Positions 1 through 64,000 of a DNA stretch of 64,000 nucleotides are shown here, one piece after another. The DNA comes from an uncultured Synechococcales cyanobacterium (GTDB lineage Bacteria; Cyanobacteriota; Cyanobacteriia; Thermosynechococcales; Thermosynechococcaceae), in NCBI GenBank assembly GCA_902806435.1, contig CADCWO010000001.1:62001-126000 (forward strand), read 5' to 3'. How positions within the stretch are numbered: position 1 is the first letter of the stretch; each line of letters begins with the position of its first letter. The notes beneath the pieces are model-generated. The model was not told the DNA's origin, ran no database searches, and was given only the letters and a program-made list of their open reading frames with translations. Made by a program: the position numbers and the translations under genes.

Positions 1-2321
1 AAGAAACTTCTTTAGCGCTGGAAGCCTTAGAAGAACTCCAAGTGGCTTTGGAAGAACTCCGGGTGGCTGAAGCGGAGCTATACCAGCAAAATCAGGAGAT
101 GGTTGCTGCTCACGAGGCAGCGGAGATGGAACGCCAGCGTTACCAAGATTTATTTGAATTTGCTCCCGATGGTTACCTAGTGCTTGGTCCAGAAGGAACT
201 ATCCGAGAAGCTAATAGTGCAGCAGCTCGGATGCTCAACGTTTCGCAGCAGTATCTTGTGGGTAAACCACTGGTTGTTTTTATTGTTAAGGAAGCCCGGC
301 GGGGCTTTTATACACAACTGCGCCGATTATTTCAGGGTCAAGGGTTATCCAGTTGCCAGGAGTGGGAAGTACAGCTACAACCTCGTTCGAGGCCAGCTAA
401 AATGGGCGGTTCCTCTGTAAAACAGGCCTTTGATGCTGCTCTGACGGTGGCTCCGGTTCACAACTGGGTCATGGCTAAAACCGGCAGTAGTTCCTCACCC
501 GTGGGCGCTCTGCGGATAGGGATTCGCGACATTACAGAGCGCAAGCGAGCCGAGGCAGTACTGCGCGAGAATGAGCGCTACGAACTGGCCTTTCGAGGGG
601 CGAATGATGGGCTATGGGATTGGAATCTAGAAACCAACCAGATCTATTATTCCTATCGTTGGAAAGCGATGCTTGGCTACGCGGATGATCAAATCACCAC
701 CGATCCGGAAGAATGGTTTCAGCGGGTCCACCCTGAGGATGTTGCAGCTTTAAAGGCGGCGATCGCTGATCATCTAGAAGGGCGGACTTCTTTGTTTGAG
801 CACGAACACCGAATACTGCACAAAGACGGTAGCTATCGCTGGATGCTCAGCCGGGCAAACGCCGTTCACAACGGCGAGGTCAAGGCGAGCCGGATTGTCG
901 GCTCGTTAACAGACACGACTGAACGCCGCGCGACTAAGGACCAACTCCTCCGGAATGCCTTTCACGACGCCCTGACGGGCCTGCCCAACCGCAACCTGTT
1001 TATGGATCGGTTACACCAGGCCATGCAGCGGCGCAAACGGGAATCTTCCTCCGCGACGCCCTACCTATTTGCGGTACTCTTCTTAGACTTAGATCGCTTT
1101 AAGATCATCAACGACAGCTTGGGCCACATGGCTGGAGACCAACTACTGGTGGAGTTTGCGCAACGGCTAGCAGCTTGTATGCGCTCCGTTGATACCGTGG
1201 CCCGCTTGGGGGGGGATGAATTTGCCATCTTGCTCGATGGCGTGAAAGATATGAGCGATACCGTTGAGGTGGCAGAGCGGTTGCAAGCTTCCCTAGGGCC
1301 GCCTTTCAATCTGAAGGCTGGGGCTGCCCTAGACCGAACCCAAGAGGTATTTACTACATCCAGCATTGGCATCGCCCTCAGTAGCAGCTCCTACAATCAA
1401 CCGGAGGAGTTGCTGCGAAATGCCGACATTGCCATGTACCGGGCTAAGCTTCTGGGTAAGGCTCGCTACGAGCTGTTTGATGCTGGGATGCATACCCGCG
1501 CAGTCAAACTGATGCAGTTGGAAACCGATCTGCGGCAGGCAATTGAACGCCAGGAGTTCCAGCTCTACTACCAACCGATTGTCTCTATCAGTGAGACAAC
1601 TCTACAACTGGTCGGATTTGAGGCTCTGGTCCGCTGGCATCACCCGAGCCGTGGCCTAATTGGTCCTGCAGAATTTATCGCCTTTGCAGAAGAGATTGGA
1701 CTAATTCTGCCGATTGGCCAGTGGATACTCACTCAAGCCTGCCAGCAGTTACGGGCCTGGCAGAAGCGCTTTTGGAGTGATTTCTCAGACCCCTCGACCG
1801 TAGTGGGCCGAGGTCGTGCCTTGACGATGAGCGTTAACCTGTGCAGCAAGCAGTTTACGCAACTGAATCTGGTTGCCCAGATTGATCAAGTTCTGCAAGA
1901 GACAGAATTGGCGGCTGGTAATCTCAAGCTGGAGATCACCGAAGGCACAGTCATGGACAATCCAGAATCCGCTACGGCTACGCTGCTGCAACTAGAAGAG
2001 AGGGGAATCAAACTGGCGATTGATGACTTTGGCACTGGCTACTCCTCCTTAAGCTACCTGGGCCAGTTTCCGATTCATACCTTAAAAATTGACCGCTCTT
2101 TCGTGGCCGAGCTCACGGCGAATCACAACCTGGAGATTGTGCGGACGATCATTTTGCTAGCCCATAACCTGGGGATGGAGGCGATCGCGGAAGGAGTAGA
2201 AACTGCCGAGCAACTGACCCAACTGCGACAACTGGGCTGTGAATCAGGCCAAGGATACCTTTTTGCGCCGCCTGGAGACTGCCAAGCCGTTGAGGCACTC
2301 ATTCTGGAACAACAATGGTAA
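1..2321 (+). CDS. PAS-PAS-GGDEF-EAL c-di-GMP signalling protein (5' end outside window)
   Basis: A sensor that probably makes and/or degrades cyclic di-GMP in the cytoplasm. The frame is open to the left edge of the window; the first start-like codon inside it (GTG at 42) lies within a coiled coil that is continuous upstream and matches the next gene, so the true start is outside. Order: Leu/Glu-rich coiled coil, PAS domain (LFEFAPDGYLV), second PAS_3-type domain (around bases 580-930), GGDEF domain with an intact GGDEF (bases 1209-1223) and an RxxD inhibitory site (RSVD) five residues before it, then EAL domain with intact EAL (1620-1628) and DDFGTGYSSL. Both catalytic motifs look complete, so activity could go either way. 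There is no signal peptide or membrane segment in the visible part. The following histidine kinase, 93 bp downstream, carries the same N-terminal module. Confidence 0.93.
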   Translation, partial: ETSLALEALEELQVALEELRVAEAELYQQNQEMVAAHEAAEMERQRYQDLFEFAPDGYLVLGPEGTIREANSAAARMLNVSQQYLVGKPLVVFIVKEARRGFYTQLRRLFQGQGLSSCQEWEVQLQPRSRPAKMGGSSVKQAFDAALTVAPVHNWVMAKTGSSSSPVGALRIGIRDITERKRAEAVLRENERYELAFRGANDGLWDWNLETNQIYYSYRWKAMLGYADDQITTDPEEWFQRVHPEDVAALKAAIADHLEGRTSLFEHEHRILHKDGSYRWMLSRANAVHNGEVKASRIVGSLTDTTERRATKDQLLRNAFHDALTGLPNRNLFMDRLHQAMQRRKRESSSATPYLFAVLFLDLDRFKIINDSLGHMAGDQLLVEFAQRLAACMRSVDTVARLGGDEFAILLDGVKDMSDTVEVAERLQASLGPPFNLKAGAALDRTQEVFTTSSIGIALSSSSYNQPEELLRNADIAMYRAKLLGKARYELFDAGMHTRAVKLMQLETDLRQAIERQEFQLYYQPIVSISETTLQLVGFEALVRWHHPSRGLIGPAEFIAFAEEIGLILPIGQWILTQACQQLRAWQKRFWSDFSDPSTVVGRGRALTMSVNLCSKQFTQLNLVAQIDQVLQETELAAGNLKLEITEGTVMDNPESATATLLQLEERGIKLAIDDFGTGYSSLSYLGQFPIHTLKIDRSFVAELTANHNLEIVRTIILLAHNLGMEAIAEGVETAEQLTQLRQLGCESGQGYLFAPPGDCQAVEALILEQQW

Positions 2322-2414
2322 AGGCTAATTAATTGCGATGACTGGCCTAAAAGAAGAGGCCACTAAAGCTTGTTATCTGCAAAACTAGGGAGTGTGGCAT
2401 AAACCTGGCAGTAA

Positions 2415-4049
2415 GTGGATAAGTTTACCCAGAAGATCAAGGCATTTTCCGAGCGGGTCAGTGCTTTGTATAAGCAGGCCGATGGTGCAGCCTTAGATAA
2501 CCCGCACCACGCAAAAGGGAATAGCCTGGCACCATCAGGTGAGCGCTCGGACTGGATGCCTGCGATTTTAGAAGAACTTCAGACTGCCTTAGAGGAATTG
2601 CGAGTAGCGGAAGAAGAGTTGCGGACCCAGAATGACGCCCTACTTGCTAGCCAGGAAGTCATAGAAGCAGAACGCCAGCGCTACCATGACTTATTTGAGT
2701 TTGCCCCCGACGGCTACTTAGTGACAGATATTAATGGCACGATCCAGGAAGCTAATCGTGCTGCTGCCCGGATGTTCAACGTCGAGCAGCGATTCTTAGT
2801 CGGTAAACCGCTGGTCAACTTTATAGGGGGAGAGAGCACAGAAGTAGAAGTAGAAGCGCGGCGGGCTTTTCGTTCTGTCCTGCTTAAGCTTTGCCAAGGT
2901 GACTTAGTAATCGGTCTCAATAGAGATGCTATAGGGATGCAGGTGACACCTCAAGAATGGGAAGTGCAGTTGTATCCGCGACAGCTAGACAAACGCCCTG
3001 AGACGGAACCCGGCAGACAAACCCGACAATGCTTTGATGCAGCTCTGACCGTCGCCCCTATTTTCAGTCACACAGGCAAAGTAATTGCACTGCGCTGGTT
3101 GATACGGGATATCACTGCCCGAAAACAGGCTGAAGCCGAAGTGCGCACCCTAAATGCCGAGCTTGAGCAACGAGTCCGCGATCGCACAGCAGAGCTTGAA
3201 GCTGCTAACAAAGTAAAAGATGAGTTACTTCTGCGGGAGCAAGCAGCGCGCGCGGTTAGCGAAAGGGCACAACGTGCAGCCGAGGCCGCCAACCGGATGA
3301 AAGATGAGTTCTTGGCAATCTTGTCTCATGAGCTAAGAACACCGCTGAATGCGATGCTGGGCTGGTCTCAGTTGCTGCGGACGCGCACCTTGAATGAGGC
3401 GACGATGGCCCGTGCTTTAGAAACGATTGAGCGGAATGCCAAGCTGCAAAGCCAGTTGATTAAAGATTTATTGGATGTCTCACGCATCGTTCGAGGAAAG
3501 TTAGCGATGCGAATTGTACCCTGTGAATTGGCTGCGGTGGTTAAGGCTGCGATTGATACAATCCGTCCAGCAGCTGAGGCCAAGCGAATTGACTTACGTA
3601 CCAACCTTGACCCAACGCTCGGCCTGATGGCGGTTGATCCTGATCGCTTGCAGCAGGTAGTGTGGAATTTGGTCTCGAATGCGATTAAGTTTACGCCACC
3701 CGGAGGACAAGTTGCGGTTCAAGTGACGCGCAAGACAGAGCCGTCCGGAGTGGTAGCACAAATTCAGATCAGTGATACCGGCACAGGAATTAGCCCAGAA
3801 TTTTTACCCTATATCTTTGATCGCTTTCGGCAGGGCGAAAGCCATAGTGCTAGAAACCACGGTGGCTTAGGCTTGGGATTAGCGATCGTCCGCCATATTG
3901 TGGAGCTGCACGGCGGTACTGTTGAGGCCAAGAGCCTAGGCAAACATCAAGGAACAACCTTTTGGGTGAAACTGCCGCAGTCAGGTGTTGCTGATATCCC
4001 GCCTGAGACTGGTAACGAAGCATCTACGCAGATTCGTATGTTGCACTAG
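2415..4049 (+). CDS. PAS-containing sensor histidine kinase
   Basis: An orphan sensor histidine kinase; no response regulator lies nearby. The GTG start at 2415 gives 544 residues. Order: N-terminal coiled coil, PAS domain (LFEFAPDGYLV near residues 94-104, ending in a DITARKQAEAE linker), a second coiled coil, HisKA with the phosphoacceptor His305 in LSHELRTPLN, and a HATPase with N box (VWNLVSNAIKFTPPGG), G1 (DTGTGIS) and G2 (GGLGLGLAIV). There is no transmembrane segment or receiver domain, so it is probably a soluble cytoplasmic sensor. The first 200 or so residues are clearly paralogous to the preceding GGDEF-EAL protein. Same orientation and a short gap suggest co-transcription. The signal is unknown. 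Confidence 0.93.
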   Translation: MDKFTQKIKAFSERVSALYKQADGAALDNPHHAKGNSLAPSGERSDWMPAILEELQTALEELRVAEEELRTQNDALLASQEVIEAERQRYHDLFEFAPDGYLVTDINGTIQEANRAAARMFNVEQRFLVGKPLVNFIGGESTEVEVEARRAFRSVLLKLCQGDLVIGLNRDAIGMQVTPQEWEVQLYPRQLDKRPETEPGRQTRQCFDAALTVAPIFSHTGKVIALRWLIRDITARKQAEAEVRTLNAELEQRVRDRTAELEAANKVKDELLLREQAARAVSERAQRAAEAANRMKDEFLAILSHELRTPLNAMLGWSQLLRTRTLNEATMARALETIERNAKLQSQLIKDLLDVSRIVRGKLAMRIVPCELAAVVKAAIDTIRPAAEAKRIDLRTNLDPTLGLMAVDPDRLQQVVWNLVSNAIKFTPPGGQVAVQVTRKTEPSGVVAQIQISDTGTGISPEFLPYIFDRFRQGESHSARNHGGLGLGLAIVRHIVELHGGTVEAKSLGKHQGTTFWVKLPQSGVADIPPETGNEASTQIRMLH

Positions 4050-4238
4050 TTCAAACCCAAAAAGTGTCGTGACAATCGTTCCTGGCTAAACTGGAACTGT
4101 CTTTCTATCCATAATCGTAGGCTGCTCAGGGAATGGAAAAACCCTGCGCTAATTAGCACAGTGTCTGACACCTGACTGTCCTAGAATTAAGAGGGCTGGC
4201 AGCAGCCGGTATTAATTGCAATTGATTTAGGCAGTGCT

Positions 4239-4526
4239 GTGACGCAAACCTATAAAGCTCAAATCTATGTTACGCTCCGTCCTTCGGTTTTGGACCCAGC
4301 AGGGACAGCAGTGCAGTCGGGGTTAGGGCACCTGGGATATGACAATGTTGAGCAGGTACGGATCGGTAAGTACATTGAATTGCTGATTCGTGCTGCTGAT
4401 GAAAGTACGGCCCGTACCCAGCTCGATCGCATGTGTGATCAACTGCTAGCAAACCCAGTGATTGAAAACTACCAATTTGAGTTGACAGCGATGGCGATCC
4501 AACAAGATCAGGGAGTGCGTAGATGA
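4239..4526 (+). CDS. purS: Phosphoribosylformylglycinamidine synthase subunit PurS
   Basis: The small structural subunit that bridges PurQ and PurL in the FGAM synthase complex of purine biosynthesis. It is 95 residues, the usual PurS size, with the typical opening ([18 protein letters not shown]) and a conserved [20 protein letters not shown] segment. The start is GTG at 4239. The stop overlaps the purQ start in an ATGA arrangement, which implies translational coupling. The 189 bp before it hold no gene. PurL is not in the window, as is common in cyanobacteria. Confidence 0.96.
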
Positions 4527-5236
4527 AGTTTGGCATTGTGGTATTTCCTGGTTCCAACTGCGATCGCGATGTTGCATTGGTCACCCGTGACATCCTACAA
4601 CAGCCGACCCGCATGGTCTGGCATGAAGAAACCGATATTGCCGAACTGGATGTGATTGTGATTCCGGGCGGCTTTAGCTATGGCGATTACCTACGTTGTG
4701 GAGCGATCGCTCAGTTTTCTCCTGTCATAACAGCAGTCCGGCAACACGCCACCGCCGGAAAGTTTGTCTTGGGCATCTGCAATGGCTTTCAGATTCTGAC
4801 TGAGATCGGTCTGCTACCAGGCGCCTTGATTCGCAATCGCAACTTACACTTCATTTGCGATCGCGTCCCCCTGCGCGTCGAGCGCAGCGATCTGCCCTGG
4901 ACTCAGAACTATTCCCCAGCTCAAGTAATCACATTACCGATTGCCCACGGCGAAGGTTGCTATCACGCGGATCAAGATACCCTGAAGCAGCTAGAAGACA
5001 ACCGCCAGATTTTGTTTCGTTACTGTGATGATGGAGAACCCAGCGAAGCCACCAATCCCAACGGCTCGATGCACCACATTGCGGGTATCTGCAACAAACA
5101 AGGAAACGTTTTGGGTATGATGCCCCACCCGGAGCGCGCCGCTGATCCGGTACTAGGAGGCACCGACGGCCTAGCTTTATTTCAAGGGCTATTGGCTGCA
5201 GCCACCCTACCAGTACCTACAGGAGCGGGGTGTTAA
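4523..5236 (+). CDS. purQ: Phosphoribosylformylglycinamidine synthase subunit PurQ
   Basis: The glutaminase subunit of FGAM synthase. It hydrolyses glutamine and supplies ammonia to PurL for FGAR to FGAM conversion in purine biosynthesis. The 237 residues form a class I glutamine amidotransferase: the N-terminus is [15 protein letters not shown], the nucleophile Cys is in GICNGFQIL (about residue 87), and the His/Glu pair lies in MMPHPERA near the C-terminus. The ATG overlaps the end of purS by 4 bp. A small DUF3288 gene follows 32 bp downstream and is probably in the same transcript. Confidence 0.97.
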
Positions 5237-5268
5237 ACTTGTGAGCAAAGAAAATTTGAGCGGGTGAT

Positions 5269-5574
5269 ATGGCCCAGAATGTTTCAGCAACCGATGGTAA
5301 CAAAGACCAGCAACATCCTTTGTGGGGTCGCGATCGCCAAATTGTTCATCGACTGTTACAAGAGGAAGCTACTGACTACAACCTGGCTGAATTAGCCCGA
5401 TTGAAAATCCGCTACACAGGATTTCCGGGGGCGCGTGATATCCAAGCTGATCTCGACAAAGCTTTGCAACGATGGCAGCTCACAGAGGCCAGCTTGTACG
5501 AGAAGACCCGCCAGATTCATGCGACCCTTCAAGTCTACAAGGGACGTGGTAGCAAACGAGATGACTGGAACTAG
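5269..5574 (+). CDS. DUF3288 family protein
   Basis: A 101-residue soluble protein of unknown function that looks like the cyanobacterial DUF3288 family (KDQQHPLWGRDRQIVHRLL, then a TDYNLAELARLKIRY segment and GFPGARDIQADLDKAL). It has no signal peptide, membrane segment or cysteine, is rich in charged residues and is probably helical. It begins 32 bp after purQ on the same strand, so it may be co-transcribed with purine genes; that is context only and does not prove a purine role. It converges with cinA, with 43 bp between the stops. The family name is from memory. Confidence 0.85.
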   Translation: MAQNVSATDGNKDQQHPLWGRDRQIVHRLLQEEATDYNLAELARLKIRYTGFPGARDIQADLDKALQRWQLTEASLYEKTRQIHATLQVYKGRGSKRDDWN

Positions 5575-5617
5575 CTGTTTTAACAGGTCTAGAGGACTCT
5601 CGATGAAACTTACAGCT

Positions 5618-6883
5618 TTAGGTCTTATGGACGCTTAACAGCAGCTTGCGTCGTAGCTGGTCTAGGGCAGAACAGGCACTCAAGCGCTGAATCCATTCGC
5701 GATCGCGCAACGAGCCAAAGCGGTATTCAAAACTTGTACTAACCTCTGGTCCAGCCAAGCCGATATAGACCAGCCCTACCGGTTTAGTAGCTGTTCCTCC
5801 TCCCGGTCCAGCGATACCTGTGATACTTAATCCCCAGGTCGTTTTCAGGCGACAGCGAACCCCAGCTGCCATTTGTCGGGCCACAGTATGACTAACAGCT
5901 CCCTGTTGCGCTAGATCTTCCGCCGCTACATCTAGCAGGGAAAGCTTCACAGCATCATCATAGGAGATGATACCTCCCATGAAGTAACTGGAACTACCCG
6001 CAACTTGGGTCACCATCTGCCCTAAACCGCCACCAGTACAGGATTCGGCAACACTTAGCGTTTCACCCCGGCTTTGCAGTACCTGACCGACGACGGAAGC
6101 CAAACTGTCATCGTCTGTGCCATAGCAGTCTTCACCCGTTAGCCGGCGCAGCTGTTGTTCCACAGGTATAATTTGTTGCTGGGCTTCAACTTCAGAATTA
6201 CTCCGCACCGAAATCCGCAGCCTTGCTTCTCCATGATTGGCGTAGGGCGCAACGGTAGGATTTTGCATCGCCAAAAAAGGCGCTACTTTTTCAGCTAAAG
6301 CAGACTCAGAGATCCCCCAGAATCGCAACACACGGCTATAAATGATTTCTTGACCCCAGCCTTGAGCACGTAGGTAGGGGACTGCCGTTTCTTGCCACAT
6401 CAACTTCATCTCCGCTGGAACCCCAGGAAAGGTCAAGAGGGTTAGCCCGGTGCGAGGCTGCCAAATCATCCCCGGTGCTGTACCTGTCGAATTTGGTAAT
6501 ATTTGCGCTCCCTGGGGCAGCAAGGCTTGCTTGCGGTTATTTGCACTGAGAGCTAAATTCCGCTGGGCGAACTTGTGGGTAATGTCTGCCAGAATCTCCG
6601 GGTGCTCGACCAGTGGCGTGGCAAAAAACTCAGCTAGGGTTTCTGTGGTTAAGTCATCTGGGGTTGGGCCTAGTCCCCCCGTCAAGATTAATAATTGTGC
6701 TCGCTCAGCGGCGATCGCTAGCACCTTTTTCAAACGCTCCGGGTTGTCTCCAACAACGGTTTGATAGAAGTGAGGAATGCCCAGTTGGGCTAATTGCTGA
6801 GCCAGAAACTGGGCATTACTATTTTGGATTTCTCCCAGTAACAACTCAGTTCCCACACAGATAACTTCAGCGTTAACACTCAT
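5618..6883 (-). CDS. cinA: CinA family protein (competence/damage-inducible)
   Basis: A 421-residue two-domain CinA protein. The N-terminal MoCF-like domain (about 1-170) has CVGTELLLGEIQNSNA and LTGGLGPTPDDLT. The C-terminal CinA/PncC domain (about 255-415) has LSVAESCTGGGLGQMV, GGIISY and SITGIAGPGGGTATKPVG, the region linked in the family to nicotinamide-mononucleotide amidohydrolase activity. In the family the roles are NMN/ADP-ribose salvage and, in some bacteria, competence. The start is ATG at 6883. recA is not adjacent, so a competence operon is not shown here. The neighbours (WecA-type transferase and glyA, same strand) look like a conserved cyanobacterial order. Confidence 0.95.
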   Translation of the reverse strand: MSVNAEVICVGTELLLGEIQNSNAQFLAQQLAQLGIPHFYQTVVGDNPERLKKVLAIAAERAQLLILTGGLGPTPDDLTTETLAEFFATPLVEHPEILADITHKFAQRNLALSANNRKQALLPQGAQILPNSTGTAPGMIWQPRTGLTLLTFPGVPAEMKLMWQETAVPYLRAQGWGQEIIYSRVLRFWGISESALAEKVAPFLAMQNPTVAPYANHGEARLRISVRSNSEVEAQQQIIPVEQQLRRLTGEDCYGTDDDSLASVVGQVLQSRGETLSVAESCTGGGLGQMVTQVAGSSSYFMGGIISYDDAVKLSLLDVAAEDLAQQGAVSHTVARQMAAGVRCRLKTTWGLSITGIAGPGGGTATKPVGLVYIGLAGPEVSTSFEYRFGSLRDREWIQRLSACSALDQLRRKLLLSVHKT

Positions 6884-7012
6884 GGCTTAACCTTACTCCC
6901 AGTACCCTACTGTCGTCTTAGTTTAGTGGTTAGCAAGGCTGAGAAGTAGTATTCTCAACCGTTTGAAGGATGGAGGTACTGCAAAAAGCTTCGGAAATGA
7001 AACTTGCCAATT

Positions 7013-8050
7013 TTACCGTTGACGCGTCCGCCGCCAAATCTCCCAACCCGCATAGCTCATCAGCAAGCTGGCACCCAAGGCATAGGCACCGCCACCGGGC
7101 ATTCCAGAAAATGCCATCGCCAAGCTACCCACCCACAGCGTCAGAGCGTAGATAAACAAGACAATTGTTCGCTGGGAAAGCCCTGCTTGTAGCAAACGGT
7201 GGTGCAGATGCCGCTTATCCGCCGCAAAAGGCGACTTGCCTCGGCGCAGCCGGTCTAGTACCACCGCTGAGGTGTCAACAATCGGGACCGCCAAAATCAA
7301 ATAAGGGAGCAGCACCGCAGCCGTGGTTACACTTTTTACCAGGCCAATCACCCCAATCCCGGCTAGGGTAAATCCCATAAAATAAGCACCGCCATCCCCC
7401 ATAAAGATCTGGGCAGGATTAAAGTTATAGCGTAGGAACCCTAGGGCACCGCCAGCTAGGGCAGCAGCAACTAGTGCCGCAGCAGGTTGATCCATAAACA
7501 GGCTAACCACCAACATGACGACAGCGGCAATCCCGGAAACTCCTGCTGCTAAACCATCTAGACCATCAATAAAATTAATGGCATTGGCCATACCGACTAG
7601 CCAAGTCACGGTGACCGGTAAACTTAACCAGCCTAGATTAACGAGTCCGACAAAAGGAATAGTAAAAAACTCGATAGCTACGCCCACCTGCCAAGCCAGC
7701 GTGGCGATAACCACCTGCAAGAATAACCGTACAAAGGGCGATAACGTAAACAAATCATCGGCCAACCCGATCAAGAAGAAGGCTAACCCCCCCACAGTGA
7801 CGCCCCAAATACCATATTCCTCCGCGGGAGGTAATTCCCCAAAACCCCCAGAGACCCAGACGGTGAGTAATGCTACTAAAGCACCAGCAAAGATAGAGAT
7901 ACCGCCTAGGCGGACCATTGGTCTCTGGTGAACTTTACGGGGATTGGGTAAGTCTACATAGCCAGTCTGTAACCCAATTTTTTTGACAATTGGTGTGGTC
8001 CACAGAACAATAACGGCAGCCACCAAGAAGGCAACCAGATGGTAGGGCAT
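7013..8050 (-). CDS. Undecaprenyl-phosphate GlcNAc-1-phosphate transferase (MraY/WecA family)
   Basis: A polytopic membrane enzyme of 345 residues that most likely transfers a sugar-1-phosphate from a UDP-sugar to undecaprenyl phosphate, the first step of a surface polysaccharide (WecA/TagO type). The evidence is about ten hydrophobic segments plus the family motifs: GLADDL, NAINFIDGLDGLAAG, the Asp-containing FMGDGGAYFMGF, and a late cytoplasmic loop RRGKSPFAADKRHLHHRLL, which carries the His-rich motif seen in WecA rather than MraY. MraY itself is a different, longer-loop relative, so peptidoglycan synthesis is less likely. The start is ATG at 8050; glyA lies 63 bp upstream on the same strand. 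Confidence 0.93.
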   Translation of the reverse strand: MPYHLVAFLVAAVIVLWTTPIVKKIGLQTGYVDLPNPRKVHQRPMVRLGGISIFAGALVALLTVWVSGGFGELPPAEEYGIWGVTVGGLAFFLIGLADDLFTLSPFVRLFLQVVIATLAWQVGVAIEFFTIPFVGLVNLGWLSLPVTVTWLVGMANAINFIDGLDGLAAGVSGIAAVVMLVVSLFMDQPAAALVAAALAGGALGFLRYNFNPAQIFMGDGGAYFMGFTLAGIGVIGLVKSVTTAAVLLPYLILAVPIVDTSAVVLDRLRRGKSPFAADKRHLHHRLLQAGLSQRTIVLFIYALTLWVGSLAMAFSGMPGGGAYALGASLLMSYAGWEIWRRTRQR

Positions 8051-8113
8051 CTGAGACGATACGTGCAGAACTAGAGCACTTCGGCAAAGTCTACGTTAGA
8101 CAATGCCATCATA

Positions 8114-9397
8114 TTAAGCCAGGACGGGTACAGGAGTCGTTAGATGAGCATACAGGGGAAAGCGATCGCACAAATTAGCAACCCGCTGGCGACAGTCTTG
8201 AGCAATCAGCTCATCCTCAGGATGCAGTAGTCGATCTGCAATGATATTAGCAATCTCTGTGAATTCGGCAACTCCCATGCCACGAGTCGTCATGGCTGGA
8301 CTACCTAATCGGAGGCCACTGGTCACAAAAGGCGACTCAGAATCAAAGGGTACGGTGTTTTTATTCGCGGTGATGTTGACGCCACTCACCAGTTGATCCG
8401 CCCGCTTACCAGTCATGCCAATGCAGCGCAAATCCACCAGCAATAAGTGATTATCCGTGCCGCCCGAAACAATCTTGAATTGCTGCTGTTGCAGTTGGGT
8501 TGCTAAGGCTTGAGCGTTAGCAATTACCTGGGCCGCATAGGTTTTGAACTGTGGCTGGAGGGCTTCCCCAAAGGCGACTGCTTTCGCGGCAACCACATGC
8601 TCTAGAGGTCCACCTTGAGAACCGGGAAAAACAGCTTTGTCTAACTGCTTGCCCAGTTCGGCATCCCGAGTCAGAATCAAACCGCCCCTAGGACCACGTA
8701 GGGTTTTATGGGTGGTGGTAGTAACCACATCACAGTGGGGAATGGGGCTGGGGTGATGGCCAGTTGCAACCAGCCCAGCAATATGGGCCATATCTGCCAG
8801 CAGGTAGGCACCGACTTCATCAGCGATCGCCCGAAATTGGACAAAGTCAATCGTTCGCGGATAGGCAGAGTAGCCACAAATAATCAGCTTCGGGCGATGT
8901 TGACGTGCCACTTCCTGGATCTGGTCGTAGTCTAATCGCTCTGTTTCCTGGTTAACACCATACTGCACTACCTTGAACCACTTTCCTGACACATTCACCG
9001 GCGAACCGTGGGTAAGGTGTCCCCCATGGGACAAATCCATGCCCATAATGGTGTCTCCCGGCTGTAAAAGGCTGAGGAAAACGGCAAAGTTTGCCTGAGC
9101 CCCAGAATGGGGTTGCACATTGGCATGGGCAGCGCCAAATAACTGCTTTGCCCGCTCAATTGCCAGTTGCTCAACGGCATCGATAAACTCACAACCACCG
9201 TAATAACGTTTGCCTGGCAGGCCTTCAGCATACTTGTTGGTTAACACAGAACCCTGCGCTGCTAGCACTGCCGCGGAGGTAAAGTTTTCACTCGCAATTA
9301 ATTCCAGGTGATCCTGCTGGCGTTGCAGCTCCTGTTGCAAGAACCCAGCAACAACGGGATCTGTGTTAGCGAGAATATCTGAGTTGGTGGGAGTCAC
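8114..9397 (-). CDS. glyA: Serine hydroxymethyltransferase
   Basis: A PLP enzyme interconverting serine and glycine with tetrahydrofolate, the main source of one-carbon units; cytoplasmic. At 427 residues it has the usual size. Motifs: [11 protein letters not shown] near residue 35, [32 protein letters not shown], and the PLP-lysine motif [13 protein letters not shown] near residue 230. The start is GTG at 9397. I see no clear riboswitch in the 240 bp upstream. Confidence 0.98.
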
Positions 9398-9640
9398 GGG
9401 CTAAACCTTTACACGAAACTGCATAGCTTGAACCTGAGTAAACGCTTGCGCTAAAGAAACGCTGCAAGTAATTACCTTTATTTAAGATTAATGTTTTTCC
9501 CGGCTGAAGATCATTCTTCTTTGACTGGCTCACCCGGCACAACTCCATCTGTAGGCAGGGTTGTATCCACCCTGACTGATATTTCCTGATCCAGAGCCTA
9601 GAATGGAAATCAGAGCAACAGGGTTCTCCAGAGGTGTTGA

Positions 9641-9838
9641 ATGCTGGTGGTCTTACTCAAAAACCAACTATTGATGCCAAAACAGGTTTGCCAAACCTGT
9701 CTGTTGGCAGACCCAAGTGGTCAACCCCGGTGGCGACAAGGGCAACTCTGCTGTGGTTATCCGATTCCCGGTTTAACAGAAAATCAACCTGAGCAGTATC
9801 AATGCCAAATGGGTTTCCGAATTGCTAATATCCACTGA
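9641..9838 (+). CDS. Small cysteine-rich conserved protein
   Basis: A 65-residue protein, or 54 residues if it starts at the second ATG (9674). It has CQTC, then a lone Cys pair (LCCGYP) and a late Cys in YQCQMGFRIANIH. The Cys spacing suggests a small metal-binding or redox fold. It resembles short conserved hypothetical proteins I recall from cyanobacteria, with WRQG and QMGFRxAN. The first ATG has a GAGG six to seven bases upstream, which favours 9641, while homology would favour MPKQVCQTC at 9674. It lies between glyA (divergent) and the Tic20 gene. The function is unknown. Confidence 0.6.
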   Translation: MLVVLLKNQLLMPKQVCQTCLLADPSGQPRWRQGQLCCGYPIPGLTENQPEQYQCQMGFRIANIH

Positions 9839-9928
9839 GGTGTTTAGGTACTGGACGGTTTTGGTGCGAAGCTAATCGCAGATAAGTGTCTAGGCTATTG
9901 CTAATAACCATTTTTAGGAGAAGTAACT

Positions 9929-10399
9929 ATGACTTGGCGCGGGTCTACCAGTATACGCGATCGCATTTTTGCCTGTCTGCCCTATTTACTGCCCTTGATT
10001 GATGGGCTGGTATTTGGGAGCTTTTTGTTCAATTTATTCCCACCGCTGCAATTAATCCTAATCCCCTTGGCACCTTTGGCGATTATCTACAATCTGCCCT
10101 TGGCCAGCTTGGTGATCTTTTTTGCTTTGTTTTTGCTGGTGGTGCGCAACGACAAGATCAGCCACTTTATTCGCTTCAACGCCATGCAGGCAATCTTAGT
10201 GGATATTATTCTAGTGTTGTGCCGGTTTATCCTACCAGTTTTTCGAGCACCGGGAACCCAATTTCTGCTAGAAGTGCTCTCGAACTTTATTTTCTTAGGG
10301 GTAGCTGCGGTTTTCGTCTATGCCGTTGTGCAGTCTCTACGAGGACGCTATGCAGAGATACCAACCATTTCGGATGCCGTTTATGCCCAAGTTCCCTAG
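9929..10399 (+). CDS. Tic20 family protein
   Basis: A 156-residue membrane protein of the Tic20/Ycf60 family. In plastids Tic20 is part of the inner-envelope import channel; the role in cyanobacteria is not settled. The sequence shows four hydrophobic stretches (about residues 15-45, 50-75, 85-110 and 115-140) and the typical ends RDRIFACLPYLLPLIDG and HFIRFNAMQAIL. The ATG is preceded by TTAGGAG at good spacing. It converges with the FAH-family gene: the two stop codons share the palindrome CTAG at 10396-10399. Confidence 0.92.
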   Translation: MTWRGSTSIRDRIFACLPYLLPLIDGLVFGSFLFNLFPPLQLILIPLAPLAIIYNLPLASLVIFFALFLLVVRNDKISHFIRFNAMQAILVDIILVLCRFILPVFRAPGTQFLLEVLSNFIFLGVAAVFVYAVVQSLRGRYAEIPTISDAVYAQVP

Positions 10400-11163
10400 C
10401 GGCTAACCACCGGATTATCAAGAGCGCCAATTCCTTCAATCTCTACTCGAACGCGATCGCCGATCTGCAGAGAGCCGACTCCTTCTGGAGTGCCCGTCAA
10501 CACAACGTCTCCAGGCAATAAGGTCATGACCTGGCTGATGTAGGAAACTAAGACATTCGGTGCAAAGACCATTTGATCAACTGTTGCCGACTGAACTACC
10601 TGATCATTTACAAAAGTTTGCAATTTGGCACTGGAATTGAGTTCTCGGACAATCCAAGGACCCAGCGGGCAAAACGTATCAAATCCCTTCGCTCGGGTCC
10701 ATTGACCATCACGTTTTTGTAAATCCCGCGCTGTGACGTCATTGGCAATGGTATATCCCCAGATCTTCGTTTTTGCTTCTTCCACAGTGCAGTTGGAACA
10801 GTAGGCCCCAATTACTAAGGCTAGTTCCCCTTCATAGTCCACTTGTCGTGATAAGGGGGGATATACGATTACTTTATCTGGGCTCAGGACAGAGGTTGAA
10901 GGCTTCAAAAACAACAAGGGTTCCTGCGGTACAGGTGTCCCCATTTCAGCAGCATGGCGAGCATAATTTTTGCCTACTGCCACAACCTTAGAAGGGGCAC
11001 AGGGTGCTAAAAGTTGATAACTTTCTGGCTCTAGAACCTGCTCACCCGGCTGCCCCTCTAACCAAGGGGGAGCATCGAGAACTTGTACACTCCGGTCGAG
11101 TTGCAGTAGCCCGTAATAAGTACTGGCTGTCGCGGTTCTAATACGGACATAACGTTGAGCCAT
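10396..11163 (-). CDS. Fumarylacetoacetate hydrolase (FAH) family protein
   Basis: An FAH-family hydrolase/isomerase of about 255 residues, with the metal-binding core PSKVVAVGKNYARHAAEMG, the EGELALVIG segment carrying the metal-ligand Glu, YTIANDVTARDLQ and DVVLTGTPEGVG. Family members act on fumarylpyruvate, acylpyruvates or oxaloacetate (decarboxylase type); substrate cannot be told from sequence. I place the start at ATG 11163 (MAQRYVRI); an in-frame TTG at 11190 would add nine residues. It is divergent from rpsF and overlaps the Tic20 stop by 4 bp at its 3' end. Confidence 0.93.
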   Translation of the reverse strand: MAQRYVRIRTATASTYYGLLQLDRSVQVLDAPPWLEGQPGEQVLEPESYQLLAPCAPSKVVAVGKNYARHAAEMGTPVPQEPLLFLKPSTSVLSPDKVIVYPPLSRQVDYEGELALVIGAYCSNCTVEEAKTKIWGYTIANDVTARDLQKRDGQWTRAKGFDTFCPLGPWIVRELNSSAKLQTFVNDQVVQSATVDQMVFAPNVLVSYISQVMTLLPGDVVLTGTPEGVGSLQIGDRVRVEIEGIGALDNPVVSR

Positions 11164-11319
11164 GGGAGAATGAATAGGTTGGGACAACAATCTGGAGCAG
11201 AACTTTTCAGAACTGGGATAAGATTATAGGTCCTTGCCTCTAAATGCTAGTGAAAACCAGACTCACTTCAACGGTCTGACCTCTAGCTAGGGGCCTTTGT
11301 CCATAAGGAGAATACCTCA

Positions 11320-11643
11320 ATGAATTTTATTTACGAGACCATGTACATTTTGCGCTCTGATCTCAGTGAAGAACTCTTAGATCAGACAATTGAGAAATAC
11401 CGAGCAATTCTGCAGGAACAAGGAAGTGAGCAGATCGAGGTTCAGCACCGAGGTAGACGGCGGTTAGCATACGAAATTCAGAAGCAACGCGAGGGCGTCT
11501 ACATTCAAATGAACTACAAAGCTCCTGGCACTGCTGTAGCTGTTCTGGAGCGGGCAATGCGATTGAGTGAAGAAGTGATCCGCTACTTAACCGTCAAACA
11601 GGAAGAGCATGAGGAGGCAGAAGCGGTAGAGGCTACTGCATGA
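11320..11643 (+). CDS. rpsF: 30S ribosomal protein S6
   Basis: S6 binds the central domain of 16S rRNA together with S18. The protein has 107 residues, with the S6 opening [14 protein letters not shown], the middle segment [22 protein letters not shown] and a C-terminal acidic tail. A perfect AAGGAG lies nine bases before the ATG. rpsR and ssb are not adjacent, unlike in E. coli. A 10-bp inverted repeat lies about 50 bp downstream. Confidence 0.98.
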
Positions 11644-11692
11644 CCCTCAGCTATCGGTTTTGAAAAACAGGTTGTGACACGATAGGGAACAA

Positions 11693-11727
11693 GTCAGGCT
11701 TATTCACTTTGATGAGGTAAGCCTGAC
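11693..11727 (+). repeat. Inverted repeat downstream of rpsF
   Basis: Perfect 10-base arms GTCAGGCTTA and TAAGCCTGAC surround a 15-base loop. No T-run follows directly, so it is not a classical Rho-independent terminator. It could protect the 3' end of rpsF mRNA or act as a binding site for the downstream coiled-coil gene. Confidence 0.6.
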
Positions 11728-11805
11728 GAAGCCAAAGCTGTAGCTTATTCTAAAGACATTGCTCTCGTCTAAAGGTGTGCGACGTTACAAGACAAACTCC
11801 GCAGT

Positions 11806-12372
11806 TTGAGCAATTTTAAGGTAGACATTCAGGTTGCGTTTGGAACTGGAGTTTTAGAAAGCGTGAGTCAAGCAGAGAAAACGACTTCACCAAATCTTCA
11901 CGAACAAGTTTTGTCTTTGCGTCAGGATCTACAAATCCGAGATCAGCTAGTGCAGCAATTATCAGAGGAGTTGTTTCGACTGATCAAACAGCCTTCTCCC
12001 CTACAAACAGAAGCTGACTTCATAGCTAAACAGTCTCAATACAAGCAACTGCAAGCGGCTCAACAACTTGATTCCTGCCGCGAAGAAATTAATCACCGTG
12101 ATATTGAAATTGCTCAACTGCAATCATCTATGCAAGACCTGAGTGAGCGTAATTTCTTCCTAGAGCAGCTCGTGCAAGAGTTACCTGCAGTCTACCAACA
12201 AAGATTTGCGGCGCGGCTGACCCCGATTAGACAAAAACTAGCGATGCTCCAACAAGAAAACCGCCAGTTACATGCCAAGCTTGAGAGTGTCAGCTACCGC
12301 TTAGCTGTCAAGACGCGCTTTGCAGACCAAGTAGAATTCCCTAACTTTTCAGAATCTAGCAAACCTGATTAG
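11806..12372 (+). CDS. Coiled-coil protein of unknown function
   Basis: A 188-residue soluble protein, almost entirely helical and rich in Gln/Glu/Leu heptads from about residue 28 to 165. No catalytic motif, signal peptide or membrane segment is visible. The longest reading starts at TTG 11806; a GTG at 11863 (MSQAEKTTS) with a GGAG eleven bases upstream is a good alternative. It lies downstream of rpsF and converges with the broken M23 gene. I do not recognise the family; a structural or scaffold role is a guess from the coiled coil. Confidence 0.75.
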   Translation: MSNFKVDIQVAFGTGVLESVSQAEKTTSPNLHEQVLSLRQDLQIRDQLVQQLSEELFRLIKQPSPLQTEADFIAKQSQYKQLQAAQQLDSCREEINHRDIEIAQLQSSMQDLSERNFFLEQLVQELPAVYQQRFAARLTPIRQKLAMLQQENRQLHAKLESVSYRLAVKTRFADQVEFPNFSESSKPD

Positions 12373-12501
12373 CAGCCTTCGAAGAATTTTTCTTCTAGTT
12401 TATTCAAGCTGAAGAGATTTATTTTGGCCTCCTCTCGTCTTTGCTGGCCTAGCACGAGATCGCCAGCTGGAGCATTCAAGAGCTGTCCTCACTAACAGCC
12501 A

Positions 12502-13572
12502 CTAGCATTGCCTCACTAAGTGAGCGAGTACGGAATTAAGCCATTTTGTTTGGCGGTTAGCAAGCCTTCGCTCAACTTGAGCTAACGCGATCACTCCCGA
12601 CCCACAAATCCGGTCAATTTGAAAGGGAGCTGTCTGACCAAAACTGCCTTTCGGTGCGGCATAGTGGATTTCAATGCGCAGATGCGGACCAGTGCTCCAA
12701 CCGGAGTTGCCACTATAGCTAATCAGTTGACCTGCCTGAACGCGATCGCCTAGCTTAATGCCAATTCTAGCTTGGAATCCCTGCTCCAAATGCAAGTAGG
12801 CAGAGCGGTACTCATTCGTATGTTCAATCAACACATAATTAAATTTGTGAAGATTTTCTTCCCCGCCGCCGGTATCAGGAAACCTATCTTCTAGGTTAAG
12901 AACCTTACCAGAACGCATGGCGTAGACAGGCATACCAATATCAACCGAAAGATCAAAAGCATACTCCATCGGGCCCAGATGAGAATAGGACCCATGCGGC
13001 CCTTGGGAAATTATGCCAGCTTCCCTTAAGGGATGGCATAATCCGACCAGTGGGGCAGCTTCTGTGGGATTCGATTGAAGTGCCACCTCAGAAATAATAC
13101 CACCAGAGCCCCGCTCAGGGTTAAGCAGAGCAACAGCATTTGCTACCACAAAACCTTGTCTATCTTTTGTTTCAACTTCATACCACTGGTGCTGGCGGTC
13201 ACTAGAAACCGCAAGTTTACGATGAATTTTTAATGTTGTCCCAGTATACCAATCAGCAATCGCTCTAGCATTACTAAATGGTGCTGATTTGAGTTCTAGC
13301 CGTGAGGTTTGCGATCGCCAGTTAACCGAGCCAATCTAAGTGGATTTGTGAGATTTTTTCTGCTCAAACCGTTTGACAGAGCCACTTTCAATATTCTTAA
13401 ACTTGTTAATCTTACCTTGCGATCAGCAAGCTTGATCTCTAGTTTTTAAGCGTTCGAAACTATATTTTACACCAACACAGCGAAAGCCTTTAGCAACTAT
13501 AGATTGAGCTGAACCTGCTGTTGAAATTAAGCTTAAAAATGCTGCATTCGATAGAAACTCTTGCCTAAACAT
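12502..13572 (-). pseudogene. Probable broken secreted SH3-M23 peptidase gene
   Basis: The frame from GTG 13149 to 12502 encodes an M23 (LytM-type) domain: SHLGPMEYAFD for the metal-binding start, a long GGGEENLHKFNYVLIEH segment, SAYLHLEQG and STGPHLRIEIH. The same frame continues upstream through a convincing bacterial SH3 domain (ADWYTGTTLKIHR, then WYEVETKDRQGFVVANAV) with no ATG, GTG or TTG, up to a TAG at 13336-13338. Further up, past a TGA at 13423-13425, the same frame contains an ATG at 13572 with a signal-peptide-like start (FLSLISTAGSAQS). The second His of the M23 HxH motif is Arg (HLR), removing a metal ligand. I infer a decayed secreted cell-wall peptidase. Alternatives: translation from GTG 13149 of the M23 part alone, or sequence errors. 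Confidence 0.7.
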
Positions 13573-14157
13573 GACAAACTCTTGTATAGTTCTGCATTAG
13601 TATTTATACGGAAGAAATACCCCGGTAGGGTAATATTCTTCCCCATGGCCTAGAAAGCCGTAAGACGATGCGGCTAGGTCAGATTTTCTATGCGAAAAAA
13701 GGGGGTTGTTAAAGATCAAAAATAGCCATAATAAGCAAGAGCAGAATCAAGATTAAGCATCTAAGGCTAGCACTTCAAATTACAAATTAATTGCTTAGGT
13801 AAGCTACACCTAGCCTTCAACGGATTAGCATATGACGCCTTCAACCCAATTGATTGGCAAAGATGAACCTTGCTTTTAGCAACGTTCTGGCGTATATAGT
13901 GGCTTTTGCCATGAACGTAAGTGTGTGAGTGTGTGATCAGGTTTAGTAAGATTTTGCGCCGGGTTCCCAAATGCGGGAACAACCAATAAAGCATACCTGT
14001 CATTAGTCCTATTAATGGGAATAATGCAGGTTCCAGCAGTTTTTGCTGAAGAGAAATTCTTCTGTATTAGTGGCTGGACTTATCCTACTTCCCACTCAAT
14101 TAACACACGTTTTAAAACATCTCAAGGGGGGAAGAGTATTGAGCAGGAATTATAAAA
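13573..14157. other. Gene-poor region between the broken M23 gene and a PEP-CTERM gene
   Basis: About 585 bp, with no open frame that looks like a protein. It holds a possible structured element at 13651-13690: arms AGCCG/CGGCT around a 10-base loop, enclosed by TAGAA/TTCTA. A short inverted repeat GTTCCC/GGGAAC lies at 13963-13980. Both could be RNA hairpins; neither matches a family I know. The last 25 bases hold a GCAGGA before the next ATG. Confidence 0.4.
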
Positions 14158-15186
14158 ATGCGAAACAAAGATTTATCTTATCGGACTGGAGTGCCGATTT
14201 TGGTTGGTGCTATCGTAGGCGCAATCGTCACTAGCGGAGCTTACCTGATTACTGCTCCCTTAGCCCAAGCAGCAACCCTTTTCAGTAATGATGGTGTCCA
14301 GTTTGATGAAGATACTACCCTTGAATTTAATTTCAAGGAATCTCACGGTGTCTATAAGTCCACTTTTGGCGTGATTGACTTAAATACAAAAGAAAGGTTT
14401 CCGCTGATTAAAGAGACAAAATCTTCTGATGTATTCCAGCCTGTAACACGCCCCTCTGATCGCAAACGCAACATCGGGGATAAGAATGACTTCTTAGGGA
14501 CACCAGGTAATGCTGTGCCAAACCCGACAGCTAAGTTCAACTTTAAAGCCAACACCAGATATTCTTTCTTTCTAGATTCGGCCTACGAAGAGCGACCTGT
14601 AGGCACAGCCTACTCCACAAATTTAATGAACCCTGGTGGAGTACAACAGGCTAAGTTCGACACCGACCCAGCTAATCTGTGTAACGGTGGTAGCACCATT
14701 GCCTGGGATGATACCGGAGCTGTTTTAGTCAAAACTCCAGAACAACAAGATACAGATTTTGATGACGTTTATATCGAAGCTACTAATGGTGTTTGTGCAG
14801 TAGGTGGTGGCGCAGCTCCAGCAGCAGTCGGTGGCGGTATGCCGCCAGTAGTAGCTGGAGGTGGACCAGGATTTATTCCATACCTACCGCTAGCAGGTTT
14901 AGCTGCGCTTCCTTTTGTCTTGGGAGGTGAGGGAGATAATACATCAACTCCACTACCGCCAGTGTTAGATACAGTCACTCCCCCAGGAGCAGAAGGTACA
15001 CTAACTCCTTCAGGAGCAGAAGGTACACTAACTCTCCCAGGACCAGGAGGTACAGTAACTCTCCCAGGAGCAGAAGGTACAGTAGTTCAACCAAATGCTA
15101 AGGCAGTACCTGAACCCTCAACCACTATTGGGTCATTAGCCCTGATAGGTGGGTTTCTGCTGCGAAGAAAATTCAAAAAGATTTAA
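14158..15186 (+). CDS. Secreted PEP-CTERM protein
   Basis: A 342-residue exported protein of unknown function. The N-terminus is a signal peptide (hydrophobic residues about 11-35, APLAQA before the likely cleavage site). The C-terminus is a PEP-CTERM sorting tail: VPEPSTTIG, a hydrophobic helix, then RRKFKKI. In the family this tail is recognised by an exosortase/archaeosortase-type enzyme; none is encoded in the window. Between lie a beta-rich region, a Gly/Pro/Ala-rich stretch with an extra hydrophobic segment (about 240-262), and four 9-residue repeats of the PGAEGTLT type (14983-15090). The ATG has GCAGGA upstream. It is likely a surface or matrix component; the ligand is unknown. Confidence 0.85.
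   Translation: MRNKDLSYRTGVPILVGAIVGAIVTSGAYLITAPLAQAATLFSNDGVQFDEDTTLEFNFKESHGVYKSTFGVIDLNTKERFPLIKETKSSDVFQPVTRPSDRKRNIGDKNDFLGTPGNAVPNPTAKFNFKANTRYSFFLDSAYEERPVGTAYSTNLMNPGGVQQAKFDTDPANLCNGGSTIAWDDTGAVLVKTPEQQDTDFDDVYIEATNGVCAVGGGAAPAAVGGGMPPVVAGGGPGFIPYLPLAGLAALPFVLGGEGDNTSTPLPPVLDTVTPPGAEGTLTPSGAEGTLTLPGPGGTVTLPGAEGTVVQPNAKAVPEPSTTIGSLALIGGFLLRRKFKKI
14983..15090 (+). repeat. Four tandem 27-bp coding repeats
   Basis: Four consecutive 27-bp units encode nine residues each: PGAEGTLTP, SGAEGTLTL, PGPGGTVTL, PGAEGTVVQ. They sit just before the PEP-CTERM tail and probably form a flexible spacer. Copy number could vary between strains by slippage without breaking the frame. Confidence 0.85.
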
Positions 15187-15329
15187 AGCCAATCAAACGT
15201 CGTGAGAGGTAGCGGACTTTACTCAACAAGGTGTTGATGATTGGCTACCAATCGTGATGACTTTGAACAATTGCTAACTATCGGGGGGCTATTAAAACAG
15301 GTGAAAAAAGTTTTGGAGTGGTATCTCAA

Positions 15330-15965
15330 ATGCATACACAAAAAATAGGTTTATTAACAGGCGCAATATTATTGCTGCTGGTTAGCTTATCTGCGCAACC
15401 GGCAATGGCTGACACGTCAGGTAGCCAACTAGAAAAGTCTACTAATCAGCGCAATACAAATCTTGGTCAAGCTTCAACAGGGACACAGCGCAACGTAACT
15501 GGAATTGTCAACTCATTCCAGGGAAGTACCTTGGACCTACGGCTGGCCGACGGCACCTGCAAGACATTTTCAGTTGAACCCAGTACCGTTGGCTCCCAGC
15601 ATCTACGCAAGGGGACACTTGTCACCTTTGACGCTGATGCTAATAGGCGTGTTACTAGAATCCAGCAGCCGGAAGTTGCTGAAACGATTAATGGGGTCGT
15701 TACCAAGATTGCTAATGATCAGGTAACACTGAGGCTTCCGAATGGACAAACTAGAACCACAGTAGTTGCACCAGCAACAGCACAGCAATTAAAGTTAGCC
15801 CCTGGCGTTCCGATCGCAACGACCTTATATCGCGGTACCTCACTCACAAAAATTTGTGTACGCGCCTTAGACATTCCACCCGTCGCAGCAGTACCTGTGC
15901 CCGTTGCCCAACCCCCTGTTCCACCCGCCTTTAAAGCTCCACAACCTGTAAGGGCTCTTTGGTAA
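15330..15965 (+). CDS. Secreted hypothetical protein with two beta-barrel-like repeats
   Basis: An exported protein of about 211 residues from ATG 15330, which has GGAG eleven bases upstream; a GTG at 15318 is in frame but sits on the Shine-Dalgarno. The signal peptide is clear (LLTGAILLLLVSLSAQPAMA). The mature part holds two similar segments, RNVTGIVNSFQGSTLDLRLADG and then INGVVTKIANDQVTLRLPNG, resembling DUF5666/OB-like strands, and ends in a Pro/Val-rich tail. It sits 130 bp after the PEP-CTERM gene and is followed by a strong terminator. The function is unknown; a periplasmic or extracellular role is inferred. Confidence 0.75.
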   Translation: MHTQKIGLLTGAILLLLVSLSAQPAMADTSGSQLEKSTNQRNTNLGQASTGTQRNVTGIVNSFQGSTLDLRLADGTCKTFSVEPSTVGSQHLRKGTLVTFDADANRRVTRIQQPEVAETINGVVTKIANDQVTLRLPNGQTRTTVVAPATAQQLKLAPGVPIATTLYRGTSLTKICVRALDIPPVAAVPVPVAQPPVPPAFKAPQPVRALW

Positions 15966-15995
15966 GCTAAGTAGCTGTAGCGAATTCTGGCACGT

Positions 15996-16032
15996 ACGAC
16001 CCTGATTAAGATCGGGGTCGTCTGGCTTTTTT
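15996..16032 (+). terminator. Rho-independent terminator
   Basis: An 11-bp stem (ACGACCCTGAT with ATCGGGGTCGT, one wobble), a TAAG loop, then CTGG and a run of six T. It ends the transcript of the secreted-protein gene at 15330-15965. Confidence 0.88.
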
Positions 16033-16130
16033 GTAGTTTATGAAGTCTTCCCCACTCTAGAAGACGCTAGTTACAAATTGATTTGCGCTAGCGTTAAATT
16101 AACCGACGCACTTATTTTGGCTACTTTACT

Positions 16131-17483
16131 GTGCTCTCTTCTAGACGTCTTGTATTGATTAGCTTGGCAATAATACTGTTGGCTCCATTAACTGCTTGTG
16201 GAAACAGCAGTTCCTTGGGGGAAGTCTTCGCACCTGATCCCAAGCTCAGCCAGTGGACTCCGACGGATATCCAAGCAAAGTTGCCAGAGGATTTTCCCCT
16301 AGAATTACAATATCCCAACGCTCAGCTCCAAGAAGTGGAGCAAGGAACCAGTCAGCCAACTGCAGAACCCACTGCTGCCGCCACAGCCAACCCTAGTGGT
16401 GAAAAGATAACGCGCTGGACAACACCTGATTCAAGGGACCAGCTAAGAGATTTTTATCAAAACGTTTTTCAGCGAACTGGTTGGAGAATTCTAGAGCAGG
16501 CAACGAACGAAGATGACGGTACCTTAGTTGCTCAACGCCAAGACTTGCAAGTTACGGTTGCTATTCCAAACGTTGAGCCATCCCCAGCAGCACCATCGAC
16601 GCCAGCAACACCATCAACGACTGATAGCAATGGCCAAACACCAGGGACCGAGTTCGCGATTCGGTACGTTCGCAACGATAGTGCGAACGCGCAACCCTCG
16701 CCCGAGGCTACTCAAGCAGGTGGCGATACCTTAAGTACAGCTTCTGCCCAGCAATTCACAGATCTCGACCAAGCTCCGGCGGCACTCCAGCCCTACCTAC
16801 AAGACCTGGCAAAGTTAGGGGTTCTCACATCAAGTGCCCCTAGCGATTCTGAATCTCAATTTCGTCCCAGCGCAGTTATGAGTCGTGGGGAATTTGCCCG
16901 CTGGCTAGTTGCAACGAACAACCGGATTTATCGTGACCAGCCTGCTCGCCAGATTCGGTTGGTGCCAGACTCGACAGAACCTGCATTTCAGGATGTTGCT
17001 CGCAGTGACACGGCTTTTCCTGCGATTCAAGGACTGGCGGAAGCGGGCTACATCCCTAGCTCCCTTACCGGTGAATCAAACACCAATGCCTTCCGTCCCA
17101 ATGCCCCGCTGACACGCGAAGAGTTACTGCTCTGGAAGGTGCCTGTAGATGTCCGGCGGATATTACCAACTGCCACCGCTGATGGCGTGAAGCAAACCTG
17201 GGGGTTTAAAGATGCCAATCGAATTAACCCTAGAGCCTTGCCAGCGGTATTGGCTGATCACCGCAATGGGGATCTTTCTAATATCCGCCGCGTCTTTGGG
17301 TCAACATTACTCTTCCAACCCAAAAAAGCTGTCACTCGTGCTGAAGCAGTGGCGGCTCTTTGGTACATTGGCACCCAGGGTGAGGGTTTCTCTGCCCAAG
17401 AAGTACTTAGGGGGGAACAGCAAGCATCACCAGCGGCAGCCCCTTCGACAGCCCCTTCAACAGCCGATCAACCTAGTAATTAA
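16131..17483 (+). CDS. S-layer homology (SLH) domain lipoprotein
   Basis: A 450-residue envelope protein. The GTG start is followed by a lipoprotein signal with lipobox LTAC near residues 20-23, then a low-complexity Pro/Thr/Ala region. The middle has a conserved block (RWTTPDSRDQLRDFYQNVFQRTGWRIL). From about residue 205 to 425 come SLH-like motifs (AALQPYLQDLAKLGVL, FRPSAVMSRGEFARWLV, FPAIQGLAEAGYI, FRPNAPLTREELLLW, FQPKKAVTRAEAVAALW). SLH domains bind peptidoglycan-linked polysaccharide, so it probably links outer membrane or periplasm to the wall. The M42 peptidase gene begins 17 bp downstream, probably in the same operon. Confidence 0.9.
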   Translation: MLSSRRLVLISLAIILLAPLTACGNSSSLGEVFAPDPKLSQWTPTDIQAKLPEDFPLELQYPNAQLQEVEQGTSQPTAEPTAAATANPSGEKITRWTTPDSRDQLRDFYQNVFQRTGWRILEQATNEDDGTLVAQRQDLQVTVAIPNVEPSPAAPSTPATPSTTDSNGQTPGTEFAIRYVRNDSANAQPSPEATQAGGDTLSTASAQQFTDLDQAPAALQPYLQDLAKLGVLTSSAPSDSESQFRPSAVMSRGEFARWLVATNNRIYRDQPARQIRLVPDSTEPAFQDVARSDTAFPAIQGLAEAGYIPSSLTGESNTNAFRPNAPLTREELLLWKVPVDVRRILPTATADGVKQTWGFKDANRINPRALPAVLADHRNGDLSNIRRVFGSTLLFQPKKAVTRAEAVAALWYIGTQGEGFSAQEVLRGEQQASPAAAPSTAPSTADQPSN

Positions 17484-17500
17484 CTTGTACGTGGTTTGGC

Positions 17501-18541
17501 ATGGCCTACGATTACGACGCTTTATTTGAGACGATTGAAACCTTGGTGCTCCACCATTCTCCGAGTGGGGTCGAGGCAGAAATTGATCAATGGTTGATTA
17601 AACGGTTTCAAGACCTGGCTGAAACCTGGCAGGATGAGGCTGGAAATATCATTGCCCGAATTCCGGGTCACAATCGAGAAAAAGCGATCGCCATCACGGC
17701 TCACAAGGATGAAATTGGGGCGATTGTTAAATCAATCAGCTCGGAAGGACGCGTGGAAGTTCGCAAACTGGGTGGTTCCTTTCCCTGGGTTTACGGGGAA
17801 GGGGTGGTCGATTTGTTAGGTGACCAGCAAACGATCAGTGGCATTCTTTGTTTTGGCTCCCGCCACGTCTCTCATGAGTCGCCGCAAAAGGCGCAGCAAA
17901 ATGATGCCCCTCTGGCCTGGGAAGACACCTGGGTGGAGATGTTGTGTCCCCCAGAAGCATTGACAGCAGCGGGGATACGCCCCGGTACCCGCGTGGTAAT
18001 CGGTAAGCATCGCAAGCGACCTTTCCGGTTAAACGATTATATTGCCAGCTACACCTTAGACAACAAAGCTTCTGTGGCAATTTTGCTAGCTTTAGCCGCA
18101 CAACTAGAACAACCAGCGGTAGATACTTATCTGGTTGCCTCAGCCAAGGAAGAAGTTGGGGCGGTAGGAGCACTTTACTTTACGCAGCACCAAGCCCTGG
18201 CTGCTTTAATTGCGCTAGAGATTGCACCGCTGGCACCTGAGTATCCAATTAAAGCTGGAGCAGCCCCTGTCCTGCTGTCTCAAGATGGCTACGGTATTTA
18301 CGATGAAAACTTGAATCAGCAATTGCGGCAGGTGGCAGAGCAAAAGGAGATTCCACTCCAATTTGCAGCGATCAGTGGCTTTGGCAGTGATGCTTCCATC
18401 GCCATGAAGGCGGGCCATATTCCAAAAGGAGCTTGTTTAGGCTTTCCAACCCAAAATACCCATGGCTATGAGATTACTCACCTGGGGGCGATCGCGCACT
18501 GTATAGAGCTACTGCACGCCTATTGCGAAACAGAGTTCTAA
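17501..18541 (+). CDS. M42 family metallopeptidase (FrvX-type)
   Basis: A di-zinc aminopeptidase/glucanase-family enzyme of 346 residues, cytoplasmic by lack of a signal. Metal and catalytic motifs in order: AHKDEIGAIV, TLDNKASVAILLAL, SAKEEVGAVGAL, ALEIAPL and a C-terminal PTQNTHGYEITH. The conserved YxxDNR motif is replaced by YTLDNK, which still keeps the bridging Asp. Members usually trim N-terminal residues from peptides. It follows the SLH lipoprotein by 17 bp. Confidence 0.92.
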   Translation: MAYDYDALFETIETLVLHHSPSGVEAEIDQWLIKRFQDLAETWQDEAGNIIARIPGHNREKAIAITAHKDEIGAIVKSISSEGRVEVRKLGGSFPWVYGEGVVDLLGDQQTISGILCFGSRHVSHESPQKAQQNDAPLAWEDTWVEMLCPPEALTAAGIRPGTRVVIGKHRKRPFRLNDYIASYTLDNKASVAILLALAAQLEQPAVDTYLVASAKEEVGAVGALYFTQHQALAALIALEIAPLAPEYPIKAGAAPVLLSQDGYGIYDENLNQQLRQVAEQKEIPLQFAAISGFGSDASIAMKAGHIPKGACLGFPTQNTHGYEITHLGAIAHCIELLHAYCETEF

Positions 18542-18659
18542 ATAAATTTTCAATTGTGAAGCAGAGCCGCTCTAGCAGAAAACAATCCTGCTGATTATTC
18601 CAGCAGGAACTGGGGTGCAACAATTAAAGATCGTTATTGTTTACTGCTGACTTGAATCT

Positions 18660-19490
18660 GTGACCTCTCGACTATCGCCGCTCCTATCAAAAACCTCTAC
18701 CAACTTAACCCCGCTGCGAAATTTATTGACGGATACTCTGACGATTTTTTGGGGCGAGTGGCTAGACTTACGGGTCCGAATTGTTCAAATTGCTGCTTCT
18801 GGCCTAATTTCACCATTGATCTACATCTTGGCTTTTGGTTTGGGATTGGGCAGTTCCCTAGATGCTGTTACTAAACCGGCAGCCGGAGATAATTATCTAG
18901 AGTTTATTTTGCCGGGTATGGTTGCCCTTTCATCGATGGCAATTAGTTTTGGTGGCACAACGTTTTCGATTTGCGGCGATCGCTTATTCACTAAAACCTT
19001 TGAAGAACTGCTGCTTGTCCCTGTGCATCCTTTAGCCCTCTACCTAGGGAAAGTACTGGCCGGGATTGCCAGGGGCTTGATGACCTCAGCTTCCGTAATC
19101 CTGGTGGCTATTCTATTTACAGGCCAGATCGGTAGCTTCTTAAACCCCTTGTTCTTATTGCTGCTGGTTCTAAACTGTGCCGTTTTTGCTGGTGTTGGCG
19201 TACTGGTTGGCTTAAGTGTCAAGTCTCTGGAAAGTGTAGGGCTCTACAACAATTTCTTAATTGTCCCGATGTCATTTTTGGGCGCCACTTTCTTTGATCC
19301 CGGCACCCTGCCTCTGGGACTGAAAGCCATTGTCTACCTGCTACCCCTAACTTATGCCAGCATCGGTCTCCGCGCCGCCGCCTATCAACCGCTGGCTACA
19401 TTTCCCTGGTATACCTTGCCCGTTTTACTCGCGGCGGCACTGATCCTTTCAGCTTTGGGAGCCTATCAGTTCGCTCATCAACAAGACTGA
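18660..19490 (+). CDS. ABC-2 type transporter permease
   Basis: A 276-residue integral membrane protein with six hydrophobic segments and the ABC-2/NodJ-like signature (TKTFEELLLVPVHPLALYLGKVLAG, and LTYASIGLRAAAY near the end). It would export a drug, lipid or polysaccharide with an ATPase partner. No ATPase gene is adjacent, so the partner lies elsewhere. The start is GTG at 18660. The next gene (OCP) has its own promoter. Confidence 0.88.
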   Translation: MTSRLSPLLSKTSTNLTPLRNLLTDTLTIFWGEWLDLRVRIVQIAASGLISPLIYILAFGLGLGSSLDAVTKPAAGDNYLEFILPGMVALSSMAISFGGTTFSICGDRLFTKTFEELLLVPVHPLALYLGKVLAGIARGLMTSASVILVAILFTGQIGSFLNPLFLLLLVLNCAVFAGVGVLVGLSVKSLESVGLYNNFLIVPMSFLGATFFDPGTLPLGLKAIVYLLPLTYASIGLRAAAYQPLATFPWYTLPVLLAAALILSALGAYQFAHQQD

Positions 19491-19561
19491 TAGGGTTATG
19501 CTTATCTGCCTCCCTTTGGAGAGTCCTGAGCTGTTCTCCTCTATGTGCAGGCAATGTAAAT

Positions 19562-19604
19562 ATTTGTGATATTACTTGACAAGAAAGATTTGTAATATTA
19601 ACTA
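19562..19604 (+). promoter_or_regulatory. Likely ocp promoter with paired dyad repeats
   Basis: TTGACA at 19576-19581 is followed after 17 bases by TAACTA, a weak -10. A near-identical 13-14-base element, ATTTGTGATATTAC and ATTTGTAATATTAAC, occurs twice, 26 bp apart. The first lies just upstream of the -35 and the second overlaps the -10. Each holds a quasi-palindrome (GTRATATYAC type), which suggests dimeric regulator sites. The promoter call is by eye. Confidence 0.5.
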
Positions 19605-19695
19605 ACAAGGGTTATGGTAGGCAGAGGTAAAGATTTGCAAACCAGAACTTCTGGATTAACGCTATCCCAAATCTAACGACTTCAAATTGCCAACC

Positions 19696-20658
19696 ATGAC
19701 ATACACTATCGATTCAGCTCAGGCTATTTTTCCTGGCACTCGGGTTGCTGATGCAGTTCCAAATACTACTGACAAGTTCAATCAACTGAGTGTTGACGAT
19801 CAACTGGCATTCCTTTGGGACGCTTACACTGAGCTAGGTCGCTCAATCACTCCCGCAGCACCAGGAGTAGCAAATCTCCAGCTAATGGAGGGGTTACTCA
19901 ACCAAATTAAGCAGATGTCTCCTGAAGAGCAAATGCAGGTTATGCGGGATCTGGCTAACCGGGCCGATACCCCGATCAGCCGTTCCTATGGGGCTTTTGG
20001 TGTCAACGCTAAGTTGGGTTTTTGGTATCAGTTAGGAGAGTGGATGAAGCAGGGCCTTGTTACTCCCATGCCAGCTGGCTACCAGATGTCTTCTGATGTC
20101 AAAGCAGTGCTAGAAGCAGTTCAAAAGCTCGATGGGGGCCAGCAAATCACCGTCCTGCGGAACACCGTCGTAGACATGGGATTTGAGCCCCTTACGTCTA
20201 GCCAGGATGAAAAAGTTGTCAACTTCACATTCCAGCGCCCTGAGCCAACTTCTACGGCTAAGCTGACAATTGAGGGTGTCACTGAACCTACTGTGCTCCA
20301 CTATATTCAAGCGATGAATGTAGATGACATTGAGGCTGCCGTTGCTCTGTTTGCCGAGAAGGGCGCCCTACAACCACCCTTCCAAAAGCCGCTGATTGGT
20401 CGTGAGGCAATTGCCGCTTACCTGCGTGATGAAGGACAGGGACTCAATATGAAGCCCAAGCAGGGGGTATCAGAAACCGTAGAGGATGGCTATACACAGC
20501 ATAAGGTCACTGGGACAGTGGAAACGCCTTGGTTCGGCGGCAACGTGGGGATGAATATTGCCTGGCGCTTTTTACTTGATCCTCAGGGCAAAATTTTCTT
20601 CGTTGCGATAGATTTGCTGGCATCCCCCAAAGAACTCTTAAACCTGACACGTGGGTAG
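19696..20658 (+). CDS. ocp: Orange carotenoid protein
   Basis: A blue-light photoreceptor and photoprotective quencher. It binds a ketocarotenoid, docks on the phycobilisome and dissipates energy as heat. From ATG 19696 the protein has 320 residues; a TTG at 19687 would add three. The helical N-terminal domain has Tyr44 and Trp110, and the NTF2-like C-terminal domain has Tyr203, Trp279 and Trp290, matching Tyr201, Trp277 and Trp288 of Synechocystis OCP. The Arg155-Glu246 salt bridge (Arg155-Glu244) is kept. The linker (about 165-190) is two residues longer and differs in sequence. No fluorescence recovery protein gene follows, unlike many OCP1 loci, so an OCP2/OCPx-type protein is possible. 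A strong terminator ends the gene. Confidence 0.97.
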   Translation: MTYTIDSAQAIFPGTRVADAVPNTTDKFNQLSVDDQLAFLWDAYTELGRSITPAAPGVANLQLMEGLLNQIKQMSPEEQMQVMRDLANRADTPISRSYGAFGVNAKLGFWYQLGEWMKQGLVTPMPAGYQMSSDVKAVLEAVQKLDGGQQITVLRNTVVDMGFEPLTSSQDEKVVNFTFQRPEPTSTAKLTIEGVTEPTVLHYIQAMNVDDIEAAVALFAEKGALQPPFQKPLIGREAIAAYLRDEGQGLNMKPKQGVSETVEDGYTQHKVTGTVETPWFGGNVGMNIAWRFLLDPQGKIFFVAIDLLASPKELLNLTRG

Positions 20659-20685
20659 GACGCTAAGCTAGGACCGTTTTGAAAG

Positions 20686-20723
20686 AGACTGGTTGCTTTT
20701 GCGCAACCAGTCTTAATTTTTTT
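20686..20723 (+). terminator. Rho-independent terminator after ocp
   Basis: Arms AGACTGGTTGC and GCAACCAGTCT form an 11-bp perfect stem with a short T-rich loop, followed by TTAATTTTTTT. It makes ocp a monocistronic transcript. Confidence 0.92.
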
Positions 20724-21134
20724 GGTCAGTGCCTTCTGCCATGCCCTGGCTGATTTATGCACTGATATTGATCCTAGCCCCGCAAGTTATTCTCAACTCA
20801 GAAGAATCTCGCCACAATACTTTTCCCTCAAACACTTTTCCTGTTCGTGGTTTAGCCCTTCATCGCTTAAGAAGGAATATTACAAACCGGGCATCCGCTT
20901 TCTGAGACGACTAGACAAGTTTGGCTGCCACAGCTTCTGAACGTCCTTTAGAGCGAACGTACCCATCACCTTTTGGTCTGTTGCCAGTAGCGGCCAAACA
21001 CCAACATAGAAGAGCAGGAGAACGAGAACTTAGATGCACCAGAAGTGCGGGTTCCGCCGCGAGATTGAGGAACTTAGCTCAGAAATTATCTAAACTGCTA
21101 GATCAATGCTGATACTCGCAGGAATAGTTGTAAG
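20724..21134. other. Spacer between ocp and the PRC-barrel gene
   Basis: About 410 bp. Short open frames are present (20722-20940 and 20921-21112, plus strand), but they lack ribosome sites and family-like sequence. In particular there is nothing like the fluorescence recovery protein. It presumably holds the promoter of the PRC-barrel gene; an AGGA lies about 11 bases before that ATG. Confidence 0.5.
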
Positions 21135-22085
21135 ATGGCGCTTCATAAACTCAAGGACTTTGACCCCAACTACCGGGATGCCGACGATGATATCAAAGGT
21201 CTTGACGTTTATACAGAATCAACCAATGAAATGATTGGCACCGTTAGGGATGTCCTGGTTGATCAGGAAGGTAAATTCCGTTACCTGGTTGTCGAGTTAG
21301 GCTTTTGGATCCTTGGGAAGAAAGTGCTCCTCCCCGTAGCTCTCTCTCAGATCAATTTGAATGCTCAGCGTATTTATGCCAACCTGAGCAGGGAGCAAGC
21401 AGAAGATTTGCCGGAGTATCACGATCATTCAACGACTGATCACTCCTATGAAGAGCAGGTGAGGGGAGTCTACCGCCCTCCAGCCAACCATCAAGTTGTC
21501 ACGGAAGCACCTCTAGGAACAGGAACTATCCATACAGCCGCTCCTGTTTCTCCGTCCAGCGCTACCTCCGAGCCAAGGAACCAATCTCTACCTAGTAGCA
21601 TTTCAAATCAACTCAATACCTTTGCTGATCGGCAGGATTACAATTACCAGCAAGATCCCGACCTGTATGAAATGAATGAGCAGGCCCATGGAATGCTCAA
21701 GTTGTACGAAGAGCGGTTGATTGCCAGCAAAAGACGACTCAAAGCGGGAGAGGTTGTGCTGGGTAAGCACATTGAAACAGAAGTCGTGCAAGCATCTGTA
21801 TTAATTGAGAAAGAGCGAGTTGTAATTGAACGGACAACCTCACCAGCAGCTGGAACGGTTGCCCCTCCCAGTGAGACCAACTTTCGGGAGGGAGAGATCA
21901 CTCAGATAGAGGTGTACGAAGAGATTCCCAACATTCATAAAGAAGCCTTTGTACGAGAACAAATCAATCTCCGCAAAGAAGTTCAACAGGCAAGCGTTGA
22001 AGTTGAAGAAACTGTGCGGCGAGAGGTGCTAGATGTTGAAACTGAGGGGCAGCTAACGATTGATCGTAGCCTCAAGGATGACTAA
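21135..22085 (+). CDS. PRC-barrel and DUF2382 stress-type protein
   Basis: A 316-residue soluble protein. Residues about 15-95 form a PRC-barrel domain (GLDVYTESTNEMIGTVRDVLVD, FRYLVVELGFWILGKKVLLP). A hydrophilic linker follows, then a C-terminal DUF2382/YsnF-like domain (about 190-310) with LYEERLIASKRRLKAGEVVLGK, VIEKERVVIER-type strands and IEVYEEIPNIHKEAFVREQI. This architecture is common in cyanobacteria and desiccation-tolerant bacteria and is linked to general stress, but no biochemical role is known. It converges with the ABC-F gene, with 15 bp between stops. Confidence 0.9.
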   Translation: MALHKLKDFDPNYRDADDDIKGLDVYTESTNEMIGTVRDVLVDQEGKFRYLVVELGFWILGKKVLLPVALSQINLNAQRIYANLSREQAEDLPEYHDHSTTDHSYEEQVRGVYRPPANHQVVTEAPLGTGTIHTAAPVSPSSATSEPRNQSLPSSISNQLNTFADRQDYNYQQDPDLYEMNEQAHGMLKLYEERLIASKRRLKAGEVVLGKHIETEVVQASVLIEKERVVIERTTSPAAGTVAPPSETNFREGEITQIEVYEEIPNIHKEAFVREQINLRKEVQQASVEVEETVRREVLDVETEGQLTIDRSLKDD

Positions 22086-22100
22086 CTTTTGCCAGACAAC

Positions 22101-23801
22101 CTAAGCCTTAGCCTTTTTTGCTTGCTGTTTGGCTCGCTTGGCTGCTGCTTTCTCGGCTTTCTCGGCAGTAAGTTTTGCTAGATGAGTTTGCTCTTTTTCC
22201 TCTTCGATCTTATCTAGATAGTAGTGATAGTCGCCCCGGTAGAGGCGCAGTTCTCCATTCCGGATTTCTACAATCTTGTTAGCAACCTGGGAAATAAAAT
22301 AGCGATCGTGAGAAACAATAATTACCGTACCGTCATACTCTTGCAGTGCCGACTCCAACATTTCTTTGGCAGGAATATCTAGGTGGTTAGTCGGTTCATC
22401 CAAGATCAACAGGTTGGCGGGGCGCAGCAGCATTTTGGCCAGCGCAAGACGGGCTTTTTCACCCCCACTTAAAGCCTCTACTTTTTTGAATACCGTGTCG
22501 CCACTAAACAGAAAGTTACCTAAAATGGTACGCACTTCCTGGTTAGTCCACTCCGGTACTTCATCGTGGATTGTCTCCATCACCGTCTTGCGGAGATCTA
22601 AAGCTTCTGCCTGGTTTTGCTCAAAGTAGCCAGGGATGACGTTATGGTTCCCTAGTTTCACTTCACCTTCAGTAGGCTGCTCCATGCCCATCATCAAGTG
22701 CAGCAAGGTGGATTTTCCTGCCCCATTTGGACCGAGAAAGGCGACGCGATCGCCTCGCTCAATTAATAAATTTGCCCCTAAAAACAAGATCTTCTCGCCA
22801 TAGGTATGAACTAGATCGACAACCTCCACCACTTCCCGGCCACTGCGCGGGGTTGGAGGAAAGCGAAAGCGGAGGGTGCGTAAACCTGTCTCTGGGGCTT
22901 CAATCCGCTCCACCTTTTCGAGTTGTTTTTCCCGGCTCTTGGCTTGGGTACTACGCGTCGCGCTAGCTCGGAAGCGCTCCACGAAGGCTTGCTGGCGCTC
23001 TAGTTCTTTTTGCTGGCGTTCGGAAGCACTTAGTTGGGCTGCCTGGGCCTCAGCTTTTTGCTGGAGATAAGCGGAGTAGTTACCCAGGTAGGTGGTAGAA
23101 ACCCCGCGTTCTGTCTCGACAATTTGAGTACAAAGGCGGTCTAGAAATTCCCGGTCGTGGGAAACAATCACAATCGGCGTGCTAAGGCTTTTTAGGTAGG
23201 TTTCTAACCACTCAATTGTTTCTAAATCCAAGTGGTTGGTCGGTTCATCCAGCAGCAGTAAGTCAGGCTCCTGAAGCAGGATCTTGCCCAAACTCATTCG
23301 CATCTGCCAGCCACCACTAAAGGCGCTAACTAAGCGATCGCCATCCTCTGGCTCAAACCCCATCTCTGGCAAAATCTTCTCAATTTGGGATTCCAGGCCG
23401 TATCCATCCAGGGCTTCAAACTGACGCTGTAGGCGATCCATTTGGTGAATGAGCCGCTCTAAGCTTTTAGGCGTCGCGGTTTCCATGTCCCGGTGAACCT
23501 CAGCCAGGGATTGTTGCACATCATTAGCAGCCTTGAACACCGTCCAAAATTCTTCGCGCACTGTGCGGCTGGGGTCTACCTCAAACTCCTGGGTGAGGTA
23601 GGCAATTCGCAAGCTGGCAGGCCTGATCACTTCCCCAGCAGTTGGCTCGATTTCTCCGGCAATAATCTTCAGCTGCGTAGACTTCCCGGCACCATTGACT
23701 CCGACCAAGCCAATACGATCGCCAGGTTTAACTTCCCAGTTAATATCCTTCAGCACTTCACCAGTCGGATAAATTTTATTGATATGTTCCAGTCGCAGCA
23801 T
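22101..23801 (-). CDS. ABC-F family ATPase
   Basis: A 566-residue soluble protein with two ABC ATPase domains and no membrane part: Walker A GVNGAGKST and GPNGAGKST, signatures SGGWQMRMSLGK and LSGGEKARLALAK, and Walker B LLLLDEPTNHLD and LLILDEPTNHLD. The interdomain arm (about 240-300) and the charged Lys/Ala-rich C-terminus are typical of ABC-F translation factors that work at the ribosomal E site (Uup/EttA group) and relieve stalling. The exact subfamily cannot be set by eye. A GGAG lies eight bases before the ATG and is half of a palindrome shared with the divergent small frame at 23824. Confidence 0.94.
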   Translation of the reverse strand: MLRLEHINKIYPTGEVLKDINWEVKPGDRIGLVGVNGAGKSTQLKIIAGEIEPTAGEVIRPASLRIAYLTQEFEVDPSRTVREEFWTVFKAANDVQQSLAEVHRDMETATPKSLERLIHQMDRLQRQFEALDGYGLESQIEKILPEMGFEPEDGDRLVSAFSGGWQMRMSLGKILLQEPDLLLLDEPTNHLDLETIEWLETYLKSLSTPIVIVSHDREFLDRLCTQIVETERGVSTTYLGNYSAYLQQKAEAQAAQLSASERQQKELERQQAFVERFRASATRSTQAKSREKQLEKVERIEAPETGLRTLRFRFPPTPRSGREVVEVVDLVHTYGEKILFLGANLLIERGDRVAFLGPNGAGKSTLLHLMMGMEQPTEGEVKLGNHNVIPGYFEQNQAEALDLRKTVMETIHDEVPEWTNQEVRTILGNFLFSGDTVFKKVEALSGGEKARLALAKMLLRPANLLILDEPTNHLDIPAKEMLESALQEYDGTVIIVSHDRYFISQVANKIVEIRNGELRLYRGDYHYYLDKIEEEKEQTHLAKLTAEKAEKAAAKRAKQQAKKAKA

Positions 23802-23823
23802 TCAAGATCTCCAGGAGACAGGG

Positions 23824-24008
23824 ATGGCAGTAGTAGGACGGCCAGAATTTGTCCAAAGCTTCACAAAGCTTATTCAATTGTAGGAGGTTCATTTCGATCA
23901 GCCTCAGTGGATGATGGAGTTTGGGGAACCCCTTATGATAATGATGCTCAGTCCTCAGGGTCAGTGACCGACAAAGAGTGTTTTTTCTTTGCCCCACCAA
24001 GCCAGTAA
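23824..24008 (+). pseudogene. Possible small gene interrupted by a frameshift
   Basis: The ATG at 23824 has AGGAG six bases upstream. It opens MAVVGRPEFVQSFTKLIQL and hits TAG at 23881. In the adjacent frame, beginning exactly there (GTA GGA GGT), the sequence continues as VGGSFRSASVDDGVWG and runs on to ECFFFAPPSQ and a TAA at 24006-24008. One inserted base near 23880 would join both parts into about 61 residues. I do not recognise the protein. The reading is uncertain because the Shine-Dalgarno is half of a palindrome that also serves the divergent ABC-F gene. Confidence 0.35.
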
Positions 24009-24130
24009 ATAGATCTAAACCACGACAAAAAAGCTTTACTGCTAGGTAGAAGATCGCCCCAAGCATCCTTAAATAGCCGCACCTGTTACAATAGTATTAA
24101 GAAAAATAAAGATTTTTAGAGACATAAGCA

Positions 24131-24784
24131 ATGGGTTTATTTGGATTTAATAAAAAGCAAGCTATACCTACCCCTGACCAAGCGTTGTCAGGAAGGGCAG
24201 GCTCAATGCCAGTCCCCGCTCGTCACTATGTTAATGGTAATCCCCTTAAGCCGCCCTATCCCGATGGGCTAGAAATGGCAGTGTTTGGCCTAGGGTGTTT
24301 CTGGGGCGCGGAACGCATATTCTGGCAGCAGGAAGGAGTTTTCACTACTGCAGTGGGCTATGCTGCAGGAGCAACGCCAAATCCGACTTATCAAGAAGTG
24401 TGTTCTGGCATGACCGGACACAATGAGGTAGTCCGTGTGGTATTTGACCCGAGCATTGTTAGCTATGAAACTCTTTTGAAACTCTTTTGGGAAAGCCACA
24501 ATCCTACCCAAGGGATGCGTCAGGGTAATGATACTGGCACTCAGTACCGTTCTGGCATTTATGTCTACTCTCAGGAGCAAAGAAAGTTAGCAGAAGCATC
24601 GCGAGATGCATACCAGCAGGCCCTTCAAACGGCAGGCTACGGAACAATCACGACCGAAATTCTCGATGCTCCTGAGTTCTACTACGCCGAAGACTACCAC
24701 CAACAGTACCTTGCCAAAAATCCTAGTGGTTATTGCGGATTAGGAGGGACGAACGTTGCTTGTCCAGTTGGGGCGAATGTTTAG
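24131..24784 (+). CDS. msrA: Peptide-methionine (S)-S-oxide reductase MsrA
   Basis: Repairs oxidised methionine (S-epimer) in proteins, using thioredoxin. The 217 residues contain the catalytic [10 protein letters not shown] motif near residue 56, [38 protein letters not shown] and a C-terminal [20 protein letters not shown] with likely resolving cysteines (Cys near 202 and 210). About 45 extra N-terminal residues precede the domain, with no clear signal peptide. It is probably cytoplasmic oxidative-stress defence, in keeping with the nearby OCP and PRC genes. Confidence 0.97.
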
Positions 24785-25369
24785 AGCTTTCACTTTACTG
24801 TTTAACGAGCAGCTCATCCTCAACAATAACTTTTGAGCTAAATGGGCCCAGAGTATCAAATCTAGCCCGTTTGTCCTTGCTACTTCTGTAGATCAATCAT
24901 TAGGGTCGAGCTATGGGATTAGCTCTGCATTTATGGCCCCGTTTAGAACAAACGCATCCGATGCCAGGGTATTGTTACTTGACGGTTGATTTTTTGTCCC
25001 CGGAATTACCTTTCAGCGTCAGGTCAGTATTAACACTTCAGTTCAATATATAAAAATCTTTTTCTTAACAAACATCCTAGTCAAGTTCACTTGAGGCTCT
25101 CGGCAACTTTAGTGGGCTTTGGTTCTGCACGATCGCCTTTCATAAGCAAAGCTCCAATCACTGAAGTTGCAAACAACGACAGTGGAAGAGCAGATATTTA
25201 CTGCCTCAATTGACTCCCAGCGTTCTAACGTACTCCTTGTCAATCCCGTGAAAGAGTTGTTCTGGCTGGAGCCCTGTCCTGGATTATCTATTCCAAGGCG
25301 ATCGCTGAGATTTTGCTCAGTCGCTAGTCTAAGAAGTGATCGCTCTACAAGGCTTACTAAAAGGATTAA
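24785..25369. other. Gene-poor region between msrA and the macro-domain gene
   Basis: About 585 bp without a convincing gene. On the minus strand, about 25091-25198, an open stretch of 36 codons reads as a hydrophobic segment and charged tail (LPLSLFATSVIGALLMKG, ending KVAESLK and a stop), like the C-terminal end of a lost membrane protein. On the plus strand a 46-codon frame at 24913-25053 is open but unrecognised. Both may be chance. Confidence 0.35.
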
Positions 25370-25903
25370 ATGGTCATGCCAGCACGAATTAGGGTGATTC
25401 AAGGGGATATTACGCAACAACAGGTGGATGCGATTGTTAACGCTGCAAATAACTCTTTGCTAGGTGGGGGCGGCGTAGATGGGGCAATTCATCGAGTTGC
25501 CGGGCCTGCTTTATTAGCCGAATGTCGTCAGCTTAATGGTTGCGCGACAGGGGAAGCAAAAATTACCCGTGGTTACAACCTACCCGCAAAGTGGGTCATC
25601 CATACCGTAGGACCCGTGTGGCAAAATGGTGAGCAAGGAGAGGCGGAACTACTGGCTGTTTGCTATCGAAATTGTCTGGCTTTGGCAGCCCAATACTCTT
25701 TGCGAACCATCGCTTTTCCCTCAATCAGTACAGGGGCCTATGGCTTTCCGCTTGTTCAGGCAGCCAAGATTGCTGTAAGGGAAATCCAGAGCTTCTTAGC
25801 CATCGATAGTTTGCCAAAAACAGTCACGATAGTTTGCTTCAATGACAGCGTTTACCAGCAGTACAGCAATTCTCTCGACAGTACAATCCCCCTCAAAGAT
25901 TGA
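25370..25903 (+). CDS. Macro domain protein, O-acetyl-ADP-ribose deacetylase type
   Basis: A single macro domain of 177 residues that likely removes acyl or ADP-ribose groups. The ADP-ribose site motifs are clear: [31 protein letters not shown] (quoted in parts: [12 protein letters not shown] and [10 protein letters not shown]), and later [13 protein letters not shown]. It resembles YmdB/MacroD enzymes, which act on O-acetyl-ADP-ribose and ADP-ribosylated targets. The first ATG is 25370; a second at 25376 is equally possible. No toxin or sirtuin gene is adjacent, so it appears to be a stand-alone housekeeping or stress gene. Confidence 0.94.
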
Positions 25904-26087
25904 GAATGGGTTGATGGCGTAGCTCTGGCCATACTGTCATCAAGGTAAGGAAGATGCTGAATCAACAGCAACCATAGTCACTGGTTGTTAGCCACGATAA
26001 CTTTCCCCTGTAGGTTTGATGCCAAGGGGATCCTATTCGAGGCAGGATTGAGAGAAAGCGTTTAGTTAGAGAGCATTCGAAAGAATC

Positions 26088-26609
26088 GTGAATTATCTTG
26101 TTGCTGTATTACGCGATCGCATCCAGGCGGAAGCTGCCTATTCTGCCCTGGAGAAGGAGGGCTTACCTCTGGATAAAGTCGCTATCTTAGGTAGGGGTTA
26201 CAAAACTGCTGATGAATTTGGCTTAATTGACCCCAGTATTCAAGCAAGTAAGCAAACAAAGGGATTGGCGTCTTGGTTAGTTCCATTTGGCTTTGTGGCA
26301 GGCTATGTATTTAATGTCTTGAGCGGCTTAGAGACTTTTCCTTGGGCCGGCCCCTTGGGAAACCACATCATTGGTGGCTTATTAGGTGCTGCTGCTGGTG
26401 GCATGGGTAGTTTTTTCGTCGGTGGTGGCGTTGGGATATCCGTTGGCAGTGGGGATGCCTTGCCCTACCGGAACCGTCTGAATGAAGGTAAATACCTTGT
26501 TGTCGTCAAAGGGTCTACAAGCCTTACTGATCAAGCTAGACGAACACTGCGGCAGTTTGAACCGGAGAGCCTTCAAGGCTACCTTGATCCCAACAGTGTA
26601 GATGCTTAA
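26088..26609 (+). CDS. Conserved membrane protein with glycine-rich segment
   Basis: A 173-residue protein. An N-terminal soluble part (about 1-50) resembles the fold of general stress proteins that pair small alpha-beta units (VAVLRDRIQAEAAYSALEKEGL). Two hydrophobic segments follow (about 63-85 and 92-125); the second is very rich in glycine (GGLLGAAAGGMGSFFVGGGVG), like glycine-zipper membrane segments. A soluble tail (LNEGKYLVVVKG) closes the protein. The start is GTG at 26088. The function is unknown; similar cyanobacterial proteins are annotated only as hypothetical, as far as I recall. Confidence 0.8.
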   Translation: MNYLVAVLRDRIQAEAAYSALEKEGLPLDKVAILGRGYKTADEFGLIDPSIQASKQTKGLASWLVPFGFVAGYVFNVLSGLETFPWAGPLGNHIIGGLLGAAAGGMGSFFVGGGVGISVGSGDALPYRNRLNEGKYLVVVKGSTSLTDQARRTLRQFEPESLQGYLDPNSVDA

Positions 26610-26804
26610 AACGTTGAAGATGCACAGTTGAGGTACTGCCTATAAACCACCATCTCTGCTGCTGGGGCTGTAGCTCTAGTCTTAAAGCTACAGGTATTGT
26701 TAGCTAGCTGGGCTATTGAGTCTTGCAAGTGGACTTCCTGGAAATAACTTGACCGCGCTTGATCCCTGAGTAAAACTGGGCTTGTCGAGCGCGCGCTTCA
26801 GCCC

Positions 26805-26810
26805 AGGAGG
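26805..26810 (+). promoter_or_regulatory. Strong Shine-Dalgarno before a non-canonical start
   Basis: AGGAGG is a perfect ribosome site. In the frame of the aldehyde dehydrogenase the next candidate codons are ACG at 26816 (five bases on) and ATT at 26825. The first ATG/GTG/TTG in frame is TTG 26888, 77 bases away. Confidence 0.6.
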
Positions 26811-26887
26811 TTGATACGGCTACTATTCCCTTAACTTGCCGCAATTATATTGGGGGCCAATGGGTACCTGCCCAATCCGCTACTACT

Positions 26888-28312
26888 TTGGAGAGCCGCA
26901 ACCCTGCCGACACACGGGAGCTGATTGCGACTTTTCCTCGTTCTGGCTCTGCGGATGTCGAGCAGGCGGTTAACGCTGCTCGTCAAGCTTTTCAGTTATG
27001 GCGGTTAGTCCCTGCTCCGATTCGGGCAGAGCAGATTTACCGATTTAGTGAGCTGTTAGGGCAACACAAAGAAGAACTGGCCTACCTGATCACTCAGGAG
27101 ATGGGCAAACCCTTGAATGAAGCTCGCGGCGATGTTCAGGAGGGAATTGACTGTGCGCTCTATAGCGCTGGCGAGGGCCGCCGCATGTTTGGCCAGACAA
27201 CCCCCTCTGAGATGCCGAACAAATTTGCAATGACAGTGCGATCGCCGATAGGCGTCTGTGCGTTGATTACACCGTGGAACTTTCCTGTAGCCATCCCCTG
27301 CTGGAAGGCACTTCCGGCCCTGGTTTGTGGTAATACGGTTGTCTTTAAGCCCGCTGAGGATACTCCCGCCTGCGCAACTTTTTTGATCCAACTGTTTCAA
27401 AAAGCGGGCTTGCCGGAGGGCGTCATTAACTTAATTCACGGTCTAGGCGAAGAGGTCGGCCGGGAACTAGTGGCCCATCCGGGAGTTGACTTGGTTTCGT
27501 TTACCGGATCTTCCCAGACTGGGGCAGAGGTCGGAGCGACCTGCGGGCGCACCCATAAGCAGGTTTGCTTGGAGATGGGTGGCAAAAATGCCCAAATTGT
27601 CATGGAAGATGCAGACCTGGAGCTAGCTGTAGAAGGAGCACTGTGGGGAGCCTTTGGCACAGCGGGCCAGCGCTGTACCGCTACTAGCCGCTTGATCCTG
27701 CACTCCCAAATCAAGGAGCAATTTACAACCAGACTGGTGGAGCGAACCCACAAGTTACAACTAGGTCCCGGCATAGACGGCCGTACTGAGGTGGGCCCCT
27801 TAGTTAATGCTGCTCAGCTCCAGCGGGTGAGCCGTTATCTGGAAGTGGCCCGCAGTGAAGGGGCAAAAGTCCTAATCGGTGGCGAGATAGCCAGTCAGGA
27901 GGAATTGCAGCACGGTTATTTTTTTCAACCAACTATTTTGGATCAGGTTCACCCGGATACCCGCATTGCACGGGAAGAAATCTTCGGCCCGGTAGTAGCG
28001 TTGATGGAGGTCAACACTTTTGAAGAGGCAATTCAGGTCATGAATGATACTCCCTATGGTCTCTCCGCTTCAATCTACACCCGCGATGTTAACCAGGCGT
28101 TCCAGGCGATGCGTGACATTGAGGCGGGCATCACCTATATTAACGGTCCGACGATTGGTGCGGAGGTACATTTACCCTTCGGTGGTGTCAAGCAGACAGG
28201 TAACGGTCACCGGGAGGCAGGTAGTGCTGTCCTAGATGTGTTTAGCGCCTGGAAAACGATCTATGTCGACTTCTCCGGTCGCTTGCAACGGGCCCAGATT
28301 GATAATCATTGA
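26888..28312 (+). CDS. Aldehyde dehydrogenase (NAD(P)-dependent), first gene of an amino-acid catabolic operon
   Basis: Oxidises an aldehyde to a carboxylate. From TTG 26888 it has 474 residues, but family-like sequence ([23 protein letters not shown]) begins about 20 codons earlier, so translation likely starts near ACG 26816 or ATT 26825, behind a perfect AGGAGG. Motifs: [25 protein letters not shown], catalytic Glu229 in LEMGGKN, catalytic Cys263 in GQRCTATSR and [10 protein letters not shown]. The aminotransferase follows eight bases downstream. Substrate is inferred from context: 2-aminoadipate semialdehyde or succinate semialdehyde, the products of lysine or GABA transamination. Confidence 0.93.
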
Positions 28313-28320
28313 GGCTGACC

Positions 28321-29637
28321 ATGCTAAGCATCCCGATTGACCAATGCCTGCCCCAGGTACCACGCCTCTCAGGTGCCTTACCGGGTCCTCGTGCCCAGAG
28401 CCTGATTGACCGAGATCAAGCGGTTACCTCACCCTCCTACACCCGTGGTTATCCACTAGTGGCAGCTCGCGGCGAGGGCTGTATGCTGGAGGATGTCGAT
28501 GGCAATGTGTTTCTAGACTTGACAGCAGGTATAGCGGTTGCCAATACGGGTCATGCCCATCCCCAGGTCGTTCAGGCAATCCAGGCGCAGGCCGCGCAGC
28601 TACTCCATATGTCGGGGACAGATTTTTACTATGCCCCAATGGTCGAGCTAGCGGAACATTTAGCAGCCTGTGCTCCTTTTCCTGCTCCTGGCCGTGGCCC
28701 ACGGGCGCGAGTTTTCTTTACCAACTCAGGTGCAGAGTCAAACGAAGGGGCATTTAAACTGGCTCGCTATTATACTGAGCGCTCACTGATCGTCGCTTTC
28801 TTAGGAGCCTTTCACGGTCGCACCTACGGAGCCATGTCGCTCACAGGTTCCAAAGCAGTACAACGTCAGCAATTTGGCCCCCTGGTGCCAGGAGTTACTC
28901 ACATCCCCTATGGCAGCCACGCCAGCCTAGATTACCTAGAACAGCAACTCTTTCCAACTATCTTGCCCCCCAACGAAGTGGCAGCCATTGTAGTTGAACC
29001 AATTCAGGGAGAAGGTGGCTACATTGTGCCAGAGGACGGTTTTCTGGAGCGCATCCGCCAGATTTGCGATCACCACGGCATTTTAATGATTGTTGATGAA
29101 GTGCAGTCTGGAATGGGCCGCACGGGTCAGTTGTTTGCCGTACAGCACTGGGGGGTGATGCCCGATATCATTACGCTTGCTAAGGGCATTGCCAGCGGAC
29201 TACCCTTAGGGGCAATTCTTGCCCGGCCTCACCTGATGAGCTGGCCCCCTGGTTCCCATGCCACAACCTTTGGCGGCAACCCCGTGGCCTGTGCTGCGGC
29301 CAATACCACTTTGAAATTGCTAGAAACCGGATTAATTGAAAATGCCTGCCGGATGGGAGAAGTCTTCCGCTGTGGGCTGGACCAGTTGGCTTCCCGGTTC
29401 CGTTGCCTCTCGCCTCCACGGGGTAAGGGCCTGATGGTAGCTGTTGACCTGCTTGACCCTGGCTATAACCTTGATTCCAAACTGCGCGACCAGATTGTAG
29501 ATCAAGCCTTTTATCGGGGGCTATTATTGCTTGGTTGTGGTCAAGCGGCAATTCGGTTTTGCCCACCGCTGGTGATTAATCACGACCAAATTGGGGTGGC
29601 TCTAAAAATTCTCGCAGACCTATTGGCAGAAGTATGA
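28321..29637 (+). CDS. Class III aminotransferase (GABA/lysine-epsilon type)
   Basis: A PLP enzyme that moves an omega-amino group to 2-oxoglutarate. From ATG 28321 it has 438 residues; the in-frame TTG at 28309 lies inside the previous stop region. Motifs: DLTAGIAVANTGHAHP, the cofactor segment NSGAESNEGAFKLAR, FHGRTYGAMSLTGSK, EPIQGEGGY, DEVQSGMGRTG and PLP-Lys288 in LAKGIASGLPLGA. It resembles 4-aminobutyrate aminotransferases, and the same fold includes lysine 6-aminotransferase. Its stop overlaps the DUF1338 start (ATGA), a sign of coupling. Paired with an aldehyde dehydrogenase and an HglS-like enzyme, a lysine route is plausible; GABA is the main alternative. Confidence 0.93.
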   Translation: MLSIPIDQCLPQVPRLSGALPGPRAQSLIDRDQAVTSPSYTRGYPLVAARGEGCMLEDVDGNVFLDLTAGIAVANTGHAHPQVVQAIQAQAAQLLHMSGTDFYYAPMVELAEHLAACAPFPAPGRGPRARVFFTNSGAESNEGAFKLARYYTERSLIVAFLGAFHGRTYGAMSLTGSKAVQRQQFGPLVPGVTHIPYGSHASLDYLEQQLFPTILPPNEVAAIVVEPIQGEGGYIVPEDGFLERIRQICDHHGILMIVDEVQSGMGRTGQLFAVQHWGVMPDIITLAKGIASGLPLGAILARPHLMSWPPGSHATTFGGNPVACAAANTTLKLLETGLIENACRMGEVFRCGLDQLASRFRCLSPPRGKGLMVAVDLLDPGYNLDSKLRDQIVDQAFYRGLLLLGCGQAAIRFCPPLVINHDQIGVALKILADLLAEV

Positions 29638-30566
29638 GAACTCGGATCGCCCAACATCTCTGGGCTAAACTTTGGGAAGATTACAGACGCCGCGTTAGTT
29701 ACGCCCAAGTTTACGAGCAGATGATCCGACAAGCTGGGGGGACAGTGGCCAATGACCATATCGCCTTCCGGTCCCTACGATTGGGTTTAAGCGGGAATAC
29801 AGGAATTAGCTACCTGGGGCGGATAGCAGAAGCCTTGGGTTACATTGTTGCCGGAGAGTATACCTTTGCTGAGCAGCAACTCTATGCCCGTTACTATCGT
29901 CACCCAGAGCAGGAGCGGGCCAGCTTACCCAAGTTGTTTCTCAGTGAATTAGCCGTAGATAACCTACCGGAAGCAACAGCCCAGCTCATCACTCAAACCG
30001 TTCGCTCAAAAGATTCCAGCAGTTTGCTCAATCTGCAGTGTCTAGAAAGTTGGATGAATTCAGTGAACACTGAATCAGAGGCTGAGGCGATTGCCAGCCA
30101 ACTTCAAGCTGCCTTTAGGCGCCCCTGGGCAGCCCCTCAGCGCTCCGTTGTCGAAGCCGTCAACCGCATCTCGCAGTACGGAGCCTGGGTGCTGTTGCAT
30201 GGTTATGCGGTTAATCACTTCACGGGATACGTGAACCGCCAGAATACACCCTGTTACCTAGATATTGAGCATACGGCGTGCGGGTTGGCTAAGCAAGGTG
30301 TACCCATGAAAGCAAACATTGAGGGCAGCCGGGGCAGCGGCCTGCGTCAAACCGCCACCCAAGCAGTCACAGAGCTGGTCAGCGTGCGCGATGACACTAG
30401 CGGTAAACTGATTCAGATTCCCTGGACCTACGCCTATTATGAAATCGCTGAACGCTTTCACGTGGAAGGGGCTAGCGGCGAGCACGCACTGTTTGAAGGC
30501 TTTCTTGGTTCCCAAGCCCAGCACTTGTTTGAAATGACCCGCAAGGATGGCCAGGTGGGGAAATGA
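29634..30566 (+). CDS. DUF1338 protein, HglS-like 2-oxoadipate dioxygenase/decarboxylase candidate
   Basis: A 310-residue member of the DUF1338 family. Known members (bacterial HglS, plant FLO7) are Fe(II) enzymes that convert 2-oxoadipate to D-2-hydroxyglutarate in lysine catabolism. The expected pattern is present: His42 and Arg46 in NDHIAFRSLR (metal ligand and substrate Arg in HglS), His195 in VNHFTGYVNR, and Glu270 in YYEIAERF as the likely third ligand. ATG 29634 overlaps the aminotransferase stop by 4 bp. This is the strongest hint that the operon degrades lysine through 2-oxoadipate. The assignment of the exact substrate is inference. Confidence 0.85.
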   Translation: MRTRIAQHLWAKLWEDYRRRVSYAQVYEQMIRQAGGTVANDHIAFRSLRLGLSGNTGISYLGRIAEALGYIVAGEYTFAEQQLYARYYRHPEQERASLPKLFLSELAVDNLPEATAQLITQTVRSKDSSSLLNLQCLESWMNSVNTESEAEAIASQLQAAFRRPWAAPQRSVVEAVNRISQYGAWVLLHGYAVNHFTGYVNRQNTPCYLDIEHTACGLAKQGVPMKANIEGSRGSGLRQTATQAVTELVSVRDDTSGKLIQIPWTYAYYEIAERFHVEGASGEHALFEGFLGSQAQHLFEMTRKDGQVGK

Positions 30567-30679
30567 AGAATGAAAGAAAATGGCACGATTCTAGCAACCG
30601 CCAAGTACGATGAATTTGATTCATTCAGTGGCAAAAACTGTTGTAATAAACTTTAGAACTGCATAAAGAGCGAACTGCT

Positions 30680-32278
30680 TTGAGCTACGCGATTGATTTT
30701 GGTACTAGTAACACTGTGGTTGCGCGCTGGAATGCCGCAACCGGGCAACCAGAGACCCTAAGTTTAGGAGATGCCAGCTTGCAACTGGGGAAGAACCCTC
30801 CCCTGGTTCCCAGCCTTGCCTACGTGGAGAATGCCCGCCAAGGCCAGGTTTTAGTTGGGCAGCAAGTTCGCGATCGCGGATTAGATTTGCAGACTGACCC
30901 CCGGTTCTTTCGCAGCTTTAAGCGAGGAATTGGTACCACCATTCAGGGCTTTCTGCCAGAACTAGATGGCCAAGTTATGACATTCGAGCAAGTTGGGTAC
31001 TGGTTTTTGCGCCAGCTGATCCAGCAGCTACAGATTAATGAGCCGGAATCGAACCAGTCCTTAATCTTTACGGTTCCGGTAGACAGTTTTGAAACCTACC
31101 GCCACTGGCTAGGTCGCGTTTGCCAAGATTTACGAGTTGAACAGGTCCAACTTTTAGACGAACCGACAGCCGCCGCACTAGGCTACGGGATGGCTGATCG
31201 CGAAATTCTGTTGGTGGTGGACTTTGGCGGCGGCACCTTGGACTTGGCTCTAGTACAGCTAGATGCTAACCGCCAATCGAAGACAAAACCTCGCGGGTTT
31301 ATTCTCAAGTGGGGTGAGAAGATACTAACAGAATCTGCGCAACAAGTGAAGACAGCGCGGGTGCTTGCCAAAGCTGGGCAGAACTTGGGTGGCACTGACA
31401 TTGACAACTGGCTAGTAGACTACTTTGCCACCACTCAGGGATTGGCCCAAACCCCACTAACCACCCGCTTGGCAGAGCGGCTAAAAATCCAGTTGTCGCA
31501 ACGGCAGCAAGCTAGTGAAGTTTACTTCAATGATGAAACCTTTGAGAGCTATGAGCTAAACCTGGAGCGAGATAACTTCGAGTTGATTCTTAAGGAGCAC
31601 CAGTTCTTTGAGCGCCTCGATAAATCAATGTTTCACCTGTTGCAGCAAGCGCGGCGGCAGGGCATTGACACTCAGAATATCGATGCAGTCTTGCTGGTTG
31701 GGGGCACCACCCAGATTCCAGCGGTGCAAACCTGGGCCCAGCAATACTTTGAGCCGTCTAAGATTTGCAGCGATCGCCCTTTTGAAGCCATTGCCCAAGG
31801 AGCACTACAACTACAGCAAGGATTTCAACTTAAGGACTTTCTTTACCACGGCTACGGTATTCGCTACTGGGACCGCCGCCAGAACTGCCACAATTGGCAT
31901 TCGATTATTCCGGCTGGGCAACCATATCCGATGCCTGAGCCGGTAGAACTGGTGCTAGGGGCTTCCTTAGAAAACCAACCCAGCATTGAATTAATCGTGG
32001 GGGAACTAGGTGTAGAAACTGAAGGCACGGAAGTTTATTTTGATGGTGATCGTCTGATTACCCGCCCGGTCGCCAGCACTGGAGCGCAAGTACAAGCCCT
32101 GAATGACCGGGAGGGAGCGCGCAGTATTGCCCGGTTAACTCCCCCCGGCTTTCCTGGTAGCGATCGCATCAAGGTTCTTTTTTGGGTCGATGACCAACGC
32201 TGTTTGCGCATCACGGTTGAAGATCTGCTCACAGATGACACCCTCTTAGAAGATCAGGTCGTCGCCCAGTTAAGCTAG
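30680..32278 (+). CDS. Hsp70/DnaK-like ATPase
   Basis: A 532-residue actin-fold ATPase. Phosphate motifs: IDFGTSNTVVARW at the start, VVDFGGGTLDLAL near residue 180, LLDEPTAAALGYG, and the adenosine motif LVGGTTQIPAVQTW near 340. It is shorter than DnaK (about 640), and its C-terminal part (390-532) is diverged from the usual substrate-binding domain, so it is a specialised Hsp70-like chaperone rather than DnaK. The start is TTG at 30680. No dnaJ or grpE is adjacent. Confidence 0.9.
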   Translation: MSYAIDFGTSNTVVARWNAATGQPETLSLGDASLQLGKNPPLVPSLAYVENARQGQVLVGQQVRDRGLDLQTDPRFFRSFKRGIGTTIQGFLPELDGQVMTFEQVGYWFLRQLIQQLQINEPESNQSLIFTVPVDSFETYRHWLGRVCQDLRVEQVQLLDEPTAAALGYGMADREILLVVDFGGGTLDLALVQLDANRQSKTKPRGFILKWGEKILTESAQQVKTARVLAKAGQNLGGTDIDNWLVDYFATTQGLAQTPLTTRLAERLKIQLSQRQQASEVYFNDETFESYELNLERDNFELILKEHQFFERLDKSMFHLLQQARRQGIDTQNIDAVLLVGGTTQIPAVQTWAQQYFEPSKICSDRPFEAIAQGALQLQQGFQLKDFLYHGYGIRYWDRRQNCHNWHSIIPAGQPYPMPEPVELVLGASLENQPSIELIVGELGVETEGTEVYFDGDRLITRPVASTGAQVQALNDREGARSIARLTPPGFPGSDRIKVLFWVDDQRCLRITVEDLLTDDTLLEDQVVAQLS

Positions 32279-32597
32279 CATTTCAACCCATACTAGCTAG
32301 TAGCCAAAAGACACAAAGCATAAAGCAGCCCATACCAGGTGCTTCTCAATTGTTGAAGGTTGAAATCGCCAAAATCTTACCATAAAGCCTAGCTTCAATT
32401 GGAAGCACTTGCATTGAGTGAACCGGCATCAGCTTGGAACTAAGGCAAAGGTCAATGGACCTAATTCTGCTATACTTAATTCCTTTAAGGCCTAAAGGGC
32501 CAAGCAAAGTGCTAAATTCGCTCTGAAACTAGATTTCAGCAGCTTTTGTTTATGACTCCGGGGGCAACGAGACTAGACGTCACCCTTTGGAGAGCAT
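32279..32597. other. Spacer before the RTX gene
   Basis: About 320 bp with no convincing open frame. A small inverted repeat CCTTTA/TAAAGG lies near 32480. A GGAG six bases before the GTG start of the next gene is the only clear signal. Confidence 0.4.
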
Positions 32598-34259
32598 GTG
32601 TCATCAATTCGTCTTGAAGCCGAAAACATGTCGCTGATAACCTACCTCAAGGAGATAGGGAACAGCGCCGCCTCTGGCACCAGTTTAATCAGCCTCAACA
32701 ACGCAGCAGGTACAACTGGTAGTGCTTCTGCTACCTTTACGGGTTCCTCTGACACTTACGATGTAGTGATTGGTTACTTCGATGAGAGGGATGGGATAGC
32801 CCAGCTAGATGTCTTGATTGCTGGTCAGTCATTAAGTGGAACTCCCTTCAAATTTGATGAACAAACTGCCAGTGGCGCAGCCAATAGAAAAACATTTCGG
32901 ACGAAAACGTATAGCCGAGTATTCATCGACCAGAACACAGCGATCCAGCTTCAAGGAACAGCTAACCGGAGCGAGTGGGCGCGGGTAGATTACATCGAGT
33001 TTATTCCCGTTAGCTCTACCCCTCCTGCTGCTGATAACGATACCTTTATCGGTAGGGCAGGCAACGACACGCTTAATGGCGGGGACGGTATTGATACAGC
33101 TAGCTATGCCGGCGCAACTCAGGGCATCATTGCCAACTTGAGTAAGGGGGTTGTTTTTACCCCCTTGTCTAATAGGCCACCCAAGCTGATGCCTCTAGGA
33201 GACTCAATTACTTACGGCGTCATTGACAGTCGTATCGGTGATAGAGAAAGTGGTGGCTACCGGACATTCTTATGGAACCAGCTTGTCTCTAATAGCTTAA
33301 GTGTAGATTTTGTCGGTTCAGTCACGAGTGGGCCCTCAAATCTTGGTGATAAGAATCATGAAGGGCATCCGGGTTGGAAAATCCAGGATATTGCCAACAA
33401 CATTAATAGCTGGCTAGATACGTCTAAGCCCGATGTGATCCCATTACTAATTGGTACTAACGATACTAATAGCAGTGCCAGTAGTATAGCCACGGGTTTG
33501 GGTTCACTGATTGATCAAATTACTAATCGGGCTCCTAATGCCCAGCTGTTAGTCAGTACGATCCCCCCTCGTAATCCCATCAAAGGAAATGCTCGAGCAA
33601 TCCACGCTGCAGAGTATAACTTAGCGATTCCTGGGGTTGTGAAGTCGAAAGCGGATCAGGGGAAAAAGGTAAGCTTTGTTGATATGCGCAGTGATCTGAG
33701 TGTCAGCGACTTGGCGGATGGGGTTCACCCTAACTCAACCGGCTACAAAGAGATCAGTGATTACTGGTACGATGCCATTCTTGAAACAAGCTTTGATAAA
33801 GACACACTTACTAGTATTGAGAACCTGGTTGGCTCAAACCTCAAAGATAAAATTGTAGGCAATGCTGGTAGCAACGTTTTAGAAGGTAGAGCTGGCAATG
33901 ATGCGCTAACAGGTGGGCGTGGTGCCGATAGCTTTGTCTACAGAGCCCCAATCGAAGGGTTAGACAGCATTACTGACTACGGCGGTAACGACATCTTTCA
34001 GATCTCTGCTGTTGGCTTTGGAGGAGGGTTACAGGCTGGCACTCCTTTGAGTACGAGCCCAACGGGCTCTCCGACTGGGGTTTTTGTTAGCAGCTCCAAT
34101 CCAATGCTCGTTGGTAGCAGTGCAAATTTTCTCTACAACACGAGCACCGGCTTACTTGACTTTGATGGTGATGGTACTGGAGCAGGGGGAAGAACAGCGA
34201 TCGCGGCCCTAACTAACCTACCTACCCTCAAAGCCAGTCAGTTTACGATCATTACTTAG
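32598..34259 (+). CDS. RTX protein with an SGNH hydrolase nested in the RTX cassette
   Basis: A modular, probably type I-secreted protein of 553 residues; no N-terminal signal. Residues 1-140 look like a carbohydrate-binding-type beta domain (RLEAENM, YIEFIPV). Residues about 148-190 start an RTX cassette (GRAGNDTLNGGDGIDTASY). Residues about 195-395 are an SGNH esterase: Ser203 in GDSITYG, Asn288 in GTND, Asp374/His377 in DGVHPN. The RTX cassette then resumes (DTLTSIENLVGSNLKDKIVG, GRAGNDALTGGRGADSF). The C-terminus (LDFDGDGTG, then ASQFTII) is like other cyanobacterial RTX proteins. The start is GTG with GGAG six bases upstream. It is likely a secreted, Ca2+-binding deacetylase or esterase on polysaccharide; the substrate is unknown. 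Confidence 0.9.
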   Translation: MSSIRLEAENMSLITYLKEIGNSAASGTSLISLNNAAGTTGSASATFTGSSDTYDVVIGYFDERDGIAQLDVLIAGQSLSGTPFKFDEQTASGAANRKTFRTKTYSRVFIDQNTAIQLQGTANRSEWARVDYIEFIPVSSTPPAADNDTFIGRAGNDTLNGGDGIDTASYAGATQGIIANLSKGVVFTPLSNRPPKLMPLGDSITYGVIDSRIGDRESGGYRTFLWNQLVSNSLSVDFVGSVTSGPSNLGDKNHEGHPGWKIQDIANNINSWLDTSKPDVIPLLIGTNDTNSSASSIATGLGSLIDQITNRAPNAQLLVSTIPPRNPIKGNARAIHAAEYNLAIPGVVKSKADQGKKVSFVDMRSDLSVSDLADGVHPNSTGYKEISDYWYDAILETSFDKDTLTSIENLVGSNLKDKIVGNAGSNVLEGRAGNDALTGGRGADSFVYRAPIEGLDSITDYGGNDIFQISAVGFGGGLQAGTPLSTSPTGSPTGVFVSSSNPMLVGSSANFLYNTSTGLLDFDGDGTGAGGRTAIAALTNLPTLKASQFTIIT

Positions 34260-34261
34260 CG

Positions 34262-34663
34262 CTAGCGACTCTTACTCAGAGGATTCATCGTTAGTCCTTG
34301 GCTTTTAACAAGCGGTTTAAGTCGCAAGCCTTGCCAGCGACAACTGGGGTTAACACAGTAGTAACGTCGTAGGGGAATAAATAAGCTGATCAAGCGGCTG
34401 ACCGGACGGCGGTGGCTGCGGTACAGCAAGCCACTACAAGTCGGGCATTTCGACGCCACCCACTGCGGAGAGCGCCGCAAAAAGTAGCGAACTATGCCTA
34501 AAATGAGCACCATTACGGTGAGGTAGACAGCAAGAGCAATCAGGACAAACGACTGGATTTGCGCTGGATAAAAAAATAAGGCAAAAGCCCCCAGAGCAGC
34601 CACCCCCAAAGCTGTCAGTTCAATCCACAACCAGATCAAAAATAACAAGTGCTGTAATCTCAC
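34262..34663 (-). CDS. Membrane protein with zinc-ribbon-like cysteines
   Basis: A 133-residue protein with two membrane segments (about 5-30 and 37-62) followed by a basic cytoplasmic tail holding CPTC and CVNPSC (Cys-x2-Cys and Cys-x4-Cys), a likely zinc ribbon. It converges with the RTX gene, with two bases between the stops. The function is unknown; I do not recognise the family. Confidence 0.75.
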   Translation of the reverse strand: MRLQHLLFLIWLWIELTALGVAALGAFALFFYPAQIQSFVLIALAVYLTVMVLILGIVRYFLRRSPQWVASKCPTCSGLLYRSHRRPVSRLISLFIPLRRYYCVNPSCRWQGLRLKPLVKSQGLTMNPLSKSR

Positions 34664-34810
34664 AGATAGAATCTGTTGAATTAGATTGAGGCAGTAAGCC
34701 TGCCTTGTACTTAATAGACTAGCAGCGCTGAGCCGTAATTTATGATGGCCTACAATGCTACTAGCTTTTTATGTTTCACCGGATGGCATGCTGGAATCAG
34801 GAGAAAACTA

Positions 34811-35590
34811 GTGCAGAACGATTTAGAACCACAACCCTGTCGCTTGATTACGATCGCTATCAGCCATTATTGCGAAAAGGCCCGGTGGGCACTCGACCAG
34901 CTTGAGATTCCCTATATTGAAGAACCCCACGCTCCTTTGTTCCACCGTTTAGCCACTCGCCGCAGGGGCGGCAAGCAAACAGTGCCGCTGCTCGTGAGCG
35001 GGACAAACACGCTTACTGATTCCACAGATATCCTCCAGTACCTGGACACCGTGAGTTTGGATAAAAAATTATACCCAACGGAGCCGGAGTTACGCCGCCA
35101 GGTAGATAAGCTGGAAGACTTGTTCGACACCCAGCTTGGTCCAGCAACCCGGCGCTGGGCTTACTCTTACCTATTTGATAACTCTCCGCTAATCCTGCGG
35201 TTGTGGCAACAAGGGGCATCCCCCGTTGAGCGAATCTTATTACCCATCATCTTTCCGCTGATTAGCCGCTTGGTACGACAGGGTTTTGAATTGTCTGCCA
35301 CATCGGCAGAAACCGCCTATAACCAGATCAAGCAGGTTTTTGACCTGGTAAATCAACAGCTAGCAGATGGGCGTTCCTACTTGGTGGGTGATCGCTTCTC
35401 GGCGGCAGACCTCACCTTTGCAGCCTTGGCCGCTCCTGCACTGCGGCCAGAAAACTATGGTCCCCAAACTTACCGCATTGAAAAGTTGCGGTTAAAGGAG
35501 TTGCCCCAGGCAATGGTCAACCAGCTCCAGGAACTGCGGCAAACGCCAGCGGGAGCCTATGCCCTACGCCTATTCCGGGAGGAACGTTAG
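34811..35590 (+). CDS. Glutathione S-transferase family protein
   Basis: A thioredoxin-fold N-terminus (CRLITIAISHYCEKARWAL, with a possible active Ser/Cys near the start, then TVPLLVSGTNTLTDSTDILQYL) and a helical C-terminal domain (SYLVGDRFSAADLTFAALAAP). I choose GTG 34811 because AGGAG lies about seven bases before it and because family sequence begins there, giving 259 residues; an ATG at 34742 would add 23 residues without homology. Substrate is unknown. A conserved Cys (SHYCEKAR) is in the usual catalytic region. Confidence 0.88.
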   Translation: MQNDLEPQPCRLITIAISHYCEKARWALDQLEIPYIEEPHAPLFHRLATRRRGGKQTVPLLVSGTNTLTDSTDILQYLDTVSLDKKLYPTEPELRRQVDKLEDLFDTQLGPATRRWAYSYLFDNSPLILRLWQQGASPVERILLPIIFPLISRLVRQGFELSATSAETAYNQIKQVFDLVNQQLADGRSYLVGDRFSAADLTFAALAAPALRPENYGPQTYRIEKLRLKELPQAMVNQLQELRQTPAGAYALRLFREER

Positions 35591-35694
35591 TAGAAGCAGG
35601 GTGTTTAGTTTTCTGCCAATCACTTCCTCTTAATCTATATACATTCCATTGCTAGCCTTAGAATAGCTGTAACGCTCTTGAGGATAGGCAAAGA

Positions 35695-36519
35695 ATGGCT
35701 CAGCTTCCGATCCCGGTTGTGGTCAACGGTGCTACTGGCAAAATGGGCCGCGAAGTGGTCAAAGCAGTGGCCCAAGCAGAGGATATGACGCTGATTGGGG
35801 CGGTTGACCATAATCCCACCTTTTTTGGAGAAGACGCAGGAGAAGTAGCGGGCTGCGGCCCGGTGGAAGTTCCTGTAACCAATGATTTGGAAGCAATTGT
35901 AGCTGCCGCTGCCCAAGAGAAGCAGTCTGGCGTGATGGTTGACTTTACCCACCCTAGCTCGGTCTACGACAATATCCGAGCAGCGATCGCGTACGGCGTG
36001 CGGCCTGTTGTCGGCACCACCGGACTGGCACCCGAAACGATGGAGAAGCTGGCCGAGTTTGCCGATAAAGCCAGTACCGGCTGCCTGATTATTCCCAACT
36101 TTTCGATTGGGATGGTGTTGCTCCAGCAGGCAGCAATCGCCGCCTCACAATATTTTGATCACGTGGAGATCATTGAACTGCACCACAACCAAAAAGCGGA
36201 TGCCCCCAGCGGCACAGCATTACAAACAGCTCAAATGCTCTCCGAACTAGGCAAACCTTACAACCCGTCTTTAGTGCAGGAATCAGAACACTTACCTGGT
36301 GCCAGAGGCAGTATGACTGAGAACGGTATCCGCATCCACAGTGTCCGGCTACCTGGTTTAGTCGCCCACCAGGAAGTTATTTTTGGGGCTCCAGGCCAGA
36401 TCTATACGCTGCGCCATGACACCAGCGATCGCGCTAGCTTTATGCCCGGCGTTTTGTTAGCGATTCGCAAAGTAATCGGCCTTAAAACCCTGATCTATGG
36501 CCTTGAGAAGCTGCTATAA
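35695..36519 (+). CDS. dapB: 4-hydroxy-tetrahydrodipicolinate reductase
   Basis: Reduces the DapA product in the diaminopimelate/lysine pathway with NAD(P)H; cytoplasmic. The 274 residues contain the nucleotide site [12 protein letters not shown], the VGTTGL turn and the catalytic/substrate motif [16 protein letters not shown] with the His-His and Lys pair. Length and motifs are normal for the family. It converges with the next minus-strand gene, three bases between stops. Note that a lysine-degrading operon candidate lies about 5 kb upstream. Confidence 0.98.
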
Positions 36520-36522
36520 CCC

Positions 36523-36984
36523 TTAAAAGCAATCTTCAACCAGCGAATTCATTAATTGACTGTACTGCTCGGTATTGATTTTTTGATCTTCGTACAGCTC
36601 AAACAAGAAATCCAGCAGAGCCCAGCCGGTAATGTTTCGGTCTACAACACCTTTGGCAGCGGCTAATGCTTCTACGGAAGTTTCATAGTTTTTCTCGTCG
36701 ATAAAGACTTCATTGCCTGGCGTGGAATAGGCAACAGTCCAGTGGCAACCTTGCGGGATCAGCTTAATGAGCCAGCCTCGATAGCATTTTTTTCGGGCGA
36801 TCGGGTGTTTTTTGCGTTGGGATTGAAAAACACGGAACTTCAAGTTGAAGACTTTGAGGCTCTGCTGTTTGACCTGATCATCCTGTTGTTTAACCTGCTT
36901 CCTTAAATGCTGAAGCATTAAGCCTTGTTGTTTGACCCGCTGCGCGAGTAAGTCCAGGTTCAGTTGGTTTTGATCGCCATCCAT
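36523..36984 (-). CDS. Hypothetical protein with N-terminal coiled coil
   Basis: A 153-residue protein. Residues about 8-45 are a Gln/Lys/Leu-rich coiled coil with a repeated VKQQ pattern. A basic stretch (QRKKHPIARKK) and a globular C-terminal part (about 65-153, WLIKLIPQGCHWTVAYSTPGNEVF, ALLDFLFELYEDQKI) follow. There is no signal or membrane segment. The family is not recognised; it may be a cyanobacterium-specific regulatory or adaptor protein. Upstream it shares a region with the terminator of the aldolase gene. Confidence 0.7.
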   Translation of the reverse strand: MDGDQNQLNLDLLAQRVKQQGLMLQHLRKQVKQQDDQVKQQSLKVFNLKFRVFQSQRKKHPIARKKCYRGWLIKLIPQGCHWTVAYSTPGNEVFIDEKNYETSVEALAAAKGVVDRNITGWALLDFLFELYEDQKINTEQYSQLMNSLVEDCF

Positions 36985-37095
36985 ATATGCGCAACGCTAA
37001 CGTATTGCTCAGCGTTCTCTAGAGAGATAACTTACCAAAAGCAGACTAGCATATGGCCTTAGCATTATGTAATAGAGAACACATTTAGTAAAAAA

Positions 37096-37119
37096 GCCCT
37101 GTCTCAACAGAGCTTTTTC
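37096..37119 (-). terminator. Rho-independent terminator of the aldolase gene
   Basis: Read on the minus strand: AAAAAGCTCTGT, a short TGAG loop, then ACAGGGCTTTTTT, a seven-bp stem with one wobble and a T-run. It lies just after the aldolase stop and could also stop transcripts coming from the other side because of its A-run. Confidence 0.8.
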
Positions 37120-37142
37120 AAGTTTATCAGAGATCACGAGCG

Positions 37143-38177
37143 CTAGACAGCGGCCATTTGCTTTTCCATCTCTTCACTGTAGCTGCCCGTAGCCGCTGCA
37201 CTGTTGCACTTAGCTCGATGGGCTAGTTTCTGTTGAGCAGTAGGCACATTGGCCTTCTCACCCTTCCAGCTTTCCAAGGAAGGTTGCTGCAAGGCCCGGC
37301 CATAGGAGAAGGTCAGCTTCCAGGGAAGCTTTGACCCATACTTAGCATTCATCGCGTTCAAGTTAGCAGTAGCCAGCTCATTGCTCTGACCACCAGACAG
37401 AAAAGCAATCCCAGGCACCGCCGCCGGAACGGTCCGCAGTAAGCACCTGACGGTGGCTTCCGCAACTTGATCAACACTGGCTTGCTGGGGACAATCTTGG
37501 GCAGAAATCACCATATTGGGCTTGAGGACCATTTGCTCTAAAACCACCCCTTGGGTGATCAGCTGGTTAAAAACGGTCCGCAAAACTTCTTCAGTCACCT
37601 CGTAGCAGCGCTCAATCGTATGATCGCCGTCCATCAGTACTTCTGGCTCAACGATGGGGACGATACTCGCTTCCTGGCAAAGGGCAGCATATCGAGCTAG
37701 GGCATGAGCGTTAACCTCAATGCAGGCCCGGCTAGGAATGCCCTCCCCAATCGTGATCACAGCCCGCCACTTGGCAAACCGCGCACCCATCTGGTAGTAC
37801 TCAGCTAAGCGATCGCGCAGACCATCCAAGCCTTCCGTCACCTTCTCGTCAGGATGACCAGCCAATTCCTTAGCACCCGTATCTACCTTAATACCGGGTA
37901 GCATTCCGGCATCGGTAATCACCTTGACAAAGGGGGTACCATCTTTCGTGGATTGGCGAATCGTCTCGTCGTATAGAATAGGGCCACTGATAAACTCACC
38001 AATTCCTGGAGCGGTCAATAACATCTGACGATAAGCCTGCCGCGCTTCTTCCGTGGTTGGAATGCCTAGTTTTTGAAATCGCTTGTTACAGGTACCGTTG
38101 CTTTCATCGATCGCTAAAATGCCCTTACCTTCAGAGACCATTGCTTGCGCATTGGCTGCCAACTCTTGTGCACTCAT
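37143..38177 (-). CDS. Fructose-bisphosphate aldolase class I
   Basis: A glycolytic/Calvin-cycle aldolase that cleaves or forms fructose-1,6-bisphosphate by a Schiff base. From ATG 38177, which has GAGGA upstream, it has 344 residues; the longer open frame to 38234 adds 19 residues without homology. Motifs: GKGILAIDESNGTCNKRF, AKWRAVI with an active-site Lys, VEPEVL, and the Schiff-base Lys in VLKPNMVI, then FLSGGQS. It is divergent from putA with a spacer of about 220 bp. Confidence 0.96.
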   Translation of the reverse strand: MSAQELAANAQAMVSEGKGILAIDESNGTCNKRFQKLGIPTTEEARQAYRQMLLTAPGIGEFISGPILYDETIRQSTKDGTPFVKVITDAGMLPGIKVDTGAKELAGHPDEKVTEGLDGLRDRLAEYYQMGARFAKWRAVITIGEGIPSRACIEVNAHALARYAALCQEASIVPIVEPEVLMDGDHTIERCYEVTEEVLRTVFNQLITQGVVLEQMVLKPNMVISAQDCPQQASVDQVAEATVRCLLRTVPAAVPGIAFLSGGQSNELATANLNAMNAKYGSKLPWKLTFSYGRALQQPSLESWKGEKANVPTAQQKLAHRAKCNSAAATGSYSEEMEKQMAAV

Positions 38178-38398
38178 ATCTAAATCCTCATTAACAATTT
38201 CGTAGTAACACCTGTATTCAATCAACGTATCCAATTAAGGATTAAGGGTGCCATTGCTACCAGTGTCTATCGGTTTGCTGATGCTTACAAGTCCAGATTC
38301 GCTCTATGCATGTTTTGGTTGAGCCCCCAGCGGTACCATGCAACACAGCTGGCTGCCCCAGGGCCAAGCTATCTTGGAGGTATACGGTAAGCATTTGG

Positions 38399-41374
38399 AT
38401 GAGGTTTTCGGCCGTGGTGGGGCAAATATCCAAAAGTACCTACGAACCAAGGACCCAGGCGATCGCACGCCAGCTTCTAGCGACCACTGAGGACCGCTCT
38501 TTTCTGGCCCAACTAAGAGACCAAATACGCTGGGACGATAAACTGCTGGCTTGGGCGATGGATAATCCCAGTCTGCGTGTCCAGTTATTTCGCCTGATCG
38601 ACTGCTTACCTGCCCTGACCAGCAAACCAGAGATTGCGCGTCACCTGCAGGAATACTTGGGGGATGAGGCCGTAGAGTTACCGGCGGCCCTCAAGGGTAT
38701 GCTCAACTTCACCAGTCCTGAGGCGCTGCCGGGGCAGGTTGCTGCTACTACCGTAGCCACCGCCGTCGAAACCTTGGCCCACAAATACATCGCTGGGGAA
38801 ACACTGCAGCAAGCACTGAAGACGATTGAGCGGTTACGCAAAAGTAAGATGGCCTTCACAATGGACTTGTTAGGGGAGGCCGTGATTACAGAACGGGAGG
38901 CCCAGGCCTACCTAGACCGCTACCTGGAGCTGATGACCCAATTGACGGCGGCGGCAGCGCAATGGCCGACGGTGCAGCAAATCGACAAGGCAGATGGAGA
39001 AACGCTGCCCAAAGTCCAAGTTTCGGTGAAATTGACCGCCTTTTATTCGCAATTTGATCCACTGGATGCCCAGGGTAGTCAAGAGCGGGTCAGCGATCGC
39101 TTGCGTATACTTCTGCGCCATGCACAAGCCGTGGGTGCCGCTGTTCACTTTGATATGGAGCAGTACGCCTACAAAGACCTGACGCTGGCTATCCTCAAGG
39201 ATTTGTTGATGGAGGAAGAGTTTCGCCATCGCACGGATGTAGGCATCACCCTGCAAGCCTACCTACGCGATAGCGAAGCAGACCTCCAAGATTGGGTTGC
39301 GTGGGCTAAACAGCGGCAGCATCCCGTAACCGTGCGTTTAGTCAAAGGAGCCTACTGGGACCAAGAAACGATCAAGGCAATTCAAAAAGGGTGGCAACTT
39401 CCTGTCTATCGTGAAAAAGCTTCTACAGATGCTAATTTTGAGCGCTTGACGCAACTGCTGCTAGAAAATCACCAGTACCTTTATGCCGCAATTGGCAGTC
39501 ACAATGTTCGTTCTCTGGGACGGGCGATCGCGATCGCCGAAGACTTGCAAGTTCCCCGCCGGGGGTTTGAGCTGCAAGTGTTGTACGGCATGGCGGACAA
39601 GCTAGCGAAAGCTTTGGTGGAGCAAGGCCACCGGGTACGGGTGTACTGCCCTTACGGTGAGTTGATTCCAGGAATGTCCTACCTGATCCGGCGGTTGCTG
39701 GAGAACACTGCCAATAGTTCTTTTATCCGCCAGCAGGCATCTGCCGAGCCAGCGGAATTGTTGGCGGCGCCGCAGATGGAACACGGAGGTTTTATGCCAG
39801 TTCACCACAATAACGCACCAGATACCGATTACGCCGCTGCTGCCAACCGGGACCACGCCTTAGCAGCCGTTCAAACCGTGCGCCAGCAACTCGGCAAACC
39901 TTACTGGCCGCTGATCAACGGTGAATGGGTATCCACCACAGAGACTGTTGATTCCCTGAACCCCGCTAACCCGCTTGAAGTTGTAGGTCAGGTCGGGTCA
40001 ATTACAACGGAGCAAGCGGAACAGGCACTGCAAGCGGCTAAAGCTGCCTTTGTGACCTGGAAGCAAACCTCGGCTAAGCAGCGGGGAGATCTGTTACGTC
40101 GGGCGGCTGAGCTGATGGAACAGCAACGCAGCGAGCTGGCCGCCTGGATGGTGTTTGAAGTCGGCAAAACGCTGCATGAGGGGGATGTAGAAGTCTCTGA
40201 GGCGATTGACTTTTGCCACTACTACGCCGATCAAATGGAGCGCTTAGACCGAGGAGAGGAGCGCAATTTGCCTGGTGAAACCAATCAGTATCACTACCAA
40301 CCCCGGGGGCTGGCTGTGGTAATTTCTCCTTGGAACTTTCCCTTGGCGATTCCTACCGGCATGGTTGTCGCAGCTTTAGTGACGGGAAACTGCACCCTGC
40401 TTAAACCGGCTGAACCTTCGGCGGTAATTGCAGCCAAGCTGGCAGAAATTTTGGTTGAGGCAGGATTCCCACCAGGCGTGTTCCAGTACCTACCAGGGCG
40501 AGGATCAGTCATTGGTCCTTACCTGGTGCAGCATCCTGACGTTCAGATGATTGCTTTTACCGGGTCGCAGGAGGTTGGTTGTCGGATCTATGCAGAGGCA
40601 GCAGTATTGCAGCCAGGGCAAAAGCATTTGAAGCGGGTGATTGCAGAGATGGGGGGCAAAAACGCCGTGATCGTTGATCAGAGCGCTGATCTTGACCAGG
40701 CGGTTACCGGTGTAGCGCAATCAGCGTTTAGTTATAGTGGCCAAAAGTGTTCTGCCTGCTCTCGCGTGATTGTCCTCGACTCCATCTATGACAGCTTTGT
40801 GCAGCGATTGGTGGAAGCGGCGCGATCGCTAAATCTGGGGCCCGCAGAAGCTCCAGGCACTCAGGTTGGTCCGGTGATTAATGCCAAAGCGCAAGCCCGG
40901 ATTCAGGAGTACATTGCTAAAGGGAAAACAGAAGCAACCGTCGCCCTAGAGCTGCCCGCGCCGCAGCCCGGTTATTTTATTGGACCTGTGATCTTTACGG
41001 AAGTTTCTCCTACTGCCACGATCGCCCAAGAAGAAATTTTTGGTCCGGTCCTATCCGTCTTGCGGGTCCAAAGCTTTGATCAGGCGATCGCTGTTGCCAA
41101 TGGCACGAACTATGCCCTGACCGGCGGCCTGTATTCCCGTACGCCTTCTCATATTCAGCAAGCCAAAGCTCAATTTGAAGTGGGGAACCTGTATATTAAT
41201 CGGGGTATCACAGGTGCGATCGTGGACCGACAACCCTTTGGTGGCTTCAAGCTCTCCGGAGTTGGCTCAAAAGCGGGTGGTCAAGATTATTTGCTGCAAT
41301 TCCTGGAACCGCGCGTCATTACAGAAAACGTCCAACGCCAGGGTTTTGCGCCGATTCAGGGAATGGATGACTAG
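38399..41374 (+). CDS. putA: Bifunctional proline dehydrogenase / P5C dehydrogenase PutA
   Basis: Oxidises proline to glutamate in two steps. The N-terminal flavin-dependent proline dehydrogenase domain (about 60-470) has QVSVKLTAFYSQFDPLD, VRLVKGAYWD and IGSHNVRSL. The C-terminal P5C dehydrogenase domain (about 490-980) has ISPWNFPLAIP, FTGSQEVG, AEMGGKNAVIVD, catalytic Cys784 in GQKCSACSR and EEIFGPVLSV. About 990 residues and no ribbon-helix-helix domain: a short PutA without the DNA-binding part. The open frame begins at 38306; I prefer ATG 38399 (or GTG 38414 with GAGG nine bases upstream), since homology starts near TQAIARQLL. It may bind the membrane, as family members do. Confidence 0.95.
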   Translation: MRFSAVVGQISKSTYEPRTQAIARQLLATTEDRSFLAQLRDQIRWDDKLLAWAMDNPSLRVQLFRLIDCLPALTSKPEIARHLQEYLGDEAVELPAALKGMLNFTSPEALPGQVAATTVATAVETLAHKYIAGETLQQALKTIERLRKSKMAFTMDLLGEAVITEREAQAYLDRYLELMTQLTAAAAQWPTVQQIDKADGETLPKVQVSVKLTAFYSQFDPLDAQGSQERVSDRLRILLRHAQAVGAAVHFDMEQYAYKDLTLAILKDLLMEEEFRHRTDVGITLQAYLRDSEADLQDWVAWAKQRQHPVTVRLVKGAYWDQETIKAIQKGWQLPVYREKASTDANFERLTQLLLENHQYLYAAIGSHNVRSLGRAIAIAEDLQVPRRGFELQVLYGMADKLAKALVEQGHRVRVYCPYGELIPGMSYLIRRLLENTANSSFIRQQASAEPAELLAAPQMEHGGFMPVHHNNAPDTDYAAAANRDHALAAVQTVRQQLGKPYWPLINGEWVSTTETVDSLNPANPLEVVGQVGSITTEQAEQALQAAKAAFVTWKQTSAKQRGDLLRRAAELMEQQRSELAAWMVFEVGKTLHEGDVEVSEAIDFCHYYADQMERLDRGEERNLPGETNQYHYQPRGLAVVISPWNFPLAIPTGMVVAALVTGNCTLLKPAEPSAVIAAKLAEILVEAGFPPGVFQYLPGRGSVIGPYLVQHPDVQMIAFTGSQEVGCRIYAEAAVLQPGQKHLKRVIAEMGGKNAVIVDQSADLDQAVTGVAQSAFSYSGQKCSACSRVIVLDSIYDSFVQRLVEAARSLNLGPAEAPGTQVGPVINAKAQARIQEYIAKGKTEATVALELPAPQPGYFIGPVIFTEVSPTATIAQEEIFGPVLSVLRVQSFDQAIAVANGTNYALTGGLYSRTPSHIQQAKAQFEVGNLYINRGITGAIVDRQPFGGFKLSGVGSKAGGQDYLLQFLEPRVITENVQRQGFAPIQGMDD

Positions 41375-41664
41375 GTTTTACTGATTGGTTTTACTGCCAA
41401 TATTCATTCCAGGTCGTTATTACCCCCGTCTCAGCTGGCAGCTTTATTTGCAGGTTGTGCATGGCGCAGCTTCTTGCAGCCAACAAAACATTCTGTCCCT
41501 TGACGTCAGTGCACCCCGGAACTGGATAGTGCTTAGAGACATCAGTGACCCGTAGATATCCGCTTGTGGGTTGTCCTAGAGCACATCGTGGCGCTAGCAG
41601 CCCCTGTAAGGCTGAAGAACTTTGATAGACTGCCTGGATAGAAGTTTGAGAAAGATCGCGAAGT

Positions 41665-42771
41665 ATGGTCGAGCCGCGTTCGAGGTCAACTACCCCTACA
41701 GCCCCTCTGAAGCTATTGTTTGTCTCAACTCCGGTTGGCCCTCTGGGAACAGGCATAGGAGGTGGGGTCGAGCTGACGTTGCAAAACATGGCCCAGATTT
41801 TAACGGAGCGGGGGTATCAAGTGCATGTGGTTGCGCCCCGTGGTTCCACTCTCCCAAACGCAACTATCATCCAAATTGATGGGATAGTTCAGACTCCTGC
41901 CCAAACCCAAGAACGGACTGCCCCCATCCTGATGCCACCAGATTCAGTTTTGGCACGAATGTGGGATTATACCCGTCAAGTGCAGACCAATTACGATCTA
42001 ATTGTCAACTTTGCCTACGACTGGCTGCCCTTCTACCTGACACCCTTTCTCAGGACTCCAGTTGCTCACATGGTCAGTATGGGTTCGTTGACTGATGCCA
42101 TGGATCAGATCATTGCTGAAGTGGCAGCCCAAGCTCCCGCGACCATTGGCGTCTATACCCAAACCCAGGCAGCAACCTTTGCTTTTTTTGATCAGTGTTA
42201 TCCCTTGGGTAGCGGCCTGGATTTATCCCTATATCAATTTTGTGAGGAACCGGGGCCTTGGTTATGCTGGCTGGGCCGGATTGCCCCGGAGAAAGCTTTA
42301 GAAGATGCTGTAGCCGCAGTTCAAGCTACCCGAACCCCCTTAAAAATTCTGGGCCAGATCCAGGACACAGCTTACTGGCAGCAAATTCAGCAAGATTATC
42401 CAGATGCTCCAATTGAGTACTTAGGCTTTTTACCCACAAAGCAAATGCAGCAGGTGGTGGGCCAATGCCGAGCTTTGCTAATCACCTCCCGCTGGGTAGA
42501 AGCCTTTGGCAATGTTGTGATTGAAGCTTTAGCCTGTGGGACGCCAGTGATTGCCTACCGTCGCGGTGGGCCAGCGGAGATCGTCCGGGAAGGTAAGTCA
42601 GGTTGGTTAGTTGAACCTGACAGTGTATCCGGGCTTATCACCGCAATTGGGAGCATTGACGAAATTGACCGTGTGGCCTGCCGCCAGCAAGCGGAGTCGG
42701 AATATTCCCTCTCTGCCCTGGGCGATCGCGTGGAACAATGGTTTCGAGAGATCCTCTGCACTCGTCTATGA
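41665..42771 (+). CDS. Glycosyltransferase family 4 protein
   Basis: A retaining GT-B glycosyltransferase of 368 residues. The N-terminal domain opens FVSTPVGPLGTGIGGGVEL. The C-terminal domain has the nucleotide-sugar site: CWLGRIAPEKALEDAVAA, SRWVEAFGNVVIEALACGTPVIAYRRGGPAEIV, with the E(x7)E motif. It probably makes a surface polysaccharide or glycolipid. About 15 residues precede the usual start, so TTG near 41716 is possible. The stop overlaps the S66 peptidase ATG (ATGA), suggesting coupling. Confidence 0.93.
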   Translation: MVEPRSRSTTPTAPLKLLFVSTPVGPLGTGIGGGVELTLQNMAQILTERGYQVHVVAPRGSTLPNATIIQIDGIVQTPAQTQERTAPILMPPDSVLARMWDYTRQVQTNYDLIVNFAYDWLPFYLTPFLRTPVAHMVSMGSLTDAMDQIIAEVAAQAPATIGVYTQTQAATFAFFDQCYPLGSGLDLSLYQFCEEPGPWLCWLGRIAPEKALEDAVAAVQATRTPLKILGQIQDTAYWQQIQQDYPDAPIEYLGFLPTKQMQQVVGQCRALLITSRWVEAFGNVVIEALACGTPVIAYRRGGPAEIVREGKSGWLVEPDSVSGLITAIGSIDEIDRVACRQQAESEYSLSALGDRVEQWFREILCTRL

Positions 42772-43673
42772 CCCTTAGCTGCCAATTACCACCACCCCTT
42801 CGACCAGGCGATTGCCTGCACGTGGTTGTCCCTAGTGGCACCCTACGTGAACCGGATGCCCTACACCGGGGCATTGAGATCTGGAGATCGCGAGGCTATG
42901 AAATTGAACTCAGTTCGGGGGTCGAGGCCCGTTGGGGTTACCTAGCGGGTAAAGATTGCGATCGCCGCCGGCAGCTAGCTACTGCCCTGAAAGACCCTGG
43001 CTGTCGTGGTGTACTCTGTGCCCGCGGTGGGTACGGTGGTGCCCGGTTATTGGAAGATTGGGTCTGGTCTAGGGACAGCGTTCAAACTGATTCCAAGTGG
43101 TTGATTGGCTACTCAGACATTACCAGCTTACTTTGGAGCCTTGCCCAGGTTGGGGTTGCCGGTGTGCATGGACCTGTCTTAACCAACCTGGCGGCTGAAC
43201 CGGAATGGTCACTGAATCGTCTGTTCGACTGTGTTGAGGGCCGTCCGCTTCCTGCTTTGCAAGGCATTGGCTGGGGAGGTGGCAAAGTAAGTGGTGTTCT
43301 GTTGCCTGCCAATCTGACGGTAGCAACCCACCTGCTGGGCACCCCTGTTCAACCAGATTTGACAGACGTGATCTTAGCGCTGGAGGACGTTTCAGAAGTG
43401 CCCTACCGGATTGACCGGATGTTGACCCAGTGGCGGATGAGCGGTGCCTTTAAAGATGTGCGGGGAATTGCGTTGGGGCGGTTTAGCCAGTGTTATCCCC
43501 CTGCCCATATTCCCAGTTTTACAGTGGAAGAAGTTTTACGCGATCGCTTAGGCGGCTTAGACATTCCGGTTGTTTCCGGCCTCCCCTTTGGTCACGATGG
43601 CCCTAATGCTGCTCTGCCTGTAGGTTTACCCGTCTGTCTAGATGCTGATCAAGGTTTGCTGAATTTTGAGTGA
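42768..43673 (+). CDS. S66 family LD-carboxypeptidase
   Basis: A serine peptidase of about 301 residues from ATG 42768 that removes the terminal D-Ala from the tetrapeptide in peptidoglycan recycling (LdcA) or cleaves microcin-like amides (MccF). Motifs: RPGDCLHVVVPSG, ARGGYG, nucleophile Ser in IGYSDITSLL, HGP after it, catalytic Glu in LALEDVSEVPYRIDRML, and the His in FGHDGPNAALPVG. No signal is visible, so it is cytoplasmic. It overlaps the GT4 gene by 4 bp and converges with the CPBP gene 22 bp away. Confidence 0.93.
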   Translation: MTLSCQLPPPLRPGDCLHVVVPSGTLREPDALHRGIEIWRSRGYEIELSSGVEARWGYLAGKDCDRRRQLATALKDPGCRGVLCARGGYGGARLLEDWVWSRDSVQTDSKWLIGYSDITSLLWSLAQVGVAGVHGPVLTNLAAEPEWSLNRLFDCVEGRPLPALQGIGWGGGKVSGVLLPANLTVATHLLGTPVQPDLTDVILALEDVSEVPYRIDRMLTQWRMSGAFKDVRGIALGRFSQCYPPAHIPSFTVEEVLRDRLGGLDIPVVSGLPFGHDGPNAALPVGLPVCLDADQGLLNFE

Positions 43674-43695
43674 AGACCAAGACACCTCAAAATCT

Positions 43696-45087
43696 TTAGA
43701 ATGGGACTGTCAAAAAGCCACCTAAAAGAACCACAGCAACCGTATCTACAAAGCCATGAATCGTAATTGAGCACCAAAGCCGATTTGTTTCCCCAAAAGC
43801 AAAGGAATAAAATAAAGACGCTAGTACAGCAAGTAACACATAAACAAGCTTGTATTCAAAAGACGATAATAAACTCTCTGGGCCAGGGTTATTGCCAATA
43901 TGACTAATGCCAAAAATAACTGAACAAATCACAGCAGAATAACAAGTGATTATTTGATTAGTAAGCTTTGCTTTAGCCCGCTCATTGAGCTGGTCGCGAA
44001 TAAAAACCATCAGGCCAGAACGAAAAAATATTTCTTCAAAAATGCCGACTCTGAAGCTAAATAGGACAGCATAACTTAATAAGTTCAATATTTCAGAACT
44101 AGATCCAAGTAGATGAGTTGGCTTTACAAAGCCTAGCAATACTGCTGGTGGTACTAATATCAAGATAACTAGAGGGAGATGATAGAGAAGGTACTTAAGG
44201 TCTAACAGACGAACTTGAAAGCTATACCCAAAATGTTCACGGCCCAACTCAAGCCCGTAAACGATCACTAAAACAAAAAGATTGATACCCATAAAGGTAC
44301 CAAAACTAAAAAAAGGCATAGAAAAATAAAATAGTGTGCCAAGGCAGGTAATTATTAAAAAGAGATCAAATATCATTAACTTCTGGCTAGAAGTTCGTTT
44401 ACATATTGGTGAAGTCATTAATAAAAAGACTAAAACATAGCCCAAACCTATGTAATAACCTTCAAATTGGTTAGAGTTGTAGTTAGAGGAGATTAGCGAA
44501 GTATGGCTAAGAACCAGATAAATAAAGTTAACCCCAAGCAATAATAATAGTTGAGAATTTAGTCGAGAAACTACTATAAAATCTTGAATAGTTTTTACTT
44601 CTTTACTTGTCCGAAGCTTTAACATCAAGAAAGGAATCCTTAGAGCTACAAAAACTCCGGCGATAAACAATACTGTATTAAACCAAAATTCATCTTCAAA
44701 GATTAAACTATTAATTTGATTTAACCAAACGAAGTTAGCTGGGCTTAAGCTTAAAAATTTAACTACACTGATATAAATTGTGAGTGCAGCACAGACTAAA
44801 ACTTGAAATGGTAAGCCAGCATTTTTTAACAAGTCCTTCTTGGCAATTCTAGAGCCTTGAGGCGTTGCCAAGAAGAAAACAGGTAAACCACAAAAAAAGA
44901 CGGTGCTTGTAGCTTCTAAAAATTTTTCTAGGTTAGTCCATTGCTGAGAGCCTGAAAAGTTTAACCTTATAATTACTGCAAAAAACCATATCAAACACGC
45001 AAGAATTGCAACAATCAATTCATTTCTACCATTGTATTTTTTTGGTCGGGCAAACTCGCAGCGATTTAGTAATAAATTTAAGCTCAT
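43696..45087 (-). CDS. CPBP family intramembrane glutamic protease
   Basis: A 463-residue protein with about ten membrane segments. The active-site motifs lie in the C-terminal third: FEEIFFRSGL (EExxxR), FGISHIGNN and IHGFVDTVAV. CPBP proteins resemble type II CAAX proteases and include bacteriocin-immunity proteins; the substrate here is unknown. The N-terminal half is an additional, unrecognised membrane domain. The gene is visibly more AT-rich than its neighbours and contains no GCGATCGC, which suggests transfer. It is divergent from the LptF/G gene, with only 17 bp between the longest frames. Confidence 0.9.
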   Translation of the reverse strand: MSLNLLLNRCEFARPKKYNGRNELIVAILACLIWFFAVIIRLNFSGSQQWTNLEKFLEATSTVFFCGLPVFFLATPQGSRIAKKDLLKNAGLPFQVLVCAALTIYISVVKFLSLSPANFVWLNQINSLIFEDEFWFNTVLFIAGVFVALRIPFLMLKLRTSKEVKTIQDFIVVSRLNSQLLLLLGVNFIYLVLSHTSLISSNYNSNQFEGYYIGLGYVLVFLLMTSPICKRTSSQKLMIFDLFLIITCLGTLFYFSMPFFSFGTFMGINLFVLVIVYGLELGREHFGYSFQVRLLDLKYLLYHLPLVILILVPPAVLLGFVKPTHLLGSSSEILNLLSYAVLFSFRVGIFEEIFFRSGLMVFIRDQLNERAKAKLTNQIITCYSAVICSVIFGISHIGNNPGPESLLSSFEYKLVYVLLAVLASLFYSFAFGETNRLWCSITIHGFVDTVAVVLLGGFLTVPF

Positions 45088-45104
45088 AATATTTGTAAAA
45101 CTCT

Positions 45105-46262
45105 ATGTTGTACCTGGGCTTATTTGTAGCTCGTCAACCTTTTTTCAAGTTGCTACGTGTGACTTCTACATCTGTGATGGATCGCTATATTGCGACTGAG
45201 TTGGCGATGCCATTTCTATTTGGTGTAGGTGCCTTCTCGGCGGTTGGCTTAGCAATTGGTGCTGTGTTTGACTTGGTGCAAAAGGTTGCAGACTCAGGAT
45301 TAGCCCTCACAACTGCTTTGCAGGTCCTACTGTTGCAGATCCCTGAATTTGTTGTCTTGGCTTTTCCAATGTCAACCCTACTGACCACATTGGTCGTTTA
45401 TAGTCGTCTTTCAGGAGATAGTGAGATTATTGCACTGCGAGGTTGTGGCGTAAGTATTTACAGGCTGGTCCTACCGGCAATCGTTTTAAGCGTTTTCGTA
45501 ACTGGCATCACCTTTTTGTTTAATGAATCTTTGGTCCCCAGCACGAATCAAAAAGCTGCTGTAGTTTTAGACCAAGCGTTAGATCAACAGAAACCTACGT
45601 TTCAGGAAAATAATATTTTCTACCGGGAGTTTAGCGGAGGGCAACTCTCACAAGTATTTTATGCTCGACGTTTCGATGGCCGCCAGCTGCAAAACCTAAT
45701 GGTGCTTAACTTTGTATCTCAAGAACTAAAGCAAATTGTGACGGCAAAATCAGCAATCTGGAATCCAGGCCAAGAACGTTGGGCTTTCCTCAGCGGTACG
45801 ATTTACAGTGTTGCCAGCAATGGTTCTTATGAAGGGATTGTAAATTTTGCCCACCAATCCTTCCCTTACTCTAGAGTTCCTTTAGATTTGGCTAAACACA
45901 ACCGCCAGCCTGAGCAAATGAGTATTGTCCAGGCGCAGCAGTACTTACAGTTACTTGAGCAGACTGGCGATCAGCGGCAAATTCGTAAGCTAAAGCTGCG
46001 AATCCAGGAGAAGTACGCGCTTCCTTTTATCTGTGTTGTTTTTGGTTTGGCCGGAGCCTCGCTAGGCACCCGGCCTCAGCGTACCAGTACAATTACAGGA
46101 TTTGGGATCAGCGTTGTGATTATCTTTAGCTATTATTTACTTTCTTTTGTCAGCAGTTCCCTAGGGGATGCTGGAGTTTTTACCCCCTTTGTAGCTGCTT
46201 GGCTACCAGCAGTATTGGGGTTAATCACTGGCAGTGTTTTGTTGTTCCGTGCCGCTCAATAG
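45105..46262 (+). CDS. LptF/LptG family permease (YjgP/YjgQ)
   Basis: A 385-residue membrane component of the LPS export bridge: hydrophobic segments at about 28-60, 70-110, 120-145 and then 305-385, with a periplasmic jelly-roll-like domain in between. The family motifs are DRYIATELAMPFLFGVGAFSAVG, EFVVLAFPMSTLL and RLSGDSEIIALRGCGVSIY. Only one permease is present, as in other cyanobacteria I recall; LptB is not near. The start is ATG 45105 or ATG 45177 (MDRYIATEL). The later start would leave about 90 bp of divergent promoter space. Confidence 0.92.
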   Translation: MLYLGLFVARQPFFKLLRVTSTSVMDRYIATELAMPFLFGVGAFSAVGLAIGAVFDLVQKVADSGLALTTALQVLLLQIPEFVVLAFPMSTLLTTLVVYSRLSGDSEIIALRGCGVSIYRLVLPAIVLSVFVTGITFLFNESLVPSTNQKAAVVLDQALDQQKPTFQENNIFYREFSGGQLSQVFYARRFDGRQLQNLMVLNFVSQELKQIVTAKSAIWNPGQERWAFLSGTIYSVASNGSYEGIVNFAHQSFPYSRVPLDLAKHNRQPEQMSIVQAQQYLQLLEQTGDQRQIRKLKLRIQEKYALPFICVVFGLAGASLGTRPQRTSTITGFGISVVIIFSYYLLSFVSSSLGDAGVFTPFVAAWLPAVLGLITGSVLLFRAAQ

Positions 46263-46276
46263 TATCGTTAGGGTTT

Positions 46277-48637
46277 TTACTCCACACGCTGTAGGGTGGT
46301 GATCTTGGGGTCAATAATCTTTTGCCCCGCACCAGGAAACTTCACGGCCAGACACAGTTTTTTACCTGAGCCGAAAATATGGGTGACTTGACCGACCCCA
46401 AAAGAGTTATGCACCAGGCGGTCGCCCACCAGCCAATTCAAGGTGTTTTCTGACTGAGATGATGGGTTATCAGCACTACGATCCAATGCTGACTTGCGAT
46501 TGCTTGCAACTACCTGCATCCGTCGCGGAATCGCCATTGCGCTATTGCTGACCAGTAACTCCTGCGGTAACTCTGCCAAAAATGTAGAAGGACTGGCAGG
46601 TTCGCGCGATCCATAAAGACGACGTTCGCGGGCATGACTGAGAAATAGCCGCTCTTGGGCACGCGTAATTCCGACGTAACAGAGGCGGCGTTCTTCCTCT
46701 AAAGCGGCGGGGTCATCCAGAGAGCGAAAATTGGGAAATAGCCCTTGCTCTAGGCCAACGAGAAAGACAACCGGAAATTCTAATCCCTTGGAAGAATGCA
46801 GGGTCATCAGTGAGACGCGGGCCTCTTCTTTCAGGGTATCCAGGTCAGAAGCCAGAGAAGCACTGGCTAAAAAGGCAGTTAAGGTAGCCTCTTCATTCTC
46901 TTCCTCAAACTGCAACACTGCATTGTAGAGTTCCAGGACATTTTGCAACCGATCCTGGGCTTCATCCGTATCCTGGGTTTTTAGATCTTGAATGTAACCC
47001 GTGTCCTCCATAACTCCCTGGACAATTTGGGAAGCGGGCCGAACCTCCACTTGCGATTGCCAGTGCTGGATAATTTCTACAAAACGTGTAATTGCCTTAG
47101 CAGAGCGGCCAGCTAGGGTTTTGACTGAGGTCTCGTCGCTCAGAATTTCCCATAGGGGGATACCAAGTTCTTGTGCGGCAACGGTTAAGCGATCTAGGGT
47201 TGCTTTGCCAATCCCACGTCGGGGAGTATTGATCACTCGCTTCAAGCTAATGGTGTCTGCCAGGTTGGTGAGTAGCCGCAGATAAGCTAGAACATCTTTA
47301 ATTTCTTTGCGATCGTAGAACTTCAACCCACCAATTACCGTGTAGGGGACACCCCAACGTACCAGGGACTCTTCAAACGGCCGCGACTGGGCATTGGTGC
47401 GGTAGAGGATGGCAAAGTTGCCCCAGTTTAGTTCCGGGTGCTGGCGCTCTAGGGCGCGAATTTGATTCACGACAAACTCCGCTTCCTGAAGTTCGTGGTC
47501 TGCCCGGTGACAATAAATAGCTTCCCCAGCACCGCGAGTTGGCTTTAGAACTTTATCAATCCGCTCCGTATTGTTCTCGATCAGATAATTAGCAATTTGG
47601 AGAATATTTTCCGTGGAACGGTAATTCTCCTCCAGTTTCACCATCGTGCGGGTGTCGTCGTCTGGCAACCTGTCGCCAAAATCTTCCTGGAAACCCATCA
47701 GGATCGTAAAATCCGCTGCCCGGAAGGAGTAGATTGATTGATCTGCGTCTCCGACAACAAATACAGAACGATGCTCCCACTCTTGAAAGGACCTGGACGC
47801 TTCCCCATTAGTTGCCAGCAGGCGAATTAAGTTGTATTGGGTACGGTTTGTATCTTGATATTCATCCACCAGGATGTGCCGGAACCGCCGGTGCCAGTAG
47901 TTTAATACTTGTTCATTCTGGCGAAACAGTTGCACCGGCACCCAGATCAAATCGTCGAAATCCAGGGCGTTATTTGCCGCCAAGGCATTTTGGTAGCGAC
48001 TGTAGACATCGGCAATCACCCGCCCCCGAAAGTTGGGCTGTTGTTGTTCTAAATCTTGGGGTGACCAAGCTTGGTTCTTGGCGTTGCTGATCGCGTAACG
48101 CACCGATCGCGGCTCAAATTTGCGGTCATCCAGGTTGAGCTGGTTGATCACGATATCCTTGACTAAACTTTGGGCGTCCGACTCATCAAAAATAGAAAAG
48201 TTCTTTGTCCAGCGCCGCCCCGCCTCGTCCTGGTACTTGTCAATATCAAACCGGAGGATGCGACTGCAAAGACTGTGGAAGGTGCCAATCCATAGTTCCT
48301 TGGTGATGGTTTTGTAGACCTGCGATCGCAACCGTTTCTGCTCGTAAGGTGTCAGCAGTTCCAACACTTTGCCATACTCACTTAGAGCTTGCCGCTCCGC
48401 AAACAGCTTCTCAATCCGCTCCTTCATCTCCCGCGCCGCTTTGTTGGTAAACGTTACCGCCAGGATATTTTCTGGATCAACCCGGTGGGTCAGCACCAGG
48501 CTGGCAATCCGGTAGGTCAGCGCCCGCGTCTTGCCAGATCCTGCCCCGGCAACAACCAGGAGTGGTCCACAAAAATGTTCAACGGCTTGTCGCTGCGAAG
48601 GGTTGAGATGGCTGAGAAAGTCAGTGGTTTGCGTCAT
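46277..48637 (-). CDS. pcrA: ATP-dependent DNA helicase PcrA/UvrD
   Basis: A superfamily 1A 3'-5' helicase of 786 residues for nucleotide-excision and mismatch repair and for clearing replication forks. Motifs: LNPSQRQAVEH, Walker A GAGSGKT, VTFTNKAAREMKERI, HSLCSRILR, HILVDEYQDTNRTQY, GDADQSIYSFR, LEENYRST, LMTLHSSKGLEFPVVF and YVGITRAQERLFL. The last 55 residues (LVHNSFGVGQVTHIFGSGKK) are the Tudor-like tail of PcrA/UvrD that binds RNA polymerase. It converges with the LptF gene, with 14 bp between stops. Confidence 0.97.
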   Translation of the reverse strand: MTQTTDFLSHLNPSQRQAVEHFCGPLLVVAGAGSGKTRALTYRIASLVLTHRVDPENILAVTFTNKAAREMKERIEKLFAERQALSEYGKVLELLTPYEQKRLRSQVYKTITKELWIGTFHSLCSRILRFDIDKYQDEAGRRWTKNFSIFDESDAQSLVKDIVINQLNLDDRKFEPRSVRYAISNAKNQAWSPQDLEQQQPNFRGRVIADVYSRYQNALAANNALDFDDLIWVPVQLFRQNEQVLNYWHRRFRHILVDEYQDTNRTQYNLIRLLATNGEASRSFQEWEHRSVFVVGDADQSIYSFRAADFTILMGFQEDFGDRLPDDDTRTMVKLEENYRSTENILQIANYLIENNTERIDKVLKPTRGAGEAIYCHRADHELQEAEFVVNQIRALERQHPELNWGNFAILYRTNAQSRPFEESLVRWGVPYTVIGGLKFYDRKEIKDVLAYLRLLTNLADTISLKRVINTPRRGIGKATLDRLTVAAQELGIPLWEILSDETSVKTLAGRSAKAITRFVEIIQHWQSQVEVRPASQIVQGVMEDTGYIQDLKTQDTDEAQDRLQNVLELYNAVLQFEEENEEATLTAFLASASLASDLDTLKEEARVSLMTLHSSKGLEFPVVFLVGLEQGLFPNFRSLDDPAALEEERRLCYVGITRAQERLFLSHARERRLYGSREPASPSTFLAELPQELLVSNSAMAIPRRMQVVASNRKSALDRSADNPSSQSENTLNWLVGDRLVHNSFGVGQVTHIFGSGKKLCLAVKFPGAGQKIIDPKITTLQRVE

Positions 48638-48909
48638 GAATACACTAAGTGCAAAGCGTTCCGTTCAAAATCTCACCCGGAACGTCTTAGGACTCCCCAA
48701 GGTAGATTTCCCTCTAAATCCTACTTAACATTTTTGACATTGAGGACGTTCAAGTGGCTTCAGGCAACAATATTAAGTGTGAAAAGAGCACCCAACATTC
48801 CCTTATATATGTCAGATATAGGGGGTATAACTTGGAGGATTGGGATGTAATGCGCCCAGAGCAGCAAAAACCTTAATTTTACAGCAGGCAGATGACGGCA
48901 TAACTTGTC

Positions 48910-50646
48910 TTAGGAAAGCTCCAGCAACTCCTGATGCTCTTTGAAGAGAGCTAGAGGTTGCATCGTCTGCCATGTCTTATCTGGGGAGAGCTTTAATACG
49001 CGCTGATGATAGTTGGCTAAGGTTGAGCGATGTCCAACACTCAAGAAAGTGGTGCCGAGCGCTTGCAGATGTTGATACAACCGTTCCTCATTATCTAGAT
49101 CTAAGGCACTAGTTGCCTCATCGAGGATGACGTAATTCGGTTTGTTCAGCAGCAGACGCGCAAAGGTAAGCCGTTGTTGTTCCCCCAAAGATAAGACATC
49201 CGCCCAGTCTTGGACAGCCTCAAAGCCACCCAACCGTTCATCTAAATCAGCTAAATTCACCTGCTCAAGAGCTTGCTTTAACTGTTGGTCTTCAACCTCC
49301 ACACGGACATTAGGATAGAGGAGTTGATCGCGGAGCGTTCCTAGCAGCATGTAGGGGCGTTGCGGTAAAAAGAGGATCTGGTCTGGTTGAGGACAGATGA
49401 TTGTGCCGCTCCCAGATTTCCATAGCCCGGCGATCGCCCGCAGGAGTGAACTTTTACCACAACCACTAGGCCCGATCACCAACAGCCCTTGCCCTGGGGA
49501 TAACTCCACCGACAGATCTTCCACCAACGTGCGTTGATGATTTGGGGTTTCTAAAGTCAGGTGCTCTACTGCTAGATGATCAGCTTCTATGGTTTGAATC
49601 GTTGGCTGTTGATCAGATGAATCAGGAACTGAAGCCGTTGCTTGTTCTAAAAACTCTGCAAAGCTATATAAACGGTTAATTCCGGCCCCAAAGGTAGTTA
49701 GGGCTTGAAAGCGAGCCACCACGAGGTTAAGCGAGAAAAAAACCCGAACAAAGGCACCCTGGGCTTCACTGACTTTGCCAACCTCAATCTCCCCGGCAAA
49801 GATCGCTGGAGCAACCACCAGAGCTGGCAGAACGAAGGGGATAAACTCATAGGCATTCGTCAAGACATTCAAATTCAACTCCCAAACGAGGAGCTGTTTA
49901 ACGTTGTGAAATACCTCTAGGAACCGCTGTTTAATTTGGTTTGACTCTCGCTCTTCACCTCGGTAAAAAGCGATCGCTTCCGCGTTTTCCCGAATCCGCA
50001 CCAGACTAAAGCGGAAATCAGCTTCTTTTTTGAGTTGTTCATAGTTGAGCCGCACCAATGGTCTACCAAAAATGAGAGTCGTTACCAGAGTGCCGATCAA
50101 GGCGTAGAGCACCAAAAAAAGAACGAGGGGTCTAGAAATGCCCCAGAGCACACTACTAAAGGCAATCACCGACAGTACAGACTCCACCAAGACCAGTAAA
50201 AAAGTGAGGGATTCTTGGGTAAAACTGCGAACATCTTCGGCAATGCGCTGATCCGGGTTATCAATATCTGTCTCTGCATTATTCAGGTTATAGTAGGCGC
50301 GATCGCTGAAGTAGTTGTCTACATATCGCTCGGTGAGCCAACGTCGCCATTGCAGGCTGAGACGATCCCGTAAATAGCGATAGCCAGCGAGCAGAGGTGC
50401 GTAAACCACCAACACGCCAATAAAAATCATCACAGTTTGCCAGAACCGTGGCTCGTCCCGGGCTGAGAGGGCTGAAATGAGCACACCTCGCTTATTGTTA
50501 AGCACTACACTCAATCCGGTATAGGCCAGCAAAAACAACACCACTCCTAGCAAGAGGCCTCTGGCTTGCCATTTTTGATCACCTAGCCAGTAAGATTTGG
50601 CGATCCTCCAAAATTGCTGAAATAGTTTGAAGTTCAATCGCGCCAT
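48910..50646 (-). CDS. ABCD-type ABC transporter, fused permease-ATPase
   Basis: A half-transporter of 578 residues: membrane domain (about 25-330, ABC_membrane_2/SbmA-BacA type, with RYLRDRLSLQWRRWLTERY and the DNPDQRIAEDV motif), then an ATPase domain with Walker A GPSGCGKSSLL, signature LSLGEQQRL (a variant of LSGGQ), Walker B YVILDEATSALD and GHRS. Related to peroxisomal ABCD proteins, YddA and the mycobacterial B12 carrier. Substrate unknown. The variant signature is usual for this subfamily. The start is ATG 50646; it is divergent from the giant hydrolase gene. Confidence 0.93.
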   Translation of the reverse strand: MARLNFKLFQQFWRIAKSYWLGDQKWQARGLLLGVVLFLLAYTGLSVVLNNKRGVLISALSARDEPRFWQTVMIFIGVLVVYAPLLAGYRYLRDRLSLQWRRWLTERYVDNYFSDRAYYNLNNAETDIDNPDQRIAEDVRSFTQESLTFLLVLVESVLSVIAFSSVLWGISRPLVLFLVLYALIGTLVTTLIFGRPLVRLNYEQLKKEADFRFSLVRIRENAEAIAFYRGEERESNQIKQRFLEVFHNVKQLLVWELNLNVLTNAYEFIPFVLPALVVAPAIFAGEIEVGKVSEAQGAFVRVFFSLNLVVARFQALTTFGAGINRLYSFAEFLEQATASVPDSSDQQPTIQTIEADHLAVEHLTLETPNHQRTLVEDLSVELSPGQGLLVIGPSGCGKSSLLRAIAGLWKSGSGTIICPQPDQILFLPQRPYMLLGTLRDQLLYPNVRVEVEDQQLKQALEQVNLADLDERLGGFEAVQDWADVLSLGEQQRLTFARLLLNKPNYVILDEATSALDLDNEERLYQHLQALGTTFLSVGHRSTLANYHQRVLKLSPDKTWQTMQPLALFKEHQELLELS

Positions 50647-50867
50647 CGTTTAGTTTCCTTGGGGTTAGAGGCTAATGCAACAGGTTGAGCGATCAGTAGC
50701 TGGCCAATAATGCTCGCCTGTCAGGGCTTCTTCGGTATAGCTTTTCTCAAGATACTGTAGACTCTCCCGGCTGACCCTATTCGTTGGATAAAGTGGTCAA
50801 AGCAACTTGAACTGACCGCCTGACGGTCAAAGCAGTATCTCTAGGATAGTGTTGGCAAAGGTAAGCT

Positions 50868-53800
50868 ATGTTCACAGCCGCTCTCAATCAATTCTGGGAA
50901 GTCGTCGGAGGGGTATTTCTTCTCAAGGCTGAAGTGTTTCAACAGATCAACACCTTATCTAATGGGTTACTCCTAGCGCTATTCGTGGTGTTAGCAGCCG
51001 GCTTATCGATCGCGATTGCCCAAAGTATTATTCTCTTCCTGAATCGGGTTAAGCCTGTTCGCTTCGTTTTTAGCCTGTTGATTAGCGCGGTGTTATATAC
51101 CTTTGGCTATCTGTTCCTGGTGGTCAGCACGTGGTTAATTTGCTTGGTTCCTTGGTCTGTTCATGTTTCCTTAGAAACCCTGGTCAAGGTATTTGGACTG
51201 AGCTATGTGGTGCTGCTGTTTGGTTTCCTGGGAGCACTGCCCTACCTGGGAGCTCCGGTTTTGTGGATTTTATCTATTTGGCATTTATTAGCGATGGTTG
51301 TGGGGTTTGCGACTGTTGCTCACGTGTCGCTAGGCTCTGCCTTTCGCTATGTGGCAATTGGCTGGGTCGTACTGCAAGTTCTCCAGCAAACCATTGGTCA
51401 GCCGATTGCCAACCTGGGACGCTGGCTAGCCAGCCTGGTTGCTGGTGTGCAGCTCGTAACTGGCCGAGGCGACTTGATCGAAATTGTGCGTACCGGATTA
51501 CACCAAGTCTCTTCACCATTAGCACATCCTTCACGAGGGGTGGTTCCAGAAGCGCAACGGCTGATTCAGTCGGCTGGAAAAATTGTTGAAGAAGTGGTTG
51601 CAACGGGGCAGAAATCGTCAGAACGGTCGGCTGGGCGCCAGAAAGATAGCTCCGGCGTACGGAAGTGGCTCAAGCCACTTCTCGGCTTACTCGGAATTGC
51701 TATCTTCACTGCCCTGGTAGCAATCCTGCTTGACCCACTACAGGATGCCTGGTCAGGGCAGTATGACCATCTGCCGGAAGTGCTGCAATTAGGTTTTGAT
51801 TTGGTTTGGATTGGCCTTGTGGCGCTGGTTGTGGCCGGGCTTTTAGCCCCTCTGGAAACCTTAGGGTGGTGGGCAGGCTGGTATCACGACGAAGTAGATA
51901 CAACCGTGAATACCGGCTCTCTAGGCGACCCCATTGTCGATCCCAGTAGTATCTCCCGCTATGTCATCTATCTAGATGGAATTTCCCAGTCGTCAGCGAA
52001 ATATTTACCGGATGTCGAAGCCTTTCTGGAGGCGCTCATCCCCGCCTTACCTGACCATGTAGCTTTGATTCGCGGCTTAGTCACCTACTCCGTCCTCAAC
52101 AACCCGCTCGATGAGGACCGGCCCTTAGCCTTTCTCTGGCAACTTGCTGATAAATCTCGGTTGGCTAACCCGACCAGTTTACTGGGCTTGATAGTCAATC
52201 TGCGCAATATTCTGATTGTTTCAGTTTCCGCCGATCGCCGCTATGGGCCTCTTTACAATCAAGGCATTGCACAGATCATGTACAACTCCCTGCTCAACAA
52301 CGGTTACCAACCGGGCAGCGGTATCCCCGTTACTTTGATTGGTTATAGCGGTGGGGGCCAGATGTCTGCTGCCGCCGCCACCTTTTTGAGACGCGCGATC
52401 GCGGCACCGGTTGATGTGATTTCTCTAGGAGGGGTCATTAGCGGCAACTGCAATATTCTCCAGCTCGAACACCTCTACCATCTCGTGGGTCAGAAAGATT
52501 CCGTAGAGCAGATAGGGCCAATCATGTTCCCTGGGCGCTGGCCCCTATATTGGCTGTCTTACTGGAACCGGGCCAAGCGGCTCGGTAAGATCAGCCTGAT
52601 CTCCCTTGGACCTGTGGGGCACCAGGTACCCGGAGGTTTGATGGACCCCCAATCCTACCTGCCGGACGGACGCAGCTACTTGCAGCAAACAGTTGAGCTT
52701 ATTACCCAAATTTTGAACGGCAAACTGTTGGCGGCTGAACAACGAACACCGCGCCAGCCCAGCAACTACGAGCGCTACCGACAAGCAGCCTGGAATCGCT
52801 CCGACTACTACCCCCTCAATCAGAAAGTTGATCCAAAGTGGTACCAACCCATAGGATGCTGGATGGGCCGACTGATCCTACCTAAGCTTGAGGAGCGGCC
52901 AACCATCCGGGGAGTGCTATTTGAAGTTCACTATGCTCCGGCGGACTATCAGTATCTAGTTGGACAGGTGGTGAACCTGCGCTGGGTAAATGACCCGACG
53001 ATCCAAAGTCTCGTGCGGGCCGCCACCCGAGATGTACATTTCACTGCTGATGCCGAGTACAGCAGTGAGTTCAACGGGCTGGTCCATCCAGTACGGCTCA
53101 ACCATTGGCAACAGGTTGATCCCCTAGAGTCCCTAGCTGGTTCCCATCCCTCTGATGACGTGATCGTTATGCTCGCTGATCAGGTTGTGATCGAAGACCC
53201 GCAACAGAGAGTTAGAGATACAAGAAATGAAGAGGGCTTCACCATCAGCGACTGGGGCACCCAGCGTTCTGTAAGCCTGTACATTCGCAGCCAGCCGGTC
53301 CAAATCACTGGCCGCTTTTATAGTTTGATTCGATTTTTAGAGCCCATTTCAGAAAATACTCCAGGGGCAGGAACACCGCCCGAGCAGTTCCGGGTAGTCC
53401 ACTTCAATCGCAGTTCACGGCAGTTCGATGGCCCAGAAGAAACTGTCCGCCTGCCAGCCGTAGTCGCAGACCAGCATGGTTGCTTTCCTTCTACTAGTCA
53501 GGGGGTTGAACAATCTCCCCTCAACGAGATCGGTTGGTACATTTATGGTGCCAAGGATGCTTCTGGGGTGTTTGTCGTCCAGTCTCTGGCTCCCCGTGCT
53601 CTCTTACGGCTACAACCAGACAAAGTGATTGTGGGTTGCCAACCAGCTTACCAATACATTCGTAAACAGGCTTGGGCTGATATTGAAACTCAAAAAGGAA
53701 AAATTAGCTCTGTTCTCCTGAGCCCGAAGCAGAAGCAAGGGAAGGAAGTAGCAATGGCCACTCACTTCCTTGATCAACCTATCCGCTCCGCGATCGCGCA

Positions 53801-54650
53801 GTGGCAAGAGGGCGATCGCGCCCTGGTTCTGCACGTTTACGGTGGGATTGGGGGCAAGAAGCGGGAACCCGCTGCCGCCACTCCTATCTTCTTTGGCCAC
53901 TTTGCCTACGGAGTGGCGCAGGTGGTGAAAGACCCGCTGGCAGACGAACTTCGGTTTGAGATTACCTACTACCAGGTCTACAGCCATAATACGGATGGAC
54001 TGGTTGCCGGAGCTTTGCACTGGTCGCGCTACCTTGGCGATCGACAGTTCGGCTGGGTCGGAGCCCGTCCTACTTGCGACATTTTGATCAAACTGGATGC
54101 CTTCACCAAAGACTTTGAGTTCAACGGCCGCCACTATTCTGCCCTGAATGTGATGCTTCGCCATCTTGAGGTGATGACCGCTCGCTATCGGATCGGCGAC
54201 GGCACAGGTGGTACCTACATTGGTCCTGCTAACAACTGCTCGCAAGACTCCAATCAGGCCCTTTTCGCCAGTATCCGTAGCCTGAAACGATTGGTTGAAT
54301 CCAACGCTGCTCTGATGGAAGCCTGGTTATCTCAACATCCTCAGCAAGCCAGACGATACCAGCGCTTAGAGCGCCTAGAAAAAGCACTTCAACGTAAACT
54401 TCAACCTCTCGGTGCCCCGCGCTCAGATTGGCAAAAAAATGAGTACAACCTGGGCAGCACATTGGAAGATGCACCGCTGCGAAACCTGATAACGGGCTTA
54501 GGGAGTTGGCGCACCATGCTTCCACGATTCGCCAGTGATACGGTTGTGCAAGTTTTCCTCCAGCACAATGCTTCTGTGTGGGTCCTCCGCACCACCCAGA
54601 TTGGTGGGTTTGATCCAGATATCGCACCAATTGCCCCAATGACACTCTGA
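50868..54650 (+). CDS. Large membrane-anchored alpha/beta-hydrolase-like protein
   Basis: A 1260-residue protein without a family name I can give. Residues about 30-190 and 268-330 hold about seven membrane segments. From about 365 a soluble part begins (YVIYLDGISQSSAKYLP) that looks like an alpha/beta hydrolase, with the elbow GYSGGGQ (Ser494) and a candidate His in GPVGHQVPGG near 585. Residues 650-1260 are a large, soluble, unrecognised region with beta-rich blocks (HYAPADYQYLVGQVVNLRW, FTISDWGTQRSVSLYIR, LHVYGGIGG) and a helical tail. The ATG is at 50868 with AAGG upstream. It is an intact long frame with HIP1 sites inside, so native. An esterase/lipase-type or transporter-linked role is a guess. 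Confidence 0.85.
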   Translation: MFTAALNQFWEVVGGVFLLKAEVFQQINTLSNGLLLALFVVLAAGLSIAIAQSIILFLNRVKPVRFVFSLLISAVLYTFGYLFLVVSTWLICLVPWSVHVSLETLVKVFGLSYVVLLFGFLGALPYLGAPVLWILSIWHLLAMVVGFATVAHVSLGSAFRYVAIGWVVLQVLQQTIGQPIANLGRWLASLVAGVQLVTGRGDLIEIVRTGLHQVSSPLAHPSRGVVPEAQRLIQSAGKIVEEVVATGQKSSERSAGRQKDSSGVRKWLKPLLGLLGIAIFTALVAILLDPLQDAWSGQYDHLPEVLQLGFDLVWIGLVALVVAGLLAPLETLGWWAGWYHDEVDTTVNTGSLGDPIVDPSSISRYVIYLDGISQSSAKYLPDVEAFLEALIPALPDHVALIRGLVTYSVLNNPLDEDRPLAFLWQLADKSRLANPTSLLGLIVNLRNILIVSVSADRRYGPLYNQGIAQIMYNSLLNNGYQPGSGIPVTLIGYSGGGQMSAAAATFLRRAIAAPVDVISLGGVISGNCNILQLEHLYHLVGQKDSVEQIGPIMFPGRWPLYWLSYWNRAKRLGKISLISLGPVGHQVPGGLMDPQSYLPDGRSYLQQTVELITQILNGKLLAAEQRTPRQPSNYERYRQAAWNRSDYYPLNQKVDPKWYQPIGCWMGRLILPKLEERPTIRGVLFEVHYAPADYQYLVGQVVNLRWVNDPTIQSLVRAATRDVHFTADAEYSSEFNGLVHPVRLNHWQQVDPLESLAGSHPSDDVIVMLADQVVIEDPQQRVRDTRNEEGFTISDWGTQRSVSLYIRSQPVQITGRFYSLIRFLEPISENTPGAGTPPEQFRVVHFNRSSRQFDGPEETVRLPAVVADQHGCFPSTSQGVEQSPLNEIGWYIYGAKDASGVFVVQSLAPRALLRLQPDKVIVGCQPAYQYIRKQAWADIETQKGKISSVLLSPKQKQGKEVAMATHFLDQPIRSAIAQWQEGDRALVLHVYGGIGGKKREPAAATPIFFGHFAYGVAQVVKDPLADELRFEITYYQVYSHNTDGLVAGALHWSRYLGDRQFGWVGARPTCDILIKLDAFTKDFEFNGRHYSALNVMLRHLEVMTARYRIGDGTGGTYIGPANNCSQDSNQALFASIRSLKRLVESNAALMEAWLSQHPQQARRYQRLERLEKALQRKLQPLGAPRSDWQKNEYNLGSTLEDAPLRNLITGLGSWRTMLPRFASDTVVQVFLQHNASVWVLRTTQIGGFDPDIAPIAPMTL

Positions 54651-55348
54651 ACTCATCCTTTGCACTAGCTGGAAATATCCTGCGTAGAAAATCTTGATTT
54701 CCTGTCTACAGTCACTCTGGGTGTCTTCCCCTTGAGCTCCAAGGCTGTTGTCTTGGTTACCAGCTTAAATTTGCTCCTCCTATATAGAATCTGACATGGG
54801 TAACTTGACAGGTCTGCTCGGGAAGGAATGCTAGCAACGGCTCTACTGCCGGAACGTTCCAAAGGACAATATTCGCTAAAGAGTGCTGGCCGGCAAAGAA
54901 CTTCCATAGAGCATTCCCAGCGGCTGGGTCAGGACAACCAAATCTCTAACTTGCAGGTTGTAGCCCCTTGCTGCGGAGTGTTGGTTGAAAACAAGATAAC
55001 CCTCTGGCTGATTTTCGTCTCCAATCAAGTAAGCGTAGACGACCTAATCCACAGGTTCAAGGACTCGCTTCCAGATAGCTGGGTAACGCTCCAAGTTGCG
55101 CTAGCTTTCATTCACTGTGACGCTAAAGGCTATATAAGGATGTCCTGGCGATACTTTTCTGGCTTGACCTGGCTGACTTGCTGCTGCCGTTGTTCAACCC
55201 TGGCAGTTGTGGTTGCTTAGAATTATCCCGTTCCAGACGCCAGAAGCAGGGGTTCCGCACTTAAAGGGTTGCCGTTAATAATCCGCTAAACGTCAACAGA
55301 CGCGTCAGAACAATATTGTTCAAGCGTCTCGACTGCAAATCTACACGC
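54651..55348. other. Gene-poor spacer before the phosphatase gene
   Basis: About 700 bp before the PHO-box candidate. A 130-codon open frame (54828-55220, plus) is present, but its start sits directly on a GGAAGGA with no spacing and its sequence fits no family. I count it as chance. A TTGACA lies near 54803. Confidence 0.4.
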
Positions 55349-55378
55349 TCTAAGTACCTCATAACCTATATCTAACTT
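55349..55378 (+). promoter_or_regulatory. Candidate PHO box
   Basis: Three octamers, TCTAAGTA, CATAACCT and TCTAACTT, are separated by exactly three bases each (cct, ata). All share the xxTAA core at an 11-bp period, as in cyanobacterial SphR (PhoB-like) sites with consensus close to YTTAACCT. They lie 130 bp before a Tat-exported phosphatase, which fits phosphate-starvation control. A perfect 13-base palindrome TGCAAAGTTTGCA follows at 55385-55397. Confidence 0.55.
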
Positions 55379-55507
55379 AAGGAGTGCAAAGTTTGCATGG
55401 CTTCAGTTGCTGACAACCATTTACGCTTGGCTTTGCCAATCCAAGCTAGACTCTAATCTTCACTATATCTGTCAGTAGTTACTTGCTGCGTTTTTACAAA
55501 ATCTTTC

Positions 55508-56455
55508 ATGAATCTCAAACGTCGTCAGCTTTTGACTTTAGGTGGGCTCAGTGGTTTGGGCCTAGCGCTACTCGGCAGAGGTTTGCAGGAAACAACCCAG
55601 CCCGGTCATAGCCTCTCTAGCTCTGGCCTGGAAGGGATAGTCACGGCTAGAAACGACAGCAAAGATGACCTGCTCCTGCGTTTTGTCTCTCTAGCTGACA
55701 CTGGTACAGGGGCTGAAGGCCAGTATGCTGTGGCTGAAGCAATGGCCCGCTACCGTCGCCAGGAACCTTTTTCCTTGGCAATCTTAGCTGGAGACAACAT
55801 TTACAATGATGGAGAAATCGAGAATATTGGGGCAGTGTTTGAGCAGCCCTATCAGCCTTTACTGCAGCAGGGAGTGAGATTTCAGGCGTGTCTGGGCAAC
55901 CATGACATTCGCACAGCTAACGGTAACCCCCAAATCAAATACCCCGGATTCAACATGGGGGGGCGTTACTACACCTTTCGTCGGGGACCCGTTCAGTTTT
56001 TTGCCCTGGATACAAACTTCAACGCCCCCTGGAAAACTCAACTGGCCTGGTTAGAGCAAGAACTAAAGCGTAGTGATGTTCCTTGGAAAATTGTTTTTGG
56101 TCATCATCCAATTTATTCATCTGGCCACTACGGGGTAAGCCGAGACTTGCTTCAAAACCTAGCGCCACTTTTTCAGAAGTATCAAGTACAGCTTTATTTG
56201 AATGGCCACGACCATGATTACGAGCGTACTCGTCCAATTAACGGAACAACTTACCTTACCTGTGGTGCTGGTGCCGGGACTCGAGCGGTGGGTCGTTCGG
56301 CCTGGACAAAATATGCTGCCGCAAAACTTAGTTTTGCGGCATTTGAAGTCTACAGGAACTATCTAGTCATCCGTGGAATTGGCACTGATAACCAGGCCTT
56401 TGACCAGGATACGATTCAGTTGCAGCCGGCCCATTCTTTAGTGTCTGCCGGATGA
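55508..56455 (+). CDS. Tat-exported metallophosphoesterase (purple acid phosphatase-like)
   Basis: A 315-residue phosphatase. The N-terminus KRRQLLTLGGLSGLGLALLG is a twin-arginine signal. The metal-binding blocks come in order: SLADTGTG, LAGDNIYNDG, LGNHDIR, VFGHHPIYSSG and LNGHDHDYERT, the pattern of purple acid/UshA-like calcineurin-type phosphatases. It should act in the periplasm or outside the cell on phosphate esters. It is probably SphR-regulated (see the PHO-box candidate upstream). No neighbouring phosphate transporter gene is present. Confidence 0.94.
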   Translation: MNLKRRQLLTLGGLSGLGLALLGRGLQETTQPGHSLSSSGLEGIVTARNDSKDDLLLRFVSLADTGTGAEGQYAVAEAMARYRRQEPFSLAILAGDNIYNDGEIENIGAVFEQPYQPLLQQGVRFQACLGNHDIRTANGNPQIKYPGFNMGGRYYTFRRGPVQFFALDTNFNAPWKTQLAWLEQELKRSDVPWKIVFGHHPIYSSGHYGVSRDLLQNLAPLFQKYQVQLYLNGHDHDYERTRPINGTTYLTCGAGAGTRAVGRSAWTKYAAAKLSFAAFEVYRNYLVIRGIGTDNQAFDQDTIQLQPAHSLVSAG

Positions 56456-56984
56456 GTATAAGTCTCAAGGCTTCACCCAAACGTGTAGATTAAGCTTATT
56501 TTTAATTTCTACCAGCTCAGCGGGATGTCACATTGAGGGTATCAGTAGCTGAGGCAGGAGGTAGCAAGACAACTACACGGGGGACTGACGGAGTGTATAT
56601 CTCACCTGGGGCTCTCCTTGGTATGTCAACAAGTACTAGCACCAGAGGCAGGCATAATCGCACTACGGAACCTGAATCTCGCTAGGGTCAGACTGAGGTT
56701 GTAAAAAGCGATTTTGTTTGATGAACATGAAAGTAGCTGCGAGGGAGGAAACCCAGGTTCTTGTTTTGGAGAGTGGATGTAAAACCTTAAACACCAGTGC
56801 TTTCTCAAACTAACCCCCACCCAAAAACTAGGCTTAGGGGAAGAGACCCATAAACGAAAAAACTACTTACCAAAGTAAATAGCTTTTCAAAGGTTTCCCT
56901 AAGCTACTCATTGTTGACACTCAAGACTGGTGACTAACAGATTCTTGACTGAACTATCAATCTTAAGGTCTCTGTTAGCAAACT
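56456..56984. other. Spacer between the phosphatase and rpmA
   Basis: About 530 bp between two genes that end toward each other. Only short frames without ribosome sites are present, and no T-rich terminator hairpin is obvious. I see nothing else in it. Confidence 0.4.
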
Positions 56985-57251
56985 CTAGGCTTCAGCAGCA
57001 ACCGGGTACACACTGATTTTTTTACGGCTTTTACCCTTGCGCTCGAAGGTGACAATGCCATCGATCAACGTAAAAAGGGTATCATCGCTACCGCGACCGA
57101 CGTTGTTTCCAGGATGAACTTTGGTGCCTCGCTGGCGGATCAAGATATTGCCAGCTCTTACCACTTCCCCGCCGTAGCGCTTGACGCCAAGGCGCTGAGC
57201 ATTCGAGTCACGCCCGTTGCGAGTACTACCTGTTCCTTTCTTATGAGCCAT
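56985..57251 (-). CDS. rpmA: 50S ribosomal protein L27
   Basis: Binds 23S rRNA near the peptidyl-transferase centre. The 88 residues start [20 protein letters not shown], the usual form, with no N-terminal extension to be cleaved (unlike Firmicutes), and contain [18 protein letters not shown]. The gene follows rplU on the same strand by about 70 bp, the standard rplU-rpmA order. Confidence 0.98.
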
Positions 57252-57323
57252 AATTTCCTCTGCTAGGTTGCAAGATTTTTGATGGTAGATAACTGCTCAG
57301 CTCCAGGAGCTAAGTCAAGATCT

Positions 57324-57722
57324 TTATTCAGGATCCTGATCCACAAATGCGGAAGCTGCGACTGGTGCCTCCGAATCGGCTTTCTCTACAGCGCTAAGAA
57401 CAGCACCGTTTAAGCTAATGGAATTAACCATCAATCGAGTTAATTCTTGGCGATGCCCCTGCTTTTTACGGGTCTTTTTCTTTGGTTGCATCTTGTAAAC
57501 AATAATTTTGCGACCTCGTAGATGCCGCATCACTGTTACTTCAACAGTAGCTCCCTCAACCAAAGGCTGGCCAATCGAGACATCACCATCGTTTTGCAAG
57601 AACAAAACTTTTTCGAGCGCAAAGTCTTGCTCAGGCTCTATAGGGAGTCGCTCAACATCATAAAAGCGACCGGGTTCAACCCGAATTTGTTTACCACCGG
57701 TCTCGATAATTGCGTAAGTCAT
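57324..57722 (-). CDS. rplU: 50S ribosomal protein L21
   Basis: Binds 23S rRNA domain II and L20. From ATG 57722 the protein has 132 residues: [62 protein letters not shown]. The open frame runs to 57758, but the extra 12 residues are not L21-like. The C-terminus has a variable 25-residue acidic tail, common in cyanobacteria. Upstream, rsfS is 137 bp away on the same strand. Confidence 0.97.
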
Positions 57723-57859
57723 AGGATTATGTGGGCCGTACAGGTAGCTAGCTTTCAAGCTTTGAACAACCAGCCTTTCTATTTACCTGATCCGAGCATG
57801 AAGGTCGATTACCAGTCTACCAGTATCATCACTTATCAAGCTGCTGTCAAGGAAGCTAG

Positions 57860-58288
57860 TTACTCGATCGCCCTAGGCGTTGAAAAATGAATCCGCTCCG
57901 CATGGGCCCAGAATGCCTCAAGGTCGTAATACTCTCGCTCTTGGGGCATCAAGACGTGCACAATCACTTCTCCGTAGTCTAGAACAGTCCAGCTACTTTC
58001 CGATTGACCTTCTTTACGCAACGGATGACGCTGCCACTGCTGCTCAACGGCGTCTTCAACCGATTGCGCGATCGCCCGCACCTGCGCTTTGGAAAATCCA
58101 GTCGCAATCACAAAATAGTCGGCTAGGGAGGATACTTCTGCCACCTTAAGGACAACAATATCGCCTCCCTTACGGTCATCAGCAGTTTGGGCAATCGTCA
58201 ACGCAAGTTGACTACTGGTGTCCGGTTCAGCTACACGGATTGAATTATTAGGATTGAAAGTTGAGGAAGAAGAAAAGTTAGGATTCAA
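57860..58288 (-). CDS. rsfS: Ribosomal silencing factor RsfS (iojap/YbeB)
   Basis: Binds L14 and blocks subunit joining during slow growth. The 142 residues have the DUF143 core: IAQTADDRKGGDIVVLKV, SLADYFVIATGFSKAQVRAIA, DYGEVIVHVLMPQEREYYDLE. The first 30 residues are an extra Ser/Asn-rich segment. It follows yqeK by 65 bp on the same strand, a common pairing. Confidence 0.96.
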   Translation of the reverse strand: MNPNFSSSSTFNPNNSIRVAEPDTSSQLALTIAQTADDRKGGDIVVLKVAEVSSLADYFVIATGFSKAQVRAIAQSVEDAVEQQWQRHPLRKEGQSESSWTVLDYGEVIVHVLMPQEREYYDLEAFWAHAERIHFSTPRAIE

Positions 58289-58353
58289 GGGCGGTATTTT
58301 ATAAGGAACAACTTAAAAACGATTCATTCAAGAACGGTAAGCTTTAAATCTAG

Positions 58354-59007
58354 CTAGTGGGCAGCTGCAACTTGCGGTTTTTGAGAAGATTGAGCGGGCG
58401 ACATTTGAAGTGCCCAGTTGCGGGTTAGCACCATGCGAGGGTGCATGAGAGCGCCCGTTGCCAGCAGGTGACTGAGGGTGCGATCGCAAGTCATCCAGAC
58501 TGCTTGATACAGATTTAGCACACAAATTTTTCGGATAGCTTCTAGCTGAGGGTGATTACCGCGTCCTGGCTCGACACTATCTGCCAAAAAAACAACACAG
58601 CTAAGTTGATCCATACCTGGTTTGCCTAACGTATGGTTAGCGATCGCTTGTAGAATTTCGGGATCTGTCACCCCAAACTCTTCGGCAGCAATAATTGCAC
58701 TGATATCGGCATGAAGAAGGTGAGGGTTAGCCAGATCTACAGCCGTGAGTTCCAGCTTGGCAGCTTCTGCCATCTCTAATAGGCGAGTCGGCAGAAAGTA
58801 CTTAGCTAGATCATGTAACAAACCCGCCGTCGCAGCTTTATGAACATCTAGATGGTGCTGTTGGGCAAGTTGCATCGCCATTTTCTCAACTCGCAGAATA
58901 TGTTGAGTTCGTGACTGTGGAACATTTTCAGCTAACCAGTTCAAGACCTGTTCGCGTTGGTATTCAGCACTACTTAGAGGTTTTGGTGGAAAGGAGTTAT
59001 AGGCCAC
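58354..59007 (-). CDS. yqeK: HD-domain bis(5'-nucleosyl)-tetraphosphatase YqeK
   Basis: A metal-dependent hydrolase that cleaves Ap4A symmetrically to ADP, in the YqeK family. It has 217 residues: HILRVEKMAMQLA with the first His, AGLLHDLAKYF with the HD pair, LLHADISAIIAAEEFG and IANHTLGKPGMDQLSCVVFLADSVEPGR. The start is GTG 59007. The pairing with rsfS is conserved in many bacteria. It is divergent from the SpkB-like kinase gene by about 200 bp. Confidence 0.95.
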   Translation of the reverse strand: MAYNSFPPKPLSSAEYQREQVLNWLAENVPQSRTQHILRVEKMAMQLAQQHHLDVHKAATAGLLHDLAKYFLPTRLLEMAEAAKLELTAVDLANPHLLHADISAIIAAEEFGVTDPEILQAIANHTLGKPGMDQLSCVVFLADSVEPGRGNHPQLEAIRKICVLNLYQAVWMTCDRTLSHLLATGALMHPRMVLTRNWALQMSPAQSSQKPQVAAAH

Positions 59008-59205
59008 GCTGGATCAACTTTCTCAGGGCTTGGGAGGGTACTACCTATATTCTAAATAAACCTGAAGACTGTTTTACACAAATTGCAACCCACTACTTTG
59101 ATGTTGAAGTAGCCATTTCTATATTTTTGAACGGTAGAGCAAATCTCAGCCAAGTTGGGAAAAATAACCTAGCGCTGAACAACTTAGACGTTGAGAGATA
59201 CGTGA

Positions 59206-60783
59206 ATGAGCTACTGCTTAAACCCGGCTTGTCCAAATCCCAGTAACCCAACTCACGCTGAGTTATGTCAGACTTTATGTCAGACTTGTTGTTCAAAACT
59301 ATTACTGCGCGGTCGCTACCGCTCAACCAAAACATTAGGCAGAGGAGGCTTTGGGGCCACTTTTCTAGCTACGGATGAAGCTCTCCCGGGACGGCCAACC
59401 TGTGTGATCAAGCAACTACGGCCAGCAGCAAGTGCGCCCCATATATTGAAAATGGCGCGAGAACTATTTGAGCGTGAGGCGACCATCCTGGGCAAGATTG
59501 GCAACCATCCCCAGATTCCACGCCTGCTTGACTACTTTGAACTTAACCAGGAGTTTTATCTCGTCCAGGAACACGTCAATGGATTGACTCTCCAGCAGGA
59601 GGTTAGGCGCTCCGGTGCTTTAGATGAGGCAGGAGTGAGGATGGTGCTGGGTGAGGTGTTGCCGATTCTCGACTATATTCACGCCCAGGAAGTGATTCAT
59701 CGAGATATCAAACCGGCCAATCTAATCCGGCGGAGCTTTGACAACAAGTTTGTATTGATTGACTTTGGCGCGGTTAAAGATCAAGTTAGCCAAAGCGTCG
59801 TTGCCAATTCCACTGATGACAGCCCATTTACTACTTTTGCTGTAGGCACTCCCGGCTACGCTCCTCCAGAGCAGATGGCGATGCGACCTGTCTACGCTAG
59901 TGATATTTATGCCTTGGGAATTACCTGTGTTTATTTGTTAACCGGGAAATCTCCTAAAGATTTAGGCTATGACTCAGAGACGGGTGATTTACGTTGGCAA
60001 AGCCGGGTCAACATCAGCGATCGCTTTGCTAATCTGCTCAAAAAAATGCTTGAGGTTTCCTTACGCCAACGCTACCAGAGTGTAAAGGATATCCTACGAG
60101 TATTAGACCTAGAACCTCATCTGGGTAGCCTGTCTCAAGGGATGGTAACTCACCCCAGAGCTAGAACAGGTCATACCGCAGACCAACCCACTTCAACCGG
60201 AGCTAATTCACCTGCAGCCCGGGCTGCCATAGCAGTCCGGGCCCAGCAAGCCAAACAAGAAGCCTCTAACGGCTTGCAAACTCGCAGCCTACGTAGAACG
60301 CCAGGTTCAGTAGGAGATGCACCCAGTACTCACTTAACTTCAGCGACCAAGGCTAAACTCAGTGCCAATGGCCTTCAAACTGCCTATAGCAAGGGTAGAC
60401 GTGATTTCACCCTGCAAGACCTCAGTTCGCTCAAACTGCGAAAGATTAATCTGCCAGATGCCATTTTTCACCAAGCAAACTTGCAGAAAACTGACTTGCA
60501 CGCCGCCAATCTATTTAATGTCAACTTTGGCCGTGCTAACTTAGCTGGGTCAAGTTTACGAGATGCAAACCTAAGCAAAGCGTATTTGAGCTACGCCGAT
60601 CTAGAAGGAGCGGATCTGCGAGGGGCAGACTTAAGCCATGCCTACTTGAACAACGCCAACCTCCGGGGCACAAATCTTTGTGGTGCTACTTTGACGGGGG
60701 CCACCATATCAGCGGAACAACTGGCAATGGCACGTACCAATTGGGCTACCGTTTTACCAAGTGGCAAGAAAGGTTGGTGGTAG
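59206..60783 (+). CDS. SpkB-like serine/threonine kinase with pentapeptide repeats
   Basis: A 525-residue cytoplasmic kinase with the cyanobacterial SpkB layout. The N-terminus has a Cys-rich, zinc-binding-like motif (CLNPACPNPSN, then CQTLCQTCC). The kinase domain (about 34-300) has LGRGGFGATFLA, the ATP-site Lys in CVIKQL, HRDIKPANLI, LIDFGAVKD and YAPPEQ. A linker of about 100 residues follows. Residues about 405-500 form A(N/D)LxX pentapeptide repeats. In Synechocystis, SpkB is linked to oxidative stress signalling; orthology here is inferred from architecture. The GGDEF gene starts 110 bp downstream. Confidence 0.93.
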   Translation: MSYCLNPACPNPSNPTHAELCQTLCQTCCSKLLLRGRYRSTKTLGRGGFGATFLATDEALPGRPTCVIKQLRPAASAPHILKMARELFEREATILGKIGNHPQIPRLLDYFELNQEFYLVQEHVNGLTLQQEVRRSGALDEAGVRMVLGEVLPILDYIHAQEVIHRDIKPANLIRRSFDNKFVLIDFGAVKDQVSQSVVANSTDDSPFTTFAVGTPGYAPPEQMAMRPVYASDIYALGITCVYLLTGKSPKDLGYDSETGDLRWQSRVNISDRFANLLKKMLEVSLRQRYQSVKDILRVLDLEPHLGSLSQGMVTHPRARTGHTADQPTSTGANSPAARAAIAVRAQQAKQEASNGLQTRSLRRTPGSVGDAPSTHLTSATKAKLSANGLQTAYSKGRRDFTLQDLSSLKLRKINLPDAIFHQANLQKTDLHAANLFNVNFGRANLAGSSLRDANLSKAYLSYADLEGADLRGADLSHAYLNNANLRGTNLCGATLTGATISAEQLAMARTNWATVLPSGKKGWW

Positions 60784-60893
60784 CCAATAGTAGAATTTCT
60801 GCTGAGGGCAGCCAACACCCCGCCCATAGGGCGATAGCATATAAAGACAAGTCTTTAGGCAGAAGGGGGGTTATCCAAACCTACAGTCTTAAG

Positions 60894-61805
60894 ATGAGTC
60901 GTACATTGGCTGATGAATTGTGGTTTTATCGATGGTTCAGCCACTTAGGTTGGCCACGTTCCTATCTAGGAAAAATCTTTCTGCTTGGTTTTTTAGCCAC
61001 TCATCTCCCCTTACTTTCGCTAGTCGGCTACTTCGTCTTTGGCCCGGCGAATATCTCCAAGCCAACTGTTTTTTGGCTGGTTTTACTCGCTACCCTGGCG
61101 GATACCACTTTTTTTCTTTGGGCTTTGCAACAGCTTTTTAAGCCACTCAGGCTGGCAATGCGGGCTTTAAGCGTTTACCTAAATGAAGGTCAAACGTTAC
61201 AGTTGCCAACCCATTTTCAAGATGAAGCTGGTTTGTTGCTTGGAAACGTTGCTTATGCTGTTCAGAGGTTTGAGCAGCGTCGGGTAGCCCTTGAGCAACT
61301 TGCTTCAGAAGATTTTCTCACGGGGCTACTGAACCGGCGAGCTGCCGATGATCGCCTCCAGCAGAGCTTGAGGCTAGCCACCCGGGATGGACTGTCTCTC
61401 GGGGTTGCGATGCTGGATGTTGACCAGTTCAAGCAAATCAATGATCATTTTGGTCATGGCGTTGGTGATCAGGTGCTGGTCACCCTTAGTTGGCATCTTA
61501 AGCAGCTGTTGCGAGGGAGTGATTGGGCAGCCCGTTGGGGTGGCGAGGAGTTTCTAATCGTGCTGTTCTCTCGGCCAGCAGGGGTAGAAACTGCTTTAGA
61601 AAGAGTTCGTACAAGTTTAGCGAGACTAACGGTAGTTACAGATAGTACAGAAGTCAAGTTCACCGTGAGCATTGGCTACACCATGGCCCAGCCAAACGAT
61701 CAGCCTCAATCCTGCATAGAGAGAGCTGACAAGGCGCTGTATGAAGCGAAGCAATCAGGACGTAACTGCCTCAAGTCGCATCAGGTAGAGGTGTTCGATG
61801 GCTAG
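60894..61805 (+). CDS. Membrane-bound diguanylate cyclase
   Basis: Makes c-di-GMP. From ATG 60894 (the open frame runs back to 60678 through the kinase tail, an artefact) it has 303 residues. Two hydrophobic segments (about 24-48 and 55-80) are followed by a short HAMP-like or coiled segment and a GGDEF domain with DFLTGLLNRRAADDRL, DVDQFKQINDHFGHGVGDQVL, and the active site RWGGEEF. An RGSD lies five residues before GGEEF, so the RxxD inhibitory site is intact. No sensor domain outside the membrane is large enough to name. It is downstream of the SpkB-like kinase, likely the same transcript. Confidence 0.94.
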   Translation: MSRTLADELWFYRWFSHLGWPRSYLGKIFLLGFLATHLPLLSLVGYFVFGPANISKPTVFWLVLLATLADTTFFLWALQQLFKPLRLAMRALSVYLNEGQTLQLPTHFQDEAGLLLGNVAYAVQRFEQRRVALEQLASEDFLTGLLNRRAADDRLQQSLRLATRDGLSLGVAMLDVDQFKQINDHFGHGVGDQVLVTLSWHLKQLLRGSDWAARWGGEEFLIVLFSRPAGVETALERVRTSLARLTVVTDSTEVKFTVSIGYTMAQPNDQPQSCIERADKALYEAKQSGRNCLKSHQVEVFDG

Positions 61806-61826
61806 ATTAGCATCAAGCCAACTGAA

Positions 61827-63086
61827 TTAAATCACTGGTGCTACCTGTAAAACTTGGACTAGTGATCCTGAGCGCACTAGCGGTTGCTCGACGGTTAAAA
61901 TGGCAAGGCCATTGGTTTGGCCTAGATTGATTAAATTACCAGAGCTGTGGCTACCTTGAGCTAGGTCAAATTCGTGGGTACCTGCCGCTAGGTGCAGTTG
62001 GCCCCAGAAATAGGTTTCCCGTTGGCCGTCAGCCTGGAGATCTTGACGCGATCGCGCTGTAACAAATTGAGGTCCCCAAGCCCGGGACAAACCAGAGAGC
62101 TTTCTCAGGGCAGGTTGAACAAACCGCCAGAAGCTGACCAAGGCAGAAACCGGATTTCCCGGCAACCCGAAATATAGCGGAGAGTGGCCATTCCCGGCAG
62201 GTGGAAATGTTGCTACCGTCAACGGCTTACCCGGTTTAACCGCCACAGCACGAATATGAATCTCTGCACCTAAGTCATCTAACATCTGGTCTACGTAATC
62301 GTAGTCCCCAACCGAAACGCCACCAGAGGAAAGCACTACATCTGCCTTTGCTACCGCCTGAGCGATCGCCGCCTTGAGCAACTCTGGTTGATCTGGCACA
62401 ATCCCAATCAGCAGTGGTTCTGCCCCACATTGGCTAACCAAGTGGGCCAAGGCATACTGGTTAGAATCCACAATCTGGCCAGGATTTAAAGTTTGGCCGG
62501 GGGCAACGAGTTCATTCCCCGTGGAGAAAATGGCTACAACAGGCCGCCGAAAAACAGGTACCTGGGTAGATTGAATGGTTGCCAGTATCGCCAATTCGGG
62601 GGCATTGAGCATAGTTCCTGGCTGTAATACTGGCGTACCTGCTTGGTAGAAAGCGGCTTGATGGCGGACATAGGCACGAGGCTCTGGCGCGACTAGCACT
62701 TGAACAGTGTTACCTTTGCGCTGGGTTCTTTCTTGGATCACAATCGTGTCAGCGCCGGTTGGCATCACCGCTCCCGTGAAGATCCGCGCCGCCTGCCCCG
62801 TTTGGACTGAGTGTTGTGGTTGATAACCGGCAGGAATTTCTTCAATAATCGCTAACTCAATAGGCTGCTGGGCACTACACGCTTGGACATCCGCAAAGCG
62901 CACGGCATAGCCATCCATAGCGGAATTATCCCAATACGGAAAATCAAGGTTACCGCAAATTTCTGCTGCTAGAATCCGGCCGCCTGCGTCTAATAAGCCT
63001 AGGTGCTCCCACTCAGCCTCTCCCCGCAAAGGTTGGACTAAATCTAGAATCAGTGTTTCTGCCTGCTGTACCGAAAGCATCACCAC
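61827..63086 (-). CDS. moeA: Molybdopterin molybdenumtransferase MoeA
   Basis: Inserts molybdate into adenylylated molybdopterin to make the molybdenum cofactor. The 419 residues include DNSAMDGYAVRF, GAVMPTGADTIVIQE, the MoCF motif IFSTGNEL, SSGGVSVGDYDYVDQML and GLPGNPVSALVSFWRF. The start is GTG 63086 or the ATG two codons later (63080). No other mo* gene is adjacent. It converges with the diguanylate cyclase, with 21 bp between stops. Confidence 0.97.
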   Translation of the reverse strand: MVMLSVQQAETLILDLVQPLRGEAEWEHLGLLDAGGRILAAEICGNLDFPYWDNSAMDGYAVRFADVQACSAQQPIELAIIEEIPAGYQPQHSVQTGQAARIFTGAVMPTGADTIVIQERTQRKGNTVQVLVAPEPRAYVRHQAAFYQAGTPVLQPGTMLNAPELAILATIQSTQVPVFRRPVVAIFSTGNELVAPGQTLNPGQIVDSNQYALAHLVSQCGAEPLLIGIVPDQPELLKAAIAQAVAKADVVLSSGGVSVGDYDYVDQMLDDLGAEIHIRAVAVKPGKPLTVATFPPAGNGHSPLYFGLPGNPVSALVSFWRFVQPALRKLSGLSRAWGPQFVTARSRQDLQADGQRETYFWGQLHLAAGTHEFDLAQGSHSSGNLINLGQTNGLAILTVEQPLVRSGSLVQVLQVAPVI

Positions 63087-63363
63087 GTCCCTAACTGCAA
63101 CATCTTTTGGTAGTCTATGGCGAACTGAGTTTTTGAATGGGAATTCCCCTACTGGAAGAGGGTGACTGCCCCAGGCTTCCGAGCGAAGCAGTTATTGCTA
63201 GGTTGAACTAGTTTCAATCGGCTCAATAGATACTTCTAAATCCTCTCAATTTACAGAAAATCACAAGAAGCAATAAGCTTTAGAAAGGTACAAGCAGGGT
63301 TTGTTTGGTTATTAGCTTTCCAGCGATCGCCTGCTCTGCAAATTGATCAATCTTCATCGGCCT

Positions 63364-63906
63364 ATGTCTTCTCTCTACGTTCAACCGTCTGCTGCGACAC
63401 GGTTACCTAAGGGGGGTATCTGGCAAAGGGGCTTAGCTCTCGGCATTGATTTTATAATTGCTTGGCTGCCAAGTGGAATTTTGGGGGCAGATAGACCTGC
63501 GGTTGCCGGGTTAGTCTTTGTCGTTACTTGGTTTTGTTTGCGTGTTCTGTTAGTTGCCAAGAATCAGGGCCAGAGCTTAGGCCATTGGGCTTTAGATTTG
63601 AAGGTGGTGGATAACAAGTTCGGCAAGTTACCCGACATGACTGCGCTGGCAAAACGGGAAGGGGTTGTGGGGTTAGGTGCCTTGCTGACAATGTTTGCTC
63701 TAGGTAAACTCTGGCGCAACGGGGGAATGGCGTTGTTGATCTTACCGTTGGCAGTGGACTGTGCGATCGCCCTGATAGACCGGGTACACCGGCAAGCCTT
63801 TCACGATCGCTTGGCCCAGACATTAGTAATCTATACTTACCGGGGCTACTCTTTAGACCGAAAGCTTCAGAAGTTATTTGCCCAAGCGCGACGTCGTGTG
63901 AAATAA
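63364..63906 (+). CDS. RDD family membrane protein
   Basis: A membrane protein of about 180 residues from ATG 63364; a TTG at 63343 would add seven. The RDD pattern is clear: an Arg in WQRGLALGIDFIIAWL, then membrane segments and GHWALDLKVVD, ending FHDRLAQTLVI. RDD proteins have been linked to Na+/H+ or osmotic functions, but for most the role is unknown. It lies 40 bp before rpmG on the same strand. Confidence 0.88.
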   Translation: MSSLYVQPSAATRLPKGGIWQRGLALGIDFIIAWLPSGILGADRPAVAGLVFVVTWFCLRVLLVAKNQGQSLGHWALDLKVVDNKFGKLPDMTALAKREGVVGLGALLTMFALGKLWRNGGMALLILPLAVDCAIALIDRVHRQAFHDRLAQTLVIYTYRGYSLDRKLQKLFAQARRRVK

Positions 63907-63945
63907 TGGAGATTCTGTGTCTAATTATTTGACTGGACAAAAGCT

Positions 63946-64000
63946 ATGGCCAAGGGCAAGGGTGTTCGACTCGTAATTACCTTAGAGTGCACGGAGTGCA
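63946..64000 (+). CDS. rpmG: 50S ribosomal protein L33 (3' end outside window)
   Basis: The first 18 codons of L33 (MAKGKGVRLVITLECTEC), with the first zinc-binding Cys pair of the zinc (C+) form visible. The rest, and probably rpsR after it, lie past the window edge. It starts 39 bp after the RDD gene. Confidence 0.92.
   Translation, partial: MAKGKGVRLVITLECTEC

Follow-up and report, generated by a model that had tools for sequence, protein, structure and literature searches.

The window, that is, the whole 64,000-nucleotide stretch of cyanobacterial DNA analysed here, carries on its minus strand a reading frame in which two stop codons precede an SH3-like domain and an M23 peptidase domain (Table 1). 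This arrangement of ATG, TGA, TAG, SH3 and M23 in one frame had been described in an earlier sequence-only reading and is confirmed by the sequence, the stop positions given there, 13423 and 13336, being the low ends of the TGA at 13425-13423 and of the TAG at 13338-13336. Beyond the second of these stops, 277 codons remain open up to the terminal TAG at 12504-12502, with no frameshift among them. The ORF listing of the locus holds a sole entry, the 215-aa frame that starts from the GTG at 13149.

Table 1. Coordinates of the disrupted frame, its domains and its surroundings (window positions).
Feature	Position	Strand	Basis or remark
Disrupted frame in full, from ATG to terminal TAG (357 codons, stops included)	12502..13572	-	sequence
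ATG, presumed former start, followed by hydrophobic N-terminus	13570..13572	-	no homologue found
In-frame TGA, codon 50	13423..13425	-	sequence
In-frame TAG, codon 79	13336..13338	-	sequence
SH3-like domain of bacterial type, lacking its own start codon	13132..13308	-	custom profile E 8e-6; SH3_2, SH3_3 and spectrin SH3 matches
GTG-started open frame, 215 aa, as a gene caller would report it	12502..13149	-	ORF listing
M23 peptidase domain, best Pfam stretch	12661..12963	-	PF01551, 62.9 bits, cut-off 28.7
Zinc-ligand His of H(x)nD, conserved	12979..12981	-	family alignment; ligand roles from PMC9662197
Zinc-ligand Asp of H(x)nD, conserved	12952..12954	-	family alignment
First His of HxH (water-activating), conserved	12682..12684	-	family alignment; PMC9662197
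Arg codon in place of second HxH His (zinc ligand)	12676..12678	-	family alignment, distant M23 set
Stretch of 3758 bp between 188-aa gene and SLH gene, with disrupted gene and two others	12373..16130	.	synteny with G003
Presumed PEP-CTERM-like gene and adjoining secreted-looking 215-aa gene	14158-15186 and 15318-15965		family of 215-aa gene unassigned

The surroundings of the disrupted gene are partly conserved. In the nearest syntenic relative (G003, locus L173) the gene order is the same as in the window, namely a FAA hydrolase, a gene which we take to be rpsF-like, the 188-aa gene, the SLH gene and an M42 peptidase. The interval that separates the 188-aa gene from the SLH gene measures 226 bp in this relative, against 3758 bp in the window, and the M23 gene and its two neighbours are absent from the locus. 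This difference may represent a gain in the window lineage or a loss in G003. The best match to the M23 frame in G003 has an E-value of 6.7e-7, and the absence of the gene elsewhere in that assembly, which is 74% complete, is weaker evidence. In none of four further relatives (G008, G006, G002 and G005) does the SLH gene adjoin the 188-aa gene, and no intact orthologue was found at the same locus in these four or in G003. With regard to the wider neighbourhood, gene order between window positions 7013 and 11643, around the presumed rpsF-like gene, is conserved with L173 at 54-91% protein identity. The G003 match to the window ORF at 8114-9397 is split into two pieces, perhaps through an assembly or frame break.

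The two other genes of the 3758-bp stretch are one with an end that we presume to be PEP-CTERM-like, for which no Pfam match was found, and one of 215 aa. This pair recurs in G005, G019 and G021 (loci L190, L191 and L195). In G005 the 215-aa gene and the M23 gene both have homologues, which flank a PEP-CTERM-like gene, all on one strand, so that the three genes stand together at least there.

The M23 identity of the peptidase domain is certain as judged from its sequence. According to a review (PMC9662197), the zinc ligands of M23 enzymes are two His and one Asp of the H(x)nD and HxH motifs, and the first His of HxH is not among them. In the disrupted frame the H(x)nD ligands, H57 and D66 of the GTG-started frame, are aligned with those of the family, and the HxH position reads H-L-R (in ...GPHLRIEI...), with three of the four active-site residues kept. 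The loss of the second His, already claimed from the sequence, is upheld by the alignment of the close family (57 domain sequences, 40 of them distinct, aligned with the disrupted frame): all 40 other domains have His at this position, and Arg occurs in 1 of the 41, the disrupted frame alone. Furthermore, the 80 distinct sequences of a more distant M23 set comprise 78 with His, one with a gap, one in which the position is not covered and none with Arg.

This residue stands out in a domain with only mild changes overall. The wear of the domain was measured by leaving each sequence out in turn, with a divergent row (L123) and a row with a split frame (L048) dropped, which left 39 sequences. Of the 31 columns in which the others do not vary, the disrupted frame departs at 3, more than any other sequence (next, 2 of 30), and it departs at 10 of the 60 columns conserved at 90% (next, 9 of 60). 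At the columns conserved to at least 95%, two intact relatives depart more often than the disrupted frame (4 of 45 each against 3 of 42). When the two rows are kept, L123 departs at 4 of 25 invariant columns and the disrupted frame at 2 of 24. In the tree the disrupted copy groups with its paralogue at a support of 0.126, which is not firm, and its branch is no longer than that of the paralogue (0.75 and 1.00, respectively). In codon preference the M23 part, at 0.086 per codon, is on a par with the intact paralogue (0.079). These observations, a body that is not broadly worn and codon use like that of an intact gene, speak against decay; the mildness of the change means that decay, if such it is, is young. 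As separate observations on the subfamily, L123 (G191:C25) departs at four otherwise invariant columns and a frame change divides L048 in two, and on the example of these two the decay of such M23 genes may be common.

The SH3 part is recognised less directly. It had been called a clear SH3 domain. In Pfam the matches of the fragment to SH3_2 (E 0.013) and SH3_3 (E 0.029) both fall under the cut-offs, and it was further compared with a custom profile for which four SH3 domains were taken from related cyanobacterial proteins. Among the 681 stop-to-stop window frames of at least 40 residues, the disrupted frame is the best match to this profile (E 8e-6), the runner-up having an E-value of 0.16. 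This part also matches spectrin SH3 chains (best E 0.0044). Folded alone, the fragment gives a poor model in which strands are visible (mean pLDDT 53.7) and which, like the model of the read-through translation, is not counted as evidence for SH3. The claim that the domain has no start codon of its own holds, since the frame offers no ATG, GTG or TTG from the TAG up to GTG 13149, and just ahead of or inside the domain its candidate starts are ATT codons and nothing else. GTG 13149, the only canonical start past the TAG, sits in the last part of the SH3 span and is thus not the start of a whole domain.

The position of this GTG bears on the possibility that the 215-aa frame is still a functioning gene, whose short, non-catalytic, LytM-like M23 product would bind peptidoglycan or a partner hydrolase in the manner of EnvC, NlpD or DipM, the SH3 part being a dead remnant. 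M23 proteins of this family generally work outside the cytoplasm, and a frame that begins inside an SH3 domain and shows no recognisable export signal after its GTG fits poorly with such a role. Moreover, with three of four active-site residues in place, the domain is one step away from an active enzyme rather than a member of an established degenerate lineage, and its Arg is found in no relative. A degenerate LytM regulator would be expected to be an intact, exported protein with a change conserved in its lineage. We regard a living gene of this kind as unlikely, even though 215 codons are intact with coding-like codon use and an AAGG lies a few bases 5' of the GTG. A model of the read-through translation is also in its favour: the mean pLDDT is 59.6 overall and the model is confident only for the M23 core, where the block means over residues 201-320 reach 76-95. 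Degenerate M23 domains with regulatory roles are, in addition, known (PMC9662197).

Upstream of GTG 13149, the disrupted frame is depleted of stops, with 2 in the 141 codons over 13572-13150 against 8.4 expected (Markov resample, P 0.009, an after-the-fact test of a frame that had been picked in the sequence-only reading). The other five frames contain 5-20 stops each over the same interval. The depletion suggests that these 141 codons were once coding. The proposed signal-peptide-like start at 13572 fares less well. The upstream part of the frame is low in G+C (34-37%), and its codon preference, positive in the M23 part, is neutral there, and so speaks neither for nor against former coding in the first 79 codons. 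These 79 codons have no recognisable homologue in the genome itself or in the 97 genomes searched, and an acidic residue falls within the first five residues of the supposed signal peptide. The N-terminal 147 codons have one weak match in their own genome besides themselves (E 0.2), and their best match in the 97 genomes is the SH3 domain of a transglycosylase-type protein (G079, E 0.0025). Another six matches in those genomes (E 0.009-0.09) were set aside as they look like chance or like SH3 alone. The region upstream of the ATG has no second copy in the genome. It contains a strong inverted repeat (13603-13645, minus strand, some 30-75 bases 5' of ATG 13572), matched in folding by 1 of 200 shuffles (z -2.83), which is perhaps an operator or a terminator.

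The low G+C, the neutral codon score, the acidic residue and the orphan first 79 codons would all suit a gene that was never built from ATG 13572, whose ancestor began elsewhere, either at a start, since lost, shortly ahead of the SH3 domain or with an older N-terminus that is now gone. The stops would then lie partly in non-coding DNA, and only a start and a catalytic residue would have been lost. Such a history is very improbable in our judgement, given the depletion of stops upstream of 13150, the choice of nothing but ATT codons just before or within the SH3 domain, and the oddity of an SH3-M23 protein without an export segment. A different old start changes the details and not the verdict of a broken gene.

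A further possibility is that translation passes both stops and yields, on rare occasions, a full-length SH3-M23 protein, as might be imagined for a frame that runs on unshifted beyond them and in which two domains can still be recognised. Nevertheless, the genome contains no tRNA-Sec match to RF01852 over the Rfam cut-off, the six matches below it being four Ser, one Gly and one Tyr tRNAs, and the RNA at the two stops does not fold in any unusual way compared with shuffles (z 0.42 and -0.41). In addition, 44 long ORFs of the window, the disrupted frame included, end in TAA (18), TAG (17) or TGA (9), which indicates that all three stops are normally used in the window. The product would in any case still be devoid of one zinc ligand. 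Readthrough had been ranked as the less likely option, and the results make it barely credible.

With regard to related genes, the genome of the disrupted gene has seven M23 loci in all. Besides the disrupted gene these are an intact, unlinked paralogue on another contig (L002, G000:C186) and five others. The paralogue has 209 aa, the motif HLH and 56% identity to the disrupted frame, and its N-terminus is a short hydrophobic segment of its own. At E 1e-40 or better the M23 subfamily is found in 14 of the 29 genomes of the order, the own genome included, and at E 1e-25 in 19 of the 388 genomes of a class sample. The named records that contain matching sequences come from Acaryochloris, Thermosynechococcaceae and cyanobacteria of similar kind. 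Over the M23 domain, the paralogue and the Acaryochloris and Thermosynechococcaceae proteins (L006-L020 and L036-L047) are about 48-60% identical to the disrupted frame, and the nearest relatives reach 56-60% protein identity with saturated silent sites.

The search for an intact homologue advocated in the sequence-only reading found none at this locus and yielded only the paralogue and relatives of differing layout. No close orthologue with an intact SH3-M23 layout appeared in the 29 genomes of the order, a set that includes no second genome of the same genus and possibly leaves out very near records; the ancestral start is thus a guess. Intact homologues that lack SH3 and start where GTG 13149 does had been named as evidence that would overturn decay. 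Intact SH3-free proteins do exist, but they start elsewhere, the paralogue about 18 residues upstream of the GTG position, and most Acaryochloris-type relatives carry another N-terminus.

That N-terminus is an observation in its own right. In 9 of 10 relatives scanned, a c-di-GMP-binding MshE-like domain (NF053729, E 3.5e-15 to 4.9e-20), followed by a hydrophobic segment, precedes M23, and a separate scan shows such a domain in L018 as well; the M23 genes concerned, L018 included, are L006, L012, L015, L018, L036, L037, L040, L041, L042 and L195. These proteins may be cell-wall endopeptidases governed by c-di-GMP. A limited literature search found no paper joining MshEN, c-di-GMP, peptidoglycan and endopeptidase. 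This pairing is more interesting than the disrupted gene itself.

Taken together, the locus is best explained as a recently inactivated gene, or pseudogene, for an exported SH3-M23 peptidoglycan endopeptidase of the cyanobacterium, to which we assign a probability of about 0.8. Four lines of evidence make decay the best explanation and support the sequence-only reading on this point, namely the two in-frame stops ahead of a domain without its own start, the lost zinc ligand that is His in every relative aligned, the intact paralogue elsewhere in the genome, and the lack of a Sec recoding apparatus or special RNA structure at the stops. The frame is disrupted by these stops relative to intact homologues, a comparison made with homologues that do not share the same upstream region. 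Besides the limited wear of the M23 body, the long frameshift-free run, the failure to find a close orthologue of the same layout and the orphan first 79 codons count against decay. The term "recent" is inferred from the frameshift-free frame between the TAG and the end and from an M23 domain that is not broadly eroded.

Under decay, translation from ATG 13572, which would have been the old start, would halt after 49 codons, and neither the SH3 nor the M23 domain would be made. Initiation at GTG 13149 would yield an unexported M23 domain that, with one of its three zinc ligands gone, should not cut peptidoglycan. The ancestor would have been active and exported, and its loss would have been tolerated thanks to the other M23 genes. 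It is quite improbable that cells express the domain begun at the GTG, or a readthrough product at low level, and that this non-catalytic M23 protein with its Arg serves the intact paralogue as a decoy or regulator; if true, the moment at which a peptidase turns into a regulator would have been caught. A gene caller would list the GTG-started frame as an M23 peptidase, but the evidence says that it should not be counted as active.

Compared with known systems, the disrupted frame resembles the M23 (LytM/lysostaphin-type) endopeptidases of PF01551 in its domain, which scores above the family cut-off, in its H(x)nD motif and in the first His of HxH; the best matches of its M23 part in the PDB are lysostaphin chains. 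It differs from them in the Arg that replaces the second HxH His, in its two stops, and in an open frame without an export or membrane segment, from which the stops separate it. The paralogue, unlike the disrupted frame, retains HLH and has its short hydrophobic N-terminus without SH3, and HLH is likewise found in every one of the Acaryochloris and Thermosynechococcaceae relatives aligned. The nearest in layout is a protein of 386 aa (L018, from G083), in which SH3_3 (Pfam E 4e-8) directly precedes M23 and which is 51% identical from query residue 45 on; unlike the disrupted frame, it is intact, has HLH and begins with an additional MshE-like domain bearing a c-di-GMP motif. The degenerate LytM regulators EnvC, NlpD, DipM and Csd2 combine the M23 fold with an incomplete zinc site, as does the disrupted frame, and they are intact, exported and conserved (in part after PMC9662197). 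In contrast to these regulators, the change is here confined to a single gene, in which stops sever the parts for export and SH3 from the rest. The disrupted gene would be a further case of a redundant cell-wall hydrolase that has recently become a pseudogene, ordinary in kind and of little consequence.
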